A DNA stretch of 64,000 nt from Petasospora fabianii (Eukaryota > Ascomycota > Saccharomycetes > Phaffomycetales > Wickerhamomycetaceae), in NCBI GenBank assembly GCA_022641835.1, contig CP048716.1, forward strand, positions 1,488,001 to 1,552,000. Direction: 5' to 3'. The number at the start of each line of letters is the position of its first letter. The first letter of the stretch is position 1. Of the stretch, positions 1 to 64,000 are shown one piece after another. A program made the position numbers and the translations under genes. The notes beneath the pieces were generated by a model. The model made no database searches, was not told the origin of the DNA, and saw nothing but the letters and a program-made list of their open reading frames with translations.

Positions 1-1944
1 TAATGCGTTGTGATTGGTTCGTGTGTATCAAGTCAGGAAGTTATCGGGAATGCTGTGTCTGCTGCTGTCTTTACGACCATAGCAGTACTGATTGGGTAGC
101 GAGCTATATCAGTATAAAGCCGATTATGGTACTTGCTACGACGATCTGTTTGTATTTTCGTCATTCAATGTTATACCTATGGTACTCACAAGAGCCCAGT
201 AACGATCTGGTTGAAGGTGGGGCTGATCACGATTGTGAAGAGGTGAGGATCCCGACGACGTCCTCTTGTCCGTATCTTGCCTCTTCGGATCCCTCAAGAG
301 GGATGCGGCTAGCTGTAGGGCAATGCATGATTCAACTTGCCCCTCAGGGCGGGTTGTGATATTTGTGCTAGCGACGATGACTGAGACAAATCTGCTCAGC
401 GCCTGTTTCCTTTGTGCAGAGCAGTCAGGGCACGCAAGCTTCTCAAAAGGGTGAGGTGGATGCCTGCCCTACAGCCCTGACATGTGCTATCAGGGATTTT
501 TACATTCTGTTTCCTCTTATCGTCTGCCAAGAGCTCCAACCAGATGATTACGATAATCTATCGGAGTGGCATGGCCATCGGGCATCGCTCGAATCAGTAG
601 TGCGTCTCGTCAATTGCCCCTTCTGGTGATTTCCCCGCTGAAATTCCGATCTATCGAAACAGGTATGCTTCAATTCTCCACCAGGGACGCTCGCTTTCCC
701 TGTTGTGTGTCATCACAGACACCCGTGACTGGATCTACCCTCGCATTTCAACCTGCTGGCCATCCGATCCCTTCTGGGCCACGATAAGAGAATAGCTGCT
801 TTCTCCACAACGCAGATCATACACCACACACGACACACTATCCACCAACACGCCACGCACCACACTTCAGTGCCATATACAGGACGGTGGCTTCCCTTGC
901 ACGTGGGAGCCCTCTGCCACTATAACTCTCTTTAGATCTGTGGCTAGTTCTGTCCACGACTGGCCCCTGCTAACTACGACGATGAGGATGTTTAGCGCGG
1001 GCTGCTGTGGGGGTATAACTTCGCTGCTGTTAGCTACTGCGGTCTGCTGCTCCTAAATGCATGTTGCTGCATGAAGCAGTAGGATCCAGTGGCTGAGGTG
1101 AACAACAAAATATCTCTCTCAGGAACCAGGAGGAAACTAGGGGAAAACACACGGGTGCCCAGAGTCCGTTGTTGCGAAATCCAGCTCTGTCTTGGCCTGA
1201 AGTGTTATGAAAATTTCCTTTATCAGTGCTATAGTAGAATAGAATGCCAATCTCAACTAGTTTATGCCGTACCATCCGTACCACGGGTCAATGGCGTACC
1301 ATCGATCTCTGCATCGCGTCTAACCCCCCACAGCAGCCACCACAACCACCACAACCACAAAGACTATAGCACATCTCCACAGTCGCTGCAGCGGCAGAAT
1401 GGAGTCAAAGTGGCCCAGTTCAAAACCCGAGACACCTCATACGCAGAAATTGGGCTTGCAGGGAGATTTTCGGTTCTCGAAGCTGCAGATCGGTATTCCA
1501 GAAGTCAAACAGATACAGAGATAGCTCCTCTTTCCCTCTAAGATAGTCCCCCTCCCAGGGTTGTCATTGGCCAGGAGAACACCCGGTCATGCCAACCCGC
1601 CAGCTAGTAGCCCTCATATCCGGAAGATAACCTACCTCTTGCTGCTCGATTGCGAATACTGCTGTGATCACCGCTGTACTGCGTTCGAGAGTTGCAGTTT
1701 TCGCTTGCCTCGGGCCCTCAAAATCGGAATCAACAACATGCACCCTAAGGGGACTCGGGTCCCTCATGTTGGAGCTCCCCACCCCATCAAATTCCTCTTC
1801 CTGTTATTCCTTTGCTATTTCTTCAAAAATTTGGGTATATAAGGACCGACCATCTCCCATCTTCTCGTCTCATCTTTCTCATATCGTCTTTATCATCATC
1901 AACACTCAACAGCCTCACCAGCTTTTAGAAACTATACTACAACA
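1..1944. other. Gene-free stretch upstream of secreted protein
   Basis: No open frame here is convincing. The longest (1089-1541, + strand) has irregular composition and no recognisable domain. The last 100-200 bases are probably the promoter and leader of the gene at 1945: a TATA box lies at 1836-1842, and an AGGGG stress-element core lies at 1748-1752. The rest shows no RNA gene, repeat or transposon that I can recognise. The window starts inside this stretch, so a gene cut off further left cannot be excluded. Confidence 0.5.
1836..1842 (+). promoter_or_regulatory. TATA box (TATATAA)
   Basis: TATATAA lies 103 bases before the ATG at 1945. The same spacing of about 100 bases is seen for the TATA boxes of the SDR gene at 48139 and the Ser/Thr-rich gene ending at 13340. 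The leader between TATA and ATG is rich in C, T and A and ends in a favourable ACAACA before ATG, as in highly expressed yeast genes. Confidence 0.65.
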
Positions 1945-2562
1945 ATGAAGTTCTCCACTGTTTTTGCTACCTTTGCTATCTTCGCAGCCTCAGTTGTTGC
2001 TGCTCCACTCGCTGCTCCAGAAGCCATTGCTCTCGCTGACCCAGAGGCTAAGGCTGATGCCGTTGCACTCGCTGCTCCACAGGCTTTGGCCCTTGCTGCT
2101 CCACGTGCACTCCCAGCTGAAGCTGGCGACTTGACCGTTGTCAACAACGCCATTGCCAACTTGACCACTATCATTAACGACCTTACTGGTGTCTTGTCCG
2201 GTACTACCCTTCCATCCGAGCTCCTCACCGAGATTGTCAACACTGTTGTTACTCTCGTTGGTGGTATCGTTGATGCTCTCGGTAAGGCTACTGGTCTCTC
2301 CGAACTCACTGATGCTTTGAACGGTCTTGTCGGTGAGGCTATTGACACTTTGGAAGGTCTCTTGAAGACCAGTGGATTGGACGACTTGGTTGACAAGGAG
2401 TTGAAGTCTGTTATCCACCTTGTTACTACCTTGTTGCAGGAGTTGCTCACCACTTTGACCAACGTTCTCTCTGCCTTGTTGTCTTTGAACTTGATTGGTG
2501 TCGTCACCTCCTTGCTTGGTGGTCTTGCTACCATCCTCGGCAGCTTGCTCTCTGCTTTGTAA
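1945..2562 (+). CDS. Secreted protein with X-Ala/X-Pro dipeptide leader
   Basis: A 205-residue secreted protein that I do not recognise. Residues 1-19 form a clear signal peptide (MKFS start, hydrophobic core, Val-Val-Ala end). Residues 20-57 are 19 consecutive dipeptides ending in Ala or Pro (AP LA AP EA IA LA DP EA and so on, to RA LP). This pattern is known from pro-regions trimmed by dipeptidyl aminopeptidase, such as Yarrowia alkaline protease. The rest (about 62-205) lacks cysteine, is rich in Leu, Val, Thr and Gly, and has repeated Leu-Leu steps that suggest amphipathic helices. A sequon lies at Asn72. There is no GPI signal or obvious membrane anchor, although the C terminus is very hydrophobic. 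Codon choice (GCT, GGT, TTG, ACC) is strongly biased, suggesting high expression. It could be a secreted surface-active or wall-associated protein; this is inference only. Confidence 0.85.
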   Translation: MKFSTVFATFAIFAASVVAAPLAAPEAIALADPEAKADAVALAAPQALALAAPRALPAEAGDLTVVNNAIANLTTIINDLTGVLSGTTLPSELLTEIVNTVVTLVGGIVDALGKATGLSELTDALNGLVGEAIDTLEGLLKTSGLDDLVDKELKSVIHLVTTLLQELLTTLTNVLSALLSLNLIGVVTSLLGGLATILGSLLSAL

Positions 2563-3022
2563 GAAACCTGAGATTCGACTGAGCTTATTGTTCTGGTCTG
2601 TAACTGGATCTCTCAAGCTCTACTCGCCTTCAATCCCTATTTTCGACACTTTCTCTCGTCTTCAGTTCTATTCTTGATTGGTGTAATACCCATTACTTCT
2701 AACACTCCAATTCCCAATACATTTTAACTCTTTAACAAGGCTTCTTTGTAGTATACTAATCTAAAATTAACTACATCGACGAGACAGATGTATAACACAC
2801 TGTGAGTGATGCATCTACAACGAGTTCGCGCACATTTCTGATTCCTATTGGACTGGAGGGTTACCCGGTGTTGATACTTCCCTCCGCGCGCTCCGCTGAA
2901 AAATGTGAAAAAGTCGAAGTGGACTCTCTGAGTGAAGAGCGGTTTTCACAGTTAGGCAGCACCGTTGATCACACTCAGGGATTCCGCCCTTCGACCACCA
3001 CCTGCACATACCACCACAAACC
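2563..3022. other. Intergenic: 3' end of secreted gene and MRPS17 promoter
   Basis: The first half is T-rich with TTCTATT and TACATTTTAA-like stretches, consistent with a yeast 3' untranslated region. The second half leads into MRPS17 and includes A-rich GAAAAATGTGAAAAAG near 2899. No gene or RNA is visible. Confidence 0.45.
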
Positions 3023-3790
3023 ATGGCTCGTCAAAACTTCATTGGCCTCGTGGTCTCTCAGGGAAAGATGGACAAGACCGTCAAAGTGCAGATCGAGCAC
3101 AAGACCTTTAATCGTCTGATCAACAAGGAAATCATGAAGAGAAAGAACTACCTCGTCCATGATGAGGGCAACATCGCCCGTGAAGGTGATGTCGTACGTA
3201 TCGAGGCCTGTCGTCCACTGTCCGCTCGTAAACACTTTGCCATTGCTGAAATCAGAAAGAATAAGGGTTCCCAGTTTGCAAAGTACGATGAGATGGCCAA
3301 GCAGCAGGTTCTCTTGGAGGAGAATGAAAAGACTAGAGAATTCATTAGTAGAAGAGAACGCACAGATAACATGATCAAGGAGAAGAGCTCGCTTGTATCT
3401 GATCTTTCACTCGTGGCCAAGGGTGTCTATTCCGCCAATGGTGCTCTCACTGAAGAGGAGAATCAAAAGATTGCCGAGATCAAGGAAAAATACCAAATCA
3501 ACAGTTGGCCACCAAATAAGGACATCCTTGCACTTGAGATTCAGTCGCTGAGATCTGAGATTCAGACTCTCCAAGACACTATTGAATTCGTTGATCCAGT
3601 GCTGAACACCCTCATGTCCGAACAATACCAGAGCAGAGTTGATGATGTGCTCAGGGATTTTGCTAAGAAGGACCCAGCTGAGTTGAAAAAGAACATCAAG
3701 AAGAATATCTTGAGAAAATACTTGCTCACGAACCCAACTGCTGCCAAGGAGCAGTTCAGAGATGTGCTCGATTCCATCAACAAGCAATGA
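3023..3790 (+). CDS. MRPS17: Mitochondrial small-subunit ribosomal protein uS17m
   Basis: A 255-residue protein. The first about 85 residues match the uS17 OB-fold: the FIGLVVSQGKMDKTVKVQIE opening, then RKNYLVHDEGN, then GDVVRIEACRPLSARKHFAI. This domain binds 16S-type rRNA near the 5' domain of the small subunit. The remaining about 170 residues are charged and helical, as in yeast mitochondrial Mrps17, which is much longer than bacterial S17. The ATG at 3023 sits in a CCATGG context and directly starts the conserved domain. No cleavable presequence is obvious, which is usual for several mitoribosomal proteins. Confidence 0.92.
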   Translation: MARQNFIGLVVSQGKMDKTVKVQIEHKTFNRLINKEIMKRKNYLVHDEGNIAREGDVVRIEACRPLSARKHFAIAEIRKNKGSQFAKYDEMAKQQVLLEENEKTREFISRRERTDNMIKEKSSLVSDLSLVAKGVYSANGALTEEENQKIAEIKEKYQINSWPPNKDILALEIQSLRSEIQTLQDTIEFVDPVLNTLMSEQYQSRVDDVLRDFAKKDPAELKKNIKKNILRKYLLTNPTAAKEQFRDVLDSINKQ

Positions 3791-4229
3791 GTCTCTCTTG
3801 AATTACGCTGAAAACTCTTTAAAACTTTGATATGAACTGATGACAACTCAGAGAGATACAGAAATGGTCTCTCGCAACAACACAAAAAACCTAAAAGAAA
3901 ATTGGCATTACCAGTGTGATTGGATGGTGGATTGGAGGAGAGATTGAGTGGATCATTACAAGTCTTTCTGCCCATCCATCTACTGGAGCTTGTACATAGC
4001 ACACGTTAAAATCTGGTCTAATCACATAAACTTGACGATAGGAACACTCATATCTGTAGCTGATGGTCATCCAAAGCACCAGAACCTAAGGGTCTGCAAT
4101 CGAAGGTGTAGCTCCATGCTTATAGAGTCGTCCGTCCATCGCGCACTTTTTTTACAACCAAAAAGCTAACTTCCTCATCACCTCAATCAAAAAAGTCTCT
4201 TACTGCGGGCCCGCCTCACACGAAGCATA
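3791..4229. other. Intergenic between MRPS17 and methyltransferase gene
   Basis: Contains the MRPS17 3' flank and the promoter of the gene at 4230. A T-run followed by an A-rich stretch (about 4146-4196) lies directly before the start codon. No coding or RNA feature is seen. Confidence 0.4.
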
Positions 4230-5378
4230 ATGTATCAAATCAAATTTTTGAAGACACTCACTCTTCAAAGAAACCCTATACTCCCACCAAAGTACAAACC
4301 TAAACCTAAGGATCCCGCCTACGAACTCACCACCACGCTCTCTGTGACCAATGACCTCGGAGAACAATTCTACTACGGCGACGTCGAACTCACAGTGCAA
4401 GCCCGCTATTTTATCCAAAACTCGCCCACTGCCAAGAATGAAGTCATAAATATCACCACTATTCCTTGGACGCGCGGGAAAAGATCCGTCGATGTGAAGA
4501 TCCCGTTCTCAATGAGAGATGCCCCTGCTGGTGGTTATGTCGCATTGCATGCATCTGTGGACCCAAAGGCAAAGATGGTTGATGCGATGAATTATGGTAA
4601 GATACCCACAGAGACACTTATTGAGGAGACATTTGAAGGTCTGGACACATCTTTCTTTAAGACATGTGACGATACGTCATGCGGAGAGATTGCAGGGCCT
4701 TGGTTCCTGGCTACTATGACGAATCTCCTGCAGGTACCAAAGACGATAGAGGAGCTGCCACTCAAAGGTGAGTATATGGCCATTCGTGAAATTCAAAATG
4801 TGCTTCTGTACGAAGAAATGTCCGGTACGATTGCCAGACACTTGTGGGATGCAGGTGTCATGGTGAACTGTTGGGATGTTGACGAATTGGCCAAATTCAT
4901 GTCCTTGGGCGACAAACAGTTCACGACGTCGAGTAAGATCAATATTCTTGAGCTGGGAACTGGTATCGGTCTTGTTGCTGTGCATTTGACGAAAGCTATG
5001 AAGAGAGCCACGGTGCTGGCTACAGATCTTGAGGATGCAGAGGAAATCTGCAACCAGAACATCAACCTTAACGGTGTGGGTAAACGTGTCAAATTCAGCG
5101 AACTCGACTGGGAGTCACCAACAAGCACAGGCATCAAATGGGATGTCATAATCATCACTGACTGTATCTACAACCCGTTGTACTTTGAGCCGCTAATCAA
5201 CGTGCTGAAGAAGGAGAGTGGCCCGGAGACGCATGTCGTGCTCGCGCACAAGTTCCGTGAGCCATACTCTGAAAGCCAGTTCTTCCCGAAGATCGACAAA
5301 TTTTTCCGCTTAAGAAAGCAAAGATGGAGCAGTAGGGAGCAGAAACTGATCCACATGGGTCTCTACACATTAAAATAG
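4230..5378 (+). CDS. METTL21-type protein-lysine methyltransferase
   Basis: A 382-residue protein whose C-terminal half is a class I SAM-dependent methyltransferase of the METTL21 / Methyltransf_16 family. Motif I is ILELGTGIGLVAVHL. The acidic residue after strand 2 is in VLATDLEDA. The family's D-x-x-Y signature appears as DCIYNP in KWDVIIITDCIYNP. Members methylate lysines of translation factors (Efm2/3/6/7) or chaperones, so the likely substrate is a translation factor, but this cannot be fixed from sequence. The first about 200 residues are a beta-rich region (for example LSVTNDLGEQFYYGDVELTV) that I do not recognise; it may be a substrate-recognition domain. The downstream Rab gene starts only 287 bases away on the same strand. 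Confidence 0.8.
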   Translation: MYQIKFLKTLTLQRNPILPPKYKPKPKDPAYELTTTLSVTNDLGEQFYYGDVELTVQARYFIQNSPTAKNEVINITTIPWTRGKRSVDVKIPFSMRDAPAGGYVALHASVDPKAKMVDAMNYGKIPTETLIEETFEGLDTSFFKTCDDTSCGEIAGPWFLATMTNLLQVPKTIEELPLKGEYMAIREIQNVLLYEEMSGTIARHLWDAGVMVNCWDVDELAKFMSLGDKQFTTSSKINILELGTGIGLVAVHLTKAMKRATVLATDLEDAEEICNQNINLNGVGKRVKFSELDWESPTSTGIKWDVIIITDCIYNPLYFEPLINVLKKESGPETHVVLAHKFREPYSESQFFPKIDKFFRLRKQRWSSREQKLIHMGLYTLK

Positions 5379-5665
5379 AGAGAAATAGAGTCCAACAGTA
5401 GACATCACCATCTGTCATTCCCTCACGGGCATCTCGCGAATCTCCCATCGCTTGTCTCCCCGTAGCATAAACATTCGCCAAAACTGAACAATGCAGCTGT
5501 CAGCTCGCAAGCCCAAAGGTCTACGTAGCTGAGACCCATTCTTTGATCTCCCCTTTGTGTCATTGTCCCCAGTACCCCCGCTGTGACACGCCCCCCATTG
5601 CCGCTTCCCCGTGGCTGCATTCCGCAAACGCACTCCTGTGCTAAACACGCAATACACTTGCCATC

Positions 5666-6499
5666 ATGATGAGCAAGAAGGAGAAGAGACGAAGCTACCT
5701 TCGCAATGGTAGTGGGAGTCCCATTATCCCTATCGACGCCACGTTCCATTCAGATGTTAATATCAACCATCAACTTACAGTAACGCCCTCGCTCCGTACA
5801 GTGTCTGACCCCATCGAACCACCAACATCCGTCCAGCACGACAAGAGCTACCACCTCCTCTCCAAGACCTCCTCTGCAATTAAGCTCCTACTCATAGGCG
5901 ATACCGGAGTAGGAAAGTCAGCACTCATAGTGAGCTACTGTGATGACTACTTTACTGAAAACTCCACCACTGCCACTGTGGGTGTCGATCTTAAAGTCAA
6001 AGTTGTCAAGATTGACGGGAGACTGTTCAAAGCTGTGTTGTGGGATACTGCTGGTCAGGAACGCTACCGCAACGTCACACCGTCTTTATACAAGGGCACA
6101 AATGGTGTGCTACTCACTTATGATGTCACAAATATGGCCTCATTCGAAGGACTCTATCACTGGGTTAAGGAGTGTTATGAGAACTGTGATCCTTCAAGGA
6201 CGGTTTTGTATCTCGTTGGTAACAAACTCGATAGGGAGAAGAAAGTTGTAACGAAAGATCACGTAAAGAAATTTATCAAATTTACAGAAGAGAACTATCC
6301 ATTGTTGAAGATCTGCAGGGCGTTTGAAGTGAGTGCGAAGTACTCTACGCTAGTCTATGGTCTCTTCGATGTAGTGCTCTACGATCTGGTTGAAAGGAGA
6401 TGTTACTTTGATGAACAAAAGCTTCGAAACAAGCGAAGTATTGACCTATCGACTACAAGGGACGAGTACCAGAGGACCACAAACTGCTGCTCATACTGA
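5666..6499 (+). CDS. Rab-family small GTPase with long N-terminal extension
   Basis: A 277-residue Ras-superfamily GTPase. G1 is GDTGVGKS, switch I contains TVGVDLKVK, G3 is WDTAGQERYR, G4 is NKLD and G5 is VSAK. The WDTAGQERYRNVTPSLYKG switch II and DLKVK are Rab-like, closest in feel to Rab18. The protein ends in CCSY, a double-cysteine geranylgeranylation site. The core begins near residue 72. Before it lies a Ser/Pro- and charge-rich extension of about 70 residues (MSKKEKRRSYL...), which is unusual for Rabs. Two adjacent in-frame ATGs (5666, 5669) could both serve. A downstream ATG at the GTPase core is lacking, so the extension is probably real. The likely role is vesicle or lipid-droplet/ER trafficking, by family inference only. 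Confidence 0.8.
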   Translation: MMSKKEKRRSYLRNGSGSPIIPIDATFHSDVNINHQLTVTPSLRTVSDPIEPPTSVQHDKSYHLLSKTSSAIKLLLIGDTGVGKSALIVSYCDDYFTENSTTATVGVDLKVKVVKIDGRLFKAVLWDTAGQERYRNVTPSLYKGTNGVLLTYDVTNMASFEGLYHWVKECYENCDPSRTVLYLVGNKLDREKKVVTKDHVKKFIKFTEENYPLLKICRAFEVSAKYSTLVYGLFDVVLYDLVERRCYFDEQKLRNKRSIDLSTTRDEYQRTTNCCSY

Positions 6500-6809
6500 T
6501 CATCACAGCTATAAACACACGCACACACACTCTTCAGTTACACTCCTACCTAGACAAACAAAGCTCCCTATCACAGGAAAGAAACAAACATCTCACGAAT
6601 TTTAATGCCCTACTCATACACTTGCATATATCACCGAATTTTACGGGATCCCCTCAAGCTTCTATACACATTCATTTCTCAACTCGCGAGACCCGTTAAC
6701 CATTTGCGAATCAAATAAGCATCTAGTACTCAGTCAGATTGTGACATTCACTACGTATTGTTCTTATTCAGTTGTTCTATTTTATGGACTATAGTCATAC
6801 TCCGTAGAC
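6500..6809. other. Intergenic between convergent Rab and TRM11 genes
   Basis: The two flanking genes converge here, so this segment should contain both transcription terminators. It begins with a short CA-rich tract (ACACACGCACACACAC near 6512) and is otherwise AT-rich with no gene. Confidence 0.4.
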
Positions 6810-8156
6810 TCATCCCCGTTCAGACTTACCTGTTTCATTGAAGCTTGGTTCGGGTGTTGGTGTCTTTGATGCTCTAAAGTACATCTTTCTGAACTCTGGC
6901 AGCGACGTGGCTGCCCTATTATCCTGACCATTATACTCTGCGCCTCTGTTAATGTACACTAGTAGCCTTCTTGACCACTTGTTGAACTCTTGGACCAAAT
7001 GATACTTCAACTCCAAGTTCTTGTGTTGTGGGATAATCGTTGGTTCAAAATTGTCATTAGCAGTAGGCATCCAGAAAGCAAGACGACCACCGATTGGAAG
7101 TCTTTCGGAAGCAAAGTTCAAAAGATCATAGAGCAGGTTATCAAGCTCGTATGGTTTTTTCGTCGGAATGTAAGTCTTCATCAACCATGACTTCATACCG
7201 TTGATCTCAATCTTCTCCTTACCAACAAACTTCTCTGGGTCACGAGCACCAAGCACCTTCAAGCCTTCACGTATACCATACGGTGGGTCACATACAATGA
7301 CATCAATCCCCAGATTATCCCTGAATGCGTTGTGTGTGAAATCCATAGCCATCACGTCCAAGAAATTGAGAGACATGTTATACTGCTTGAAGTTGGCTGG
7401 AATGGTGTTGTTACCCTTACCCTTGATCATTCGACCATCGATATCGGATCCAATAGTCAGAGCACCAAAATGACCACCGGCAACAAGGAAGGAGCCTGTT
7501 CCGGCAAATGGATCATACAATAGTTGTCTTTTGCGCACTTGAGCCAAGTTACATGACACTAGGGCCAATTCCGCCTCGAACGTAGTTGTGCCGATGTATT
7601 TTCTCTTCTTCAAATCATACTTCTCCACAATCTGATGTGATCTAGCACTGAGTGCGATCTGACGACCAAAGTAGTACATCACTGGCTTTTCCGTACTCTC
7701 ATGCTCATTGATGGCCTCATAGTGTTCGAGGACGGTGAAGATCTCATTTGGCTTTTTCAAGTTGATCGGACCTTCTAGTGGTAAATACTGGAACTGTTCC
7801 ATGATGGCGACCTTCTCTGCTGTGGTTCTCTTGCCTCTAAATCCCAAAACATCAAACTTGAACGTACACATCTTGAACTCTTCCCATCTGTGTGATGACC
7901 TCGTCTTGACGTCTTCATGAAGAAGCTCCTGGGTGGCGCCCATACCCCACAATTCATAGATCCCTCGTGAAAGGATGGCTCTCTCTATCAGATTAGCAGC
8001 AGCAATATCATCTTCAAGTTGCACGATGAGAAAGGGGTTCTCCTCATCGTGGCCAGAGAGATCGATCTTGATGTTATGGAGGTCTGCAAGGGCATCGAGC
8101 TCGGCCACACGGAACGACGGGTGTTGTTGTGCGAGGAAGATAAGGTATTCTCTCAT
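6810..8156 (-). CDS. TRM11: tRNA (guanine-10-N2) methyltransferase catalytic subunit
   Basis: A 448-residue protein, close to yeast Trm11 (433). It forms m2G10 in tRNA with its partner Trm112. The N-terminal half is the THUMP-containing tRNA-binding region, opening with REYLIFLAQQHPSFRVAELDALA. The C-terminal half is a Rossmann methyltransferase with DPFAGTG (residues about 215-221), SDIDGRM for SAM ribose binding, and the amino-methyltransferase motif DPPYG (about 290-294). The ATG at 8156 is the first methionine codon in frame; the frame extends three codons further up only through TTG. A CAGGTAAGT sequence near the 3' end resembles a splice donor, but no branch point follows, so I read through it. 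Confidence 0.95.
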   Translation of the reverse strand: MREYLIFLAQQHPSFRVAELDALADLHNIKIDLSGHDEENPFLIVQLEDDIAAANLIERAILSRGIYELWGMGATQELLHEDVKTRSSHRWEEFKMCTFKFDVLGFRGKRTTAEKVAIMEQFQYLPLEGPINLKKPNEIFTVLEHYEAINEHESTEKPVMYYFGRQIALSARSHQIVEKYDLKKRKYIGTTTFEAELALVSCNLAQVRKRQLLYDPFAGTGSFLVAGGHFGALTIGSDIDGRMIKGKGNNTIPANFKQYNMSLNFLDVMAMDFTHNAFRDNLGIDVIVCDPPYGIREGLKVLGARDPEKFVGKEKIEINGMKSWLMKTYIPTKKPYELDNLLYDLLNFASERLPIGGRLAFWMPTANDNFEPTIIPQHKNLELKYHLVQEFNKWSRRLLVYINRGAEYNGQDNRAATSLPEFRKMYFRASKTPTPEPSFNETGKSERG

Positions 8157-8747
8157 TTTGTGCAACGAGAGTGGGGTGGCTGGTATAAGTGGGCAAAGAT
8201 GTTAGATAGGCTACACAAGAAGCACTATCACGTCGCAGCCCCAGACGATGAGATGAGCCCGCAGGATTTTTTCCTACAGGAAAGTTCAAGACAAACGAAT
8301 GCGGAAAGGTTATAGAGCCCTGGTCTTTTGCGCGAATAATTGCTTCGATCACTGTCTGTCCACTTTCGGGAAGGTAGTTTCTCTTTCCACCGTTGATTTC
8401 GGTAAATTGAGACGGCCCTGCGTGTTCTGTGTCTATTAGTGTACATATCCACTGAAGTTCTATCTGCTCTATCTCAAATTTTTGACCTTTAGGCACTGTT
8501 TACGTATCATATTTACAGAATCTGTTCGACTTTCTCTCGTCATACTTCTCTCTAAGGTTCACACTTCTTAATCAGAATCAACGAGTTGAAAGGAGGCCAG
8601 TACAGGACTATACAGCTCACTTGAATCAAAATAATCACATTCAGTGCATTTCATTGTCTGTATTTCTGCAATTATTATTGAACGCTAAGGAACAAGTATC
8701 TGCTCCCTGAAGATTTATTGCCCCCGTTTATACAAAAACACACAACG
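8157..8747. other. Divergent promoter region of TRM11 and HRP1
   Basis: This segment separates two divergently transcribed genes and should hold both promoters. A minus-strand open frame (8074-8496) crosses it but has no ATG at its start and no recognisable domain, so I do not call it. Nothing else is visible. Confidence 0.45.
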
Positions 8748-10109
8748 ATGTCTCTCTCCGACGAAGAAGCTTTGTTCGATGATATCTTCGATAATGACAC
8801 GGCTCCAGTGAAGACTGAAGATAAAGTGGATAAGAAAGAGGAATCATCCGAAAAGAAGGATGTTTCTGATGAAACTAAGCCAAGCTCATCTAGTGCCGAT
8901 GAAGCCCAAGACTCAACAGCAGTCGCCGATGCAAGTGAGACGGACTCAAAGGCAACCTCTACAGGTAATGCCACTAGTATACCAGCTGACGACTCGCAAC
9001 TCAAGAGCGAAGAGAAACAATCTGTATCCTCGTCCAGTGAGTCTGTGCCAGCTGCAGCACCACCTCCATCTGCGCCACAGCATGATGAGGCCACAGCGAC
9101 ACCAACTCCAGAGTTGAGTGCTGAGGAAACACGTAAGGCCGATTTGAGTCGTGATGCTGGTAAGATGTTTATCGGTGGTCTGGATTGGGACACCTCTGAA
9201 GAGTCGATGAAGGAGTATTTCTCTCAGTTTGGCGAAGTTATCGACCACACCATCATGAGAGAGACCAGCACAGGTCGTTCACGTGGTTTCGGTTTCTTGA
9301 CGTTTGCTGACTCCAAGTCCGTTGATAAAGTTGTTAGACAGCAGCACGTTCTTGACGGTAAGGTCATTGATCCAAAGAGAGCTATTCCAAGAGAGGAGCA
9401 GGACAAAACAGGAAAGATTTTTGTTGGTGGTTTGCCTCCAGATGTTCGTCCTCATGAGTTTGAAGCCTACTTTGCCAAGTTTGGTTCGATCATTGATGCT
9501 CAGCTTATGCTTGATAAGGATACTGGACGCTCCCGTGGTTTCGGTTTCGTGACCTTCGACTCCCCAGACTCCGTCGACAGGGCCACTCAGCACAGATTTA
9601 TTGACTTTAACGGAAAACAAATTGAGGTCAAGCGTGCTGAGCCAAGAGGTATCCAACAGCAACAAAATCATCAACAGCAGCAACATCAGCGTCAGTTCCA
9701 ACAGGTTCAAGGTGGGTCCATGGGAAACATGGGCGCTGCTATGGGTGGTATGAATATGGGCATGATGGCTGGTATGTTCCAGCAGCAGCAACAGATGCAA
9801 GCCAGTCCTGAAGCATTGTCAGCATACATTGTACAACTGGAGCAGTACTGGGAGCAGGTTAAGCAGACACAGCAGGTGACTCCAGAGATGACTGCACAGT
9901 TCCAACAGTATGTTGACGCTATCAAGCAGCAAGCTACCAGTGGTGCACCATCGAACCCACCTACTGGTCCGGCTTCCTATGGCTCTGACTTCGGTAGACC
10001 TGCAAATGCTGATAGAGGGTCCGGTGCCAAAGGAGGTAGAGGTGGAAGAGGTAGGGGTAGAGGTGGCTACAACAACAAAGGTGGATTCCATCCATACAAC
10101 CGCAACTGA
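8748..10109 (+). CDS. HRP1: hnRNP-like cleavage factor IB protein
   Basis: A 453-residue nuclear RNA-binding protein. An acidic Ser-rich N terminus (1-130) is followed by RRM1 (about 139-213, RNP2 MFIGGL, RNP1 RGFGFLTF) and RRM2 (about 223-297, RNP2 IFVGGL, RNP1 RGFGFVTF). Then come a Gln/Met-rich stretch and a C-terminal RGG tail (GGRGGRGRGRGGYNN). This order matches Hrp1/Nab4, which binds UA-rich efficiency elements in 3'-end formation and shuttles mRNA. Arginines in the RGG tail are typical Hmt1 methylation targets. The ATG at 8748 is the first in frame; the open frame extends upstream only through a TTG. Confidence 0.9.
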   Translation: MSLSDEEALFDDIFDNDTAPVKTEDKVDKKEESSEKKDVSDETKPSSSSADEAQDSTAVADASETDSKATSTGNATSIPADDSQLKSEEKQSVSSSSESVPAAAPPPSAPQHDEATATPTPELSAEETRKADLSRDAGKMFIGGLDWDTSEESMKEYFSQFGEVIDHTIMRETSTGRSRGFGFLTFADSKSVDKVVRQQHVLDGKVIDPKRAIPREEQDKTGKIFVGGLPPDVRPHEFEAYFAKFGSIIDAQLMLDKDTGRSRGFGFVTFDSPDSVDRATQHRFIDFNGKQIEVKRAEPRGIQQQQNHQQQQHQRQFQQVQGGSMGNMGAAMGGMNMGMMAGMFQQQQQMQASPEALSAYIVQLEQYWEQVKQTQQVTPEMTAQFQQYVDAIKQQATSGAPSNPPTGPASYGSDFGRPANADRGSGAKGGRGGRGRGRGGYNNKGGFHPYNRN

Positions 10110-11563
10110 GCATGTCAACAGTGATGAGAAGACAACAAACTTGGGCTAAATGAAGCTGTCTAGTTCATTGTTTCTACCTGTAGAGTCGATCTGGAAAAGG
10201 GCAATTAGATAACGCAGTTCTGGGGCCCCACCAGGCATAGAGAGGAGTGCAACAACATAGCACGTCCCCAATATCATACAGTTTTATCAAATCCATATTG
10301 TGTAGTTTTTATGTCATTTGAAGGTGTGCTAATTTCTAAAGTAGCATAATCAATTCTCAGGGGCTAGATAGGCAGCGGCTCGAGATAGAGGGGCATTTTG
10401 CATACTCCTATTGTTATTAATGTTTTATTTACTCCTATACTTAAAATAATGATATTCTTCAAGATTTTCTGTATTAATAAAGTTTTGGTCAACCTTTGAG
10501 TAAATGATTTCGCTATCCCTAGTTGCCTGTTCTAACAAATAAGAAAATCCTCCAACCTCAAAAAATACCGCCAGCAGACTCTTATACACATACAAAATCA
10601 AGAAAGACTTTCAGAGATTTTTAGCATATTTTTTCCATCTCAATTTGACTACTAAAACGTGAGTTGTGGAAGGTGAAAGTGTGTTCAAGAGTTGAGAGAA
10701 AGAACATCCGGACATCTCTCATAGATAGCATCAACACCTCACATTGTCATCTTCGACTCTTCCTGACCTGATTGTGTTCGGTTGGCCTGACAAGGGCAAA
10801 GAATATTTTAACTAACTGCTCAAGGGCTCGATACAGAAGAAAAGTTGCGTGTCTGGTAGAAGGTATACAGCTGCTGCGTGTGGGACTCGCCTGCTAGTTG
10901 CAAGCCCCATTTTCGAGCCTTATCGGTAGTTCAACTTCATCAAGCCGGAGCAGATGAGCGAAGGTTCTGGACGGCCTTCTTTCGGAAAGTTTTTAAGCAC
11001 TGCTCTAGTGTCTTGAACACGTCGTCTGTATAGAACCAAGTCAATTGTGCCTGCAGTCTCGTTTGAGATGCATGATTTCTGTGACAAAAGACTTATCTGA
11101 TTGAATGCTTGTGTCTCCGACACCAGCCTCGAAAACACCGGAGGGTGCACACAAGCCACTGATCATCGTAAGTCTGTTCTTTTTCGAGAAGTGTAAACAC
11201 AGCAACAATATCAGTTGTTGGCTTCAATGGACGTGAGCTTTCGATATGGATCCCAAGCTTCTTCTTGTCAAAAGCAGGGTATCCCTAGATGTCTCAGGTC
11301 CATACTGTTTTATAAATGATAACTCAAAGAGCCTATTTGCCGATGAAATGTCAAAGTAATAAATGGCACCCAAGTTTTGGCGTTCTTTAGCAGTAGTTTG
11401 GCCCCATTTTGGAACACATTGCCGCAAGACACAAAATGCAAAGCCTTCGAGCTGAGCCTTGATAAAAAGGTGAACTGCAAAGATCCTATAAAGTGTCCCT
11501 CTGATCCGCCATATGATGCTCTCTGGATTATGAAAACTGCTAAAATCAACTCCAAAGTCAAAC
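10110..11563. other. Long gene-free stretch upstream of GPI protein gene
   Basis: About 1.45 kb with no convincing gene. The first part is the AT-rich HRP1 3' flank, with TTAATAAAGTTTTGG near 10473. Minus-strand frames at 10920-11159 and 11224-11661 have no recognisable domain; the second runs into the GPI gene and is a shadow. The rest is probably an extended promoter, as is common for regulated wall-protein genes, with a TATA box at 11487-11493. Confidence 0.4.
11487..11493 (+). promoter_or_regulatory. TATA box (TATAAAG)
   Basis: TATAAAG lies 77 bases before the ATG at 11564, a plausible TATA distance for a yeast gene with a short leader. This is a sequence match only. Confidence 0.45.
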
Positions 11564-12673
11564 ATGCACATACAGTTCACTCGTTTTGCTCTCGCTGCTC
11601 TTGCTGCTAAGATTGTCTCTGCCGTTGGTACCCCAGGCGCTCTTCCATGGGCCAATGCCAACCCACACGCCGCTGCCGCTGCTGACGCCTTTGCCGAAGC
11701 CTATGCTGAGGCCACTGCTATTGCCCACCCAGACCCACAAGCCTATGCTCTTGCTGCCTCCGCAGATGATTGTGCTACTATCGCTTGTCACGCTGCTTGT
11801 GGTATGCTTATCATCTATGGTTCTGATTGTTCTGAGAACGACGACAACTCATACGCTGGTCCATACAATACCACCTGTTTGTGTTCCGACGGCTCTGACT
11901 TCTTGACTTATTACCCTACATGTATGGACTGTGGATGGACTTTGTGGAAGTACTACGGTGGTTATGTCTCTTCTGCACTTGCTGCCTGTGGCACTTTGTC
12001 CACCGAGCCAACTGGTACCTCTAGATGTTCCACCACTTTGTCCGACTCTTACACCATTGACACCGGTCTTCAGGCTTGTGAGTACACTGGGGGCTGTACA
12101 ACGGATGATGATACTACAACTACCGAGGCGGAGATCACTACCTCGGCTGCTGAGACCGCTACAAGTGCTGATGCTACTACAGAGGAGTTTAGCACCGCTA
12201 TGACCTCTGCGGTTGCTGCAGGGACCACAAATGGTGCTGAAACCAGCTCCACTGAAGCCACTACTTTGGCTGTAACTTCTAGGTCCAGTAATACCGAGTT
12301 GAACACCTCTGCCGCTACCGCTTCCACTGCTTCTTCTTCTTCTCAGGACGCTACTTCAGAGGCTACTGCTGCTAAAATTACTTCAGCTGCCTCCTCCGAG
12401 GCTGACTCTGAGACTACTTCCGCTGATGTCTCCTTTGAACCTATAGCTGAGTCTGCTTCTACCTCTGCTGATACCTCCTCTGGGGCTACCTTTGTCGTTT
12501 CCTCTGCAAAATCCTCAGCTGTAGATATCACCGCTGCAGATTCCACCGCTGCAGAGATCACCTCCTCTGCCGCTGAGTCTACTGCTGCTACCATCTCCAC
12601 TTACTCTGGTCAGGCCGCTAAGGTTGCCTCTGCCGGTTTAGTTGGTGCCGTTGTCGGTTTGCTCCTCATGTGA
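11564..12673 (+). CDS. GPI-anchored cysteine-rich cell-wall protein
   Basis: A 369-residue predicted wall mannoprotein. The signal peptide is about 1-20. Residues 23-64 are 21 consecutive X-Ala/X-Pro dipeptides (TP GA LP WA NA NP and so on, to QA YA LA), the same leader type as the gene at 1945. A Cys-rich module follows, with 12 cysteines at 70, 75, 79, 89, 105, 107, 120, 123, 142, 155, 172 and 178. It includes TTCLCSDGSDFLTYYPTCMD, a CLC...FL...C-x-x-C arrangement seen in fungal surface proteins. Residues about 180-345 form a Ser/Thr/Ala stalk for O-mannosylation. The C terminus is a GPI signal: small residues near Ser348-Gly349, a short spacer and a hydrophobic tail ending GLLLM. I do not know its specific function; adhesion or wall structure is possible. 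Confidence 0.88.
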   Translation: MHIQFTRFALAALAAKIVSAVGTPGALPWANANPHAAAAADAFAEAYAEATAIAHPDPQAYALAASADDCATIACHAACGMLIIYGSDCSENDDNSYAGPYNTTCLCSDGSDFLTYYPTCMDCGWTLWKYYGGYVSSALAACGTLSTEPTGTSRCSTTLSDSYTIDTGLQACEYTGGCTTDDDTTTTEAEITTSAAETATSADATTEEFSTAMTSAVAAGTTNGAETSSTEATTLAVTSRSSNTELNTSAATASTASSSSQDATSEATAAKITSAASSEADSETTSADVSFEPIAESASTSADTSSGATFVVSSAKSSAVDITAADSTAAEITSSAAESTAATISTYSGQAAKVASAGLVGAVVGLLLM

Positions 12674-13339
12674 GTCTAGTGTGAATTGATCACTTTCTTT
12701 TTGAACTTATCTCGTCCTCAAAATTTCTTGGGAATGAGTCTTATTATGTAACTTTAACGATATTCAATGAACCTATGTTCAATTACGTACAATGGGTTAT
12801 ATACCAGGGGATCTTTTGCCACTCCTACATGAGGCTTCTAGGGTTCACTCCGCAAAACGGACAGAAATAGATCTACAATTCATCGTGATTAAGAAAACGT
12901 CCATAAGAAACCAGATTAAAATGATTGTGGTGTATAGCGCGCATGAGAAAGACCCATAATAGATAAAAGATACCCTAATTAATCACAAAAAAGAATGAAA
13001 GGAAGAATGAATGAATGAATGAATGAATGAATGGGATGAAGCAGCAAGAACAAAACAAAGGAAATCACAAAAGATCAAAAGAAAACACATTCACATGAGC
13101 GAAACCAGTCATTCATGCCATAAGACAAAGAGAAGAACAAGTGTAGCCATTACCAATAACAAAACCAGATACAGTTAGCAAAAGAAACAACACATTTCCG
13201 AGTCCAATAAAAAAACAGTAGCCCACTAAGCAGATGCAAAAAAAACACAGCAGACAATGTATTCGTTCCCCTACCCCAGAAAAACCAGAAAAAAGAAGCA
13301 CACCAAACCAAGGGGAAACAAGTTTTAATTGGGTAACAT
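12674..13339. other. Intergenic between convergent genes, AT-rich
   Basis: Lies between the 3' ends of the GPI-protein gene and the Ser/Thr-rich gene. It is A-rich and contains a tetranucleotide microsatellite at 13005-13032. The minus-strand frames at 13113-13365 are hydrophobic translations of A-rich DNA and are not convincing genes. Confidence 0.45.
13005..13032. repeat. (GAAT)7 microsatellite
   Basis: Seven perfect tandem GAAT units, flanked by imperfect units (AAGAATGAAAG before, GGGATGAAG after). The repeat lies between two converging genes, where length changes are unlikely to affect coding. Confidence 0.9.
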
Positions 13340-14245
13340 TTAGTTATACGTAACTTTACTTCCATTTCTCTTCAATCTAAGTGATTCTCTCTTTCTGCTA
13401 CTTGTAGCGTTGTACAATTCTGGAAGTACAATATCTTGTTTAATCTGGTGTTCGAGATGTTGTTGTGCCTCCAACTGTTCATGCATGAATGAAGGTTGTA
13501 ATTGTGACTCTGATGATGCCGGCGGCGTATTTGGAACTTCAAAGGAGAAGTAGGACGCGCTTGGAGATTCTGTTGGTGTACGAAGGTCCCACATTGGCTG
13601 TTGGAACGCCGAGGCGGTCTGGATAGGTGGTGTACTGGAGAATTTAGATGACAGGTTAACAGTTGGGAAGCCGTTGAGGGAGGAGACACTGTTTGTTCTT
13701 GTGGCGGTGACTTGGTGTTGAGCGTAGTTGAGTGGAGGCTGTGCTGTAGTGGAGGCTGAAGAGACAGAGGAGGAACGACAAAGCTGGATGAGCTTTTGTC
13801 TGATAATCACGAGAGAGTAGTTGTTAACCTCGATACCGATATCGATACCGGAGTCAACAGCACGCTTGAGGGCATCCTTGGATACCTTGTTGAGGATTCC
13901 TGATGGTGGATTTGACGCGTTGAAAGGGGTGATCTGTGGGTTTGTTTGGTATGTCTGGTATGTCTCGCACAGCATAGATTCAAATGGCTCGGAAAGTTTA
14001 TAATGGGATGCGAACTGGGAGTAACTAAAGTCGTTGCCACCGGCCTGTGACAAGTTTGACACAGAGGAGGCGATGGAGGAGACGGATGCCGTTCTGCCGT
14101 AACGTGGTGGTTGTGGCCAGTCATATGAACCGGTCTGCTCTGTAGGGGTGGAGACAGGAGTGATATCGTCCATGGCAACGTCGCCGTCCTCAAGGTGATG
14201 TTCGTTCATTATTTGGATGTGCAATGGGAACTTGTTCATGAGCAT
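13340..14245 (-). CDS. Ser/Thr-rich yeast protein of unknown function
   Basis: A 301-residue protein if it starts at 14245. The frame is open to an ATG at 14428, but a TATAAAG box on this strand at 14345-14351 lies 100 bases before 14245, so the first 61 codons are probably leader. ATGs at 14239 and 14209 are alternatives. The likely folded part is FESMLCETYQTYQTNPQITP through GILNKVSKDALKRAVDSGIDIGIEVNNYSLVIIRQKLIQLC. It is surrounded by Ser/Thr/Gln-rich disordered sequence with Ser-Val-Ser-Ser repeats and Thr-Pro sites. The C terminus is basic (SSRKRESLRLKRNGSK). It faintly resembles the uncharacterised YMR206W/YNR014W family, which I cannot confirm. Two MluI boxes lie further upstream. Confidence 0.7.
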   Translation of the reverse strand: MLMNKFPLHIQIMNEHHLEDGDVAMDDITPVSTPTEQTGSYDWPQPPRYGRTASVSSIASSVSNLSQAGGNDFSYSQFASHYKLSEPFESMLCETYQTYQTNPQITPFNASNPPSGILNKVSKDALKRAVDSGIDIGIEVNNYSLVIIRQKLIQLCRSSSVSSASTTAQPPLNYAQHQVTATRTNSVSSLNGFPTVNLSSKFSSTPPIQTASAFQQPMWDLRTPTESPSASYFSFEVPNTPPASSESQLQPSFMHEQLEAQQHLEHQIKQDIVLPELYNATSSRKRESLRLKRNGSKVTYN

Positions 14246-16210
14246 CTCTGTAGTTGTGTGGGTTGCGGAGGTGCGGTTGGGTATAAAGTGTAAAGGAACG
14301 ATGGCAAGGTCGAAGACCAAGAACGAGTTGGGTCCCGAACGCGTCTTTATAAACGGGGCCAAAATGGCAAGTGCGGGCCGATCGTCTTGCCAACCTTGCC
14401 AACCTGGGGGGTGTAGCTGCAAGCACATGCGGGATGAAATGCGTAGTCAACAAGCAGGTGCTGGGATTTAACAAGTACCGCTGCAGCAACACTTGTAATT
14501 GAGTCCGCTCAGTTGCCCCTTTCGGCAAGGTAATTGCCCCTGGGAGATGAGACGCGTCGCGTTTTTCGCGTTTTTGGGGAGGCGAAAAGCGCATTAGAAA
14601 ATGAGACGCGTCAGGGGCGGTCAAGCGTTCTCCTATTTTTGGAGGAAGACCCTGAAGCCGATTACTTCTGGACATGGTGGCGCTTGCTGCGAGCCTTCAT
14701 GAGCCGTGACAGCTCTAAGTTCCATCTCATCATTCTCCATAGTAGTGAGTCCTTTCCCCCTGTCGATGTCTGGTTTCTTCATGGGGTCCCCTTCCAAACG
14801 TCCCAAATACCCAATTGGGAAACAACTTAGACCAGACTAGATATGCCTGTCTGATGGGCCAGATTAGCATTCGGGATCAGCGGCCGAGCAGCAGAACGGT
14901 GCATAGTTTCTGGAATATTTGGCACCTGACACATGGACAACCAGAGAAACATTTCTAGTTACACAGCCAATGCTGTTAGTGCTACCAGCGCAGTGCAGTG
15001 CCTATGCGAATTTTTATGCTTTGCTTCAAAGCATACCCCTGTCTCCAGCGGATTCCGGGTCATTGTGATGCCTCATGGCACACACAGAGGAAAATATACC
15101 TCAATTATAGCGATCAAGTGTTGTACTATGAGTGGTTACAGGTACCATAGAGTTTACATGGTGTGTAAAGAGAGTATATTAGCCCGTGATGGAGTGGCCC
15201 GGTAAAGGCTCGTATCTCTGATTGTAAGTCAAGTGGGGCCGCCTCCACCCGTTTACCGAGGCGGGACCCAACTCCACCACGTATATCAATGGGAATCGGA
15301 ACGCAAACGGAACATAATGGCGCTCAAATCTTAGTTGCAGACAATGCCAGAAGATCCGATGCGGGCCATAAATGCCCAATCAACGGTGCGGCTATCCGCC
15401 TTTCCATGGGCTGACCTAGGTACCCGAGATACCCTTTGTCTCCCACACCCAGGTGCAAACGTTGTATCCTCAACGACACGCCTTGAGAATCCTATCGAAT
15501 ATTTTTAGGCTTGTCGTCGAACCACCGAAGTAAGCGCTTGGCGTGTGTACCTGATTGTTTGTTTCCTGAGGCTTCTACCCTTTAATTAAAGATGCATCCT
15601 ACATAGGCAAAACTCACAGAACTTTGAAGAGACTTAGATGACACACACACGCTGTTGCAGATTCGAGGCACGCACATGTGCATTTGACTGGCCCTCTGTA
15701 AATTGCCTAACAGCCGCTATGCCTTCTATCTATGAACAGCACTGACACACAAAACCATTAGTGGACATGAAATGACGATCAGAGAAGCCATAGAAGAATC
15801 TCTCGGTTCCGGTGTGTGCCTGTGTGTATCAGAGCCATGCTAAATCCAGGTGCAGGGCTTCAATGGCTCCTGAAAATGATCGTCCGCCATATGGGCATAT
15901 GACGCTAAATCATTCGACTCAGATGGGGACCGGCTGGAGAGACTACATGGGACTTTAAGTGTGTTGTGGCTGTGTATAAAGTGTGTGACACTAAGGCTTA
16001 GCGTGTGGAGTACACACTAGACTCCAAAGTAACGCCTGTGCCCTGTGACACAGCGCTTTTAGAGTTTCCAAAGTACATAGCATGAGCATCACTTACAGCT
16101 GGCTGATCACTAGTGAGACTCCTGTTGTTCAAAAGCCAACATTGGATATGTAACATCTTGGAACACACCACTCCTTTCTCTGTAAGTAGTAGCACGATAC
16201 TTCACTGGTA
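14246..16210. other. Gene-free stretch with two MluI cell-cycle boxes
   Basis: Nearly 2 kb without a convincing gene. The left end is the promoter of the gene at 13340-14245, with TATAAAG on the minus strand at 14345-14351 and two ACGCGT boxes at 14552-14557 and 14606-14611. Between about 14.7 and 16.2 kb I see no open frame with a recognisable product, no tRNA arms and no repeat array. A non-coding RNA or an origin could be here but cannot be read by eye. Confidence 0.4.
14552..14611. promoter_or_regulatory. Two MluI cell-cycle boxes in a repeated 12-mer
   Basis: ATGAGACGCGTC occurs twice, with ACGCGT at 14552-14557 and 14606-14611. ACGCGT is the binding core of the Mbp1/Swi6 factor MBF. 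The pair lies roughly 310-360 bases before the proposed start of the minus-strand gene at 14245, suggesting G1/S expression of that gene. Confidence 0.5.
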
Positions 16211-16822
16211 TTAAGAGAAACCATTCTCAACTCTCTTCTTCAAGATTTTGGCATGCTCTTTCAGCTCACTCAAACGTATCCTTTCCTGGTCTAGCATCCT
16301 TTGTGCTGCCCTCATGGGGTCTTCAGGAGTTTCATCGGAGGCTAGCCTTTCTTTCAAGCTTTCAATCAGTCTTTTGAGCTGTTCGTTTCTTCCCTGCGCC
16401 TCCAAAAGCTTGAGATCCAGTTCTTCTTTTTTGCTAGTTAGCATACTCACAACTTCTTTACTCTGCCTTACCTGACTGTTAAGCTTCGAGCTGGCAATAG
16501 CGACACCAATCAAATCACCACGCTCAAGATTGTAAGGGACACGATTGTTTGCATAAATTACTCCATTAATTTCTTTCCTGAGAGACCGATCTCCCTTGTG
16601 TCGCTTGGATCGTAGCTGCTGGTCTAGTAGCACACCCTTCGCCTTAGCAAGGTGCTTCTTTCGTAGGGTGATACCCTCTTGGATTTTGGTATGATACTCG
16701 GTATCAGCGATGGAGTTGTGGATCATGGGTGACGCGTCAGTGTCATCATCAGGCGAAGTGTCCTTGGCCATCCATTGACGAAGCTTGTCGATTCGACGCT
16801 GTGTAGCTTCAAGATCGTTCAT
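16211..16822 (-). CDS. Coiled-coil protein of unknown function
   Basis: A 203-residue, highly charged, mostly helical protein. Heptad-like stretches run at about 1-20 and 115-195 (SKLNSQVRQSKEVVSMLTSK then KLLEAQGRNEQLKRLIESLK). A basic middle segment contains LRSKRHKGDRSLRKEINGVI. There is no catalytic motif or membrane segment. Size and pattern recall inner-kinetochore coiled-coil subunits such as Mcm16/CENP-H, and a CTF19-like gene lies 1.4 kb away, but this is only a suggestion. It shares a 186-base divergent promoter with GNA1. Confidence 0.75.
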   Translation of the reverse strand: MNDLEATQRRIDKLRQWMAKDTSPDDDTDASPMIHNSIADTEYHTKIQEGITLRKKHLAKAKGVLLDQQLRSKRHKGDRSLRKEINGVIYANNRVPYNLERGDLIGVAIASSKLNSQVRQSKEVVSMLTSKKEELDLKLLEAQGRNEQLKRLIESLKERLASDETPEDPMRAAQRMLDQERIRLSELKEHAKILKKRVENGFS

Positions 16823-17008
16823 GATAGAATGTATAATGGAACCCTTTATTCCTCTGTACAGTGATGAGGCTTGACTTGTTTGGTGGGGTAAGAGAATCTT
16901 TGTTTACATACCGCGCAACGTGTTTCACGAATTTCTCATCTCGAAAGACCCTTCCTTCTCCCCACAGCAGATTCAACCACTAAGGACCATATAACGAACA
17001 CAAACACA

Positions 17009-17473
17009 ATGTCTCTTCCAGAAGGATACTCCATCAGAAGAATGCTCGCCACAGACCATGCTCTTGGCGTGCTCACAACACTAGGTGCGCTCACCACCGT
17101 TGGTGACATCTCAGCCGCCGAGTTCTCAGCCGTCGTGTCCAAATGGGACGCCATCACCCTCTCTAACGGCAAGCCAGCCTACAACCCAAGAGTGATCCTC
17201 AATGAGAAGAATGAGGTCGTTGCTACAGGAATGATTCTCATTGAGGAAAAATTGGTTCATCAGTGTGGTTTTGTTGGTCACATTGAGGATATTGCTGTCA
17301 GGGTTGACCAGCAGGGTAAGAGCCTTGGTAAGACTTTGATTAAGCACTTGATTGAAGTGGGGAAAGAGGCTGGTTGTTATAAGATCATCTTGGACTGTGA
17401 TCCTAAGAACGTTGGCTTTTATGAAAAATGTGGCCTCTCAAAGGCCGGTGTGGAGATGCAAATTAGATTCTAG
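17009..17473 (+). CDS. GNA1: Glucosamine-6-phosphate N-acetyltransferase
   Basis: A 154-residue GNAT enzyme (yeast Gna1 is 159). It acetylates glucosamine-6-phosphate from acetyl-CoA in the UDP-GlcNAc pathway that feeds chitin, N-glycans and GPI anchors. LPEGYSIRRMLATDH opens the fold. HIEDIAVRV (91-99) and the acetyl-CoA loop QQGKSLGKTLI (101-111) are the cofactor site. DCDPKNVGFYEKCGL (129-143) is the conserved substrate-side segment. The ATG at 17009 directly starts the domain. It converges on SMX2 with 114 bases between stops. Confidence 0.95.
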   Translation: MSLPEGYSIRRMLATDHALGVLTTLGALTTVGDISAAEFSAVVSKWDAITLSNGKPAYNPRVILNEKNEVVATGMILIEEKLVHQCGFVGHIEDIAVRVDQQGKSLGKTLIKHLIEVGKEAGCYKIILDCDPKNVGFYEKCGLSKAGVEMQIRF

Positions 17474-17587
17474 GCTGTGGGGAAAACATGAATTAAAAGA
17501 TGTATAAGAGTACATGTTGCATTTGGTTCATTAAACAAAGGAGTAGGGGGCATAGACCGTCATTAACTGTGAAGAATGGTGGAGGTA

Positions 17588-17952
17588 TTAGAGAGTATCA
17601 AGACACTCTATTGAGAGAATGGAGTTACCCCTTACCACTGTGGATCCAATCGGTGTCTTGTTATTGTTCTTGGATTCTTCGGTGGCTTCTTCTAATGTGA
17701 TGTTGAGAAATATCTACCGCTTATGTTAGTAGCTTTCATGACGGGATAAAACGGAAAGAGATTTACATACATCGTATCCTCTGAGGTTACCGGAAACCTT
17801 ACGTGATCCGTTTAGATGCACGAGGACTCTCTTGTCCATGTACTGATTGGAGGTTGTTAGTATCAAACCGAGCGAAAATCCGGGTAAGATTGCCAGAGAA
17901 GAGGAGAGGAGGAGAAAAGACATACTTTTTTAAGTTCAGGAGCCGAAACCAT
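17588..17952 (-). CDS. SMX2: Small nuclear ribonucleoprotein SmG (three exons)
   Basis: The spliced gene has exons 17926-17952, 17771-17842 and 17588-17713, giving 74 residues; yeast SmG has 76-77. Exon 1 encodes MVSAPELKK, exon 2 YMDKRVLVHLNGSRKVSGNL plus RGYD (Sm1 motif), and exon 3 IFLNITLEEATEESK through VVRGNSILSIECLDTL (Sm2 motif, with the RGN signature). Both introns have a GTATGT donor, an exact TACTAAC branch site and an AG acceptor. Intron 1 is 83 bases with TACTAAC at 17856-17862; intron 2 is 57 bases with TACTAAC at 17725-17731. SmG is part of the seven-member Sm ring on U1, U2, U4 and U5 snRNAs. No single open frame covers the gene, so ORF callers miss it. Confidence 0.95.
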
Positions 17953-18250
17953 ATTTTAGTGATGTTATGGGGCGTTGGATTGATCAAGCAAAGTCCAACA
18001 AGTGACGTTATCATCAAACAACGTCTTCATCCTCGCAGTCTCCCATCTCAAATTTGTTGACGGAGGTGGGAGAGGAAACCCGGACACCATTTTGGAACGC
18101 GAACTTGTCCTGTGCGACCGCGTAACCCTTTTGTTTACTTTAACTTATTTGACATGTTTCTTCTGAAGAGAGAGATCTTCCGGTGTCATCAAACTACAAA
18201 GACTATACCATTCTTACCTGTTGTGCTCCAGAGAAGCCACCACGCAGAAC

Positions 18251-19261
18251 ATGCAACCCGCATCATTCAATCTTTTCTCGGAGAACAACTCCGAGGCACC
18301 AGCACAGTACTCTTCGCCAGTTCAGGAGACAGAGAAGCTCAAAGAGCTCCGACTTGAACGAGAGAACAAACTTCTACTGCAGAGCCGAGACCAATTACTT
18401 AAAGAGATTAAAGAACTTGAGAGACAATGGAATGAACAACAGACACTGGCAGATCAAGAAGCCGCAGAAGAGAGCGATGGCGAAGACGAGATGATCTTTG
18501 ATCTGTTGATGAAGAAGGCCAAGTCCGATGCAGTGAGGAAGGAACAAGAGAACGACGATTCGACCACTGAAGAAGAGATGATTGACGCTAATGGACAACC
18601 GCTGGTGGAGTTTGATGAAGAGAAGTTCAGCACGAAACCACTCAAGGATTGGTCACTTCGTAAGGAGTATCTCAAGAAGTTTTACCCTTATCTCACAATC
18701 ACTGACGTCACATCTAAGCTGTCATTGGAGACAGATGCGAAAAGAAAGATATCAACACTGATCAAGACAATATCCTTCGAGATCAATCATGGTGATGTAT
18801 TCATATTTGATGTTGGTGTGAAGCTGTACTCCAAGAACAACGGTTATCACATATGGAGACTTGATATTGTGAAGAAGTCCAACAATAGGTTTAATACTAT
18901 CCTACTGAGTATGGTGGAATATTTCAAGGAATCCAAGAACATTAACGAGTTCTTGTTTAGTGTCAATTCACTTTATGAGTTGGTGATTGAGAGACAGAAG
19001 ACCATTACAGAGTTGAACGAGGACTACAACAATGGGAAAGAAGACGAGAGCGATGATAAGGTGAAAGCGGCCTCAATCTTCAACAATGAATTCAGGTACA
19101 GGAATCTAGTGGTACACTGGGATTTATCCTTTGAGAAAGGTGAAGTGTATCCGCTAGTGTCAGTTAATGGAGGATACAACGCGGTGATGGTGGACATGGT
19201 TGATCTGTACGGCGTTCAACGCGCGATTGAGATGCTCATAGAAGAGATTTACCGGGAATAG
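18251..19261 (+). CDS. CTF19: Probable kinetochore protein Ctf19 (CENP-P)
   Basis: A 336-residue protein starting at the first ATG (18251); the frame continues upstream only through a TTG. The N-terminal third is a charged coiled coil (EKLKELRLERENKLLLQSRD...) with an acidic linker. The C-terminal part looks like a double RWD domain: SLRKEYLKKFYPYLTITDV, then FIFDVGVKLYSKN, then SMVEYFKESKNINEFLFSVN, then the FRYRNLVVHWDLSFEKG strand and the closing YGVQRAIEMLIEEIY helix. Order and size fit Ctf19 (369 residues), whose partner is Mcm21 in the COMA complex linking centromeric nucleosomes to outer kinetochore. Similarity is structural in feel and weak in sequence; Mcm21 (CENP-O) is the main alternative. 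Confidence 0.6.
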   Translation: MQPASFNLFSENNSEAPAQYSSPVQETEKLKELRLERENKLLLQSRDQLLKEIKELERQWNEQQTLADQEAAEESDGEDEMIFDLLMKKAKSDAVRKEQENDDSTTEEEMIDANGQPLVEFDEEKFSTKPLKDWSLRKEYLKKFYPYLTITDVTSKLSLETDAKRKISTLIKTISFEINHGDVFIFDVGVKLYSKNNGYHIWRLDIVKKSNNRFNTILLSMVEYFKESKNINEFLFSVNSLYELVIERQKTITELNEDYNNGKEDESDDKVKAASIFNNEFRYRNLVVHWDLSFEKGEVYPLVSVNGGYNAVMVDMVDLYGVQRAIEMLIEEIYRE

Positions 19262-19576
19262 CTCCCACAGGTGCCCTAATTGACGAATTAATGACGACCA
19301 CATATTACTGATATATCACGCGTAGTATCTTGAATGAAGCCTGGTGTATGGATGTTTTCCATCATCATCCCCGCGGCTCAGGGATGATCGCGACGGCCAA
19401 CTAAAGGGCCCTTCGAGCATGAGCGGGCGCGCGAATTAGACATGGGAATAGGCGAAATTTCCATTCGGAGAGGGCGTATTCGACGTTTGCGAGAAGATTT
19501 ATTCGTCATCCGTTACTACACCAATCACCCACTTCTGTCGCTTCATCTTCCATACGGCCCCATCGCCAGACCACCA
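19262..19576. other. IES1 promoter region
   Basis: Between the CTF19-like stop and the chosen IES1 start. An ACGCGT box lies near 19318. The frame that continues into IES1 is open from 19442, but its N-terminal 45 codons do not look like Ies1. Confidence 0.4.
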
Positions 19577-21460
19577 ATGACCCTCTACGACCCCATCCAT
19601 GACACCACTCTCTCGAATCCACCTGACGCGGTGGAACTAGTGGAGCCGGTCACGGAGCCAGTGGAGCAAAAACCTTCACCAGATGCCACCCCAGAGACAA
19701 AACCACTCGAATCAAGCACTGAAGAGTCAATTCCAAACGCACACGCAACACCGACACCGGCATCATCAGGTTCAGAAGAGGACAAGAACCATTCGTCGGG
19801 ACTCAAACACGTCCTCGCACCTACACCGAGATCAACACCTTCCAAGAGGGCCAAGAAGAGTAGAGCCGGCGGCAACAATAAGGGCGTGACCGTACTCAGC
19901 TCTGCCCGCTCAAGACATCTGAAGAAGGAAGATGGTCAGCCATTCTGGAGAAGAGATATTCAGTACGAGTTCCTCAAGGCGCTCTTTGACAACGACGTGA
20001 AGGCATTTACTGATCCCTTCCCGGAATCCCCTGATAATGTGAATATGGATGATAGACAACACGATCCGAACGGGAAACTGAGCTTTGCCGAGCTTTACAT
20101 CAAGAGTATCTCCCACAGTTCCAAATGTTCTAAGGTGTTGAAGGAGAGATTGTTGAATGACATGAAGATGTCCATTCCTACATGCATGATTTGCTTGCTC
20201 GTCAACGTCGGAAGAATGAACACCACTATCAACTTTGTCCCAGATATGAAGTCACAGCTGAGAACATATCATCCAATCCCATCACTCCAGGTAAACTACG
20301 ATCATTCTACAACGGGTAACGATAAGTCCAATGATAAGCAGTTGCAGGATACACCAAGACTCAAGTCCATCTTGAAGGCATGTTGTGATGACACACACGA
20401 ATCTCACAAGCTAGAAGTGATTCAGGCTCAGGGGAAGCTTCCAACTACTACAGTGGTGAATATGATCTTTGTCCTTTGCAATTCCGAGGAAGCTGTGATG
20501 AAGGAGTTCTTCAGTGATACCGACTATTATTTCTTCGACATCTTTATCAACTCGTCATATGACCCAAAGAGCAGATCCAACTTGTTCTTGTGGTTGTTGT
20601 ATAACTACCTTGAGACACACCTTGCCCCAGGTGAGATTGCCATGAATCCATTTGGAGAGGAGAAACCAGAACTCAAACAGGCCCTGGTCGAATATGACGT
20701 TGATACCCCACTCGAGAGGGAGTTTGGTGAGAAATTGTACGAACAGAGAGTGAGATACCTCGAAGAGGAAGGTCCAGATAAACCTCCAATGCTGAAGACC
20801 GACGGAACCATGACCTGGAAACTAAGCTCAATGGATTCAAGACCATCGAGTATTCAAAAAGATGAGGTATCACGTCGCAACTCTATGGAAACCTTACGCA
20901 CCTCATCAGCCGTATCTGCACACCACCAAATGGGTACAGAGATTATTGATGAAGAAGGCGGTGATCACTCCGCGATAGATACGTCGGCACTAGCTACCAC
21001 AGCAGAGACATCCAATGGCACCGAAGGGGCTGAAACAACTGCCACAAGTACATCGACCAAAACATCAGCGCCAGATGACCACACACCGGTACCAACACCA
21101 GCACCAGTATTGAGGCAGGACATTGATGTTCCAAATGTTCGCAAGGTACTCAAAGGACTTAAACAGAAGTCTAACAGACTCAGAAACAAGATGGGCCTCG
21201 TGAAATATGAGAACTTTTTGATTCACAGAGAAGGCGTTAATGACGATGATGCTTCGAATAGATTGAGACTGAAAAACTACAAAGGAGACTTTGCTGAATA
21301 TCATACAAAGTTCCATAAGATGTTCCAGACTGTTAAGAAAGACTTTTTGGACCGTACAATGAATGCAAAGGAACCACTGCTGAAGGCGACGTCCAAGGTG
21401 CACTATACAGAGCAGGACGACGAGCCCTTGAAGCTTAAAGATTTTGACATTGGTATATGA
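19577..21460 (+). CDS. IES1: INO80 chromatin-remodelling complex subunit Ies1
   Basis: A 627-residue protein. The start at 19577 gives MTLYDPIHDT, matching the YDPIHDT opening of yeast Ies1; the upstream in-frame ATG at 19442 would add 45 unrelated residues. After a disordered Pro/Thr-rich segment and a basic patch (SKRAKKSRAGG) comes the conserved core HLKKEDGQPFWRRDIQYEFL. It continues with FAELYIKSISHSSKCSKVLK and CLLVNVGRMNTTINFVPDMK and RTYHPIPSLQ. A second conserved part follows (TVVNMIFVLCNSEEAVMKEF, FLWLLYNYLE). The C terminus has a basic helical segment (RKVLKGLKQKSNRLRNKMGL). Ies1 is a fungal INO80 subunit acting on nucleosomes in the nucleus. It converges on ULP1, 88 bases apart. 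Confidence 0.85.
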   Translation: MTLYDPIHDTTLSNPPDAVELVEPVTEPVEQKPSPDATPETKPLESSTEESIPNAHATPTPASSGSEEDKNHSSGLKHVLAPTPRSTPSKRAKKSRAGGNNKGVTVLSSARSRHLKKEDGQPFWRRDIQYEFLKALFDNDVKAFTDPFPESPDNVNMDDRQHDPNGKLSFAELYIKSISHSSKCSKVLKERLLNDMKMSIPTCMICLLVNVGRMNTTINFVPDMKSQLRTYHPIPSLQVNYDHSTTGNDKSNDKQLQDTPRLKSILKACCDDTHESHKLEVIQAQGKLPTTTVVNMIFVLCNSEEAVMKEFFSDTDYYFFDIFINSSYDPKSRSNLFLWLLYNYLETHLAPGEIAMNPFGEEKPELKQALVEYDVDTPLEREFGEKLYEQRVRYLEEEGPDKPPMLKTDGTMTWKLSSMDSRPSSIQKDEVSRRNSMETLRTSSAVSAHHQMGTEIIDEEGGDHSAIDTSALATTAETSNGTEGAETTATSTSTKTSAPDDHTPVPTPAPVLRQDIDVPNVRKVLKGLKQKSNRLRNKMGLVKYENFLIHREGVNDDDASNRLRLKNYKGDFAEYHTKFHKMFQTVKKDFLDRTMNAKEPLLKATSKVHYTEQDDEPLKLKDFDIGI

Positions 21461-21548
21461 CGAATGAATGAAGAACAGTATAGCATTGACACAAGGATGT
21501 GTAGAGTCTACAAGATATTCTCACATGCAAGTTCTGTTTATAGATATC

Positions 21549-23225
21549 TCAATCGTTGTAATGCAAGATGGTGTATGAGATGACACGTCTGAAATGTTTA
21601 CTCTCTGATGGGTCATATGTCAACTCGTTACCGATGGAGAAATGAAGAGCATTCAAAAGCGTAAAAACTCCACAGTCATAACCATTTGGTTGTTGTGGAC
21701 ATTCAGTGATATGAATCTTCTCGTAACCTTGGCCCAACTCTGGACAGCCTTGCTTTTCCGCCTCCTTCTTGATGTATTCTTCCAATAAGTCCAATGATCT
21801 GGTAGCATGAGCGGTCGGATGATTCACCAAGGAGTCCATATAATAGAGCTTTTTGTTTTTCAAGTCTATGGCACCAAATACCCAATGCGTACCGCCGATG
21901 TTAATCGGACAGAGAATCTTGTTCAGATTTGGTAATTGCTTTTTGGCACGCTTCATCCACCTAGACACACTCTGGTATCCCTTCGTTTCCAAATTTGTAA
22001 AGAAGAAAGGTGTGAAAAAGTGCACCGTGTCTGAATCCAATGTCTTACCATATGCCTCAATCACCGTATCGTTCAACCAACGGCCATCTCCCAATGACTT
22101 CAAGTCATGGACTCGCACATCAACAGTCTTAAGAGTAACGAGCAGCTTCTCGTCTTTTCCTCTAGACCTCCAGACATCTAACACCTCATCAATTTGACTT
22201 TCTTCAAGTGTTGGAATAAGACTTGACTTGGCCTTAGATTGCTCTAGCAACTCCTTATGGATGCGCTCATTCTCACGCTGTCTCTCCTTTAGTTTTTGAC
22301 TGTAGTAGTTGAAGTCATCGTTGAAAGTCATGTTTGTATGATCAAACCTGAAAGATGAACGTGTCGGTGGTGGGACCGGCTGAATCTTGGTGATCGTCAG
22401 ATCTGGGATCTTTCTAATATTGACAGCTTTCTTGTCGTCAGCCCAGAAGGAGGAGATGTCATGAGATAGTGCAATGATACGTTTTACGAGGGAAATAGAG
22501 TCAGACTTACCAGAAGTCGGCGGTGGGGTGTTGCGTGGTGATGGTGATGGTTTGTAGTTGCCCTTGTACACTTGTTGAATGTGTTCAGCATGGATGTTGC
22601 TACTGTGCTTGTTTTTGCGGGTCTTGGACTTGAATGTAGTACCATAGTCAGATTCATCAATGCTGGAAACCTCAGGTTTTTTGATATCCTTGACGTTCCA
22701 GCTAATCGGGGATTGGGCGAATGCAACATCGATGTGATCCTTTTGCGGGTTAAATGACAGGTTCTCCAACTCATGAGTAAGTGAACGTTTAGGCAATTTG
22801 GCCGGTGTTTTGAACTTGTCTGGTTTTGGATCAACCTTTCTCTTCTTCACTGGTTCTTGTGATGAACTCACAGTAATGTTGGAATCAGATGTTGTGTTGA
22901 CGTTGGTGACATTTCTGCGACCCGTGAATGCGCCTGAGACGACTTTCATCGCGCTGTTCAGCTTCGCTTTCAATCCACTGGAGATACCATCTGCCTCTCT
23001 CTGTGTAGCATCTGTAGTAGAACCGTTCTTTGTCCAGTCATGACCACTACTCTTGGATCTGTTAATGAATCGTGGGTCCAAAGAGCGCACTTTGGGAAGC
23101 GAAGATGGGGACCCAACCGAGCTGAGCGAATTGTTACGTGAAATCTGCGGCGTGCCGGCCCTGCTGGATGTACCCAATTGGTACTTTCTCTTCCTAATGA
23201 TCACTGGTGTTTGAAGAACAGACAT
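21549..23225 (-). CDS. ULP1: SUMO-specific protease Ulp1
   Basis: A 558-residue C48-family cysteine protease that matures SUMO (Smt3) and removes it from targets, usually at nuclear pores. The C-terminal catalytic domain (about 340-558) carries His447 (GGTHW), Asp464 (MDSL), the oxyanion Gln512 and the nucleophile Cys518 in PQQPNGYDCGVF. WLNDTVIEAYGK-type substrate-binding residues precede them. The N-terminal half is basic and disordered, with KRKVDPKP- and KRKYQ-like nuclear signals and a karyopherin-type targeting role in yeast. It is divergent from MBP1. Confidence 0.95.
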   Translation of the reverse strand: MSVLQTPVIIRKRKYQLGTSSRAGTPQISRNNSLSSVGSPSSLPKVRSLDPRFINRSKSSGHDWTKNGSTTDATQREADGISSGLKAKLNSAMKVVSGAFTGRRNVTNVNTTSDSNITVSSSQEPVKKRKVDPKPDKFKTPAKLPKRSLTHELENLSFNPQKDHIDVAFAQSPISWNVKDIKKPEVSSIDESDYGTTFKSKTRKNKHSSNIHAEHIQQVYKGNYKPSPSPRNTPPPTSGKSDSISLVKRIIALSHDISSFWADDKKAVNIRKIPDLTITKIQPVPPPTRSSFRFDHTNMTFNDDFNYYSQKLKERQRENERIHKELLEQSKAKSSLIPTLEESQIDEVLDVWRSRGKDEKLLVTLKTVDVRVHDLKSLGDGRWLNDTVIEAYGKTLDSDTVHFFTPFFFTNLETKGYQSVSRWMKRAKKQLPNLNKILCPINIGGTHWVFGAIDLKNKKLYYMDSLVNHPTAHATRSLDLLEEYIKKEAEKQGCPELGQGYEKIHITECPQQPNGYDCGVFTLLNALHFSIGNELTYDPSESKHFRRVISYTILHYND

Positions 23226-23734
23226 TACTTGGGACCTATGGTTCTAAGGCGTCTTGTGGGTGATGGGAAGTTCTACGTAAGGTATGTTTTGGATTTTACG
23301 GGGTCTTCTGAATTATCACCGTAAGCGGGCCATTTCCTGATCTGTTGATATTCGAGGAAGCACGTGGACTTGCCCTCGGAACACCCAAAACGGGGAGTCT
23401 GGCCGAATGCGTAAATTGGACAGGAACGCGAAAAAACACCGCGCGGTACGGATGATTGAGCGAGCAGATGTACTCTTTGTCGAGGGGATTAAACGCAATA
23501 GGTTCTCTGTAACCGCACCAATCCTCCTCATACCTGCCAGCCTGTGTGCAGACACATATTACCTCCCATCACCAGACTCTTCGGACACCTTATCACCCCC
23601 TTTTACCGACGCGTTTCGAGAGCACGACACGCGTCATAACTCACTGACATCCCCGTGATTTTGCATATTTGAACGCGTTTGAGCCTTCATTTCCCTATTG
23701 CGGAGCTTCAAACACAGTGTCTACATAAAACACA
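23226..23734. other. Divergent ULP1/MBP1 promoter region
   Basis: About 0.5 kb between the two divergent genes. Three ACGCGT boxes cluster on the MBP1 side. No gene is visible. Confidence 0.55.
23609..23678. promoter_or_regulatory. Cluster of three MluI cell-cycle boxes
   Basis: ACGCGT occurs at 23609-23614, 23629-23634 and 23673-23678, which is 57-126 bases before the MBP1 ATG. ACGCGT is the known binding core of MBF (Mbp1-Swi6). The second site sits in ACACGCGTCA and the third in GAACGCGTTT. Confidence 0.75.
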
Positions 23735-25966
23735 ATGAAGGAAGAAGATAATACTATTGACGCCGATGCCACCGAGCTCGAACCACCGAACCGCGTCACG
23801 TCTACTCCAGGCAAGCCAGCAGAGGGGCCGGAATACAACTCAGAGATCTACAAAGCCACATACTCTGGCGTCACCGTATTCGAAAAAGTCATCAATGGTG
23901 TCACTGTCATGAGAAGAAAATCAGATTCTGCTTTCAATGCTACACAACTCCTGAAAGTTGCAGGTCTCGATAAGGCAAAGCGTACCAAGATGCTTGAAAA
24001 GGAAATCCACACAGGTGCACATGAAAAGGTCCAAGGAGGCTACGGCAAGTTCCAAGGAACTTGGGTGCCATACGACCGTGCTGTTGCTCTTGCCCAGAAG
24101 TTGCTTGTCTATGATGACATCAAACCACTGTTTCTCTTCAACCCATCACATAGTGGAGAAGACACACCAACAAAGGAACAGATGCTGGCCCGCGCAAGTC
24201 GAAACAACTCCACCATTTCCAATTCCAACGCTTCTCAGTACAACCCAATGGGAGTATCGTCTATGTCTCGTCAGCCTTCAGCTCTTGGTCGTACCTTCTC
24301 CACCATGACTGATAACGACAACGAAGATGAAGACGACGATGGTGAGATGAAGTCACACAAACGTTCAAGAGTTGAACTCATCAAAGGTCCTCGTGTTGAA
24401 CTCGACACTCAAGAATACCACGAACCAGAATTTAGGACATACACACATGATCTTGAAGTCGACAACCCGAATGCTCCATTCACTTTAGACCCATTGACGT
24501 CGGAGTCTTCTGAGACTGAGGAGCATGCCAAGGGAATCGTTACACAGATTTTCTTGTCCGCCGAAACAACATCTCTCTTGGATGCAGTTGGAGGCGATGA
24601 GGAAGCTCTGAAAAATGTCAACCTTGACGTACCCATTGATGAGCTTGGACATACCGCTCTGCACTGGGCTGCTGCTCTTGCCAGAACTCCATTAGTTGAC
24701 GAATTAGTTTCCCGTGGAGCCAACCGTATCAGAGGAAACAAAAGTGGTGAATCCCCACTTGTTCGTGCAGTGCTAGTCACAAACAACCATGATCAGGAGA
24801 CTTTCTCTGAACTGTTGAATGTTTTGTACCCATGTATTCCGGTTCTGGATCACCAACGCCGTTCTGTGCTGCATCACATTGCTCTCACCGCTGGTATAAA
24901 GCGCAGATCACAGGCCAGCCGGTATTATTTGGAAACCCTCTTGGAGTGGATTGTGAAGACCGGCTCGTACTTGAAGAAGGGTGCCATTACACTTGGTCGC
25001 TTCATGTCAGAGATTGTCAACGCACAGGACAAGAATGGAGACACATGCCTCAACATTGCAGCACGTATCGGTAACAAGGCCATTGTGCAACAGCTGCTTG
25101 ATGTTGGTGCCGACCCATCGATTCCAAACAGAGCTGGACTCAGACCAATTGACTTTGGTATCAATGTGAATGGCTTGGTGGCCAACGCTTCTGCTAACAA
25201 CGGCCAAAGAGCTTCTGCTATGACTGTCCCAACTGCTCCAGGCACTGTTAACAATACCCAACTGGGCCAAAGCTCCCAGAAGATCCTTGATTCCATGCAG
25301 CAAGTTCTTCTTCGTCTGGATGCTGACTTCAAAGTCGAGATTTCTGCTAAGCAGAAGACCATTGATTCTCTCCACGCTGAACTCCGTGATGCTACGCTGA
25401 AACTTTCCGAGTCACGGAAGAATCTCGACATACTCAAACAGTCCGAGACCAAGCTTGGTGAGCTGAAGCAACGTATAACAAATTTGGACCGTGCAACGCA
25501 GGAAGAAGAGCAAAGGTTCATGGACCAGACAACCGAGTTGGGCTCTATCGGGAACTATGACGTTGATTTCGACGCTGATGAGCCGTTCAGAATCTACCCC
25601 GTGTACGACCAAATTGAACAACAGCTTGAGCAGAACCCAGACATCCCCTTGGATCAGCTTACTGTCAATTCCCAGGTGATCAATCCACAGGACCTCCCAC
25701 CTGCGGCTGTCCTTCGAGCTAGAATTAGAGCCTACAGAGAGAACGAGGTTTACCTACAGGGTATCATGGACTCCCTGAAGGAGGGCTCCCAACAGCTGGA
25801 GAAGAAGTTCAGAAGGGTTGTTGCGCTGTGCACTGGTGTTGACGAAGAGAGAATTGACTCAATGCTTGACGGTTTGGTACAAGCAGTTGAGAGCGACCCA
25901 GATGAGGTTGACATGGGTAGAGTGGTTGGATTCTTGAAAAAGATTGATGATAAGGCTGGTGCTTAG
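23735..25966 (+). CDS. MBP1: MBF transcription factor subunit, APSES/ankyrin
   Basis: A 743-residue G1/S transcription factor. Residues about 38-138 form the APSES/KilA-N DNA-binding domain (IYKATYSGVTVFEKVINGVT, then KAKRTKMLEKE, then HEKVQGGYGKFQGTWVPYDR). The recognition segment GGYGKFQGTW is nearly that of Mbp1. A Ser-rich, acidic linker with a KSHKRSR-like nuclear signal follows. Ankyrin repeats start near 300 (LGHTALHWAAALARTPLVDE) and near 432 (NGDTCLNIAARIGNKAIVQQ). A Gln-rich coiled coil (about 515-590) and a helical C terminus for Swi6 binding complete the protein. The domain reads as Mbp1 rather than Swi4. Its own promoter carries three MBF sites. Confidence 0.92.
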   Translation: MKEEDNTIDADATELEPPNRVTSTPGKPAEGPEYNSEIYKATYSGVTVFEKVINGVTVMRRKSDSAFNATQLLKVAGLDKAKRTKMLEKEIHTGAHEKVQGGYGKFQGTWVPYDRAVALAQKLLVYDDIKPLFLFNPSHSGEDTPTKEQMLARASRNNSTISNSNASQYNPMGVSSMSRQPSALGRTFSTMTDNDNEDEDDDGEMKSHKRSRVELIKGPRVELDTQEYHEPEFRTYTHDLEVDNPNAPFTLDPLTSESSETEEHAKGIVTQIFLSAETTSLLDAVGGDEEALKNVNLDVPIDELGHTALHWAAALARTPLVDELVSRGANRIRGNKSGESPLVRAVLVTNNHDQETFSELLNVLYPCIPVLDHQRRSVLHHIALTAGIKRRSQASRYYLETLLEWIVKTGSYLKKGAITLGRFMSEIVNAQDKNGDTCLNIAARIGNKAIVQQLLDVGADPSIPNRAGLRPIDFGINVNGLVANASANNGQRASAMTVPTAPGTVNNTQLGQSSQKILDSMQQVLLRLDADFKVEISAKQKTIDSLHAELRDATLKLSESRKNLDILKQSETKLGELKQRITNLDRATQEEEQRFMDQTTELGSIGNYDVDFDADEPFRIYPVYDQIEQQLEQNPDIPLDQLTVNSQVINPQDLPPAAVLRARIRAYRENEVYLQGIMDSLKEGSQQLEKKFRRVVALCTGVDEERIDSMLDGLVQAVESDPDEVDMGRVVGFLKKIDDKAGA

Positions 25967-26203
25967 TTTCGGCCACATGTGTTAATTGTTCACCTAATAT
26001 ACTCCCCGGTGATATTGTACTATTAACTCTCTCCATGATTGTGGAATAATCTACTGTCCGTTACAATACCTTGTGACATTTCCTGATCAAGCGTTATGAA
26101 ATCGCTGTACACATCATCAAAAGCTTGAAGGGCACCTACATATTTGGAGGGTAAAGATACATTGTAATGTACATTATGAGTTATCTATTATGTGAATGTG
26201 ACA

Positions 26204-28522
26204 TTAGTAGCCCTCAGCACCGACAAGGTGGTATGTCTTTTCCAAGACGTACTGAATGAGTGGGTGGAGTGGTTCAGCGTCCTGTACTGTGATCTGTGCA
26301 GCAGCGTGTCTGAAGCCAGAGACAAAGTTAACGATTATAGCAACAAGGATACCAATAGTGATGACCATAGGACCAAGAGGAGCATCAAGGTGCTTACCAT
26401 CTCTTTCCTTGATGATGGAAAGTCTCTTGATGTAGATGTAATAGGACCAGAAGATACAGAACAATGTGAGGAAAAAGTAAAGGTAGGCCATGTTTGTAGC
26501 CAATGTCTCGCTGGCGGCCTTCTTGACGGCACCGTAGATGGCGAATGTCAATGCAGAGAACAGTGTACAGACATGGAGCCATCTGTTGAAAGTACGCTCG
26601 TTGGCCAACCAAATCTTAGCCTCAATCTTCAAAGCACCGGCCTGCTTGAGTAATGTCTTTGGCTTCATGACACCTGGAGGCAATTCAACCTCCTCATCCT
26701 CAGAGTCAACGTTGGCAAGTTTGGAGCCACCGGTGAGGAACGGTATGATTTCAGTCTTCTGTTTTCTCTTTGGAGCCGAGTATCCACCTTCATCGTCAGA
26801 TGACTCGTGGTCAATATCCTCAACGTTGATGCCAGCATTACGGTCTTGAGAGCGAGATGGTGCATCCTCAATGCGCTGAAGTCTGGTTTTCATATCTGTC
26901 TGGTTTTTTGCCTTCTTTTTCTCCTCCTCAATAGCCTGGTTTGGATTCATGCGGATGTCATCCTCCAATTCTGGCAACCAGAACGGCAACATGTCCAATC
27001 TGTCGTCCTCAAGGAACAGGGAAGCAATACCTTGAATGAACTTGGAAAAGTTTGGAACCTCCTTGACCAAGTGAGATGTGGTGAGCTCCTCAATCCATTT
27101 ACCATGTTTTCTGGAGAATGGGATACTGATACCATTAGCCTGAGATGCTTTTCTCTTGGATGTGCTCTTGATTTTGATTTCCATCACAGCATGTGGGAAC
27201 TTTGTGAATTCGTTCTTTCTGAGAACTGAATGAAGATCAGAGCCAGCATTGTCAATGTCTGTTCTGTGCCACTCATCTGGGTTTCTGATAGGACGATCCT
27301 CATCAAAAGCATCCTCTCTGATGAAGGAGATGTCAGAGTCAATTGTTACACGCACTCTGTCATCACCAGGTATCTGGAAGGCAGTTCTGGTGTAGACGGA
27401 TCTCAATGCTGGCTGGAGGTCAAGCTCAGAAATGAAGGATCCAACCTCATCAATATCACCAGAGATACCATTGATGATCTGTTCTGAAGTGCCCATTTCT
27501 TTGACTCTCTGGAGAGTCTTCTGCTTGAAGCCCTCAACGTCATGGTTAATGATGAAGTCGTTCAGGTACTTCTCCTTCAACTTTAGACGGATGTCTCTTG
27601 AGTTTTCATCATCAGTCTTGTCAACGATTTTCTTCTCTAGGAAGATGTCTGGCTTGTCGCTCAATTTTCCGTACCATCTCAGTCTGAGAGATGGTGATGT
27701 GTTGGACTTCATGAGCTTCATGTTATAGAGTTCAAATGAGCTATTGTCAAAGTACAATGACGTGATGATTGGGTCGGCACTTGGATTGTCATCGGTCTCA
27801 TTTGCATAGACAAGCATTGGCAAATGTCTGAGGATGAGTGTCTTCACCTCCATGAGGTTGTCTGGATGAACCCAGAACTTAAAACTCTGATAATCAAGAT
27901 CTTGCTGGTTAGAAAGAGAGCTGGCAGCAGGTGTGTTGAGTGAGGCAGAGAGGGAGGTCGAGATGTAGGATCCTGTCTTAAGGTTGTCTCTCATGAACTG
28001 GAAGAGCTGAGAGATTCTGTTCAGAAGTGGGGAGTAATCCTCGGAATGGAATGGGAGCTCTTTAAGACGGATCGACAAGAGTGCCTTGACAGAGTTGTAA
28101 TTTGGATGGAGACGGTCGTGCTTCTTAACAATCTTCTGGAAACCCGTGAAGTTTAAACGGGCAAACTGATCGAGTTCACGGGCTTCGGAAAGTGCATTCT
28201 CAAGCTCCTGCTGGAATGGCTCCCATTCAACGTGCTCCTTATCACCTTGAGCGTTAATCTCCTCAACTTGCTTCTCGAGAGACTCGATTTTCTTGTTGAC
28301 GAGACCGTACTCGGTAGCCTGGAATGAGTAAACCTTCTCGAGCTCAGAGTCAAGAGCAGCCACGAACTGGGACTCCTCGTGGTCGGTCCATGCTGACTTC
28401 CCCTTCTTTGACCCCGCGTCGATTGTGTTCTCTTTGAGAAGCTTCTTGAGACGCTCGTAGTTGATGTAGTGATCCTTCCACGGAGGGAAGATCTCGTTGG
28501 ACAGTTTAACACCAAAAAGCAT
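26204..28522 (-). CDS. VTC3: Vacuolar transporter chaperone subunit (VTC2/VTC3 type)
   Basis: A 772-residue protein. An SPX domain (about 1-185, starting MLFGVKLSNEIFPPWKDHYI) senses inositol pyrophosphates. A VTC core domain follows (FWVHPDNLMEVKTLILRHLP, then SLRLRWYGKL, then EKKI). The C terminus is a three-helix DUF202 membrane domain (CTLFSALTFAIYGA, LYFFLTLFCIFWSYYIYI, MVITIGILVAIIVNFV). The VTC complex makes polyphosphate and passes it into the vacuole. Length and sequence fit the accessory subunits Vtc2/Vtc3 rather than the 721-residue polymerase Vtc4; Vtc2 and Vtc3 cannot be separated here. I chose the ATG at 28522 because it begins the SPX domain exactly; an in-frame ATG at 28603 would add 27 unrelated residues. 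Confidence 0.88.
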   Translation of the reverse strand: MLFGVKLSNEIFPPWKDHYINYERLKKLLKENTIDAGSKKGKSAWTDHEESQFVAALDSELEKVYSFQATEYGLVNKKIESLEKQVEEINAQGDKEHVEWEPFQQELENALSEARELDQFARLNFTGFQKIVKKHDRLHPNYNSVKALLSIRLKELPFHSEDYSPLLNRISQLFQFMRDNLKTGSYISTSLSASLNTPAASSLSNQQDLDYQSFKFWVHPDNLMEVKTLILRHLPMLVYANETDDNPSADPIITSLYFDNSSFELYNMKLMKSNTSPSLRLRWYGKLSDKPDIFLEKKIVDKTDDENSRDIRLKLKEKYLNDFIINHDVEGFKQKTLQRVKEMGTSEQIINGISGDIDEVGSFISELDLQPALRSVYTRTAFQIPGDDRVRVTIDSDISFIREDAFDEDRPIRNPDEWHRTDIDNAGSDLHSVLRKNEFTKFPHAVMEIKIKSTSKRKASQANGISIPFSRKHGKWIEELTTSHLVKEVPNFSKFIQGIASLFLEDDRLDMLPFWLPELEDDIRMNPNQAIEEEKKKAKNQTDMKTRLQRIEDAPSRSQDRNAGINVEDIDHESSDDEGGYSAPKRKQKTEIIPFLTGGSKLANVDSEDEEVELPPGVMKPKTLLKQAGALKIEAKIWLANERTFNRWLHVCTLFSALTFAIYGAVKKAASETLATNMAYLYFFLTLFCIFWSYYIYIKRLSIIKERDGKHLDAPLGPMVITIGILVAIIVNFVSGFRHAAAQITVQDAEPLHPLIQYVLEKTYHLVGAEGY

Positions 28523-28818
28523 TGTTAGAGTCTGGTCTCGGACACAATCGCTTAGTGATCTGGGAGAAGCAGCGCCGGCTAACTTTTTATTTCCAATGTT
28601 CATGACTTTGGCTGCTCATCTAAAATTGGAGGCACGTGCGGGATGCCGCAGGGTAGTGTGGCCCCTACGGGGTTATGCGCCCGGGCGTCTGCCATATTCC
28701 ACGGGGTCAATAATCCACTGCGATCTTCTGGAGGATACACAACACATTAGACTGCACACTATTTTATTGAAAACCGAAGAGGCATATTTCCGAGAATTGA
28801 TATCAGTGCTGGATCACA
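28523..28818. other. Divergent VTC3/MED1 promoter region
   Basis: A short shared promoter between VTC3 and MED1. It contains a CACGTG E-box in GCACGTGCGGG at 28633-28638 and a GC-rich stretch after it. Confidence 0.5.
28633..28638. promoter_or_regulatory. Pho4-type E-box CACGTG
   Basis: CACGTG lies 111 bases before the VTC3 start, in the context GCACGTGCGGG. Pho4 favours a G two bases after CACGTG and disfavours a 5' T, which this site satisfies. VTC genes are phosphate-regulon members in yeast, so the site fits its neighbour. Cbf1 binds the same core and is the main alternative. Confidence 0.55.
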
Positions 28819-30009
28819 ATGTCAGACTCATACCAAACGGCACTGTCACAAATTATACGGGTCCTGAAAACGTCGCCGGGTGCGCCAACTGTTGAAAACC
28901 TTCTCCGGCTCGCCTCCATCTACAAGTTCGAGACATTTCAAGAACCTATTGAGAACAATTTGTCCCGAATCTCTATCGCTGGGCAGATCTTAGTCATTGA
29001 TATCGATTTTGAAGAGATACCGACACAGGCGAAGGGTCAGACGAGGTTTCATCTTCACAGTGTCAAGCTGATTCTGGCGAACAACGAGGCAAGCTTCAAA
29101 GAGGTGAGTTCAATTACAGGAGAAAGTGTGCTAAGGAACGCATTGACCCTCAATCCTGATCTGGGGAAATTCGATCTTTCTCTCGAAAGATTATCTACGA
29201 TTGATCAGCACTCTGTTGTTGAGCATGGCGAACTGAAGATCGATTGTTTCGAGTTCATCAGTAACGTGGAGAAGCTCCTTTTGTCAAAGTTTGGAAAGGA
29301 CAATGTCGTGATTAATGCCCATCACGAATTCTGCTTTGTGGTGTTAGAGAAGTTCAAAATTTATTTGGTGTCTGATGAGTCGATGTCAACAGCTCTCTAC
29401 CTCATGAAGAATGGGGAACTCGAGAGATCAGGAACTTTAGACGATGTTGGATTCCATTGTGAGTTTCTCCATGACAGAGCACTCCCAGTTGTTAAACAAC
29501 CTTCCGAATCACTAATTCAAATCTTGAACGAGTCGGCTATTGATCTACCGACTGTTGATGATACTTTCAAGACAAAAAAGCATGGCGATATCACTCATAC
29601 CATTCAGATCTTCCCTCTGTTCCGCAATGAGCTGGTACTGTCCACGGGATTGCAATGTGGCGATATTAAACACTTGGTCGAGACAATTGACACAATATCA
29701 AAACTGGAACAGATCGTGAGGGTGGTGGATCTGGTTAAGGAGAAGTGCACAGTGGTAGACAAGTTTGCCGAGATGGAGTTTGAGACAGCAAAGCTGAACG
29801 AGTTTTTGGAGAAGTCACACGGTGGCAGTGCATCAGGCGGTGATAATATGGATATTGACAGGAAGTACATCGCTCTGACAGTATCTGATGATGAATTGGT
29901 TGTTGAAGGGACATTGAGTGATATCTGTGGCACATTGAGCCTCTCCGACCCAGAATTTGTCACTCGTGTGTCCGAGCTTGCTTCGTCGCTTGAGATGAAT
30001 GTCTTGTGA
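28819..30009 (+). CDS. MED1: Mediator complex subunit 1
   Basis: A 396-residue protein; yeast Med1 is 566. The N terminus matches the Med1 domain: PTVENLLRLASIYKFETFQE, then LSRISIAGQILVIDIDFEE, then VKLILANNEASF and LGKFDLSLERLSTID. The C-terminal part (YIALTVSDDELVVEGTLSDI) parallels the closing segment of yeast Med1. The shorter length is explained by loss of the long Ser/Asn-rich insert found in S. cerevisiae. Med1 is in the Mediator middle module and acts in the nucleus in activator-dependent transcription. It is divergent from VTC3. Confidence 0.8.
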   Translation: MSDSYQTALSQIIRVLKTSPGAPTVENLLRLASIYKFETFQEPIENNLSRISIAGQILVIDIDFEEIPTQAKGQTRFHLHSVKLILANNEASFKEVSSITGESVLRNALTLNPDLGKFDLSLERLSTIDQHSVVEHGELKIDCFEFISNVEKLLLSKFGKDNVVINAHHEFCFVVLEKFKIYLVSDESMSTALYLMKNGELERSGTLDDVGFHCEFLHDRALPVVKQPSESLIQILNESAIDLPTVDDTFKTKKHGDITHTIQIFPLFRNELVLSTGLQCGDIKHLVETIDTISKLEQIVRVVDLVKEKCTVVDKFAEMEFETAKLNEFLEKSHGGSASGGDNMDIDRKYIALTVSDDELVVEGTLSDICGTLSLSDPEFVTRVSELASSLEMNVL

Positions 30010-30219
30010 CAAGCTAATAAATGGTCACCATACACACTTTGTAGGAATGCAATAGAGATGTGGTGTATTTCTCATATAATGCTTCTAGTGTATAGTGTAA
30101 GCGGGCACTCCACCCAGACACCACTTTATCAAAGATCGCGTAAAACGACTTGCAACGAGTGGCCAGCTCAGTCTCTCAACCTACTCATTTGAGCTCAATC
30201 TTCCCTTCACGCATAGACA

Positions 30220-31164
30220 ATGGCTGATATCCCATACTTGAGCTCTAAGACCGAGCTTGACGACTATATTGAGCAGTGCGATGCGTTAATACTTTACTTC
30301 ACCGCCGTGTGGTGCGGTCCTTGCCGTGCGATTGCCCCCGTGATGCAACAGCTCTACTCCACCCACACTAACGTTGAGATCGTAAAGGTTGATCTTGACA
30401 CACAGAGACAGATCGTATCTCAATACAAAATTACTGCTGTCCCAACGTTTGTTGCATTGCAAAAAGGTAAGGAGGTTGACAGAATTCAAGGTGCCAATGT
30501 GGAAAAGACATATCAGATGGTCAAGACACTCAGTGAGAAAGAGCCACAGTCCAAGCGCCGTGATACCAATGCATCAACCTCGGGTGCTACGAGTGGTGCT
30601 TCTGAGAATGATAGCCAGGCAGTGGAAAAGTATGCTGGCAAAGGCCACAAACTTTTAAATAAGACTGTGCTCTTTGGTGAGTTTGAGGCACTCAATGCTC
30701 TTCCTGTGAAGGGCAATACTGATCTTAAGAACATTGTTAGAGAAAAACCAGATTCATCGGATACCGGTATCTACAGTGATGCTGACTCCCAATTGCTTGT
30801 ACACGTGCCGCTCACAAACGTATGCAAGGTGTCATCAATCTTGATCAAGGCCAAGAAACATGAAAATACTCAGCTACCGGATAAGATCAAGGTTTGGGCC
30901 AATAGGACCTCTATTATCTCCTTTGAGGACACAGAAAGTATCAATGCCCTCCACTCTGAGACTGACATTGATGGCTGGGATGACCAGGGCTGGTACGAAC
31001 TCAAGCTCAAATTTGTCCGTTTCCAGAAAGTGACATCATTGGATTTGCTATTGGAAGGCGAGGACGAAGATGAACACACAGTTATTGATAGAATCCTTAT
31101 CATTGGTCTCGATGGCGAGGCCAAGAATCAGGGAAAGATTGAAAAGCTCGATCATGACCACTAA
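30220..31164 (+). CDS. TXL1: Thioredoxin-like protein with PITH domain
   Basis: A 314-residue protein. Residues 1-105 are a thioredoxin fold with the active site WCGPC (31-35) and the cis-proline in TAVPTF (Pro75). After a Ser/Thr linker comes a PITH (DUF1000) domain (about 150-310): LLVHVPLTNVCKVSSILIKA, then KIKVWANRTSIISFED and the FVRFQKVTSLDLLLEGEDED beta-sandwich strands. This order is that of human TXNL1 and S. pombe Txl1, which dock on the 26S proteasome through the PITH domain. It probably acts in the cytosol as a redox partner of proteasomal clients. Confidence 0.9.
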   Translation: MADIPYLSSKTELDDYIEQCDALILYFTAVWCGPCRAIAPVMQQLYSTHTNVEIVKVDLDTQRQIVSQYKITAVPTFVALQKGKEVDRIQGANVEKTYQMVKTLSEKEPQSKRRDTNASTSGATSGASENDSQAVEKYAGKGHKLLNKTVLFGEFEALNALPVKGNTDLKNIVREKPDSSDTGIYSDADSQLLVHVPLTNVCKVSSILIKAKKHENTQLPDKIKVWANRTSIISFEDTESINALHSETDIDGWDDQGWYELKLKFVRFQKVTSLDLLLEGEDEDEHTVIDRILIIGLDGEAKNQGKIEKLDHDH

Positions 31165-31455
31165 GATCACGCATGAGCTGGATAGCTACGTTATTCTGGT
31201 TAATGTTATACGTGTGATTTTGATATTATATGACCGTGTAAACAAAACTAAAGAAGAAAAAGGAAAACACACAACTGACATGAGTAAAGAAGGAACCTTG
31301 TGAAAAAGGCTCTCCAATGAATAACAATTGACACCTCAAGACACACATGTCAACGTTCTGATAATGAAAATAGCAGTTGACCCCATTGTCTACAACATTC
31401 TGTCGTAACAATTCAATGAAATTAGAAGAAGGCACCTATGAAATACACCACCCGC

Positions 31456-32903
31456 TTAAGCGAAGATGTCAGAGACGGTGTCTGGCAACTCCTCGATCTG
31501 GGTGGAGTAGAACTTCTCAATCTCTCTCATCATGTAGATGTCTCTCTCAGTGACAAAGTTGATAGCAACACCCTTTCTACCGAAACGACCACCTCTACCG
31601 ATTCTGTGGATGTAGTTCTCCTTGTTGGAGGGCAAGTCGTAGTTGATAACGAGGGAAACCTGCTGGACATCGATACCACGGGCAAGCAAGTCAGTGGAGA
31701 TCAAGATTCTGGAAGAACCGGTTCTGAACTCCTTCATGATGGTGTCTCTCTCCTGCTGGGACAAGTCAGAGTGAATAGCAGAGACAGTGAACTGGTTAGC
31801 GGTCAACTGCTCGGTCAACTGCTCAACCTTAGCTCTGGTGTTACAGAAGATAACGGCCTGGGTGACAGAGATGGACTCGTAAAGATCACACAAACAGTCG
31901 AACTTGTACTGCTCCTTCTCAACGTTGACGAAGAACTGCTTAATACCCTCAAGGGTCAACTCATCCTTCTTAACCAAGATTCTGACTGGGTTTCTCATGA
32001 ACTTGCTGGTGACCTCCAAAACATCCTGTGGCATGGTGGCGGACAAAAGGACAACCTGGGTGCTACCTGGCAACAAGGTGAAGATGTTGTAGATCTGCTC
32101 CTTGAAACCGGAGGAAAGCATCTCATCGGCCTCATCCAAAATGAACATCTTGATAGCGTCAATCTTGAAGAAACGACGCTCAATCATGTCGAGAACACGA
32201 CCTGGGGTACCGACAACGACCTGAGCACCCTTTCTGAGGGCGTCAATGTCCTCCTGCATGGAGGTACCACCAATAGAGGCGTGGACGGTGATGTCCATGT
32301 GGGAACCGATGGCGAGAACGACCTTCTGGATCTGGAGGGCCAACTCTCTGGTTGGGGCGAGAATCAAAGCCTGGGTAGCCTTGAGGGACTCGTCAATTCT
32401 CTGGAGGGCAGAGATGGTGAAGGTAGCAGTCTTACCGGTACCGGACTGGGCCTGGGCAAGAACATCACGCTCCTCAACAATTGGCAAGATAGCACGCTGC
32501 TGAATGGAGGATGGAGCCTCGTAACCGTAACCGTAGATACCTGAATGTAATGTTAGTACTGGATCATCGTGGATCAGTCAGTGGCGCGTGTGCAGTTCCA
32601 AGGGATGAGTACTTAAAAAAGCGTGGGGTTATGGCACAATCGGGGAGCTATGATGGGCCCTGATGACAATCAACAATAAACAGAGCCAAAGTCGCCAACA
32701 TTACCCCAAAATTTAGGCAAGAAACCACAACCCTGTGTCTCCCATCGCCTGTGAAACTGCTCAAAGGCGCACATTCAAAGAACAATGAACTTACCTCTCA
32801 AGATCTCCTTCTTCAAGTTAAGGTCATCGAAGGAGTAGACGACGTTGTCGTAGTTGGACTCAATCAAGTTGGAGTCGATCTCAGTAATACCGTCGGAAGC
32901 CAT
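31456..32903 (-). CDS. TIF1: Translation initiation factor eIF4A (two exons)
   Basis: Exons are 32795-32903 (109 bases) and 31456-32540, giving 397 residues (yeast eIF4A is 395). The intron is 254 bases, with donor GTAAGT, branch TACTAAC just downstream of 32550, and acceptor CAG; it splits a Gly codon. Exon 1 encodes [20 protein letters not shown] and ends ILR-G. The joined sequence then gives the Q motif [23 protein letters not shown] (I), PTRELA (Ia), GG, TPGR (Ib), DEAD (II), SAT (III), VIFCNTR (IV), DLLARGID (V) and [11 protein letters not shown] (VI). It is the DEAD-box helicase that unwinds mRNA leaders for ribosome loading. Confidence 0.96.
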
Positions 32904-33321
32904 TTTGCTCTTTGTATTGTTGTTGGGTTCTAAATCCACGTTCCCTTAAAGGTTACAACAGGTGAAAGAAAGTGTTTGAAAACCGCTCTCGCGCCGCCTC
33001 TCGCGCTTCCCAGCAAATTGAAAATTTTTCTGATGGCCGAGTTTTTTTTTTTTTCTCTCTCCCATCTCAGATGACGTAAGCATCACGTGCGCGGCCACCC
33101 CCCGCATTTCGACCATTTATCTGTCTCTTGTCTGTGGAATCTCTACTGGTCATGTGGCTTGACTATTATGTGATCTAGTTTTATTAGCAAAATTAAGTAG
33201 TATGTCTGGAGTGATGTTGTTGTTTCGTATCATAGCAAGTACAAAGTGATGATGTCTCGGGTAGAAGTTCATGCCGAGATCTTGTCTCACCTAATCATAT
33301 AATCGGGGCCCAAGTCTGTTC
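32904..33321. other. TIF1 promoter and glycogenin 3' flank
   Basis: The TIF1-proximal part is rich in signals: an RRPE at 33019-33029, a 14-base T run near 33041-33054 on the + strand, a TGACGTAA-like site near 33072 and CACGTG at 33084-33089. The remainder is the AT-rich 3' flank of the glycogenin gene. Confidence 0.55.
33019..33029. promoter_or_regulatory. RRPE (TGAAAATTTTT) upstream of TIF1
   Basis: An exact TGAAAATTTTT, the ribosomal RNA processing element bound by Stb3 in yeast and typical of growth-regulated ribosome and translation genes. It lies 116 bases before the TIF1 ATG, close to a poly(dA:dT) tract. The match is exact; the role here is inferred from the gene it precedes. Confidence 0.6.
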
Positions 33322-34954
33322 TTAAGCTTCTAGCTCGTCCGCAAATTCAGAGAGCTCGCGTGCAGTTACATCAAGTGTATCAGATGATACAATCTCAGGG
33401 GACGGTTTCTCCTCAGTTTCCTCGTGGTCCTGTTCCGCCTCAGACTTTATAGCTTTCTCCTCATCTTCAACAAATTCCTCGACCTCTTCTTCCACATCCG
33501 CTTCGATAGGACCAGTGTATCGATCCTCTATTTCCTTGAGCCTTTCTAATTCGTCATCATCCCTCTGCAGCTCCTTATTTTGTTCGTTTAACGTCTTAGA
33601 ATTGGCCTCAGCTATCTGCATCTCCTTGATCTTTCTGATCAGTGGAAGGTTATCCCATGGATCGTTGAAACTGAACGCTCCAGCAGAGTCGAACACACGT
33701 TCTGGCTTTACATGACGCTTCTCGAACTCCCATGGGAACACAGATGGGATATTCGGGTCCGGGTACTCGGTGTCAGTCTCCTCATCATGGGATTGATAAT
33801 CATCGGCTGTATCCCACTCATTATCGTAGTGAAGATCAGCTGGGAAGTAAGCAGCTTCTGGCTTACCATCCTTTGGTGGCTCTTCATATGCAGGTTTCCA
33901 CTGCTGATCATCCTGTGAGACAGTCTTAAAGTTTTCGTAAGACTCTGGATTGAGGAGGACATCTTGATCTTCGTGGTTGTACTCCTGGAAAGGCTCTGAA
34001 TCGTTCTCGATTTCTTCATGAAAGGCAGCATCAGGCTCAGGGATAGCCATGGGTTCAGATTCGATATCTGTTTCGTCCTTGCCTGTGGTGGATGTATCAG
34101 ATTGATATTGTCTTGGAACAATCCCATGAATTGTTTTCCTGATATCGAGATCAGTACCAAAGTAATCGACATACTTTCCCCACCACTTGTCTCTCAATCC
34201 ACCTTGATTCTGTGGGTCATTCCATGGCTTCGTTGCACCAATGTAGTGTACCGCTTTAACGTCGTCACTGAAGAAGTCATAGGCAGGGTCGTACTGGTAC
34301 TGGCCCGAGGGAGTAACATTGTACAGGAAAGGCAAACGGATCCAGCCGTCTGGCTTCCCCACATTAAAGAACTGATTGAGAAGACCTTGATCAGCACCAT
34401 CAAAGGAACAGTCTTTCTCCTGTGATCTTTCGAGGATCTTAGAAAATGTGCCTAGATCTGGCTTGATCACAAGGACACCAGAGTTGAAAATGTCCGGCCA
34501 GCCAGAATCAGGAGAGGCTGCAATCTGATCAGGACGGAGCTTGATTTCGAAGAGTTCATCGAGGGGTTTGAGAGGCAGGGTGTCGGCATCGAGGTAGACG
34601 ACCTGATCGTACTGTGTCAAGGCAAATAGATTGGCTTTAGAGAAGGTTGGCTTAAGCTCTGGACGACCAAGTAGTGTCAGCTGAGGGGTATTTTTAGCGT
34701 GTATAAGGGATGTCTCGATTATCACGTCGTACACTTCCTTCAATAACTTTTGTTAGTACTTAGACCAGGTGTGATTTACTGGATTGACAACATACCTCGA
34801 GCAGTGCCAGTTCATAAGGCGTGAGTGCTGTGGCAAGGAGGACAACGATTTCTGTGTTGGACGGGAGCCCAAGCTCCTTGAGAGCCTTCCCAAGAACGAG
34901 TGCCCCGGGGAGGTAAGATGCGGAGAAGAGTAGGGTAGCAAAGGCCCTGGCCAT
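33322..34954 (-). CDS. GLG1: Glycogenin, glycogen primer glucosyltransferase (two exons)
   Basis: Exons are 34796-34954 and 33322-34737, giving 524 residues. The 58-base intron has donor GTATGT, branch TACTAAC (34746-34752) and acceptor AAG before GAAGTG; the nearer AG is only a few bases after the branch and is unlikely. Exon 1 gives MARAFATLLFSASYLPGALV and ends YELALLE, and exon 2 starts EVYDVIIETS. The GT8 fold follows, with FALTQYDQVVYLDADTLPL (the DxD metal site), WPDIFNSGVLVIKPD and GADQGLLNQFF. The HYIGATKPW histidine segment is present. A long acidic, disordered C-terminal half ends in SEFADELEA and probably includes the glycogen-synthase-binding tail. It self-glucosylates on tyrosine to start glycogen. 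Confidence 0.93.
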
Positions 34955-35655
34955 TGTTTTCACAGCAGGGAATGTGCAGTATAAATTAAGCCGTGTTGGT
35001 GGCTCCCTAGAGGTTGATCTACCGAGGTTAGTCTGTGGATAAGATGTTCAAGGGGTATTCAAAACAATATGGCTGCAGGAGTTGGGGGAATAAACGTCGT
35101 GGGGGCAACACGTTGGGGATATACCCCCTCGTCACCCAACCGAGCAATCCAGAGATACCCCTTTCGGCGCGCGCAGATCAGTTCAACTGAGGACCTAGAG
35201 CTGGTCAGCAGCATCCAGTGATTGTTTACAAGTCAGGAGAGCATCTCGTAGAACTTAGGGTTAGATTTTGGGTCTTTTGTACCCCTTGATGTATCCAGAA
35301 AGGTTATTATTGAGCCTTTCCGACATACCCCGCGAGCTGGCATATCACTAGTCGATCGCTATATACGAGCGAGCCACATGGTGAAGAGCGTGCGCGGAGA
35401 TTTCCTGTCTTGTACCACACTTTTGACATGATATGTTATTACTCAAGTTAACAATATAAAGCACTTTAATCAATATTCAGGGCTTTTGTGGAGGTCGCTG
35501 GCACTGACGTTAGGTCCGTTGAACCACACACCTTACAATTCGCATCTACAACAGCACGGAATCTTCTTATTTTACAAGTTTTTTAGATTAGAGCGATGAA
35601 GTAAACAAAATCATAAGCAACCTTTATAATACCCATGAAACCGTTCGTCACCACC
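34955..35655. other. Glycogenin promoter with four stress elements
   Basis: About 0.7 kb between the glycogenin start and the RPS21 stop. AGGGG or CCCCT (stress-response element core) occurs at 35051-35055, 35125-35129, 35158-35162 and 35282-35286. The rightmost part is the RPS21 3' flank. No gene is visible. Confidence 0.5.
35051..35286. promoter_or_regulatory. Cluster of four STRE motifs upstream of GLG1
   Basis: Four AGGGG/CCCCT cores within 236 bases, 97 to 332 bases before the glycogenin ATG. STREs bind Msn2/Msn4-type zinc-finger factors, which induce glycogen-synthesis genes under stress and glucose exhaustion in S. cerevisiae. Single cores are common by chance; the cluster next to this gene is what supports the call. 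Confidence 0.5.
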
Positions 35656-36342
35656 TTAACGGGAGTAAGACCAGACGTTCTTGAGCAAACCGTCTCTCTG
35701 GGCGAGTCTGTTCAAAGAGTCGTCAGCCTCACCACGGGATCTGATGTAACCGCAAAGAGCGTAGGTGGTGAAGTCGTTTGGAATGGCACGGCCCTCCTCG
35801 TTGACGTTGACGATGTTAAGCTGGACGGAAGCGTGGTCCTTAGCCTTGATGATTCTGTTGGTGGCAGAGCACTTTCTTGGAACGTACAATTCGACCTAAA
35901 ACTTTTGTTAGTAAACTGATAAAAGGAGCTCTGCTGCGAGCCAAGAATACTGGAAAGTCATATCATGTGGTGCCGGATGATTGCTTAAACGGTCTCAAAC
36001 GTGTTGGTTCTTGCATAGGTGAATCGCATTGATGACTTGATGTGCGTAGGAACCTGGATTAACACTGGTCGAGTGCCTTCATTGCGTTTAGGACGGACTG
36101 CGAGTCTGATGCTTCAGCACAGGTCTGCCAAATGAGTTGACCGCGTACAGGTAAAAATTTGTGTCTTCCTGCGTATGTGAGGGCCTCGTGCTGGTTCCTA
36201 GTGTATCTTGAAATGTGCTTGCTCTTCAGTTGGTGATCGCATGCCCTTGAACGGACCTCTTTCTCTCGTACAGACATGACTGAACCCGTAGTTTCTTGCT
36301 CTCTTAATCTCCACTTACGAGCTGACCCTTATCGTTCTCCAT
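35656..36342 (-). CDS. RPS21: 40S ribosomal protein eS21 (two exons)
   Basis: Exons are 36319-36342 (24 bases, MENDKGQL) and 35656-35895, giving 87 residues, exactly the yeast length. The intron is 423 bases, the longest in the window, with donor GTAAGT, branch TACTAAC near 35908 and acceptor TTTTAG. The joined protein reads [20 protein letters not shown], then [20 protein letters not shown] and ends [10 protein letters not shown], nearly identical to yeast Rps21. eS21 sits on the 40S body and is needed for 20S pre-rRNA processing. Long 5' introns are typical of yeast ribosomal protein genes. Confidence 0.97.
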
Positions 36343-36746
36343 TTTGGCGGTTGTGTTATGTGGTGATAGAATCCAAACCTCTCTATACCATGGCGCTTGT
36401 GATGATGGTGAACAAACTTGAAGCTTTTTCCGTCGCGACACACAGGCCACAGCGCGCTCGCCGTGACTGGTGAAAAATTTGAGGGCGGTGTTCGGATGTT
36501 TTATGCCTTTCGCGCTTTTGTGCTGAGCGCGAACCTTCTATGAGAACGAAGCCCTGCTGTGTAGCACGTGACAAGAGCTAGGTCATTATCGGTGCATGGG
36601 GTCATGTAAGTGGTAGATAGCACTGTGCACCGCATGTGCCCCAACTATAGTCTGTTCAGAAGTAAATGCTCGTGCTTATTAATTAATGCTGTTGAATGCT
36701 TATATATACCGTAACTCGTGACCATGATACCCTTACAACCATTGAA
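36343..36746. other. RPS21 promoter and TRM2 3' flank
   Basis: Upstream of RPS21 lie an A/T element TGAAAAATTTG at about 36472-36482, a Rap1-like CATCCGAACA (minus strand, 36489-36498, one mismatch to the usual core) and a CACGTG Cbf1-type site at 36565-36570. Cbf1 and Tbf1 sites mark ribosomal protein promoters in several non-Saccharomyces yeasts. The rest is the TRM2 3' side. No gene is seen. Confidence 0.45.
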
Positions 36747-38522
36747 TTAAACTCTGCTGAGAACAGCAACACCTTCAACGTGGTGCGTCTGTGGGAAGAA
36801 GTCGAAACCTCTAACACTTTCAATCTTATACTGATTACCGTTTTCAGTGTGATTCAAGAACCACTGAATGTCTCTGGCCTGAGAATGAACATTACAGGAA
36901 ACGTAGACGATACGAGCTGGCTTGTAGTCTGAAAGCTGGTTCAGGAAGACCTCATCACATCCCTTTCTGGATGGATCGATAATCACAGAAGTGAGGTCAC
37001 ATGGTGTATCAATCTCACTAAAGATCTTTTCGGCCTTACCGTCAATGAATGTTGTGTTCTTGACACCGTTACGTTCAGCATTCTTCGTGGCGAATCTGAT
37101 GGATTCTTTACTCACATCGACACCAACAACTCTGTCAACACCTTGAGATGCAGTGATAGAGAAGAGACCAGAACCACAATAGGCATCCACTAAATACAAA
37201 GGCTGACCCTCTTCTCTTGGTATCTGTAAGTTGGAGCACACATACTCGGTGACCAAAGGTAAAATAGAGTTGTTGTTTTGGAAGAATTCTCCGGCACAGA
37301 ACTCAAAGGTGAAACCATTGATATACTCAGTGACGATCTGTCTGGTGTTGGTGACACATGATTTCACAAGCACATCGTCAGACTCAGTAGTCTCGATCAG
37401 AACACTGACGTTGCCACCATCATCCTTAGACCCCTCTTGTTCATTTCTAAATTCAAGTGTATCACCACCTTTGGTCGTGACTCTGGTATGCTCTCTTAAG
37501 AGAACTGTTGCGGTTCTCTTATACTTGGTCCACTCCTCCTTGAAGCGACGTCTTTCATTCTCCATACCCACATTGATAATCTTTGTTCCAATGACGCATT
37601 CCTCAATATCTACTGTACTCTGATCACCACCATCACATTCTCTCCACGTAGTCTTACCCTTGGCTCCGAAACCAAATGATGGTCTGTATGTCAAGTTTTT
37701 CTTCTTTGGAATGTCAAAGTGTGGAGTCAACTTTGTTCTATAACCGTACTGCTTTGGAGAGGCAACAGTATCACCAATGTCTGGCACTTTACCCTGTTTC
37801 ATGAGTTCTGGAGCCAAATGTTCATATGCGTTCTGCACAGTACGACGTTTGTACTCCAACTGTGTGGCATATGGCAATTCCTGGTATTGGCAACCGGAGC
37901 ATTTACCGAAATAGCGGCATTTGATCAAAGAGTCGTCTCTCTCAATGGAAGGTGTGGTGATCTTGAGCAGGTCGGATTCGACATATGTGGGATGAGTCTT
38001 GAAGACCCTGATGTTGCAGACATCACCAGGAATGGCGAACGGCACGATAACGATCTGCTTGTGTGTTGTCTCCACTGGATTTGAAATGAGACCAAGACCC
38101 TCACCATTAGAAGTCAAGGCAATGATTTCAACATTCTCAACCTGACGGTGATAGCGGGAGGCAAGCTCCACAGAGTTCAAGAGAGAGTTGACATCGTTGA
38201 TAATGTCATCATGCTGAAGGTTGCGTTGCTGCAAGATCTCCTCAATCTCAAACTGAAGAACACCAGCTGGTGAGGTTGGGTCGACATCCTTGGCCTTGTA
38301 CTTTCTCTTCTTTTGCTTTTGCTTCTTCTCCCTCTTCTGTGTGTGTTCTTCAGTCTTTTGAGTAGTAGTAGCGTCAGCATTAAGGTCTTTTGTAGAGATC
38401 TCAGAGACAGGTTCTATAGCCTGTTTCTTAGCGATTGGGGAGTTGGAACCGCTTGGAGAACGGTCTCTCTTGGCGGCAACCAGGACCCCTTCATCGATAT
38501 TTTTGATTATCTCTTGACCCAT
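36747..38522 (-). CDS. TRM2: tRNA (uracil-54-C5) methyltransferase
   Basis: A 591-residue RumA-type enzyme making ribothymidine at position 54 of tRNA (yeast Trm2 is 639). After a basic, disordered N terminus (KREKKQKQKKRKYK) comes a TRAM-like segment (NVEIIALTSNGEGLGLISNP). A cysteine cluster follows (CRYFGKCSGCQYQELPY). The Rossmann fold carries YLVDAYCGSGLFSI and IIDPSRKGCDEVFL. The catalytic nucleophile is in the YVSCN motif and the base in HHVEGV. It starts at the first ATG and converges with nothing; RPS21 lies upstream in the same orientation. Confidence 0.93.
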   Translation of the reverse strand: MGQEIIKNIDEGVLVAAKRDRSPSGSNSPIAKKQAIEPVSEISTKDLNADATTTQKTEEHTQKREKKQKQKKRKYKAKDVDPTSPAGVLQFEIEEILQQRNLQHDDIINDVNSLLNSVELASRYHRQVENVEIIALTSNGEGLGLISNPVETTHKQIVIVPFAIPGDVCNIRVFKTHPTYVESDLLKITTPSIERDDSLIKCRYFGKCSGCQYQELPYATQLEYKRRTVQNAYEHLAPELMKQGKVPDIGDTVASPKQYGYRTKLTPHFDIPKKKNLTYRPSFGFGAKGKTTWRECDGGDQSTVDIEECVIGTKIINVGMENERRRFKEEWTKYKRTATVLLREHTRVTTKGGDTLEFRNEQEGSKDDGGNVSVLIETTESDDVLVKSCVTNTRQIVTEYINGFTFEFCAGEFFQNNNSILPLVTEYVCSNLQIPREEGQPLYLVDAYCGSGLFSITASQGVDRVVGVDVSKESIRFATKNAERNGVKNTTFIDGKAEKIFSEIDTPCDLTSVIIDPSRKGCDEVFLNQLSDYKPARIVYVSCNVHSQARDIQWFLNHTENGNQYKIESVRGFDFFPQTHHVEGVAVLSRV

Positions 38523-38748
38523 TCTGCGGTGAGGATAGCTTGGCAGATGATGAGCACGATGAGGAATGGTGACAGATAACGGAAGACCCGTTTGTTTTGG
38601 TTTCGAGAGCTCATCTTATAAATTTTTTTGGTGGCACGCGAAAAATCGCATCAGCGGCTTTTGGCGGACTGTGAGTGGCTCGGGCTTGACACATAGCGCG
38701 GGGAAGCACTACGAAATGGTAAAGGATCATTACAAAGGGCCTAAAACT

Positions 38749-40735
38749 TCATTCATTTTGGGCGTATTCGATAGGCAAAGCAGCTTTCTCAACGTTTTTG
38801 AATGTTGGAAGTGAGGATGGTTTGAAACGATCAACCAGTTGTCCGATGCTTGTGTTGGTTACAGTAGGCTTTTCAATGAACACAGATGGATGCCCACTCT
38901 CGCCCTTGAAGCGCTTTCTCTGTTTGTCGTCCACAAGACGGTAGTGTAAGGCATTGTAAGCATCGTACTCAAGCTCGAGGACACGCTTGTAGGTAGATGC
39001 GGTGGCTTCAGGGTTCTGTTGAAGGTAATCTGCATAATCGAGAAGGATTGCATTGATCAGTGTGAGAGGCAGTGCTGAGGAATTCTTGATAAAAGCAACA
39101 ACCTTGGAGAGGCTTGTGCGATCACCAAGAGAGCGCTGGTACTTATAGTAGATAGACCAGAAGGGAACAGAACCAAACAATGACTCCTGCTTCGAATAGA
39201 AGCTGAAGTGGATTTTTAGCGCAGTGTGATCCTTGCATTGGTACCACAAGATTTTGATGAGCTCAGCAACTAATACACCAGCAGTTTTGTCATTCAAGAG
39301 GTCAGCAATTCGCTGTTCATAGATTGTAAGCTCAGTCTCAGTCTTTCCCGACTTGAATCGAGAATTCAAAATCTGGTTCAACCAGTCTGCTGTGCGTTTG
39401 GAATTCTTGTTCACTCGTGTGACATACTGAACATAGTGTATGATTGGGGCGGGTTCAGCTGGATTAGACTTGATAGTATTGAGGTATAGTTCGTTGATAG
39501 TTTCTGATGACTTGTCGTTGATCTCGAGGAACAGGGCGTGGCTGAGGCGGATGGAATAGATATCAACTGGGACATAAAGATTGACAGCCCTGTGATAGAT
39601 ATTCTGCAAAAGATCGGTGTCACTTGGTAGAGATGACGAGACCCATTTGATGTACTTGAGCCACAACTTGGTTTCAAGTGCGGTAGGGACAAGTGATCTT
39701 TCAAACAATGAGATGACTTGCTTCTTGTTCAACTCCGACGGGGAGGCGGTGTGCTTGGCAATCATGAAATCTAGATATTCTTCCCAAGTGGAGACGACTG
39801 ATGGATCGAGAGGAATCAACGTGAATGATGTTAGTTGGGCAACTTTGGCTTCGTAGGGCCAGATCTTCGTAACGTATGTGTACGTGTCAGTGCAAATTCG
39901 TGAGATGTGGTTTGTAAGGAGGGTGTTCTTGTCTTGGTCTGGATTTGAGTCAATGATGTTGTGAAGTTCAGGATCAAGGTCCATGATGCTCTCAAGTGGA
40001 ACTTTGTCTTTAATCTCAGTCAAGCTTTGGTAATATCTGGCATACTGATGTAGAGGAATCCGTACGACTCTTAGCAGGATATTCAGCACTTTCAAGTTAT
40101 CATTCTGCGACTTTTCAAACTCAATGTACTTGTCCCAAAGCGGATGAGAAAGGAATTGGTGACCAACAAATCCAACTGCTGTCTCGAATTCACTCCTTAT
40201 CTTATCAATGTGATCTTGTTCGTCGTTGTGGTTCGAGCATAGAAGAGTCAGGTAGTCTATCCAGAGGTCAAGGGAGGTTGGGAACACATCCAGCCCATTC
40301 GACAATGTTGCAAGAGAAGTCTCAAGACCACTCATCTGATATTGAAGAGCGGTATACTTTTTCCAATAGACATAGAAAAGTGGGAATCGTGAAAGTAGCT
40401 CATCAAACGTTTCTGTAATGACCCTCTTGACAGTCTCTGTCGGTGTAGTGTACTTCTGTAGAAGTTTCTCTGTGATATTCACAAGGGAATCCCAAGCAGC
40501 GGCGTCATTGGGAAGTTCGATCTATGATTATGTGTTAGTAGCTAGCTCGAGGAAAATCTAGATGAGTTAGTTCCAAGATACGTACGACTTTGGCTCTGGC
40601 ATCGATCCAGTCTGCATTCTCAGCATCAAACTTTGGGTCTCCAGTGGAAGGCTTTTTTTCGGGACTACTTCCAGTGGCGCTTTCCGGTGAGGGGCTCAGC
40701 GAGCCTTCAATAGTCCTTGAAATGTCGTTAGACAT
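38749..40735 (-). CDS. PRP39: U1 snRNP component Prp39 (two exons)
   Basis: Exons are 40586-40735 and 38749-40521, giving 640 residues (yeast Prp39 is 629). The 64-base intron has donor GTACGT, branch TACTAAC (about 40534-40540) and acceptor TAG. The joined junction reads WIDARAKV-IELPNDAAAWDS. The protein is an all-helical HAT-repeat solenoid: FPLFYVYWKKYTALQYQMSG, then VFPTSLDLWIDYLTLLC, then FLSHPLWDKYIEFEKSQ, and PFWSIYYKYQRS nearer the C terminus. In yeast, Prp39 with Prp42 forms a U1 snRNP scaffold for 5' splice-site recognition. The ATG at 40735 is chosen because upstream in-frame residues look like non-coding sequence. Confidence 0.92.
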
Positions 40736-40943
40736 CTTTGTATCTGGGCTACCTCTTAAATCATTACGTTGTATATGTTTACGATAGTTCAAGGTCTTGG
40801 GCAAAGAAAATCGCATGCACAAAGGTGCCCGTACCCCATTGGCAGATTTCGCGAGCTAGTTGAAATGGCGACCACCATAATGGTCAAGGGTACACCATTT
40901 ACAAGTCCCACTACAATAACCATTAGACCTCAGTCCTCGCGTG

Positions 40944-42512
40944 ATGGTTTCTGTTTTGGGATTCCGAGTGAGGCTCGAGCTGAAGGCCGGCAACTCGCTG
41001 ACCGGAAACGTGAACAATGTCGCTGACAAGGTTTTGACCTTGGATACTGTCGAGTTTTCTGATGGCACTAAGAAGTCGAATTGGAAGATTGCAGGCAGCG
41101 AGATATTGGACTTGAAGGTTCTCGATCTGCCAAAGGAGCTCCAGAAGAGCAAAGGAAAGAAGAAGAATAACACACAGAACCCATCTACTGTCGTTTACAG
41201 CTCCAATGCTCCAGGTACGCCAGGTACTCCAGGCAGCGTCAGCTCACAACAGCACAAGGGTGCTAAGCAGAAGGGTAATCAGAAACGCAACCAAAGTGCA
41301 GGTTACATGGAGGAACCATCTTGGGGTAACGCTGATGCCGTGAAGTCCAGCGGTGACTTTGACTTCAGTGGTCAAACCGCTGCATTTGACAAGAATTCTG
41401 CTCTCGAAGAATTTGCCGTCAGAGACAACATTGATGAATCTCAGCGTCTTGTTGGCTTGAACAAGAAAAAGACCAAGTACGAGCATGACGAAAACGTCCT
41501 TGCCTCGAATAGAAAAGATGGATGGGAAGACCAGGTTCACGATTCCTCATCATCAAGTGTTCCAAGGGGCACTGAGGTTGCTTCCAGGAAGCTGGCTGAG
41601 GTTCTCCAAGAGAAGATTCCAGCTCAAGCTTCTAAAAAGGCACCAAGATCTCCATCTGTTGCCGGGTCCATCTATCAGTTTGCATCGGTATCGGGAGAGC
41701 CCCTCCCATTGGTTACTCCAGTCAGCTTGGTTGAAGTTGAACGCTTGACAAATGAGAACTTCAAGCTCACCCCACGGATTTTAGCTGAGAACTGTTCCAG
41801 AGGTGTGGCTTCCATTATCATAAAAATGCTTGGTGGTCATTCCAGGCTTGCCAAGTCTAATCACAACCTGCCACCACTTGTTCTCTTGCTTGTTGGTAAC
41901 AACCGTGCTGGTGCTCGTGCATTGGCCGCTGGTCGCCAGTTGGCCAACCATGGTGTCAGAGCCATCGCATTCACAATAACAAACCACACCAAGCCAGACG
42001 AGTTTGAAGATCATACAGCACACCAGCTCGAGCTGTTCACACTTTGTGGTGGTAAATGCGTGTCTGAAATGAAGCAGTTGACATCAGTCCTTGGCTCTAT
42101 TGAGACGCCGGTTGAGCTTATCCTTGATGCATTGCAGGGCTACGACACAAGGATCCCAGACTTATGGGGTGAAGAGCTACAGAAGGCCAATGACATCATT
42201 ACTTGGGTTAACAAAACAAGTGGTGTAAATGCCGTTGTGTCCTTGGACATTCCTGCTGGTATCGATGCCGGTTCTGGCCTTGCGGAGGAAAACTACTTGA
42301 ATGCTAAATTCGTTGTGAGCACTGGTTTGCCTCTCAGCGGGTTGGAACTTGCATACGGAAACGGCATTGTATCCAAGGGTGACTGGACTCACCACCTTGT
42401 TGACATTGGTATTCCACAGAAGCTCTTCAAGAAGGGAAACCTCCGTAAGTTTGACAGAAGTTGGTTCAATGGCCAGTTCGTGGTCTCGATGGACCTTGTT
42501 GAAAAGACTTGA
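40944..42512 (+). CDS. EDC3: Enhancer of mRNA decapping
   Basis: A 522-residue P-body scaffold. Residues 1-60 are a divergent LSm domain (MVSVLGFRVRLELKAGNSLT, VLTLDTVEFSDG) that binds Dcp2. A disordered stretch contains the FDF motif (SSGDFDFSGQTAAFDKNSAL) for the helicase Dhh1. The C-terminal YjeF_N domain (about 265-515) mediates dimerisation (PPLVLLLVGNNRAGARALAA, VVSLDIPAGIDAGSG). The ATG at 40944 starts the LSm strand; a GTG precedes it in frame. It lies head to head with PRP39, 208 bases apart. Confidence 0.94.
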   Translation: MVSVLGFRVRLELKAGNSLTGNVNNVADKVLTLDTVEFSDGTKKSNWKIAGSEILDLKVLDLPKELQKSKGKKKNNTQNPSTVVYSSNAPGTPGTPGSVSSQQHKGAKQKGNQKRNQSAGYMEEPSWGNADAVKSSGDFDFSGQTAAFDKNSALEEFAVRDNIDESQRLVGLNKKKTKYEHDENVLASNRKDGWEDQVHDSSSSSVPRGTEVASRKLAEVLQEKIPAQASKKAPRSPSVAGSIYQFASVSGEPLPLVTPVSLVEVERLTNENFKLTPRILAENCSRGVASIIIKMLGGHSRLAKSNHNLPPLVLLLVGNNRAGARALAAGRQLANHGVRAIAFTITNHTKPDEFEDHTAHQLELFTLCGGKCVSEMKQLTSVLGSIETPVELILDALQGYDTRIPDLWGEELQKANDIITWVNKTSGVNAVVSLDIPAGIDAGSGLAEENYLNAKFVVSTGLPLSGLELAYGNGIVSKGDWTHHLVDIGIPQKLFKKGNLRKFDRSWFNGQFVVSMDLVEKT

Positions 42513-43177
42513 TCCATCTCAAAAACGCATACTTGATGAAAATTGTATAATAGACATGGTTAATGGCATTTGTTAATTGAAAGCAGTCTCTGTAAAAGCT
42601 CTTAGTTTGCGAAACTCGAGATATCTTGACCATACGTGTACATTTCAGCATGTTTGTGTCACTCTCAGCATAAGTTTTAGTCCGGTCCAATTGCACGTCA
42701 AAAAATCCGCGAATTATTGCATGTCTCTGGCATGGAGCGAAAATAGCTGTTTACACACGTCTTGGTCAAGGCATTTACCACAATCCAAGCCCCAAACCAC
42801 CATCACCCTTGGCCCTTTCTCATTGGAAACAACGTTGGAATACACTCCAACCTCATATCCTCCTACTTCTTTCAAAAGGACGCGCTAACAACACGGCGGA
42901 ACTGCCACGCATTCGCGTCACACTTTCGAGAGCCAGCACAACCCCCGCCACCACTTCAAGAGCAGGTGTATCATCGAACAGGCAGCAATCGCTACCTAGA
43001 CGCACTCAGCTAGCTCATTCGCCAGTGGGGAGACTACACTACACAAGGACGCCCACCTTAAAACTTTTAGGCCACTACTCTCGCTTCCCAGAAGATATCC
43101 ATAAGAACATTTGGCCTCGACATTCTCTTATCAACTAACTCCCCCCTCACTTCCACCACACATTCACAACTACTACA
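42513..43177. other. EDC3 3' flank and VAC8 promoter
   Basis: Open frames at 42577-43138 are A/C-rich and lack known domains. The segment just before VAC8 is C-rich with CACACATTCACAACTACTACA, a typical yeast leader. No gene is supported. Confidence 0.45.
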
Positions 43178-44905
43178 ATGGGTATCTGCTGCAGTTGTTT
43201 ATCAGGTACGTTCACCATACAGTAGTTCACTACCTCTATTTATATCCAGATTACTAACTTCTTATCAGGCCGCGGTTCCAGTGCAGAGCACCAGCCTCTT
43301 CTCGCGGAGAACGAGCGCGAGGCAATCTCCGCATTGCTCCAGTTCCTCGAAAATAGATCCGATGTTGATTTCTTTTCACATGGTCCTCTTAGGGCCCTGA
43401 GCACACTTGTGTATTCTGATAACATTGACCTTCAAAGAAGTGCTGCCTTGGCATTTGCAGAGATTACAGAGAAGGATGTGAGACCCGTTGACAGAGAAGT
43501 ACTCGAACCTATCCTAATACTTCTTCAGTCTGCTGACACCGAGGTGCAGAGGGCTGCTTGTGCTGCCCTTGGTAACTTGGCTGTAAACAGCGAGAACAAG
43601 ATTCTCATTGTTGACATGGGTGGATTGGAGCCGCTCATCCGCCAGATGATGTCTACGAACATTGAAGTTCAGTGTAACGCTGTGGGATGCATCACCAACT
43701 TGGCCACGCAGGACGATAATAAGGCTAAGATTGCACGTTCTGGTGCTCTTGTACCACTGACGAAGCTCGCCAAATCTAAGGATCTTCGTGTTCAAAGAAA
43801 TGCTACTGGTGCCTTGCTCAACATGACGCACTCGAATGAGAACAGACAGGAACTTGTCAATGCTGGCGCTGTGCCTGTTCTTGTTTCTCTCCTTTCATCT
43901 TCGGACCCAGATGTGCAGTACTACTGTACCACTGCGTTATCTAATATTGCTGTTGATGAGTCGAACAGAAAGAAGCTTTCACAGACAGAGCCACGTCTTG
44001 TTACACAGCTTGTGCAGTTGATGGACTCAATGTCTGCTCGTGTTCAATGTCAGGCTACATTGGCCTTGAGAAACTTGGCTTCTGATGCTGGATATCAATT
44101 GGAGATTGTGAGGGCTGGTGGATTGCCACACTTGGTTAAACTCCTGCAATCAACACATCAGCCACTTGTCCTTGCCGCTGTTGCATGCATTAGAAACATT
44201 TCCATTCATCCATTGAATGAAGGCCTGATCATCGATGCCGGATTCTTGAAGCCACTTGTTGCATTGCTTGACTACAACGACTCTGAGGAGATCCAGTGCC
44301 ATGCTGTGTCGACATTAAGAAACTTGGCTGCTTCTTCTGAGAGAAACAGACTGGAGTTGCTTGAGGCTGATGCTGTTGTGAAGTTGAAAGATTTGGTTTT
44401 GCAGACACCAGTCAGTGTTCAAAGTGAGATCTCAGCGTGCTTTGCCATCTTGGCTCTGGCTGATGACTTGAAGGCCAAATTGCTTGAACTTGGATTGGTA
44501 GATGTTCTCATTCCACTTACATATTCTCAGAATGGTGAGGTTTGCGGTAATGCCGCTGCTGCATTGGCCAATTTGTGCTCGAGACTCTCTGACTATAAAC
44601 AGATAATTGATAACTGGGACGTTCCAGAGCAAGGTATCCGTGGATTCCTTGAAAGATTCCTCAAGAGTGAGAATCCAACATTTGAGCACATTGCCCTTTG
44701 GACAATTCTGCAATTGCTTGAGTGTCACAAGCCGCAGATCACCCAACTGATTAAGGATAATGCTGAAATTACCAGTGCTATTCAAAAGTTGATGAATGAG
44801 AATGCAAGTGCCGCTCAGAACAGAGTTGATGAAATGAACGAGGACCCAAGAGTTGAGTTGTACAATCTGAGTCAGCAGATCTTGAAGTACATCGAGTTGG
44901 CTTGA
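43178..44905 (+). CDS. VAC8: Vacuolar armadillo-repeat protein Vac8 (two exons)
   Basis: Exons are 43178-43205 (28 bases) and 43269-44905, giving 554 residues (yeast Vac8 is 578). The 63-base intron has donor GTACGT, branch TACTAAC (near 43252) and acceptor CAG. Exon 1 encodes MGICCSCLS: Gly2 for myristoylation and Cys4, Cys5, Cys7 for palmitoylation, matching the yeast MGSCCSC site. An Arm solenoid fills the rest ([70 protein letters not shown]-like unit). It acts on the vacuole membrane in inheritance (Vac17), nucleus-vacuole junctions (Nvj1) and Atg13-dependent autophagy. Starting at the first ATG of the long frame (43334) would lose the lipidation site. Confidence 0.97.
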
Positions 44906-45515
44906 ATCTGATTGTTTTAAGCCTATCTTTTTCTTGCTTTATTTTGAATTTTGGTTGCTCTTTTGTCATTGTCATCTCTTTTCTCATCTTGCCTTGTTCA
45001 ATTAATGGATTTTCATCACTATCACCATCACCTCCATCATCAACACCCGCCTTGCTATGCCACCACATCTTATCTCATAAAAAAAGCTATTGTGTGCTAG
45101 TATTCCACTTGCATAACACTAAAAGTGAGACAATGAGTTTCATCAACAAACATGACCACTGAACCATGTCTTTGTGCGTGGCGGTCATGTCTTGTTGTAC
45201 CATAGACTTATCCGCTCTGCACAGCTTTTGCTCATGCTTTTTGTCTACACATACAAACCAATTTAATAAAGAATGAATTGAAAAAGAAAATGTGCTGTAG
45301 CTAATAGAAGCCAATAATCTGCTTCGGAGATGGGTCGATGTTGCGAAGTAGTGCGAGCTTATAATTAGTGTGTATGCGCTCCCTCCCTTATATATGCTCT
45401 CTCACATTCTCAACTAGCGGCGCACAGCGCTGCCCGGTGTTTGAACAAGACCGCCATATAAGAGCACTGGGACCAGAAGTGAAATGATTATTACTTATAA
45501 GAAGAGGACAACTGA
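44906..45515. other. VAC8 3' flank and lipase promoter
   Basis: T-rich DNA after VAC8, then a region with TATATA near 45389 and TATAAGAG near 45457, the latter 59 bases before the lipase ATG. No gene is supported. Confidence 0.45.
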
Positions 45516-46799
45516 ATGACATCCACCCAGATGTTATTTGTAAAGACTTTGTTGCAAAGTCTACTACTCATTGTGGGATTTCGCCTCATGAAACTATCCA
45601 CTGCCAGTAGTAGCACACCACAGTACAGCAAAAATCATGGGAGTAACCTCACCATCGCCCATGATTCAGTCTTAGAAGACCAAGAGCAGGAATATCCCAG
45701 CATTTCTCAAGAATTATATGAATATCTCTCCACTACGGCGGAGATGGCTAAAATCGCCTATTGTACCGTGAATCCCTTCTTTAGCGTTGGTGAGCTTAAG
45801 GATGAGTGTGAACCTATGAGATTTTGTCGAGAGACTGAAAACACACGTATTGTTGGAGTCTTTAGACCTAACTGGTGGAGTGGGAGTATAAGTGGTACCG
45901 TTGCTGTGGTTGTGAAAGAGGATACTAAGGAGGTGTTTGTTAACTATAGAGGGACTTGTGCACCGGGGGATTGGGTAACTGATTTCAATGCCCTACAGAG
46001 CAAATATATGCCTGTGATGGCTCCCGGTGATGGCACTGGCGTGAGTAAAGCTATGAGAGACGTTGTTAACGAGTATAATGGTTTTGTTGGTTTGCATGCC
46101 GGGAACGGTACGGAGGTGGAGACAGCAAGGTTCGGTAAACTACTGGCAGATAAGGTTTCGGAAAAACTGGAAGCGTTGGGCCAGGGGGACATTTGTGCAA
46201 AGTGTAAGGTACATATGGGTGTGTATCTTGCACATGCTCATATTTTCCCCAAAGTTTTCCAAGGTGTAAAGCCATTTGTTGAACAGGGTTACAAGCTAAC
46301 AGTCACTGGCCATTCGTTGGGTGGTGGCTTTGCTCAGTTGGCCGGCGCCGAATTTCAATACCTTGGGTATATGCCACGAACTGTATCATATGGACAGTTA
46401 CGGGTGGGGAATCCGGAGACCAATGAATGGACAGACATGCTGTTCCATACGAGGCAACTAGCAAACAAGCTCAAAGGTCAACATGTGCCACCCTATGGTT
46501 CATTCACACGAGTTTATCAAACCACTGACCTAGTGCCGCTGCTGCCACCATTTAAAAAGTATACGCATGCTGGGATGGCTATTGCCATTGAACAGATTAC
46601 CCTACCACAGGACAAAGGTGTTGTTGAGTTCCGAGGTGCGTCAAACAATTGGAAGAATGAGGGGATTGAGCTTGATGATTACCGAGGTGATTGGAGAGCG
46701 CTATTTGTGCTATATCAGCACCTTAATTACTTTACGAGACTGTCATGGCCTTGTAACGATGCTGAGTTGTTTGCTCCAGAGGATGCGTGGGTGTGGTGA
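45516..46799 (+). CDS. Secreted class 3 lipase
   Basis: A 427-residue alpha/beta hydrolase. Residues about 6-22 (MLFVKTLLQSLLLIVGF) form a signal peptide or anchor. The nucleophile elbow is GHSLGGG with Ser267; Asp338 in TTDLVPLLPP and His351 in YTHAGM complete the triad. FVNYRGTCAPGDWVTDFNA (141-159) is the strand and lid region usual in class 3 lipases. Sequons at Asn44 (NLT) and Asn197 (NGT) and several cysteines fit a secreted glycoprotein. The likely role is hydrolysis of external triacylglycerols or other esters; substrate is not fixed by sequence. It lacks the X-Ala/X-Pro leader of the other two secreted proteins here. Confidence 0.9.
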   Translation: MTSTQMLFVKTLLQSLLLIVGFRLMKLSTASSSTPQYSKNHGSNLTIAHDSVLEDQEQEYPSISQELYEYLSTTAEMAKIAYCTVNPFFSVGELKDECEPMRFCRETENTRIVGVFRPNWWSGSISGTVAVVVKEDTKEVFVNYRGTCAPGDWVTDFNALQSKYMPVMAPGDGTGVSKAMRDVVNEYNGFVGLHAGNGTEVETARFGKLLADKVSEKLEALGQGDICAKCKVHMGVYLAHAHIFPKVFQGVKPFVEQGYKLTVTGHSLGGGFAQLAGAEFQYLGYMPRTVSYGQLRVGNPETNEWTDMLFHTRQLANKLKGQHVPPYGSFTRVYQTTDLVPLLPPFKKYTHAGMAIAIEQITLPQDKGVVEFRGASNNWKNEGIELDDYRGDWRALFVLYQHLNYFTRLSWPCNDAELFAPEDAWVW

Positions 46800-47328
46800 G
46801 TGGAGTTTGCTTGCAGTTGAGTGGTATATAAGCTTGACTATGAACGAGGATCGATGATCAGTGCGAATGCGGGGACACAATGTACAGCGCACAACAGTAC
46901 CCAATAATAGAATCTAGTAGCCGAATCGAGGTTGACAGATTTACCCCGGATTCTCCTTTCTTGTGGCGGGCGCTTGCAGGCGTGCACAATGCAGGCTTGC
47001 ATGGTGAGATGTGAGATGTGGGTTGCAAGATGTATCAGGAGTCATGTGTGGCGCCTGGTGGTGACCGGCGCAGGGTAGGACAAGTAGATGATCATGTTTG
47101 CGTGACGCGTCTATTAAAGTACCCCAGAATGAAACACGAGCTGTCACACAGCCCGGCAAGTTGGCAGGCGTGCAGAGGAATTAAAATTAATAATAAAAAA
47201 AATCCCTCCTCTAGGCGCGCCCCCCGGCACCGGAGAAAAAACAGAAGCATAAAAATTGGTGCGCATGGGTGCGCCTGGGGCGTTACGAGTGATCGAGTAT
47301 GTTTTCTTTTTTGGGCCAAAACTGTGGA

Positions 47329-47344
47329 CTGGGCCCGGGCCCAG
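47329..47344. repeat. 16-base perfect GC palindrome
   Basis: CTGGGCCCGGGCCCAG reads the same on both strands. Every base but the four near the ends is G or C. It could form a hairpin or bind a dimeric factor; no function is shown by the sequence. Confidence 0.85.
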
Positions 47345-48030
47345 CGGGTGAACTCCCAGGGGGGCGGTCCAGACAGCCTACTCCTATCATGAATTCTAAT
47401 TACTCACTGTTCACCGGCAATAGCATTCTCAAACAGGTAGAGTTATCTATAGAATAGGGGACCGGGTACAACCGGGTGGGCAGTAAAAGCATTAGCCTGT
47501 GTCTTAATCGACTCATCTAGGTACATATAGGTCATCTTCCATCTCCCCCCAATCATCCATGGATGATAGTGATAGCCAAGTCCGGGCTCGGCCAGCTTTC
47601 CCCAGAGTCATCGTTCAAAGATCTGCGGTCCGGCGATTGCGTGTGCGTGGGCTGTTTTGATGTTTTCGTTTTTCCCGTTTTCGTTGGCTCCACTGTCATC
47701 GCAGCTGAGGCGCTGGCTGTGGGGAAGTCATCGAGACAGCGATTCAGCTGCTCTCTCTCGATAGATATTTTCAATGTAGAAGCGTCCACCTCTCTACAAG
47801 CAAAGCATCACATCTATATAACCAAGAAAACATTATTTCCACTCTCCCCCTTCAAGCTAGGCCCAACTTGACCCACAGCCATCACTGGGTTTCCAGCTGA
47901 TAACGAATGCCGCCAGGGCTGCATGAGAATCTCAGAACATTTCTTTTTTTTATGCCCCACCTCGGTGAGTCTGGCCGGCCATCGCACCGACCCGCGCGCG
48001 TCTTTTTTTCTACTTTCCCCAGAAATTGCA

Positions 48031-48037
48031 TATAAAG
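48031..48037 (+). promoter_or_regulatory. TATA box (TATAAAG)
   Basis: Lies in GCATATAAAGCCCC, 108 bases before the ATG at 48139. The leader that follows is C/A/T-rich (CTTAACAACAAGACTACC), typical of a highly expressed metabolic gene. Confidence 0.65.
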
Positions 48038-48138
48038 CCCCGCCCATTCTTCTCTTTTTCCCATCCCAGTCACATTTAGACATAAGGTCTCACACTCTAA
48101 CATCTTAACAACAAGACTACCCACCCTTCACACTCGCA

Positions 48139-48972
48139 ATGACTGCCACAACCCTTGAGACCGTCGCTGACATCGTCCCATCATTCAGACTAGACAACCG
48201 TACCGCCGTCCTTACCGGAGGCGCTGGTGGTCTCTCCCTCACACTCTCTAAGGCTCTTGTCGCTCAGGGCGCTAACGTTGCCCTCGTGGACCTCAACATT
48301 GAGGCTTGCCAGGCTGCCGCTGCTGACCTCGTTGAATGGGCTTCCGCTCAAGGTATTGCTGGCCCAAAGGTTTCTGCCTGGGCATGCAACGTTGGCGATG
48401 CCCTCAACGTTCAGGAGTGTGTTGCCGCTATCAATGAATTTTACGGTGAGCCAGCTGATTTGCTCATCCACACCGCTGGCTACTGCCAAAACTTCAGTGC
48501 ATTGGAGTACCCAGACGAGAAGGCTGCCGCCCTCGTTAACGTTAACCTGATGGGTTCCTACTACATTTCCAAGTATGTCGCCAAGGCCCTCGCTGACGCT
48601 GGTAAGCCAGGATCTTTGATCCTCATTGGCTCTATGTCTGGTGTTATTGTCAATGATCCACAGCCACAGGTTGCTTACAACATGTCTAAGGCTGGTGTTA
48701 TCCACTTGACCAAGTCCCTCGCCTGTGAGTGGGCTCAGTACGGTATCAGAGTGAACTGTTTGTCTCCTGGCTACATTGCAACTCCATTGACCAAGCACGT
48801 TATTGGCCACAATGTTGAGCTCAAGGACAACTGGGAATCCAAGATTCCACAGCACAGAATGGCTGACCCAAGAGAATTTGTCGGTTCCATCTTGTACTTT
48901 GCCTCCATGACTGCCTCTTCTTACACCACTGGTGAGAACTTGGTTGTCGATGGTGGTTACCAGTGCTGGTAA
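48139..48972 (+). CDS. D-arabinitol 2-dehydrogenase-like short-chain dehydrogenase
   Basis: A 277-residue classical SDR. The cofactor loop is TGGAGGL (26-32), and Asp51 after strand 2 (ALVDLN) indicates NAD preference. The catalytic residues are Ser167 (GSMSG), Tyr180 and Lys184 (YNMSKAG). The segments VPSFRLDNRTAVLTGG, NTAGYC-like HTAGYCQNF, LIGSMSGVIVNDPQPQ and the ending TTGENLVVDGGYQCW closely match fungal D-arabinitol 2-dehydrogenases (Candida ARD), which oxidise D-arabinitol to D-ribulose. Related sorbose or xylulose reductases are alternatives. Codon bias is strong (GCT, GTT, CTC, TCC), and a TATA box precedes it, suggesting high or induced expression in pentitol metabolism. Confidence 0.87.
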   Translation: MTATTLETVADIVPSFRLDNRTAVLTGGAGGLSLTLSKALVAQGANVALVDLNIEACQAAAADLVEWASAQGIAGPKVSAWACNVGDALNVQECVAAINEFYGEPADLLIHTAGYCQNFSALEYPDEKAAALVNVNLMGSYYISKYVAKALADAGKPGSLILIGSMSGVIVNDPQPQVAYNMSKAGVIHLTKSLACEWAQYGIRVNCLSPGYIATPLTKHVIGHNVELKDNWESKIPQHRMADPREFVGSILYFASMTASSYTTGENLVVDGGYQCW

Positions 48973-49388
48973 ATCGTTGGCTTCTAGCCCTCCCCAACCC
49001 CTTTTCATGATGTGACGTTTTTTCAATTTGGATTTGGTTACGTTTTTTCGGTTCTTCTTGGGAAAGTTTCCCACCTTTTTAATTTTAATATGCTGGGGCT
49101 GTGCTATGCTCTATCGGCATCCCTCTTAATCGTTGCATCTCAACTCCTCGCTGGCTTTTGTTTTTGTCCTTGTCTTTGTCTTTTTGGTTTCTGCATCATA
49201 CACATATAGAGAGAGAGAGAGATGCTTGCACGATTAAAGGTTTGCTGATGTTTGATGCATCTTGGTGCACGCCAACTTACACAGTTTAATGATAATTTAT
49301 GATTACAAAATGAGAAGTTGTAGTAAAAATGTGCATCATTCATTAGCAGTTCTTGGAAGAGCTCAGTTGGCCAACCACCTTGAGAGTA
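48973..49388. other. Intergenic between convergent SDR and TAF3 genes
   Basis: T-rich 3' flank of the SDR gene, with a repetitive CTTTGTCTTTTTGG stretch and a short GAGAGAGAGAGA tract near 49210. It holds both terminators and no gene. Confidence 0.45.
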
Positions 49389-50236
49389 TTAGAAGTCGAA
49401 CCCGGAGGAGCCATATCCACTGTGATGGCTATCAAACTGGGCTCCAAAATGTTGGTACTCACCATTCCCAAACCCAGACGCATTCTCATCTTTAACTTCA
49501 TCCTCAAATAGCTCTCTCCGTATCTCCTCATCTCTCTTCTTAATCTGTGAGGGTAATTTATCAAACAAACCATCCGGTGTAGGCCCAACCACAGTAGCGT
49601 CACTCCTCGTTACTTTCTCTGGTTTAAGTGCAGTAACATCAAACATCCTTTCACTTCCCAATTTCCCTCCTTTCTTCATATGATAAGTCAACCAATCATC
49701 ATCATTATTCTCATCCTCCTTTTGATTCCCCAGATTACTCATTCCACGTCCAGCACCTCCTAGTACACCATCCACTTTGCCATTTGTAGCATTCGCCAAT
49801 GCCGCTGGCCGACTAATCATCCTTTGATTCTCTGTAACGTGCCCAACAACCCATCTCAAAAATGGTATAGCAGTTCGGTCTTCTGCATAGTGCTCTTCAT
49901 ACACGTCAAGTAGGTTGGAGGGCTTGAGCATACCGACATTGACAAGTGCTTGTGTGATGTCCTCGATGAGCACTTCGTCACGACCGCATAATTGCGCGAG
50001 GGATTGCGTTTCAGATGTGAGCAGTAGTAAATGTCTGACGTAAATGTCTGTAAGTATGTCTATTATATCCGGTGTAGTCCTGTCAAATCCAATTCCTCGA
50101 AGGATCTGGAGAAGTTTGGTGTGTTAGTTGTTGTTCATGGTGTGGGTGGTGTATGTGGGCCATGCCGGGCCAATATTATACGTACTTGCATCACAGTGAT
50201 TCGTAATGACTGATTAAAGAATTCTGCCTGTCCCAT
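49389..50236 (-). CDS. TAF3: TFIID subunit Taf3, histone-fold protein (two exons)
   Basis: Exons are 50186-50236 (51 bases) and 49389-50105, giving 255 residues (yeast Taf3 is 353). The 80-base intron has donor GTACGT, a near-consensus AACTAAC branch and acceptor CAG. Exon 1 encodes MGQAEFFNQSLRITVMQ and exon 2 continues ILRGIGFDRTTPDIIDILTD. Together they rebuild the histone fold as in yeast (FYFALLRISILQLLKAQGFDRARPS). LIEDITQALVNVGMLKPSNL (LDVYEE following) is the third helix. The long helix-2 frame alone lacks the first helix. Taf3 pairs with Taf10 in TFIID. The C terminus is disordered and Gly-rich; no PHD finger is present, as in other yeasts. Confidence 0.92.
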
Positions 50237-50550
50237 GGTGTATGTGATGGTCAGTGATAGTCTTTTTGAATTGAAGTGATAAGGAATGGAGGAAAGCTAC
50301 TTTATTGTTGTAACTTGAACTGCAACCTCACATACAAAGTTGGCGCGAGCTGTTCAGCTTTACCTGTTCGCGCTTATTCCCCAATACGTGAAAAAAACAT
50401 AGGTCTTACCCGGCCGCGATCATTCGCAACACGTCGCGAGATCAATAACACCAACTAAGCACCAAGTTTCACAGATTGGTTCGAGATATTTTAGACATCC
50501 GCTACGTTTGAAGGGCCTCCACCACATTAATACATCCCACGGTCCTCACA
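50237..50550. other. Divergent TAF3/RET3 promoter region
   Basis: A 314-base shared promoter. GC-rich patches (CCCGGCCGCGATC near 50409) alternate with AT-rich DNA. No specific site is convincing. Confidence 0.45.
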
Positions 50551-51126
50551 ATGTCCAAGAACCTTGGCATCTACTCTATCAACGCCTTCCTCATACTCGA
50601 CAACGAGGGTAAGAGGCTATTGGCCAAGTACTACCATGCTCCACATGCTGAAGTTGATGAAACTACACAATTCGGTACATTGAAGGCACAAAAGTCCTTC
50701 GAGACCGCCCTTTTCGAAAAGACACATAAACAGAATGGAGACATCATCCTCTTTGAGAATCACATCGTTGTCTACAAGGAGATCACCGATTTCACAGTGT
50801 TTGTCGTTGGTGGACTAGATGAGAATGAAGTTGCCCTCTTCTCTGTCCTTGAAGGCTTTAAAGATGCCTTGGAGAAAGTGTTGAGCTACCAACTTGACAA
50901 GAAGGCTATCCAGGAGAACTACGACAAGGTAAGCATAGCATTGGATGAAACCATTGATGATGGTATCATTCTCGAGACAGAACCTTCTCTTATCTCTGCA
51001 AGAACTTCCGCCGCACCTGTCGCTGAGCCATCATTGAAGAACATTGATCTCTCTGAGAGAGGTCTTATGAACGCTTTCAACTTTGCTAGAGGTAAGCTTG
51101 CTGAGAGACTCCAGCAGTCGCTTTGA
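50551..51126 (+). CDS. RET3: Coatomer zeta subunit
   Basis: A 191-residue protein (yeast Ret3 is 189). It has the longin-like fold of small adaptor/COPI subunits: MSKNLGIYSINAFLILDNEG, KRLLAKYY, QKSFETALFEKTHKQNGDII, and VVYKEITDFTVFVVGGLDEN. It is a COPI coat subunit in Golgi-to-ER retrieval. The ATG at 50551 begins the conserved N terminus. Confidence 0.94.
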   Translation: MSKNLGIYSINAFLILDNEGKRLLAKYYHAPHAEVDETTQFGTLKAQKSFETALFEKTHKQNGDIILFENHIVVYKEITDFTVFVVGGLDENEVALFSVLEGFKDALEKVLSYQLDKKAIQENYDKVSIALDETIDDGIILETEPSLISARTSAAPVAEPSLKNIDLSERGLMNAFNFARGKLAERLQQSL

Positions 51127-51258
51127 ACCAGTGCAACTTGCAGGTGAGGTGTCGGTTGTTTAGTTCTTTGATTTTAGCTTACAAAAAAGATATTAAATTT
51201 GTCACGAGTGTAAATGCATGTACTTTTTGTTCTATATAGATAATGCTATACCGGTGAA

Positions 51259-54200
51259 TCACTTCTTCTTGCTACCCCTGGCCTGCACACGCTTTGGGGC
51301 AGCAGCCTTACCTGGCAACAACACCTTCAACTTACCAACATATATCGCCGGTAGCATTTCAGTATCCTTGATACCCTTGAGAATTTCATGCTCTCTAGGC
51401 CAATCAAATGTTCTATCATGCTCGGTGGCGTCCGTTGGTCTGATACTGAAGTAGTGCATCATCTCCTGTAGAGCCTTACCCTTCTTAGTGTTTCCTGGTT
51501 GGACCTTGACACGGTATCTGCACTTGTTCAAAGCGTTCCATGGGGCAAACACTGGAATGGCTTCAAGAACTTCATCCTCCTTTGTGATAGTTGGTGTCAG
51601 TTCGTTTAAGATTTCTTCATAGTCAATAACCTCCTTCTTCCCAGCATACTTGTTGGCAGTCATCTCTTCCTGTCTTTTCTTTCTTTCAATCTTTTTGAGA
51701 TGATTTATCTTCTGAATCTGTTGTTTCTTCATATCATCTTCTTTCTTGGCTTGTTGCTTGAGAGTACCGAGTGCCTCCATTCTCAAACGACGCTCTTCCT
51801 CATCCTGATCCGCATACTTCTGGGCTTTCTTCTTCTTTCCCTTCTTACCTCTCACTTGCTTGGCGGAGTCAGTAGCTTTGGAGAATGTAGACATAGTATC
51901 AGTATTGTCATCATCATCACCCTGTGGTGTGGTTTCGTCCACCTCTGCTGGAGCCTCCGGCTCCTCGGACTTTTCAGCTGGAGCAGTTTCAGGAGTGGTC
52001 TCCTCCTTAGCTTCTGATACATTTGCCGGCTCAGCTGATTCCGGTTCAGCATCCTTCTCAGTGTCATCCTCAGCATTTTCAGCACCATCAATATCATTGA
52101 TGTCCAAGTTTTCAAGATCCTCGAGCTGTTGTTCAAGTTCCTTCTGGTTCTTCTCAGTCTTGATCTTCCACAAGAATCCGAATCCCATAACCATTTGAGC
52201 TGGCGGTAAGAAGTTCTTCTCCTTAAAGAATCTGAACGTACCAGCCTTCAAGATCTTTCCATCAATGTCACTCTTTGTCATGTCACTAGCGTAACACCAC
52301 CATGGAGATGTCACCATCTTATTTTCCCATGCCTTGGATGTTGCAAGGGCCATGATACCTGCCTGTGTTAGCGTAGATGGAGAAACCTCACCCTTATTTG
52401 GATTCTTGATGAAAACATGGGAAGCACCATCGACATCTGCAGAGACGTAAATGTCATCTGGAGTTACGTATCTGTGATAAATCATGTCGGTCTGAGAATC
52501 ATCCTTTCCGGACAAAATGAGATAGTTCTCATTCGAGATGAACCAGTTAAACTTCTCGAAGAAGTATGGATTACGAAGCTTGCGGAGTACTTCGGTCTCC
52601 TGCTTCAAGTTCTTCTTCAAATCCTTCTCAATCTTGTGTTCAATGTTCTTCAGAGCCTTGGTTGCAGACTGTTCAACCTTTTTCTGTTTCTCAACAGTGT
52701 TCTTCTTGACGGTGAAGTACTCAGAGGCGTTAGCATATGCGGAAAGACCGAGATCGATGGTGACATTGATGCTGTTCTTGACCTTCTCTTGCTTCTTCTT
52801 CTGCTTCGGGAATGAAGCTTCATCATCAGAATCATCCGAGTCGGAGCTTGAGTCAGAGTCAGAACTCTCACTTTGCTCTTCCTCATCCTCATAAGCTTCC
52901 TCAGTGAGCAGGTTTAAGCTGATCTTGTTTTGCTTCAGGTTGAGAGGCAAGTTAATGAGCTTAGCAACTTCGTTACCCTTAGATTGCTCAAGCTTAATGA
53001 GTTTCTCGATAGTCTTCCAGTCCATACTCTGATCAAGCAATGCCTGGACAGCAGCCTTGGCGCTCTCAACATGATGAGCGTTGAAGATGATGGTTTCACC
53101 CTTCAACTTGTTCACTTCTTGGACATCGATAAGTCTCTGCACCTGAAGATGTTTTTCATTGCGTGCCTTCTCAATCTTGGTCTTTGCCTGGTTCTCCTGG
53201 TTCTGAATACGGAGTGCATACTTTGATGATTCAATGGTGGAGAAGAACTTGTCGATGGTCTTATTGTAACCCTCGACTTCGATCAGGGATTCGTCTGGCT
53301 TGAGAAGTGGAGCAAAAGGATGGAACTGGTCATAGAGAAGCTTCAGGTCTTCTTCATCCTTAGACGGATCATAAAGTGGATTTGGCTTAGTGAGAATGTA
53401 ACCGGTAACCTTGTCTGAGTGAATGAGGTTTTCAAATTCCTTCTGGGCATCGGCAATTGCAGCAGCTACTGGTTCAGCATTATCCTCATAGTCTACCGAA
53501 GATGCAGACGGATTGACACCATGCATATCCAACATCTTTGCCAGCAACTCAGCGGAGAGATATGGGACCTTCTGGTAGACTGCCTTCTGAATAGACAACA
53601 ACTTAGCCTTGGACTTCTTACCGGTTGAAGAAGCAATAGTTTCGAGTGCCTGAGACTTCTTTTCTGTGATCCATTGCTTTACATCATCTGCAGTGTATGT
53701 CTTCTCCTCTGGGATCTCGTCGCTTTCATCGAAAAGTGTATCGTCAAAGAGGTTATAGGTCTCTCCAACGGCGTATCTGTCATTGGAGCCCTTCTCCTCC
53801 ACTAGTCTCTGGAGGGCCATGATGCGACGCTGATCATCCAAGAGCACAATGTTACCGGCACTGAAGAATTCGAGCACCAAGTGGAAGGCACCATCACTGA
53901 AGGTAAGCACGACTGCCCTGTCAATTCCGATCTGCTTAATGCTGGAAAGTCTGCGTGTCTTGAGATGCTTTCTCAGCTTGGTGACGAAACTGGTTGGTGT
54001 CTGTGGGGTAGGTCTAGTGAAATCTGTGATGTGAGCCTTGAACCCAGAGTCGAGGACAAGGTTCTTTTTGGAGTCTGGAACGGCAAACTTGAGAAGATAT
54101 TGACGGTTCGAGGTGGTGATATTGTAGATGTTGGACAAACGGTAGTCGATGAGCTCGTCCTGGAGCTCCTTAGTGAGGATCTGTAGATCCAACGCTGTGA

Positions 54201-54269
54201 CACGTTGCTGTGCGGGAGTTAGTCTTCGAGTCTCGAGATTACAATCAGCCTCAGATTACACACCTTCAT
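51259..54269 (-). CDS. RQC2: Ribosome quality-control factor Rqc2/Tae2 (6-base first exon)
   Basis: Exons are 54264-54269 (ATG AAG only) and 51259-54207, giving 984 residues (yeast Rqc2 is 1038). The 56-base intron has a GTGTGT donor, a GACTAAC branch (54218-54224) and acceptor CAG. The joined start MK-QRVTALDLQILTKEL matches yeast MKQRISALDLLLLAREL. Asp9, Asp98 and Arg99, which are needed for CAT tailing in yeast, then fall at identical numbers. The NFACT-N domain (1 to about 450) is followed by coiled coils, the NFACT-R domain (FEKFNWFISNENYLILSGKD) and a conserved C-terminal domain ending in a Lys-rich tail. On stalled 60S subunits it recruits Ltn1 and adds Ala/Thr tails. Confidence 0.94.
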
Positions 54270-54468
54270 AGTTGTAAGATCAGTCTTTAAAATGCAAGTA
54301 ACTAAGCAAGCCCTAGCAGTCGGTGTTGAGTAAGTGCAGTGACGTCGAGATGGTCCCCGATCTTCTTTCCCGTCTCTTCGCGAATTCGACCATCTGGCGC
54401 CACCAGCGCTGCTTGCTTGCTCCACATTTACACATTTCAACCTTGCACCTTCCACGTTCGACACTTGG

Positions 54469-57024
54469 ATGATCATGAAGAGACATCTCTCTTTCAGGCC
54501 ATACTCAATGTCCTGGTCCATGCTTAAACGTGCCACCCGCCTGCCTCTGGCAGGCTCTGCTCTGCTCCCAATTGGGGCGAGGTCGCTACCCTTGACCAAG
54601 ACACAACTACCACACAGACGATGGGTCAGTACCGAGGACATCAAGCAGCAGGACAAGGCTGCCGGAGAGTCCGTTGATGCCGAGGAAACCGGTGTTATTG
54701 AGAAGACGAGACAGGAATCCCTTATGTACTTTGACCGTATTTTACCCTTCCGTACATCCAATTGGGACCTGAGACAGTGGTTCTCCTACATTGTGATTGC
54801 AGATAAGAGACCCGAGGCCATCAAGGACCACGTTATGGCGCTAGCAAATCCCGTTGATGAAACTACCCAGACACCCTCAATCCCAAACCTTGAGATCACC
54901 GAAGTCATTCCAATGAAGAGAGACGGTGGTGCCTTTATCAAGTTCAGGGTTCCTCAAAACTGGACTATCGCAGACCTCAACAAGCAGATCCAGCTTAACA
55001 CGCTCAAGGAGTCCAGCAAGCGCCTGTCGATTCTCAATTGGATTTCTCAGGCGAGTGCCTTCTCTGTCAAGGGTCAACCTTGGATCGAGGACTTGCGAAG
55101 ATACCCAAGTAGAACCATCAAGGTCAAATTCGAAGGTCCGGCCCTCACTGAGGAAGAACTCTACTCACTTTTTAGACGTTATGGCTCCATTGTGGACATT
55201 CAGCCAGATCCAGCCGTGGCTACTGTGATCTTCAAACTGTTCAGAGGCTCCATCTGTGCTAAGAACTGTATCACTGGTATAAAAATCAACGATACTGTCC
55301 TTCACATCAGCTATGAAAAGCAAACCCACAAGAGCATAATCGTGGACCTCTTGACGAACCACACACGTCTTGCTATTCCAGTAATCATCGCCCTTCTTGC
55401 TACACTTGCCGTCATTATCTTTGATCCAATTCGTGAATTCTTCATCGAAAACCACATCACTAATAAGTTTGCCATCAACAGAAACAACCCAATTGTCAAG
55501 TGGATTATGAACATCTCTAACAAAACCATGTCCCAGATTCATCAGTTCCTCGGCCAAGAGGTCGCTCGCCAAAACAAGAACGGTGGACTCTGGTCTGAGC
55601 GTCGTGATATTGTTCGTGAATTAAGGCTCTGGATTGAAGAGAATGTTAACACATTTATTGTTGTTCTCGGCCCTCGTGGTACTGGTAAGCAAGACCTTGT
55701 CGTGACACATGCACTTCATGATCGTAAGGATATCCTCTACATTGACTGTGACAAACTTGTGAAATCAAGAAGTGACACTGCATTCATCAGGAATGCTGCT
55801 GCTTCGCTTGGATACTTCCCTGTGTTCCCATGGCTAAACTCCATTTCTACAATTATTGACTTGGCACTCACTTCTCTCACGGGCCAGAAGTCCGGTCTCT
55901 CCGAGTCCAAGGAGTCTCAGTACAGAAACATGCTCTCCACTGCCCTCGTTGCCATTCGTGAAATCTCTCTTCGTGGTTACAAGGCCACTATTCAGGAGGG
56001 TGACACTGAGATCAATGTTAAGGAGGAAGACTATCTTCAGCAGCACCCAGAAAAGAAGCCAGTCATTGTTATTGACAGATTCACTACCATCAACAAGTCA
56101 GAATCGAACAACTTTGTCTATAAGGAGATTGCTGACTGGGCTGCACTTCTTACCACTATGAACATTGCACATGTGATCTTCCTCACAGAAGATGTCAGTA
56201 CTCAACAGCTCCTCACTGACTCATTGCCGGATCAGGTGTTCAAGTACGTGATGCTTCGTGATGCTTCAAAGTCCGCTGCTAAATCCTACGTCTTGCACTC
56301 GCTTCATGAGGACCTCGTTCTTGACAAGAATGGCGATGGTGAGGTGTCCGAGGAGGAGTTCAAGAAGTTGAGCGAATCTAAGAGAGGCATCGCTGAGCTC
56401 GAAGCACAGCTCGATGCCTGTCTTGAGCCGATCGGTGGTCGTATGCTTGACTTGCAGGCCTTTGTAAGAAGAGTCAGATCGGGTGAAGGTCCACTTGATG
56501 CCTTGCAGAGAATGGTTGACCAGACCTCTGAGCAGATCACCCAGATGTTCTTGAACAAAGATCAGGGAATCAAGAATGCGCAGGCTTGGGTGCTGATCAA
56601 GATGCTCGCTGATAATGACTCGGTTAACTATAGGGAGTTCATAAATCATCCATTGTTCAAATCTTCTCCGGAGGCGTCACTTGTGGAGCTCGAGCAACAT
56701 GGTCTGATCTCCATGTCGAGAGATCGTGGTGTCCTGTGTGAAGTGAGACCTGCTAAGCCAATCTTCAAGGCTGCCTTCAAGAACTTGCTGAGAGAGGGTT
56801 CTCAGATTGCCAATGTGCTTGAGACTGCCTACTTAAATAAGATTATCACATTTGAGACGGCCAGAATCCAGAAATTTGAGAAGGAATTGGAGAGTTTGGC
56901 TTATTGTACGGGGAAGAAGGAGTTTAACGGAAGACTTCAATACTTGGCTGGAAAGATTGACGCTTGCAACAACAACATCTTGAAGGCAGAGGATGACATC
57001 AAGAAGATCAACTCAAAAACATGA
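54469..57024 (+). CDS. YME2: Mitochondrial inner-membrane protein Yme2
   Basis: An 851-residue protein, matching yeast Yme2/Rna12 (850). A basic mitochondrial presequence (1 to about 50) ends near RRWVSTED. An RRM-like domain (about 208-290) contains KVKFEGPALTEEELYSLFRR. One membrane helix (about 300-320, IPVIIALLATLAVIIF) follows. A RecA-like domain carries the P-loop VVLGPRGTGKQDL (near 400), and YIDCDKL, IVIDRFT-like strands follow. It helps keep mitochondrial DNA and nucleoid structure. A canonical-looking EF-hand loop lies at residues 619-630, just before the conserved GGRMLDLQAFVRRVRSGEGP. It is divergent from RQC2 with 199 bases between starts. Confidence 0.95.
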   Translation: MIMKRHLSFRPYSMSWSMLKRATRLPLAGSALLPIGARSLPLTKTQLPHRRWVSTEDIKQQDKAAGESVDAEETGVIEKTRQESLMYFDRILPFRTSNWDLRQWFSYIVIADKRPEAIKDHVMALANPVDETTQTPSIPNLEITEVIPMKRDGGAFIKFRVPQNWTIADLNKQIQLNTLKESSKRLSILNWISQASAFSVKGQPWIEDLRRYPSRTIKVKFEGPALTEEELYSLFRRYGSIVDIQPDPAVATVIFKLFRGSICAKNCITGIKINDTVLHISYEKQTHKSIIVDLLTNHTRLAIPVIIALLATLAVIIFDPIREFFIENHITNKFAINRNNPIVKWIMNISNKTMSQIHQFLGQEVARQNKNGGLWSERRDIVRELRLWIEENVNTFIVVLGPRGTGKQDLVVTHALHDRKDILYIDCDKLVKSRSDTAFIRNAAASLGYFPVFPWLNSISTIIDLALTSLTGQKSGLSESKESQYRNMLSTALVAIREISLRGYKATIQEGDTEINVKEEDYLQQHPEKKPVIVIDRFTTINKSESNNFVYKEIADWAALLTTMNIAHVIFLTEDVSTQQLLTDSLPDQVFKYVMLRDASKSAAKSYVLHSLHEDLVLDKNGDGEVSEEEFKKLSESKRGIAELEAQLDACLEPIGGRMLDLQAFVRRVRSGEGPLDALQRMVDQTSEQITQMFLNKDQGIKNAQAWVLIKMLADNDSVNYREFINHPLFKSSPEASLVELEQHGLISMSRDRGVLCEVRPAKPIFKAAFKNLLREGSQIANVLETAYLNKIITFETARIQKFEKELESLAYCTGKKEFNGRLQYLAGKIDACNNNILKAEDDIKKINSKT

Positions 57025-57132
57025 GCCATGATTAACCTGTATTGTACATAATTTCATCGGATGAATGTCTAGTCAAACTATTAGCGGAAACAATTGTAGG
57101 TGTTCACAGATTTCATAAGAGATACAGAGTGT

Positions 57133-58167
57133 TCATTTTGGAGATGCACCTGCGGACTCAGCCTTCGACGAGTCAACATCAAGTACCGCAAGTTTGGCAG
57201 CAATATCCTCCACGGACTCATCCTTTTTCGCTGAAGCAAGTGGGGTGTCTTCCAATGCGTCTTGAACATCTTTAACTATGTTCTTCAGGACTTCTTCACC
57301 TTCTTCGTCAGCCTTACCCTTGACCTTTATATGGGCATCTTCAACCAGCGTTTCGAGCTCTTCAGTCCAGCCGAGCTCTTCACACAACTTCTCGGCGAAG
57401 GTATCCGTTGATTGCTCAAAAACTAAATCTTTCTTTCTTGGAGTCACAAAATCACCAACAGTCTCCATATTCACCAATACCCTATGTTGATGACTAGGAA
57501 CCTCACTTGGTAACGAGGCAAAGGGGTATACCGTCAAACTCGTCCCCGCTGTTATAGTCAGATACTCTGCATCATCATACGTTAGATCTTCTGCGTCGTC
57601 ATCCCATAAGTCAAAAAATCTCGCAGGTAAGCCCTCTCCAAAGAAAACAATATCTGGCTTGACGAGTCCATCACAACCCTTCTTCTCACATCTCGGTTGT
57701 TCTTGCTTGAACACCGCCTTCTTGTACTTCTCCCCATCATATTTGGCATGGCATTTGATACAGTGGTTCTCAGCAAACGATCCATGTGCCTCAACGATGT
57801 ATTCACCAGAGATTCCAGCGACACGCTCTAATGTATCAATGTTCTGGGTGTACACTCTTTTTAGCTTTCCCTTATCCTCCATCAACTTCATGAGGAGGTG
57901 GAACTTTGTTGGTGCAAACTGACCAGGATATAGTTCCCTGGCAAGGTGAGAGAATGGTTTTGGGTTCTTCTTGAAGAAATCGATATCAAATACAGCTTCA
58001 GCATATGGCAAGTCGAGCTTTTGGAGATTGTGATAAAGACCTGTTTCAGGAGATCGGAAATCAGGGATTCCAGCAGATGTGGAGATCCCAGCACCGACGA
58101 AAAAGATGACTTTAACGTCTTTGGTAAGGATGTCTGCCAGGCGTCTGATATCTGGTCTGGTGGTCAT
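57133..58167 (-). CDS. HST2: Cytosolic sirtuin Hst2, tandem copy 1
   Basis: A 344-residue class I sirtuin (yeast Hst2 is 357) that removes acetyl groups from histone H4 K16 and other targets using NAD. It has FFVGAGISTSAGIPDFRSPE (22-41), TQNID (108-112) and the catalytic histidine 128 in EAHGSF. Zinc cysteines are 136, 139, 160 and 165, and PDIVFFGEGLP follows. After the core comes an acidic, Lys-rich tail (VEDAHIKVKGKADEEGEEVL...), as in yeast Hst2, where the tail regulates trimer form and export. The ATG at 58167 is the family-like start. The frame is open for another 61 codons upstream, with a second ATG inside. Confidence 0.93.
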   Translation of the reverse strand: MTTRPDIRRLADILTKDVKVIFFVGAGISTSAGIPDFRSPETGLYHNLQKLDLPYAEAVFDIDFFKKNPKPFSHLARELYPGQFAPTKFHLLMKLMEDKGKLKRVYTQNIDTLERVAGISGEYIVEAHGSFAENHCIKCHAKYDGEKYKKAVFKQEQPRCEKKGCDGLVKPDIVFFGEGLPARFFDLWDDDAEDLTYDDAEYLTITAGTSLTVYPFASLPSEVPSHQHRVLVNMETVGDFVTPRKKDLVFEQSTDTFAEKLCEELGWTEELETLVEDAHIKVKGKADEEGEEVLKNIVKDVQDALEDTPLASAKKDESVEDIAAKLAVLDVDSSKAESAGASPK

Positions 58168-58406
58168 TGAGATGCGGCCTTCGGGTCCTGAGTTAGCGTA
58201 TAGAAGAGTACTGAAAGGTGGGTATGAACTCCGAAACTTTGTGTGATGGAGCATCGCAAGCGATGTGATCGCGCAAGCTTGAAGAGCAGACTGAGGGTTA
58301 AGGGCTCCAGTCGCTGACAGTGTGGGAATTTCTGTAACTATACTAGACAATGAGGGTGGGTGATGTTTTCAATATGCTCGTTCATTAAATCATTACAAAT
58401 GGTCTT

Positions 58407-59294
58407 CTATAAACCTTCCTCCCTGGCTTTATGCACCTTCTCCAGACCCTCCAGGTACAACTCATGCAGATCATCACTCCAACCCAGTTTCTCACAGATT
58501 TGCTCCGCAAATACATCAGCATCTTTTAAAAACACGAGATCCTTATGTCTTGGAAACCTAAAACTGCCAACTTTCTCCGTGTTTATCAACACTCTCCATT
58601 GATGCTCGGGCACACCGGCAGGCAATGAACTAAACGGTGCCACACTCAACGAAGTCCCAGCAGTGATAGTCACAACTTCAGGACTTGTTCCTGAAATTTC
58701 CAAAAGATCCTTTTTCCACAGATCGAATCTCTTGGGTATATCCTCTCCGTAAAACACAATATCTGGCTTGACGTACCCATCACACCGCGCCTTGACACAA
58801 CGTGGTGTCTCATGGAGCTTAAACACAGCTTCTCTGTACTTGTCAGGATCAAACTTTGCATGACATTTGGCACAATGGTGTGAGGCAAAGGAGCCGTGGG
58901 CCTCAACAAGAAGTTTCGGAGAGATTCCAACCACGCGTTCAAGTGTATCAATGTTTTGCGTGTAGACTCTCCTTAGCTGTTTCCTCTTCTCAATCAGTTT
59001 CATGAAACAGTGGAACTTTGTTGGGGCGAACTGACCTGGATAGAGTTCCTTGGCAAGTTGGAGGAAAGGTTCCGGTTCCTCATGGAAGAATTCCAAGTCC
59101 AATATGGCTTCTGGGTAGGGCAGATTGTACTTTTCGAGGTTGTGGTAGAGTCCAGTGTCTGGGGACCTGAAGTCCGGGATCCCTGCAGCAGTGGAGATGC
59201 CTGCGCCGACGAAAAAGATCAACTTAGTTCGCCTGCTCTGTAGCAACCTAGTGAAGGTCTCGAGATCATCACTCGCAGACTGCGCTGCTGTCAT
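58407..59294 (-). CDS. Sirtuin Hst2 paralogue, tandem copy 2
   Basis: A 295-residue sirtuin on the same strand as copy 1, 239 bases upstream of it. It has FFVGAGISTAAGIPDFRSPD (27-46), TQNID (112-116), catalytic His133 and zinc cysteines 141, 144, 166 and 171. The catalytic core is closely similar to copy 1 along its whole length, including NLPYPEAILDLEFF and YPGQFAPTKFH. It lacks the long acidic C-terminal tail and stops at EKVHKAREEGL. All catalytic residues are intact, so it should be active. It diverges from GLC8 by 164 bases. Gene duplication with tail loss is inferred. Confidence 0.92.
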   Translation of the reverse strand: MTAAQSASDDLETFTRLLQSRRTKLIFFVGAGISTAAGIPDFRSPDTGLYHNLEKYNLPYPEAILDLEFFHEEPEPFLQLAKELYPGQFAPTKFHCFMKLIEKRKQLRRVYTQNIDTLERVVGISPKLLVEAHGSFASHHCAKCHAKFDPDKYREAVFKLHETPRCVKARCDGYVKPDIVFYGEDIPKRFDLWKKDLLEISGTSPEVVTITAGTSLSVAPFSSLPAGVPEHQWRVLINTEKVGSFRFPRHKDLVFLKDADVFAEQICEKLGWSDDLHELYLEGLEKVHKAREEGL

Positions 59295-59458
59295 TGGCTA
59301 CTTTAATAGACTTTGTTCATATGGTGCCTGAGGTGAGGATGGAGCCGACGAGTGTAGTCGCGAACAAAGGACAAGTCAACCTTCTCCCCACATTCAGCAA
59401 CCTTTGCCACTACACGCCACTCGACACGCCAACAAATAAGCACAACAACCCTTTAACA

Positions 59459-60181
59459 ATGGGCGGAATCCTCAAGAACAAGAACGAGACAGACCCTTCT
59501 GCCAGCGCCGCTGCCGTGGCCTCCACGCAGTCCACCAAGGAGTTCCGCGAGCAGGTTCTCAAGAATACCAAGCTTAACGCCAAGCTCAAGGACTTTAAGC
59601 CGGAGTTGTTCAACGCTGCCGGTGAAGTTGATATGGCGAAGCTCAATTCGCTCTCCACTGCTGAGCAGGAGAAATTGCAATGGAACTCCCAGAACTTGTC
59701 GGACAATGCAGAGATTCAGCAGAAGATCATAGCCAATATGGAGACATCGATCGATGAGCCAAAGACGCCGTTCCAACACGCTGCAGAGATGAATGAGTAC
59801 TACCAACCTGACGAAGAGGAAGATTTGGAGGCATTCACCCTTGGAGAGCCAGAGATAAAGGTGGATGAACTGGATGAGAAGTTTGAGAGACCTGTACATC
59901 CGGAGGAATTGGATGATAATGATGATGATGATCAAGAGGAGGAGCAGCCGCAGAAGAGGATGACATTTGATGAGATGAGAAAGCAACATTATCACCATGA
60001 GACGCCTAATTTCCACCCTGTTGAGAAAGAGGACGATGATGATGCTGATGAAGACGATGATGACGAGGAGGAAGCCGATCAGGAGAAGCCAAAGATGTCG
60101 TTTGCAGAGAAGAGAAAGATGCATTATCAGCAGGAGCACGTCCCCGCTATCCCGGATATTAACGCTGAAGATGACGAGTAA
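59459..60181 (+). CDS. GLC8: Protein phosphatase 1 regulator Glc8 (inhibitor-2 type)
   Basis: A 240-residue acidic protein. The start MGGILKN matches Glc8/inhibitor-2 (KGILKN). IDEPKTPF (about 98-105) is the conserved phospho-threonine site, Thr103. The HYNE-type PP1-binding motif appears twice: MTFDEMRKQHY (168-178) and MSFAEKRKMHY (213-223). Acidic runs of GAT/GAC codons separate them. Glc8 activates the PP1 catalytic subunit Glc7 in yeast. The frame is open from 59294, but residues before MGGILKN are not conserved, so I use the ATG at 59459. Confidence 0.92.
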   Translation: MGGILKNKNETDPSASAAAVASTQSTKEFREQVLKNTKLNAKLKDFKPELFNAAGEVDMAKLNSLSTAEQEKLQWNSQNLSDNAEIQQKIIANMETSIDEPKTPFQHAAEMNEYYQPDEEEDLEAFTLGEPEIKVDELDEKFERPVHPEELDDNDDDDQEEEQPQKRMTFDEMRKQHYHHETPNFHPVEKEDDDDADEDDDDEEEADQEKPKMSFAEKRKMHYQQEHVPAIPDINAEDDE

Positions 60182-60428
60182 TGATGCTACATTGAAAAAA
60201 ATACGGAAAAAAATGTTGAATATAAGTTAGTTAAGGTTATATCATTATCGTTAAATCGGGAAGAGTCGTAGCGTCGTGGCTGAATTGAATATAGATGCGT
60301 ATCGGTGCCAATTCTAATTGTGTGGATCCAGAGCAAGACCTTGGTTTTACTCAGTGGGTTAGCTCTCTGTGGACAGGATTCGGGAGCAGTATGTGTGTCG
60401 GAGAAAAAGAGAGTGATGGAAGACTCCA

Positions 60429-60719
60429 TCACTTGTCCTTTGGCTTACGGATAAAGAACCAGTTCACGAGGAAGTTGATGACAACATCGTCAGTGTGATA
60501 TTGAAGATCGTTGTTACTCTGCTTCCGTGGGAACTCATGGAAGAAATGGGACCGGGATGGGTCCTGGTTAATCCTTTGATGCTCAAGGATACGTTCCTTG
60601 GAGAGATAGTGACCAAGCACCTCCTTTGAGCGTTTAGTGACGATTTCGAGCTCCCGGAGGGGTTCCTCCTCATTGTGCTGCTCGAGCCGGGTGTCGATGA
60701 CAAAATCGTGGAAAGTCAT
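60429..60719 (-). CDS. Small unrecognised protein, 96 residues
   Basis: A 96-residue hydrophilic protein opening MTFHDFVIDTRLEQHNEEEP. A basic, charged middle contains LEIVTKRSKEVLGHYLSKER. The end has a short hydrophobic stretch (VVINFLVNWFFI) and finishes KPKDK, which could read as a KxKxx retrieval signal. The stretch is short for a membrane helix. No family was recognised. The ATG at 60719 is the first in frame; the frame upstream of it extends only through a GTG. Confidence 0.5.
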   Translation of the reverse strand: MTFHDFVIDTRLEQHNEEEPLRELEIVTKRSKEVLGHYLSKERILEHQRINQDPSRSHFFHEFPRKQSNNDLQYHTDDVVINFLVNWFFIRKPKDK

Positions 60720-61128
60720 ATTTAAAGCCGCCGGGCCATCAAAAGGGAGTAATAAATAAGTGAATGGAGGCACTTGGATAGTGGTAAGGTCTTGAATGAA
60801 AGAAATAGTTATTTCATAACATTGGGAAAGAGGTGTGTTTGAATTTCACCCCCCAGCTTCTCACTGACCCGGAGTCCCGGGGAGTCATGACCATTTTCGG
60901 GCGCGGCAGTCGCTCAGCCGAGATCGGCTTTATAATTTTTAGAGGTCAAAAGATCAAAAGAACGCTCGTGCGCGCTGGTCCGCGCTGGTCCGCGCTTCAG
61001 CTGCCGCATTCGGAATGTGTCACTTTTAGGGCAGGGGATCCTCTCTATAATGAGCTACAGACAGCTACAGCAAGTTTTGAAGCAGACATGAGAAGATCTT
61101 TGCCTAATTCTATACTATTAAATGCATT
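60720..61128. other. Intergenic between two minus-strand genes
   Basis: Contains TTTATAATTTTTAG near 60929 and a repeated GCGCTGGTCCGC (60971 and following). The + strand frame at 60833-61270 has no domain and overlaps the end of the next gene. No gene is called. Confidence 0.4.
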
Positions 61129-62166
61129 TCAATGTAGTCCACTTAAAACTTCGCTGACATCCATCAGCCTCCCAACGTTAACAAAATCCATTGGGTTGTA
61201 CTCCTCGCTAATGCTCATAGCCCTCGTACTCATGCTCTCTCTCAAAAAGTCAACTATGCCGACACACTGATCATCCAAATCTCCATCGTTTTCATCATCA
61301 TTATCATCATCACCCTCATCATCTTCGCTCTCATCGAACACGCTGGTGTCATAACGATTTTTAGCCATGTACTGAATATTATCGTTGGCGGCAGCAACAG
61401 CTACCGCTGCCGCTGCAACACCACCCCGGCGTGGTGTCAACGGCCTCGACGCAACATCAAGGTCAATCATCGGGTATGATGGCGGTGTCAACCCATCTGA
61501 ACTCTTTGCATGCTTCAAAGTAGCACCTCTAGGACGAAATCCTCGTGTCCTCACCACCGGTGTGGACTTGTACTGGGGTATTCCTGGATGTGAGGGCTTA
61601 GTAGCGGCATCAGCAACAAGCTCGCGGTCTTGCATTAGCCGCCCAGTTGCAAACTTGACAGATTTCGCTTTTGGCGATACACCATTAATATAGTCATTAT
61701 CCTGTCCTGACATGGCAGAGTTTGCTAAAGATCCGTGGCCACACAGAGATGAAGCTCCTGTTGATGGGTTATGAGCGTCGTTAGTGAAGATAGACTCGTT
61801 GGAGGATAAAGAAAGAGCCATGGAGCGTCTGTGACCAAACGCTCCCCGTCTTGCTCTTGGAAGCACGGGTGAGCGTGTTGGTGACGATGGCCAAGTAGTT
61901 GACGATCCAACTGAGCCTCTTGGTGTCACTGGAGAGACATCATTTGACATGCTTGATGTTGGTGTGGTGGGAGTCAGGGGAAGAGACTCCTTAGAGTTTG
62001 GGAAGCTGTATCTCGATAGTCTATCATAGACACCACCCTGTTGCTGGCGACTCGATGATAACTTGTGGCAGAGTGGCTTATCCTGTGCGTTGAAAGACTC
62101 GAATATGCCAACACTTTTGTCTTTTGGAGAGACAGAGTCAGCATACTTGTCCTCGTTAATTATCAT
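61129..62166 (-). CDS. Disordered Ser/Pro-rich protein of unknown function
   Basis: A 345-residue, mostly disordered protein. It has many Ser-Pro and Thr-Pro sites (SPTRSPVLPRARRGAFGHRR, LTPTTPTS, VSPVTPRGS), which suggests phosphorylation by cyclin-dependent or MAP kinases. An acidic run (SEDDEGDDDNDDENDGDLDD, about 285-304) precedes a possible short folded end (VGIVDFLRESMSTRAMSI then PMDFVNVGRLMDVSEVLSGL). Ala repeats (GGVAAAAVAVAAAND) lie before it. No family was recognised. The ATG at 62166 is used; the frame reaches three codons further only through a TTG. Confidence 0.65.
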   Translation of the reverse strand: MIINEDKYADSVSPKDKSVGIFESFNAQDKPLCHKLSSSRQQQGGVYDRLSRYSFPNSKESLPLTPTTPTSSMSNDVSPVTPRGSVGSSTTWPSSPTRSPVLPRARRGAFGHRRSMALSLSSNESIFTNDAHNPSTGASSLCGHGSLANSAMSGQDNDYINGVSPKAKSVKFATGRLMQDRELVADAATKPSHPGIPQYKSTPVVRTRGFRPRGATLKHAKSSDGLTPPSYPMIDLDVASRPLTPRRGGVAAAAVAVAAANDNIQYMAKNRYDTSVFDESEDDEGDDDNDDENDGDLDDQCVGIVDFLRESMSTRAMSISEEYNPMDFVNVGRLMDVSEVLSGLH

Positions 62167-64000
62167 AAGTGGCAACTTGAACTTAGGAAACTAAGGGGGC
62201 TGGAGATTTAAGATGTAGTTGCTCCTAGTGTGGTAACTAGTTGAAAGCAACTCTGTAGCAAGTGGAGTAAATGTGGGTATAACGGTATGGTATGGAAGAA
62301 GTGGAAGGTCCAGATGTCTGACTTTGTCACTGTGTTTATTGACGGTGAGAGAATATCCATCCAGCCTGAAAAGAGGGCAAATCATGTTATATTTATAAAG
62401 TATCTGAAACACGATTTAATCCACCATATCCATCCAGTTTGAAGCTTGGATAAGGTTATGTGGTGGAAAGTGCGTGCATCCCCCAATATGCAAGCAATGT
62501 TAAACTTCGATTGTTATGAGTGGGCCCATACGCCTGGATGGAGGGATCGCCCGCGCAATGAAGCATCTCACAATATACGGCTTTATGGTTTTGAGCCAAG
62601 TAAACGAAGCATATTATACATATTATTATATTTTATGAAGGTATTTTATAGACTCTATTAACCTATCGTAGAGTGTTGTGTGCGAGCAAAGAGGAAAATT
62701 AACGCCTCCACTACCATCGCATCCCCCACACAATGCCCGCAAGGCAAGCTTCAAGTGCGTGATCCCAAAGACTTCAAGTTTCTTCTTATCTCGCCCAAGC
62801 TAGTACCAGTACAACATATGTTGCTAAGCCCCCTCGGAGCTGACCGAGAAAGGCACTGAATGGGATTAACTCGGCACCACTCGTGAACTCTATAACTCCA
62901 TATCTGCATCGGCGAGCGTAAACACTGCACAACAGCTGTCAAATAGCGGGCCCCTAAGTCACCTTATGCACAATGGGATGCCTGTTTCTCTACAGCTCTA
63001 CTACTTATTGTAACCTTTTTAAGCTTTGCCGATGGATTAGCGAGCTGTGATAGGGTAAGGGGCCCCAGTGGTTAACATTAACGTTGAACTCTAGACAACG
63101 AAACCGATAGATCCCAATTCAACTTTAAGGTGTGAAGGGCATGTTAGCTTCCCAGAAAGTCTAAAAGAAATCCATAGATCCAGTCCCCTTATCGTCTGCT
63201 CCCATGGGACTGCTCGCAAACTTGGCCAAGTCCGGATCAATCTGTTTACCTGAAAGAGGGGTGCCGCCGCCCTAGCTATAGTCCTCTGCGCATTGGAAGA
63301 CCCACTCCAGCATCTCGCAAAGCTGCACTCCACAGCACTCTTACTGAATCCAACCTGAGAGCCATAAATCTAGTACTTAATATTGCATCAAGGTCAGACT
63401 TTTACAGTGAGTTCTAGCCTCTCGCCAAGGACACTGGCGCCGGACGTAAGAGGGGAAAAGCGGTTATCATATGCATGCACGAGAAACGGTAATAGAAGAT
63501 TGAAACGATGAACTGACAACATCATTACCCTTCACTAACAGAGCAATAGCCAAGTGGTGGCACGGCAACGAGGCGTGGCCACCAGCTTCTGCCAGAAGCG
63601 CCCATACCACCGATGTGTCCGCCCCGTTCCTTGATTGTGTCTCGGCATATCTTTGATCTTGAGCCAGGTCTATCTCTTAACCATTGTCAACCAGAATGTG
63701 GGACATGAAGACCCCACCAGAATGCATGAGATCATGAGAAAGTATCATTGAAGGTGCTCTCTCCAGGACCGTATTGTATAAAAGCACATTGACAGGCCAT
63801 ATGAATCACAAGTTGTGGGGTGCAGACGGTCGGAGTTTCACAAGTGCGAATTTCCATACCGTGATTCTGTGATGCTTTCTAGAAACCCCCTTGCTTCACT
63901 GTATAGCGATATGCGTTGGTACTAGAAGTTGAATTTCTGAGATGCTCATTTTGCTTCCACACATGACCGCCATACAGAATGCAACTAGCTGTGGTGATTA
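62167..64000. other. Gene-free stretch at the right end
   Basis: About 1.8 kb with only short, unlikely open frames and no recognisable protein, tRNA, repeat array or transposon. The left end should be the promoter of the gene at 61129. The window ends inside this stretch. Confidence 0.4.

What the first reader, a model, noticed from the sequence alone, without database searches (positions are those of the whole stretch)
11630..11755. Same dipeptide leader (21 units) on an unrelated GPI protein
Residues 23-64 of the GPI-anchored protein form 21 consecutive X-Ala/X-Pro pairs, longer than the run at 1945. The two proteins share nothing else: one is Cys-free and Leu-rich, the other Cys-rich with a GPI anchor. 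Two unrelated surface proteins within 10 kb carrying the same leader type suggests a general secretion-maturation module in this species, perhaps affecting export, folding or timing of release. This is the best candidate here for a less described system.
Basis: partly seen in the sequence, partly recalled or inferred. Interest (0 to 1): 0.75.

Follow-up and report, generated by a model that had tools for sequence, protein, structure and literature searches.

The report
Dipeptide-trimmed leader on yeast wall protein
A yeast cell-surface protein begins, right after its export signal, with 21 residue pairs that each end in alanine or proline, which looks like a removable leader that a known type of enzyme clips off two residues at a time; the type is known from other secreted proteins, though this one is unusually long.

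Summary
Codons 23-64 of the 369-aa ORF at 11564-12673 are 21 consecutive X-Ala/X-Pro pairs. The only comparable run in six frames of the window is the 20-pair run at 1996-2115; all other runs are at most 6 pairs, also the maximum in 60 Markov windows. The DNA is not a simple repeat: 20 of 21 hexamers differ. The two leaders resemble each other no more than permuted leaders do; the mature parts are unrelated. Both leaders start at or next to a plausible signal-peptidase site and end by a phase slip. Neither protein has a dibasic site. Best explanation: a propeptide removed stepwise by a Ste13/DPP IV-type dipeptidyl aminopeptidase, as reported for Yarrowia lipolytica AEP and (title seen only) promelittin. 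A Y. lipolytica genome scan listed 54 proteins with a related motif, so a shared secretion-maturation module is a known idea. Unusual here are the length, the lack of a Kex2-type pro-region and the GPI-type cargo. No genome is held, so the proteome scan and peptidase count could not be done. Removal of the leader is inferred, not shown.

The parts
11564..12673 (+). ORF, 369 aa: signal peptide, dipeptide leader, 12-Cys domain, Ser/Thr-rich stalk, hydrophobic C-terminal tail (GPI-signal-like)
   Evidence: no Pfam family at E <= 0.1 and no PDB relative at E <= 10
11564..11629 (+). signal peptide region, residues 1-22 (cut after A20 or G22 is permitted by the -3,-1 rule; both are in phase with the run)
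   Evidence: rule-based; no SignalP available
11630..11755 (+). 21 X-Ala/X-Pro pairs (residues 23-64), inferred dipeptidyl-aminopeptidase leader
11756..12118 (+). inferred start of the mature protein (A-S-A-D-D-C...) and the Cys-rich domain
   Evidence: sequence; Cys positions; single-sequence AF2 model unusable, pLDDT 32.9
12119..12673 (+). Ser/Thr-rich stalk (44% S/T over residues 181-345) and hydrophobic C-terminal tail
1945..2562 (+). second protein with the same leader type, 205 aa, Cys-free, Leu-rich, predicted helical
2002..2115 (+). its leader: 19 X-Ala/X-Pro pairs starting directly at the likely signal-peptidase site after A19 (20 pairs if V18-A19, from 1996, is counted)

Best explanation
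The run is a removable propeptide. Signal peptidase exposes it, and a Ste13/DPP IV-type dipeptidyl aminopeptidase in the secretory pathway then removes it two residues at a time. Removal stops where the alternation slips by one residue (LA|AS-AD-DC here, LP|AE-AG-DL in the partner), which puts Ser or Glu where Ala or Pro is needed. The mature GPI-type wall protein would then start at A65. Shown here: the run, its phase, its non-repetitive DNA and its end. Inferred: the enzyme, the removal and the mature N-terminus. Most likely role, also inferred: a neutral, easily trimmed spacer behind the signal peptide.
For: Run far outside chance. 16 different X codons and 20 of 21 different hexamers, so the constraint lies on the second residue of each pair and not on a DNA repeat. 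0 of 40 X positions in the two leaders is Pro, which DPP IV-type enzymes do not tolerate at P1' (that rule is recalled). Cuts after A20 or G22, and after A19 in the partner, are in phase with the runs. Same phase-slip ending in both proteins. No KK/KR/RK/RR in either protein, so no Kex2-type dibasic step is expected. Only 2 Ser/Thr in the leader against 44% in the stalk, which argues against an O-mannosylated spacer. Precedent: AEP matures by signal peptidase, then dipeptidyl aminopeptidase, then the Kex2-like XPR6 (PMC6311201); LIP2 has four X-Ala/X-Pro dipeptides described as substrates of such an enzyme (PMC4651352). STE13 is widespread: a survey of 250 fungal secretomes reports that only 15 of the available catalogues lacked at least one of KEX1, KEX2 and STE13 (PMC6339444).
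Against: If signal peptidase cuts after A20, the first pair is Val-Gly, a poor substrate for this enzyme class (recalled); the reading then needs a cut after G22 or slow X-Gly removal. Among rule-permitted cut sites only 3 of 6 in this protein and 2 of 4 in the partner are in phase, so phase alone is weak evidence. Absence of Pro at X means little if Pro is rare there anyway. Ste13 can be incomplete even on short leaders: with an alpha-factor leader in P. pastoris, 73.5-84% of three secreted LPMOs kept the EAEA (PMC5596469, passages), so clearing 21 pairs is not a given. No peptidase gene was found among the 28 window ORFs given to Pfam, and the genome could not be searched. No homologue was available to show that the pattern is conserved.
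Confidence: 0.8

Rival explanations
1. The alternation is a permanent Ala/Pro-rich N-terminal spacer or helix of the mature protein and is not removed.
For: Processing was not observed; Ala-rich stretches can form helices; Val-Gly may block a dipeptidase if the cut is after A20.
Against: A spacer or helix does not need a strict two-residue phase. Pro scattered through the run is unfavourable for a helix, and X is widely variable. The same phase occurs behind the signal peptide of an unrelated protein.
Confidence: 0.1
2. Chance or low-complexity DNA expansion of an Ala codon repeat.
For: Nucleotide match at lag 6 is raised (0.47), as any X-Ala pattern gives; in the partner only 14 of 19 hexamers are distinct and GCTCCA occurs 4 times.
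Against: 20 of 21 hexamers are distinct here; Ala is coded by GCC (10) and GCT (6); shuffle and Markov controls do not reach it.
Confidence: 0.03
3. A special case of the best explanation, not an alternative to it: the leader is trimmed, and its main role is timing. About 21 successive cuts delay exposure of the mature N-terminus, so that folding or wall attachment occurs late.
For: Unusual length (21, and 19-20 in the partner) against four in LIP2 and a 2-10 search range in the Y. lipolytica scan.
Against: No kinetic or functional data; two loci only.
Confidence: 0.15

Closest known systems
Y. lipolytica AEP (XPR2) and LIP2 prepro leaders (PMC6311201, PMC5959983, PMC4651352; passages and sections seen)
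   Same: X-Ala/X-Pro stretch after a signal peptide; dipeptidyl aminopeptidase removal reported for AEP
   Different: Those leaders are shorter (four pairs in LIP2; the scan motif allowed 2-10) and are followed by a pro-region ending in Lys-Arg for XPR6/Kex2; here 21 pairs, no dibasic site, and a GPI-type wall protein instead of an enzyme
Promelittin pro-part (only the title of Kreil 1980 seen, in a reference list)
   Same: Stepwise cleavage of a pro-part by dipeptidyl peptidase IV (title); that this directly yields the mature N-terminus is recalled
   Different: Insect venom peptide; a different cargo and lineage
Alpha-pheromone and KEP precursors with STE13 signatures (PMC6339444, PMC9769878; passages seen)
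   Same: Repeated XA/XP dipeptides removed by STE13
   Different: There the dipeptides follow Kex2 sites between repeated peptides, not the signal peptide

Membership tests
Y. lipolytica AEP/LIP2-type prepro leader (MK-x7-15-(x,A/P)2-10-x10-120-KR) | signal peptide followed by X-Ala/X-Pro pairs | tested here: met
   (signal peptide judged by hydrophobic core and the -3,-1 rule only)
Y. lipolytica AEP/LIP2-type prepro leader (MK-x7-15-(x,A/P)2-10-x10-120-KR) | MK start and 2-10 pairs | tested here: not met
   this protein starts MH and has 21 pairs; the partner starts MK and has 19-20 pairs
Y. lipolytica AEP/LIP2-type prepro leader (MK-x7-15-(x,A/P)2-10-x10-120-KR) | pro-region ending in KR (Kex2-like site) | tested here: not met
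   no KK/KR/RK/RR in either protein
Propeptides removed by DPP IV/Ste13-type dipeptidyl aminopeptidases (general mechanism) | uninterrupted X-Ala/X-Pro pairs ending where the second residue is no longer Ala/Pro | tested here: met
   the possible first pair Val-Gly is an exception if the cut is after A20
Propeptides removed by DPP IV/Ste13-type dipeptidyl aminopeptidases (general mechanism) | removal by the enzyme, mature N-terminus shown | not testable with these tools
   needs protein chemistry
Propeptides removed by DPP IV/Ste13-type dipeptidyl aminopeptidases (general mechanism) | the species has the peptidase | not testable with these tools
   no genome held
GPI-anchored cell-wall protein | signal peptide, Ser/Thr-rich stalk, uncharged hydrophobic C-terminal tail | tested here: met
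   (44% S/T over residues 181-345; last 16 residues uncharged, mean hydropathy 2.33)
GPI-anchored cell-wall protein | anchor attachment and wall location | not testable with these tools
   no GPI predictor was run and there are no protein data

The most novel reading that the evidence does not exclude
In this yeast, long (about 20-pair) dipeptide leaders ending in a phase-slip stop are a standing module on cell-surface proteins. They are trimmed by a Ste13-type enzyme without any Kex2 step, and their length sets how late the mature N-terminus appears.
Probability: 0.15. Interest if true: 0.55.

Novelty: new member of a known kind. Interest (0 to 1): 0.35.

Why it matters
It shows the dipeptide-leader design on a GPI-type wall protein, in a yeast whose codon choice, by recalled comparison, does not look like Yarrowia, at about twice the upper limit of the Y. 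lipolytica scan motif and with no dibasic site. If many surface proteins of this species have it, surveys limited to 2-10 pairs plus KR would miss them, and the role of leader length could be tested directly.

Tried and rejected
Whole-genome scan: not possible.

Homologues: the GPI-type protein has none in Pfam at E <= 0.1 or PDB at E <= 10, and its Cys-rich part none in prokaryote genome contigs (117 pattern matches, none confirmed). The partner has four Pfam rows, all under their curated cut-offs; one is MF_alpha_N on residues 1-28 at E 0.098, not taken as homology. Viral contigs searched with the neighbouring VAC8-like protein, to place the organism, gave 5 pattern matches, none confirmed.

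Structures: AF2 without an alignment failed for the Cys-rich part (pLDDT 32.9), so no fold search was made with it. For the partner's mature part (pLDDT 67.5, all-helical) Foldseek found 0 of 603 matches with E <= 0.001; the top row was AfMP4p at E 0.096 and TM-score 0.26, not interpretable.

CUG recoding: rejected. In the VAC8 alignment, 8 CTG codons face Leu 5 times, Ile twice and Lys once, never Ser or Ala (read by eye). The two leader genes contain no CTG at all.

Homology of the two leaders: not supported (277 of 2,000 permuted pairs score as high), although leaders of about 40 residues with one pattern cannot exclude it.

Phase with the signal peptide as strong proof: dropped, because only 3 of 6 and 2 of 4 permitted cuts are in phase.

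Literature: nine searches were answered. None of the listings or passages that I saw described a GPI wall protein with such a leader, but the library is open-access only, and I saw listings, passages and sections of nine papers, none read whole. The supplementary list of the 54 Y. lipolytica proteins was not seen, so it may include wall proteins.

Full report
What is there. The ORF at 11564-12673 (+) encodes 369 residues. It reads as a signal peptide (M1-A20 or M1-G22), a run of 21 X-Ala/X-Pro pairs (residues 23-64, bases 11630-11755), a part with 12 cysteines (C70-C178), a Ser/Thr-rich stalk (44% S/T over residues 181-345) and an uncharged hydrophobic tail (mean hydropathy of the last 16 residues 2.33). 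That is the layout of a GPI wall protein; no GPI or signal-peptide predictor was available. The protein has no Pfam match at E <= 0.1 and no PDB match at E <= 10.

It is not chance. Whole-protein shuffles never exceed 10 pairs in 20,000; shuffles confined to residues 21-70 never exceed 15 in 100,000. In all six frames of the window, runs of four or more pairs number 30 (4 pairs), 11 (5), 1 (6), 1 (20) and 1 (21); 60 Markov-resampled windows never exceed 6. The two long runs are therefore outliers, and both sit behind a signal-peptide-like start. It is not a DNA repeat either: 20 of 21 hexamers differ, Ala is coded 10 times by GCC and 6 times by GCT, and X is filled by 16 different codons. The partner's leader is somewhat more repetitive (14 of 19 hexamers distinct) and less extreme against local shuffles (18 reached, 19 observed).

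The partner. The ORF at 1945-2562 has 19 pairs directly after the likely signal-peptidase site (20 with V18-A19). Its mature part is Cys-free, predicted helical (pLDDT 67.5) and scores no better against the Cys-rich protein than shuffles (600 of 2,000 as high). The leaders themselves are not more alike than permuted leaders of the same pattern (277 of 2,000). Independent recruitment and divergence under the same constraint both fit.

How both runs end. In both proteins the alternation ends by slipping one residue...YA LA | AS AD DC and ...RA LP | AE AG DL. Alanine stays frequent but leaves the second position. A dipeptidyl aminopeptidase that needs Ala or Pro there would stop at that point. 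With two proteins this is suggestive, not statistical.

Mechanism. Signal peptidase, then a Ste13-type dipeptidyl aminopeptidase working along the pairs, then a stop at A65. No dibasic site exists in either protein, so no Kex2-type step is expected. The weak points are a possible first pair Val-Gly if the cut is after A20, the fact that only 3 of 6 rule-permitted cut sites here and 2 of 4 in the partner are in phase, and the known incompleteness of Ste13 on a short EAEA leader in P. pastoris (PMC5596469, passages).

What is known. For Y. lipolytica AEP the order signal peptidase, dipeptidyl aminopeptidase, XPR6 is reported, with the dipeptidase placed in the late Golgi (PMC6311201; passages and part 1 of 2 of section 6); two other papers place the trimming of the X-A/X-P stretch in the ER (PMC9252082 passages; PMC5959983 figure legend), so the compartment is not agreed among the papers that I saw. 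LIP2 has four X-Ala/X-Pro dipeptides (PMC4651352, passage). A scan of the Y. lipolytica genome for MK-x7-15-(x,A/P)2-10-x10-120-KR found 54 proteins, credited there to unpublished work, 38 kept after SignalP (PMC5959983, section 12). STE13 signatures also occur after Kex2 sites in pheromone and other precursors (PMC6339444 and PMC9769878, passages). PMC10095220 (passages) also describes the dipeptide step for AEP. The present case thus belongs to a known kind of leader. It differs in length, in lacking the KR pro-region, and in its cargo.

Organism. A budding-yeast-type gene set: a protein matching Vacuolar protein 8 in the PDB, VTC, a Ulp1-type protease, Med1, a PRP39-like protein, RNA12 and others. 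GC is 46.4%. CTG is read as Leu. The preference for AGA, CCA and TTG does not look like Yarrowia; that comparison is recalled. The species was not identified, and neither its dipeptidyl aminopeptidases nor its proteome could be examined.

Scanned for the peptidase. 28 window ORFs were given to Pfam: 8 (E <= 0.1) and 10 each (E <= 1e-5). They comprise 26 of the 31 ORFs that I listed for codon usage plus the ORFs at 13340-14428 and 61129-62166. Of the 31, the VAC8-like ORF went to PDB only (apart from the viral-contig search), and those at 33322, 49389, 58407 and 59321 were not scanned. None of the 28 showed a dipeptidyl peptidase family. Genes with introns may have been missed or read in part.

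Verdict. Real, strongly non-random, and best read as a long dipeptidyl-aminopeptidase leader. A new example of a known kind, with unusual length and cargo.

Noticed in passing
2116-2562 (+): Mature part of the partner protein is predicted all-helical (five helices, pLDDT 67.5); the top Foldseek row was AfMP4p bound to arachidonic acid (an Aspergillus wall protein, as recalled), but at E 0.096 and TM-score 0.26 this is only a lead.
   Followed up: partly
57133-58254 and 58407-59294 (-): Two adjacent ORFs on the same strand look like tandem Sir2-type deacetylase paralogues; the first matches Pfam SIR2, the second was not scanned and resembles it by eye.
   Followed up: no
45516-46799 (+): Class 3 lipase with an N-terminal hydrophobic segment but no long dipeptide run, so the leader is not on every putative secretory protein of the window.
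   Followed up: partly
window-wide: CTG is absent from 6 of 31 listed ORFs, among them both leader genes and the eIF4A-like and thioredoxin-like ORFs. This may mean that CTG is avoided in highly expressed genes although it is read as Leu; expression was not tested.
   Followed up: partly
about 13005-13035 (+): Short (AATG)n-type simple repeat downstream of the GPI-protein gene.
   Followed up: no
1932-2534 (-): A 200-aa ORF runs antisense to nearly the whole partner gene; most likely a by-product of its biased codon use.
   Followed up: no
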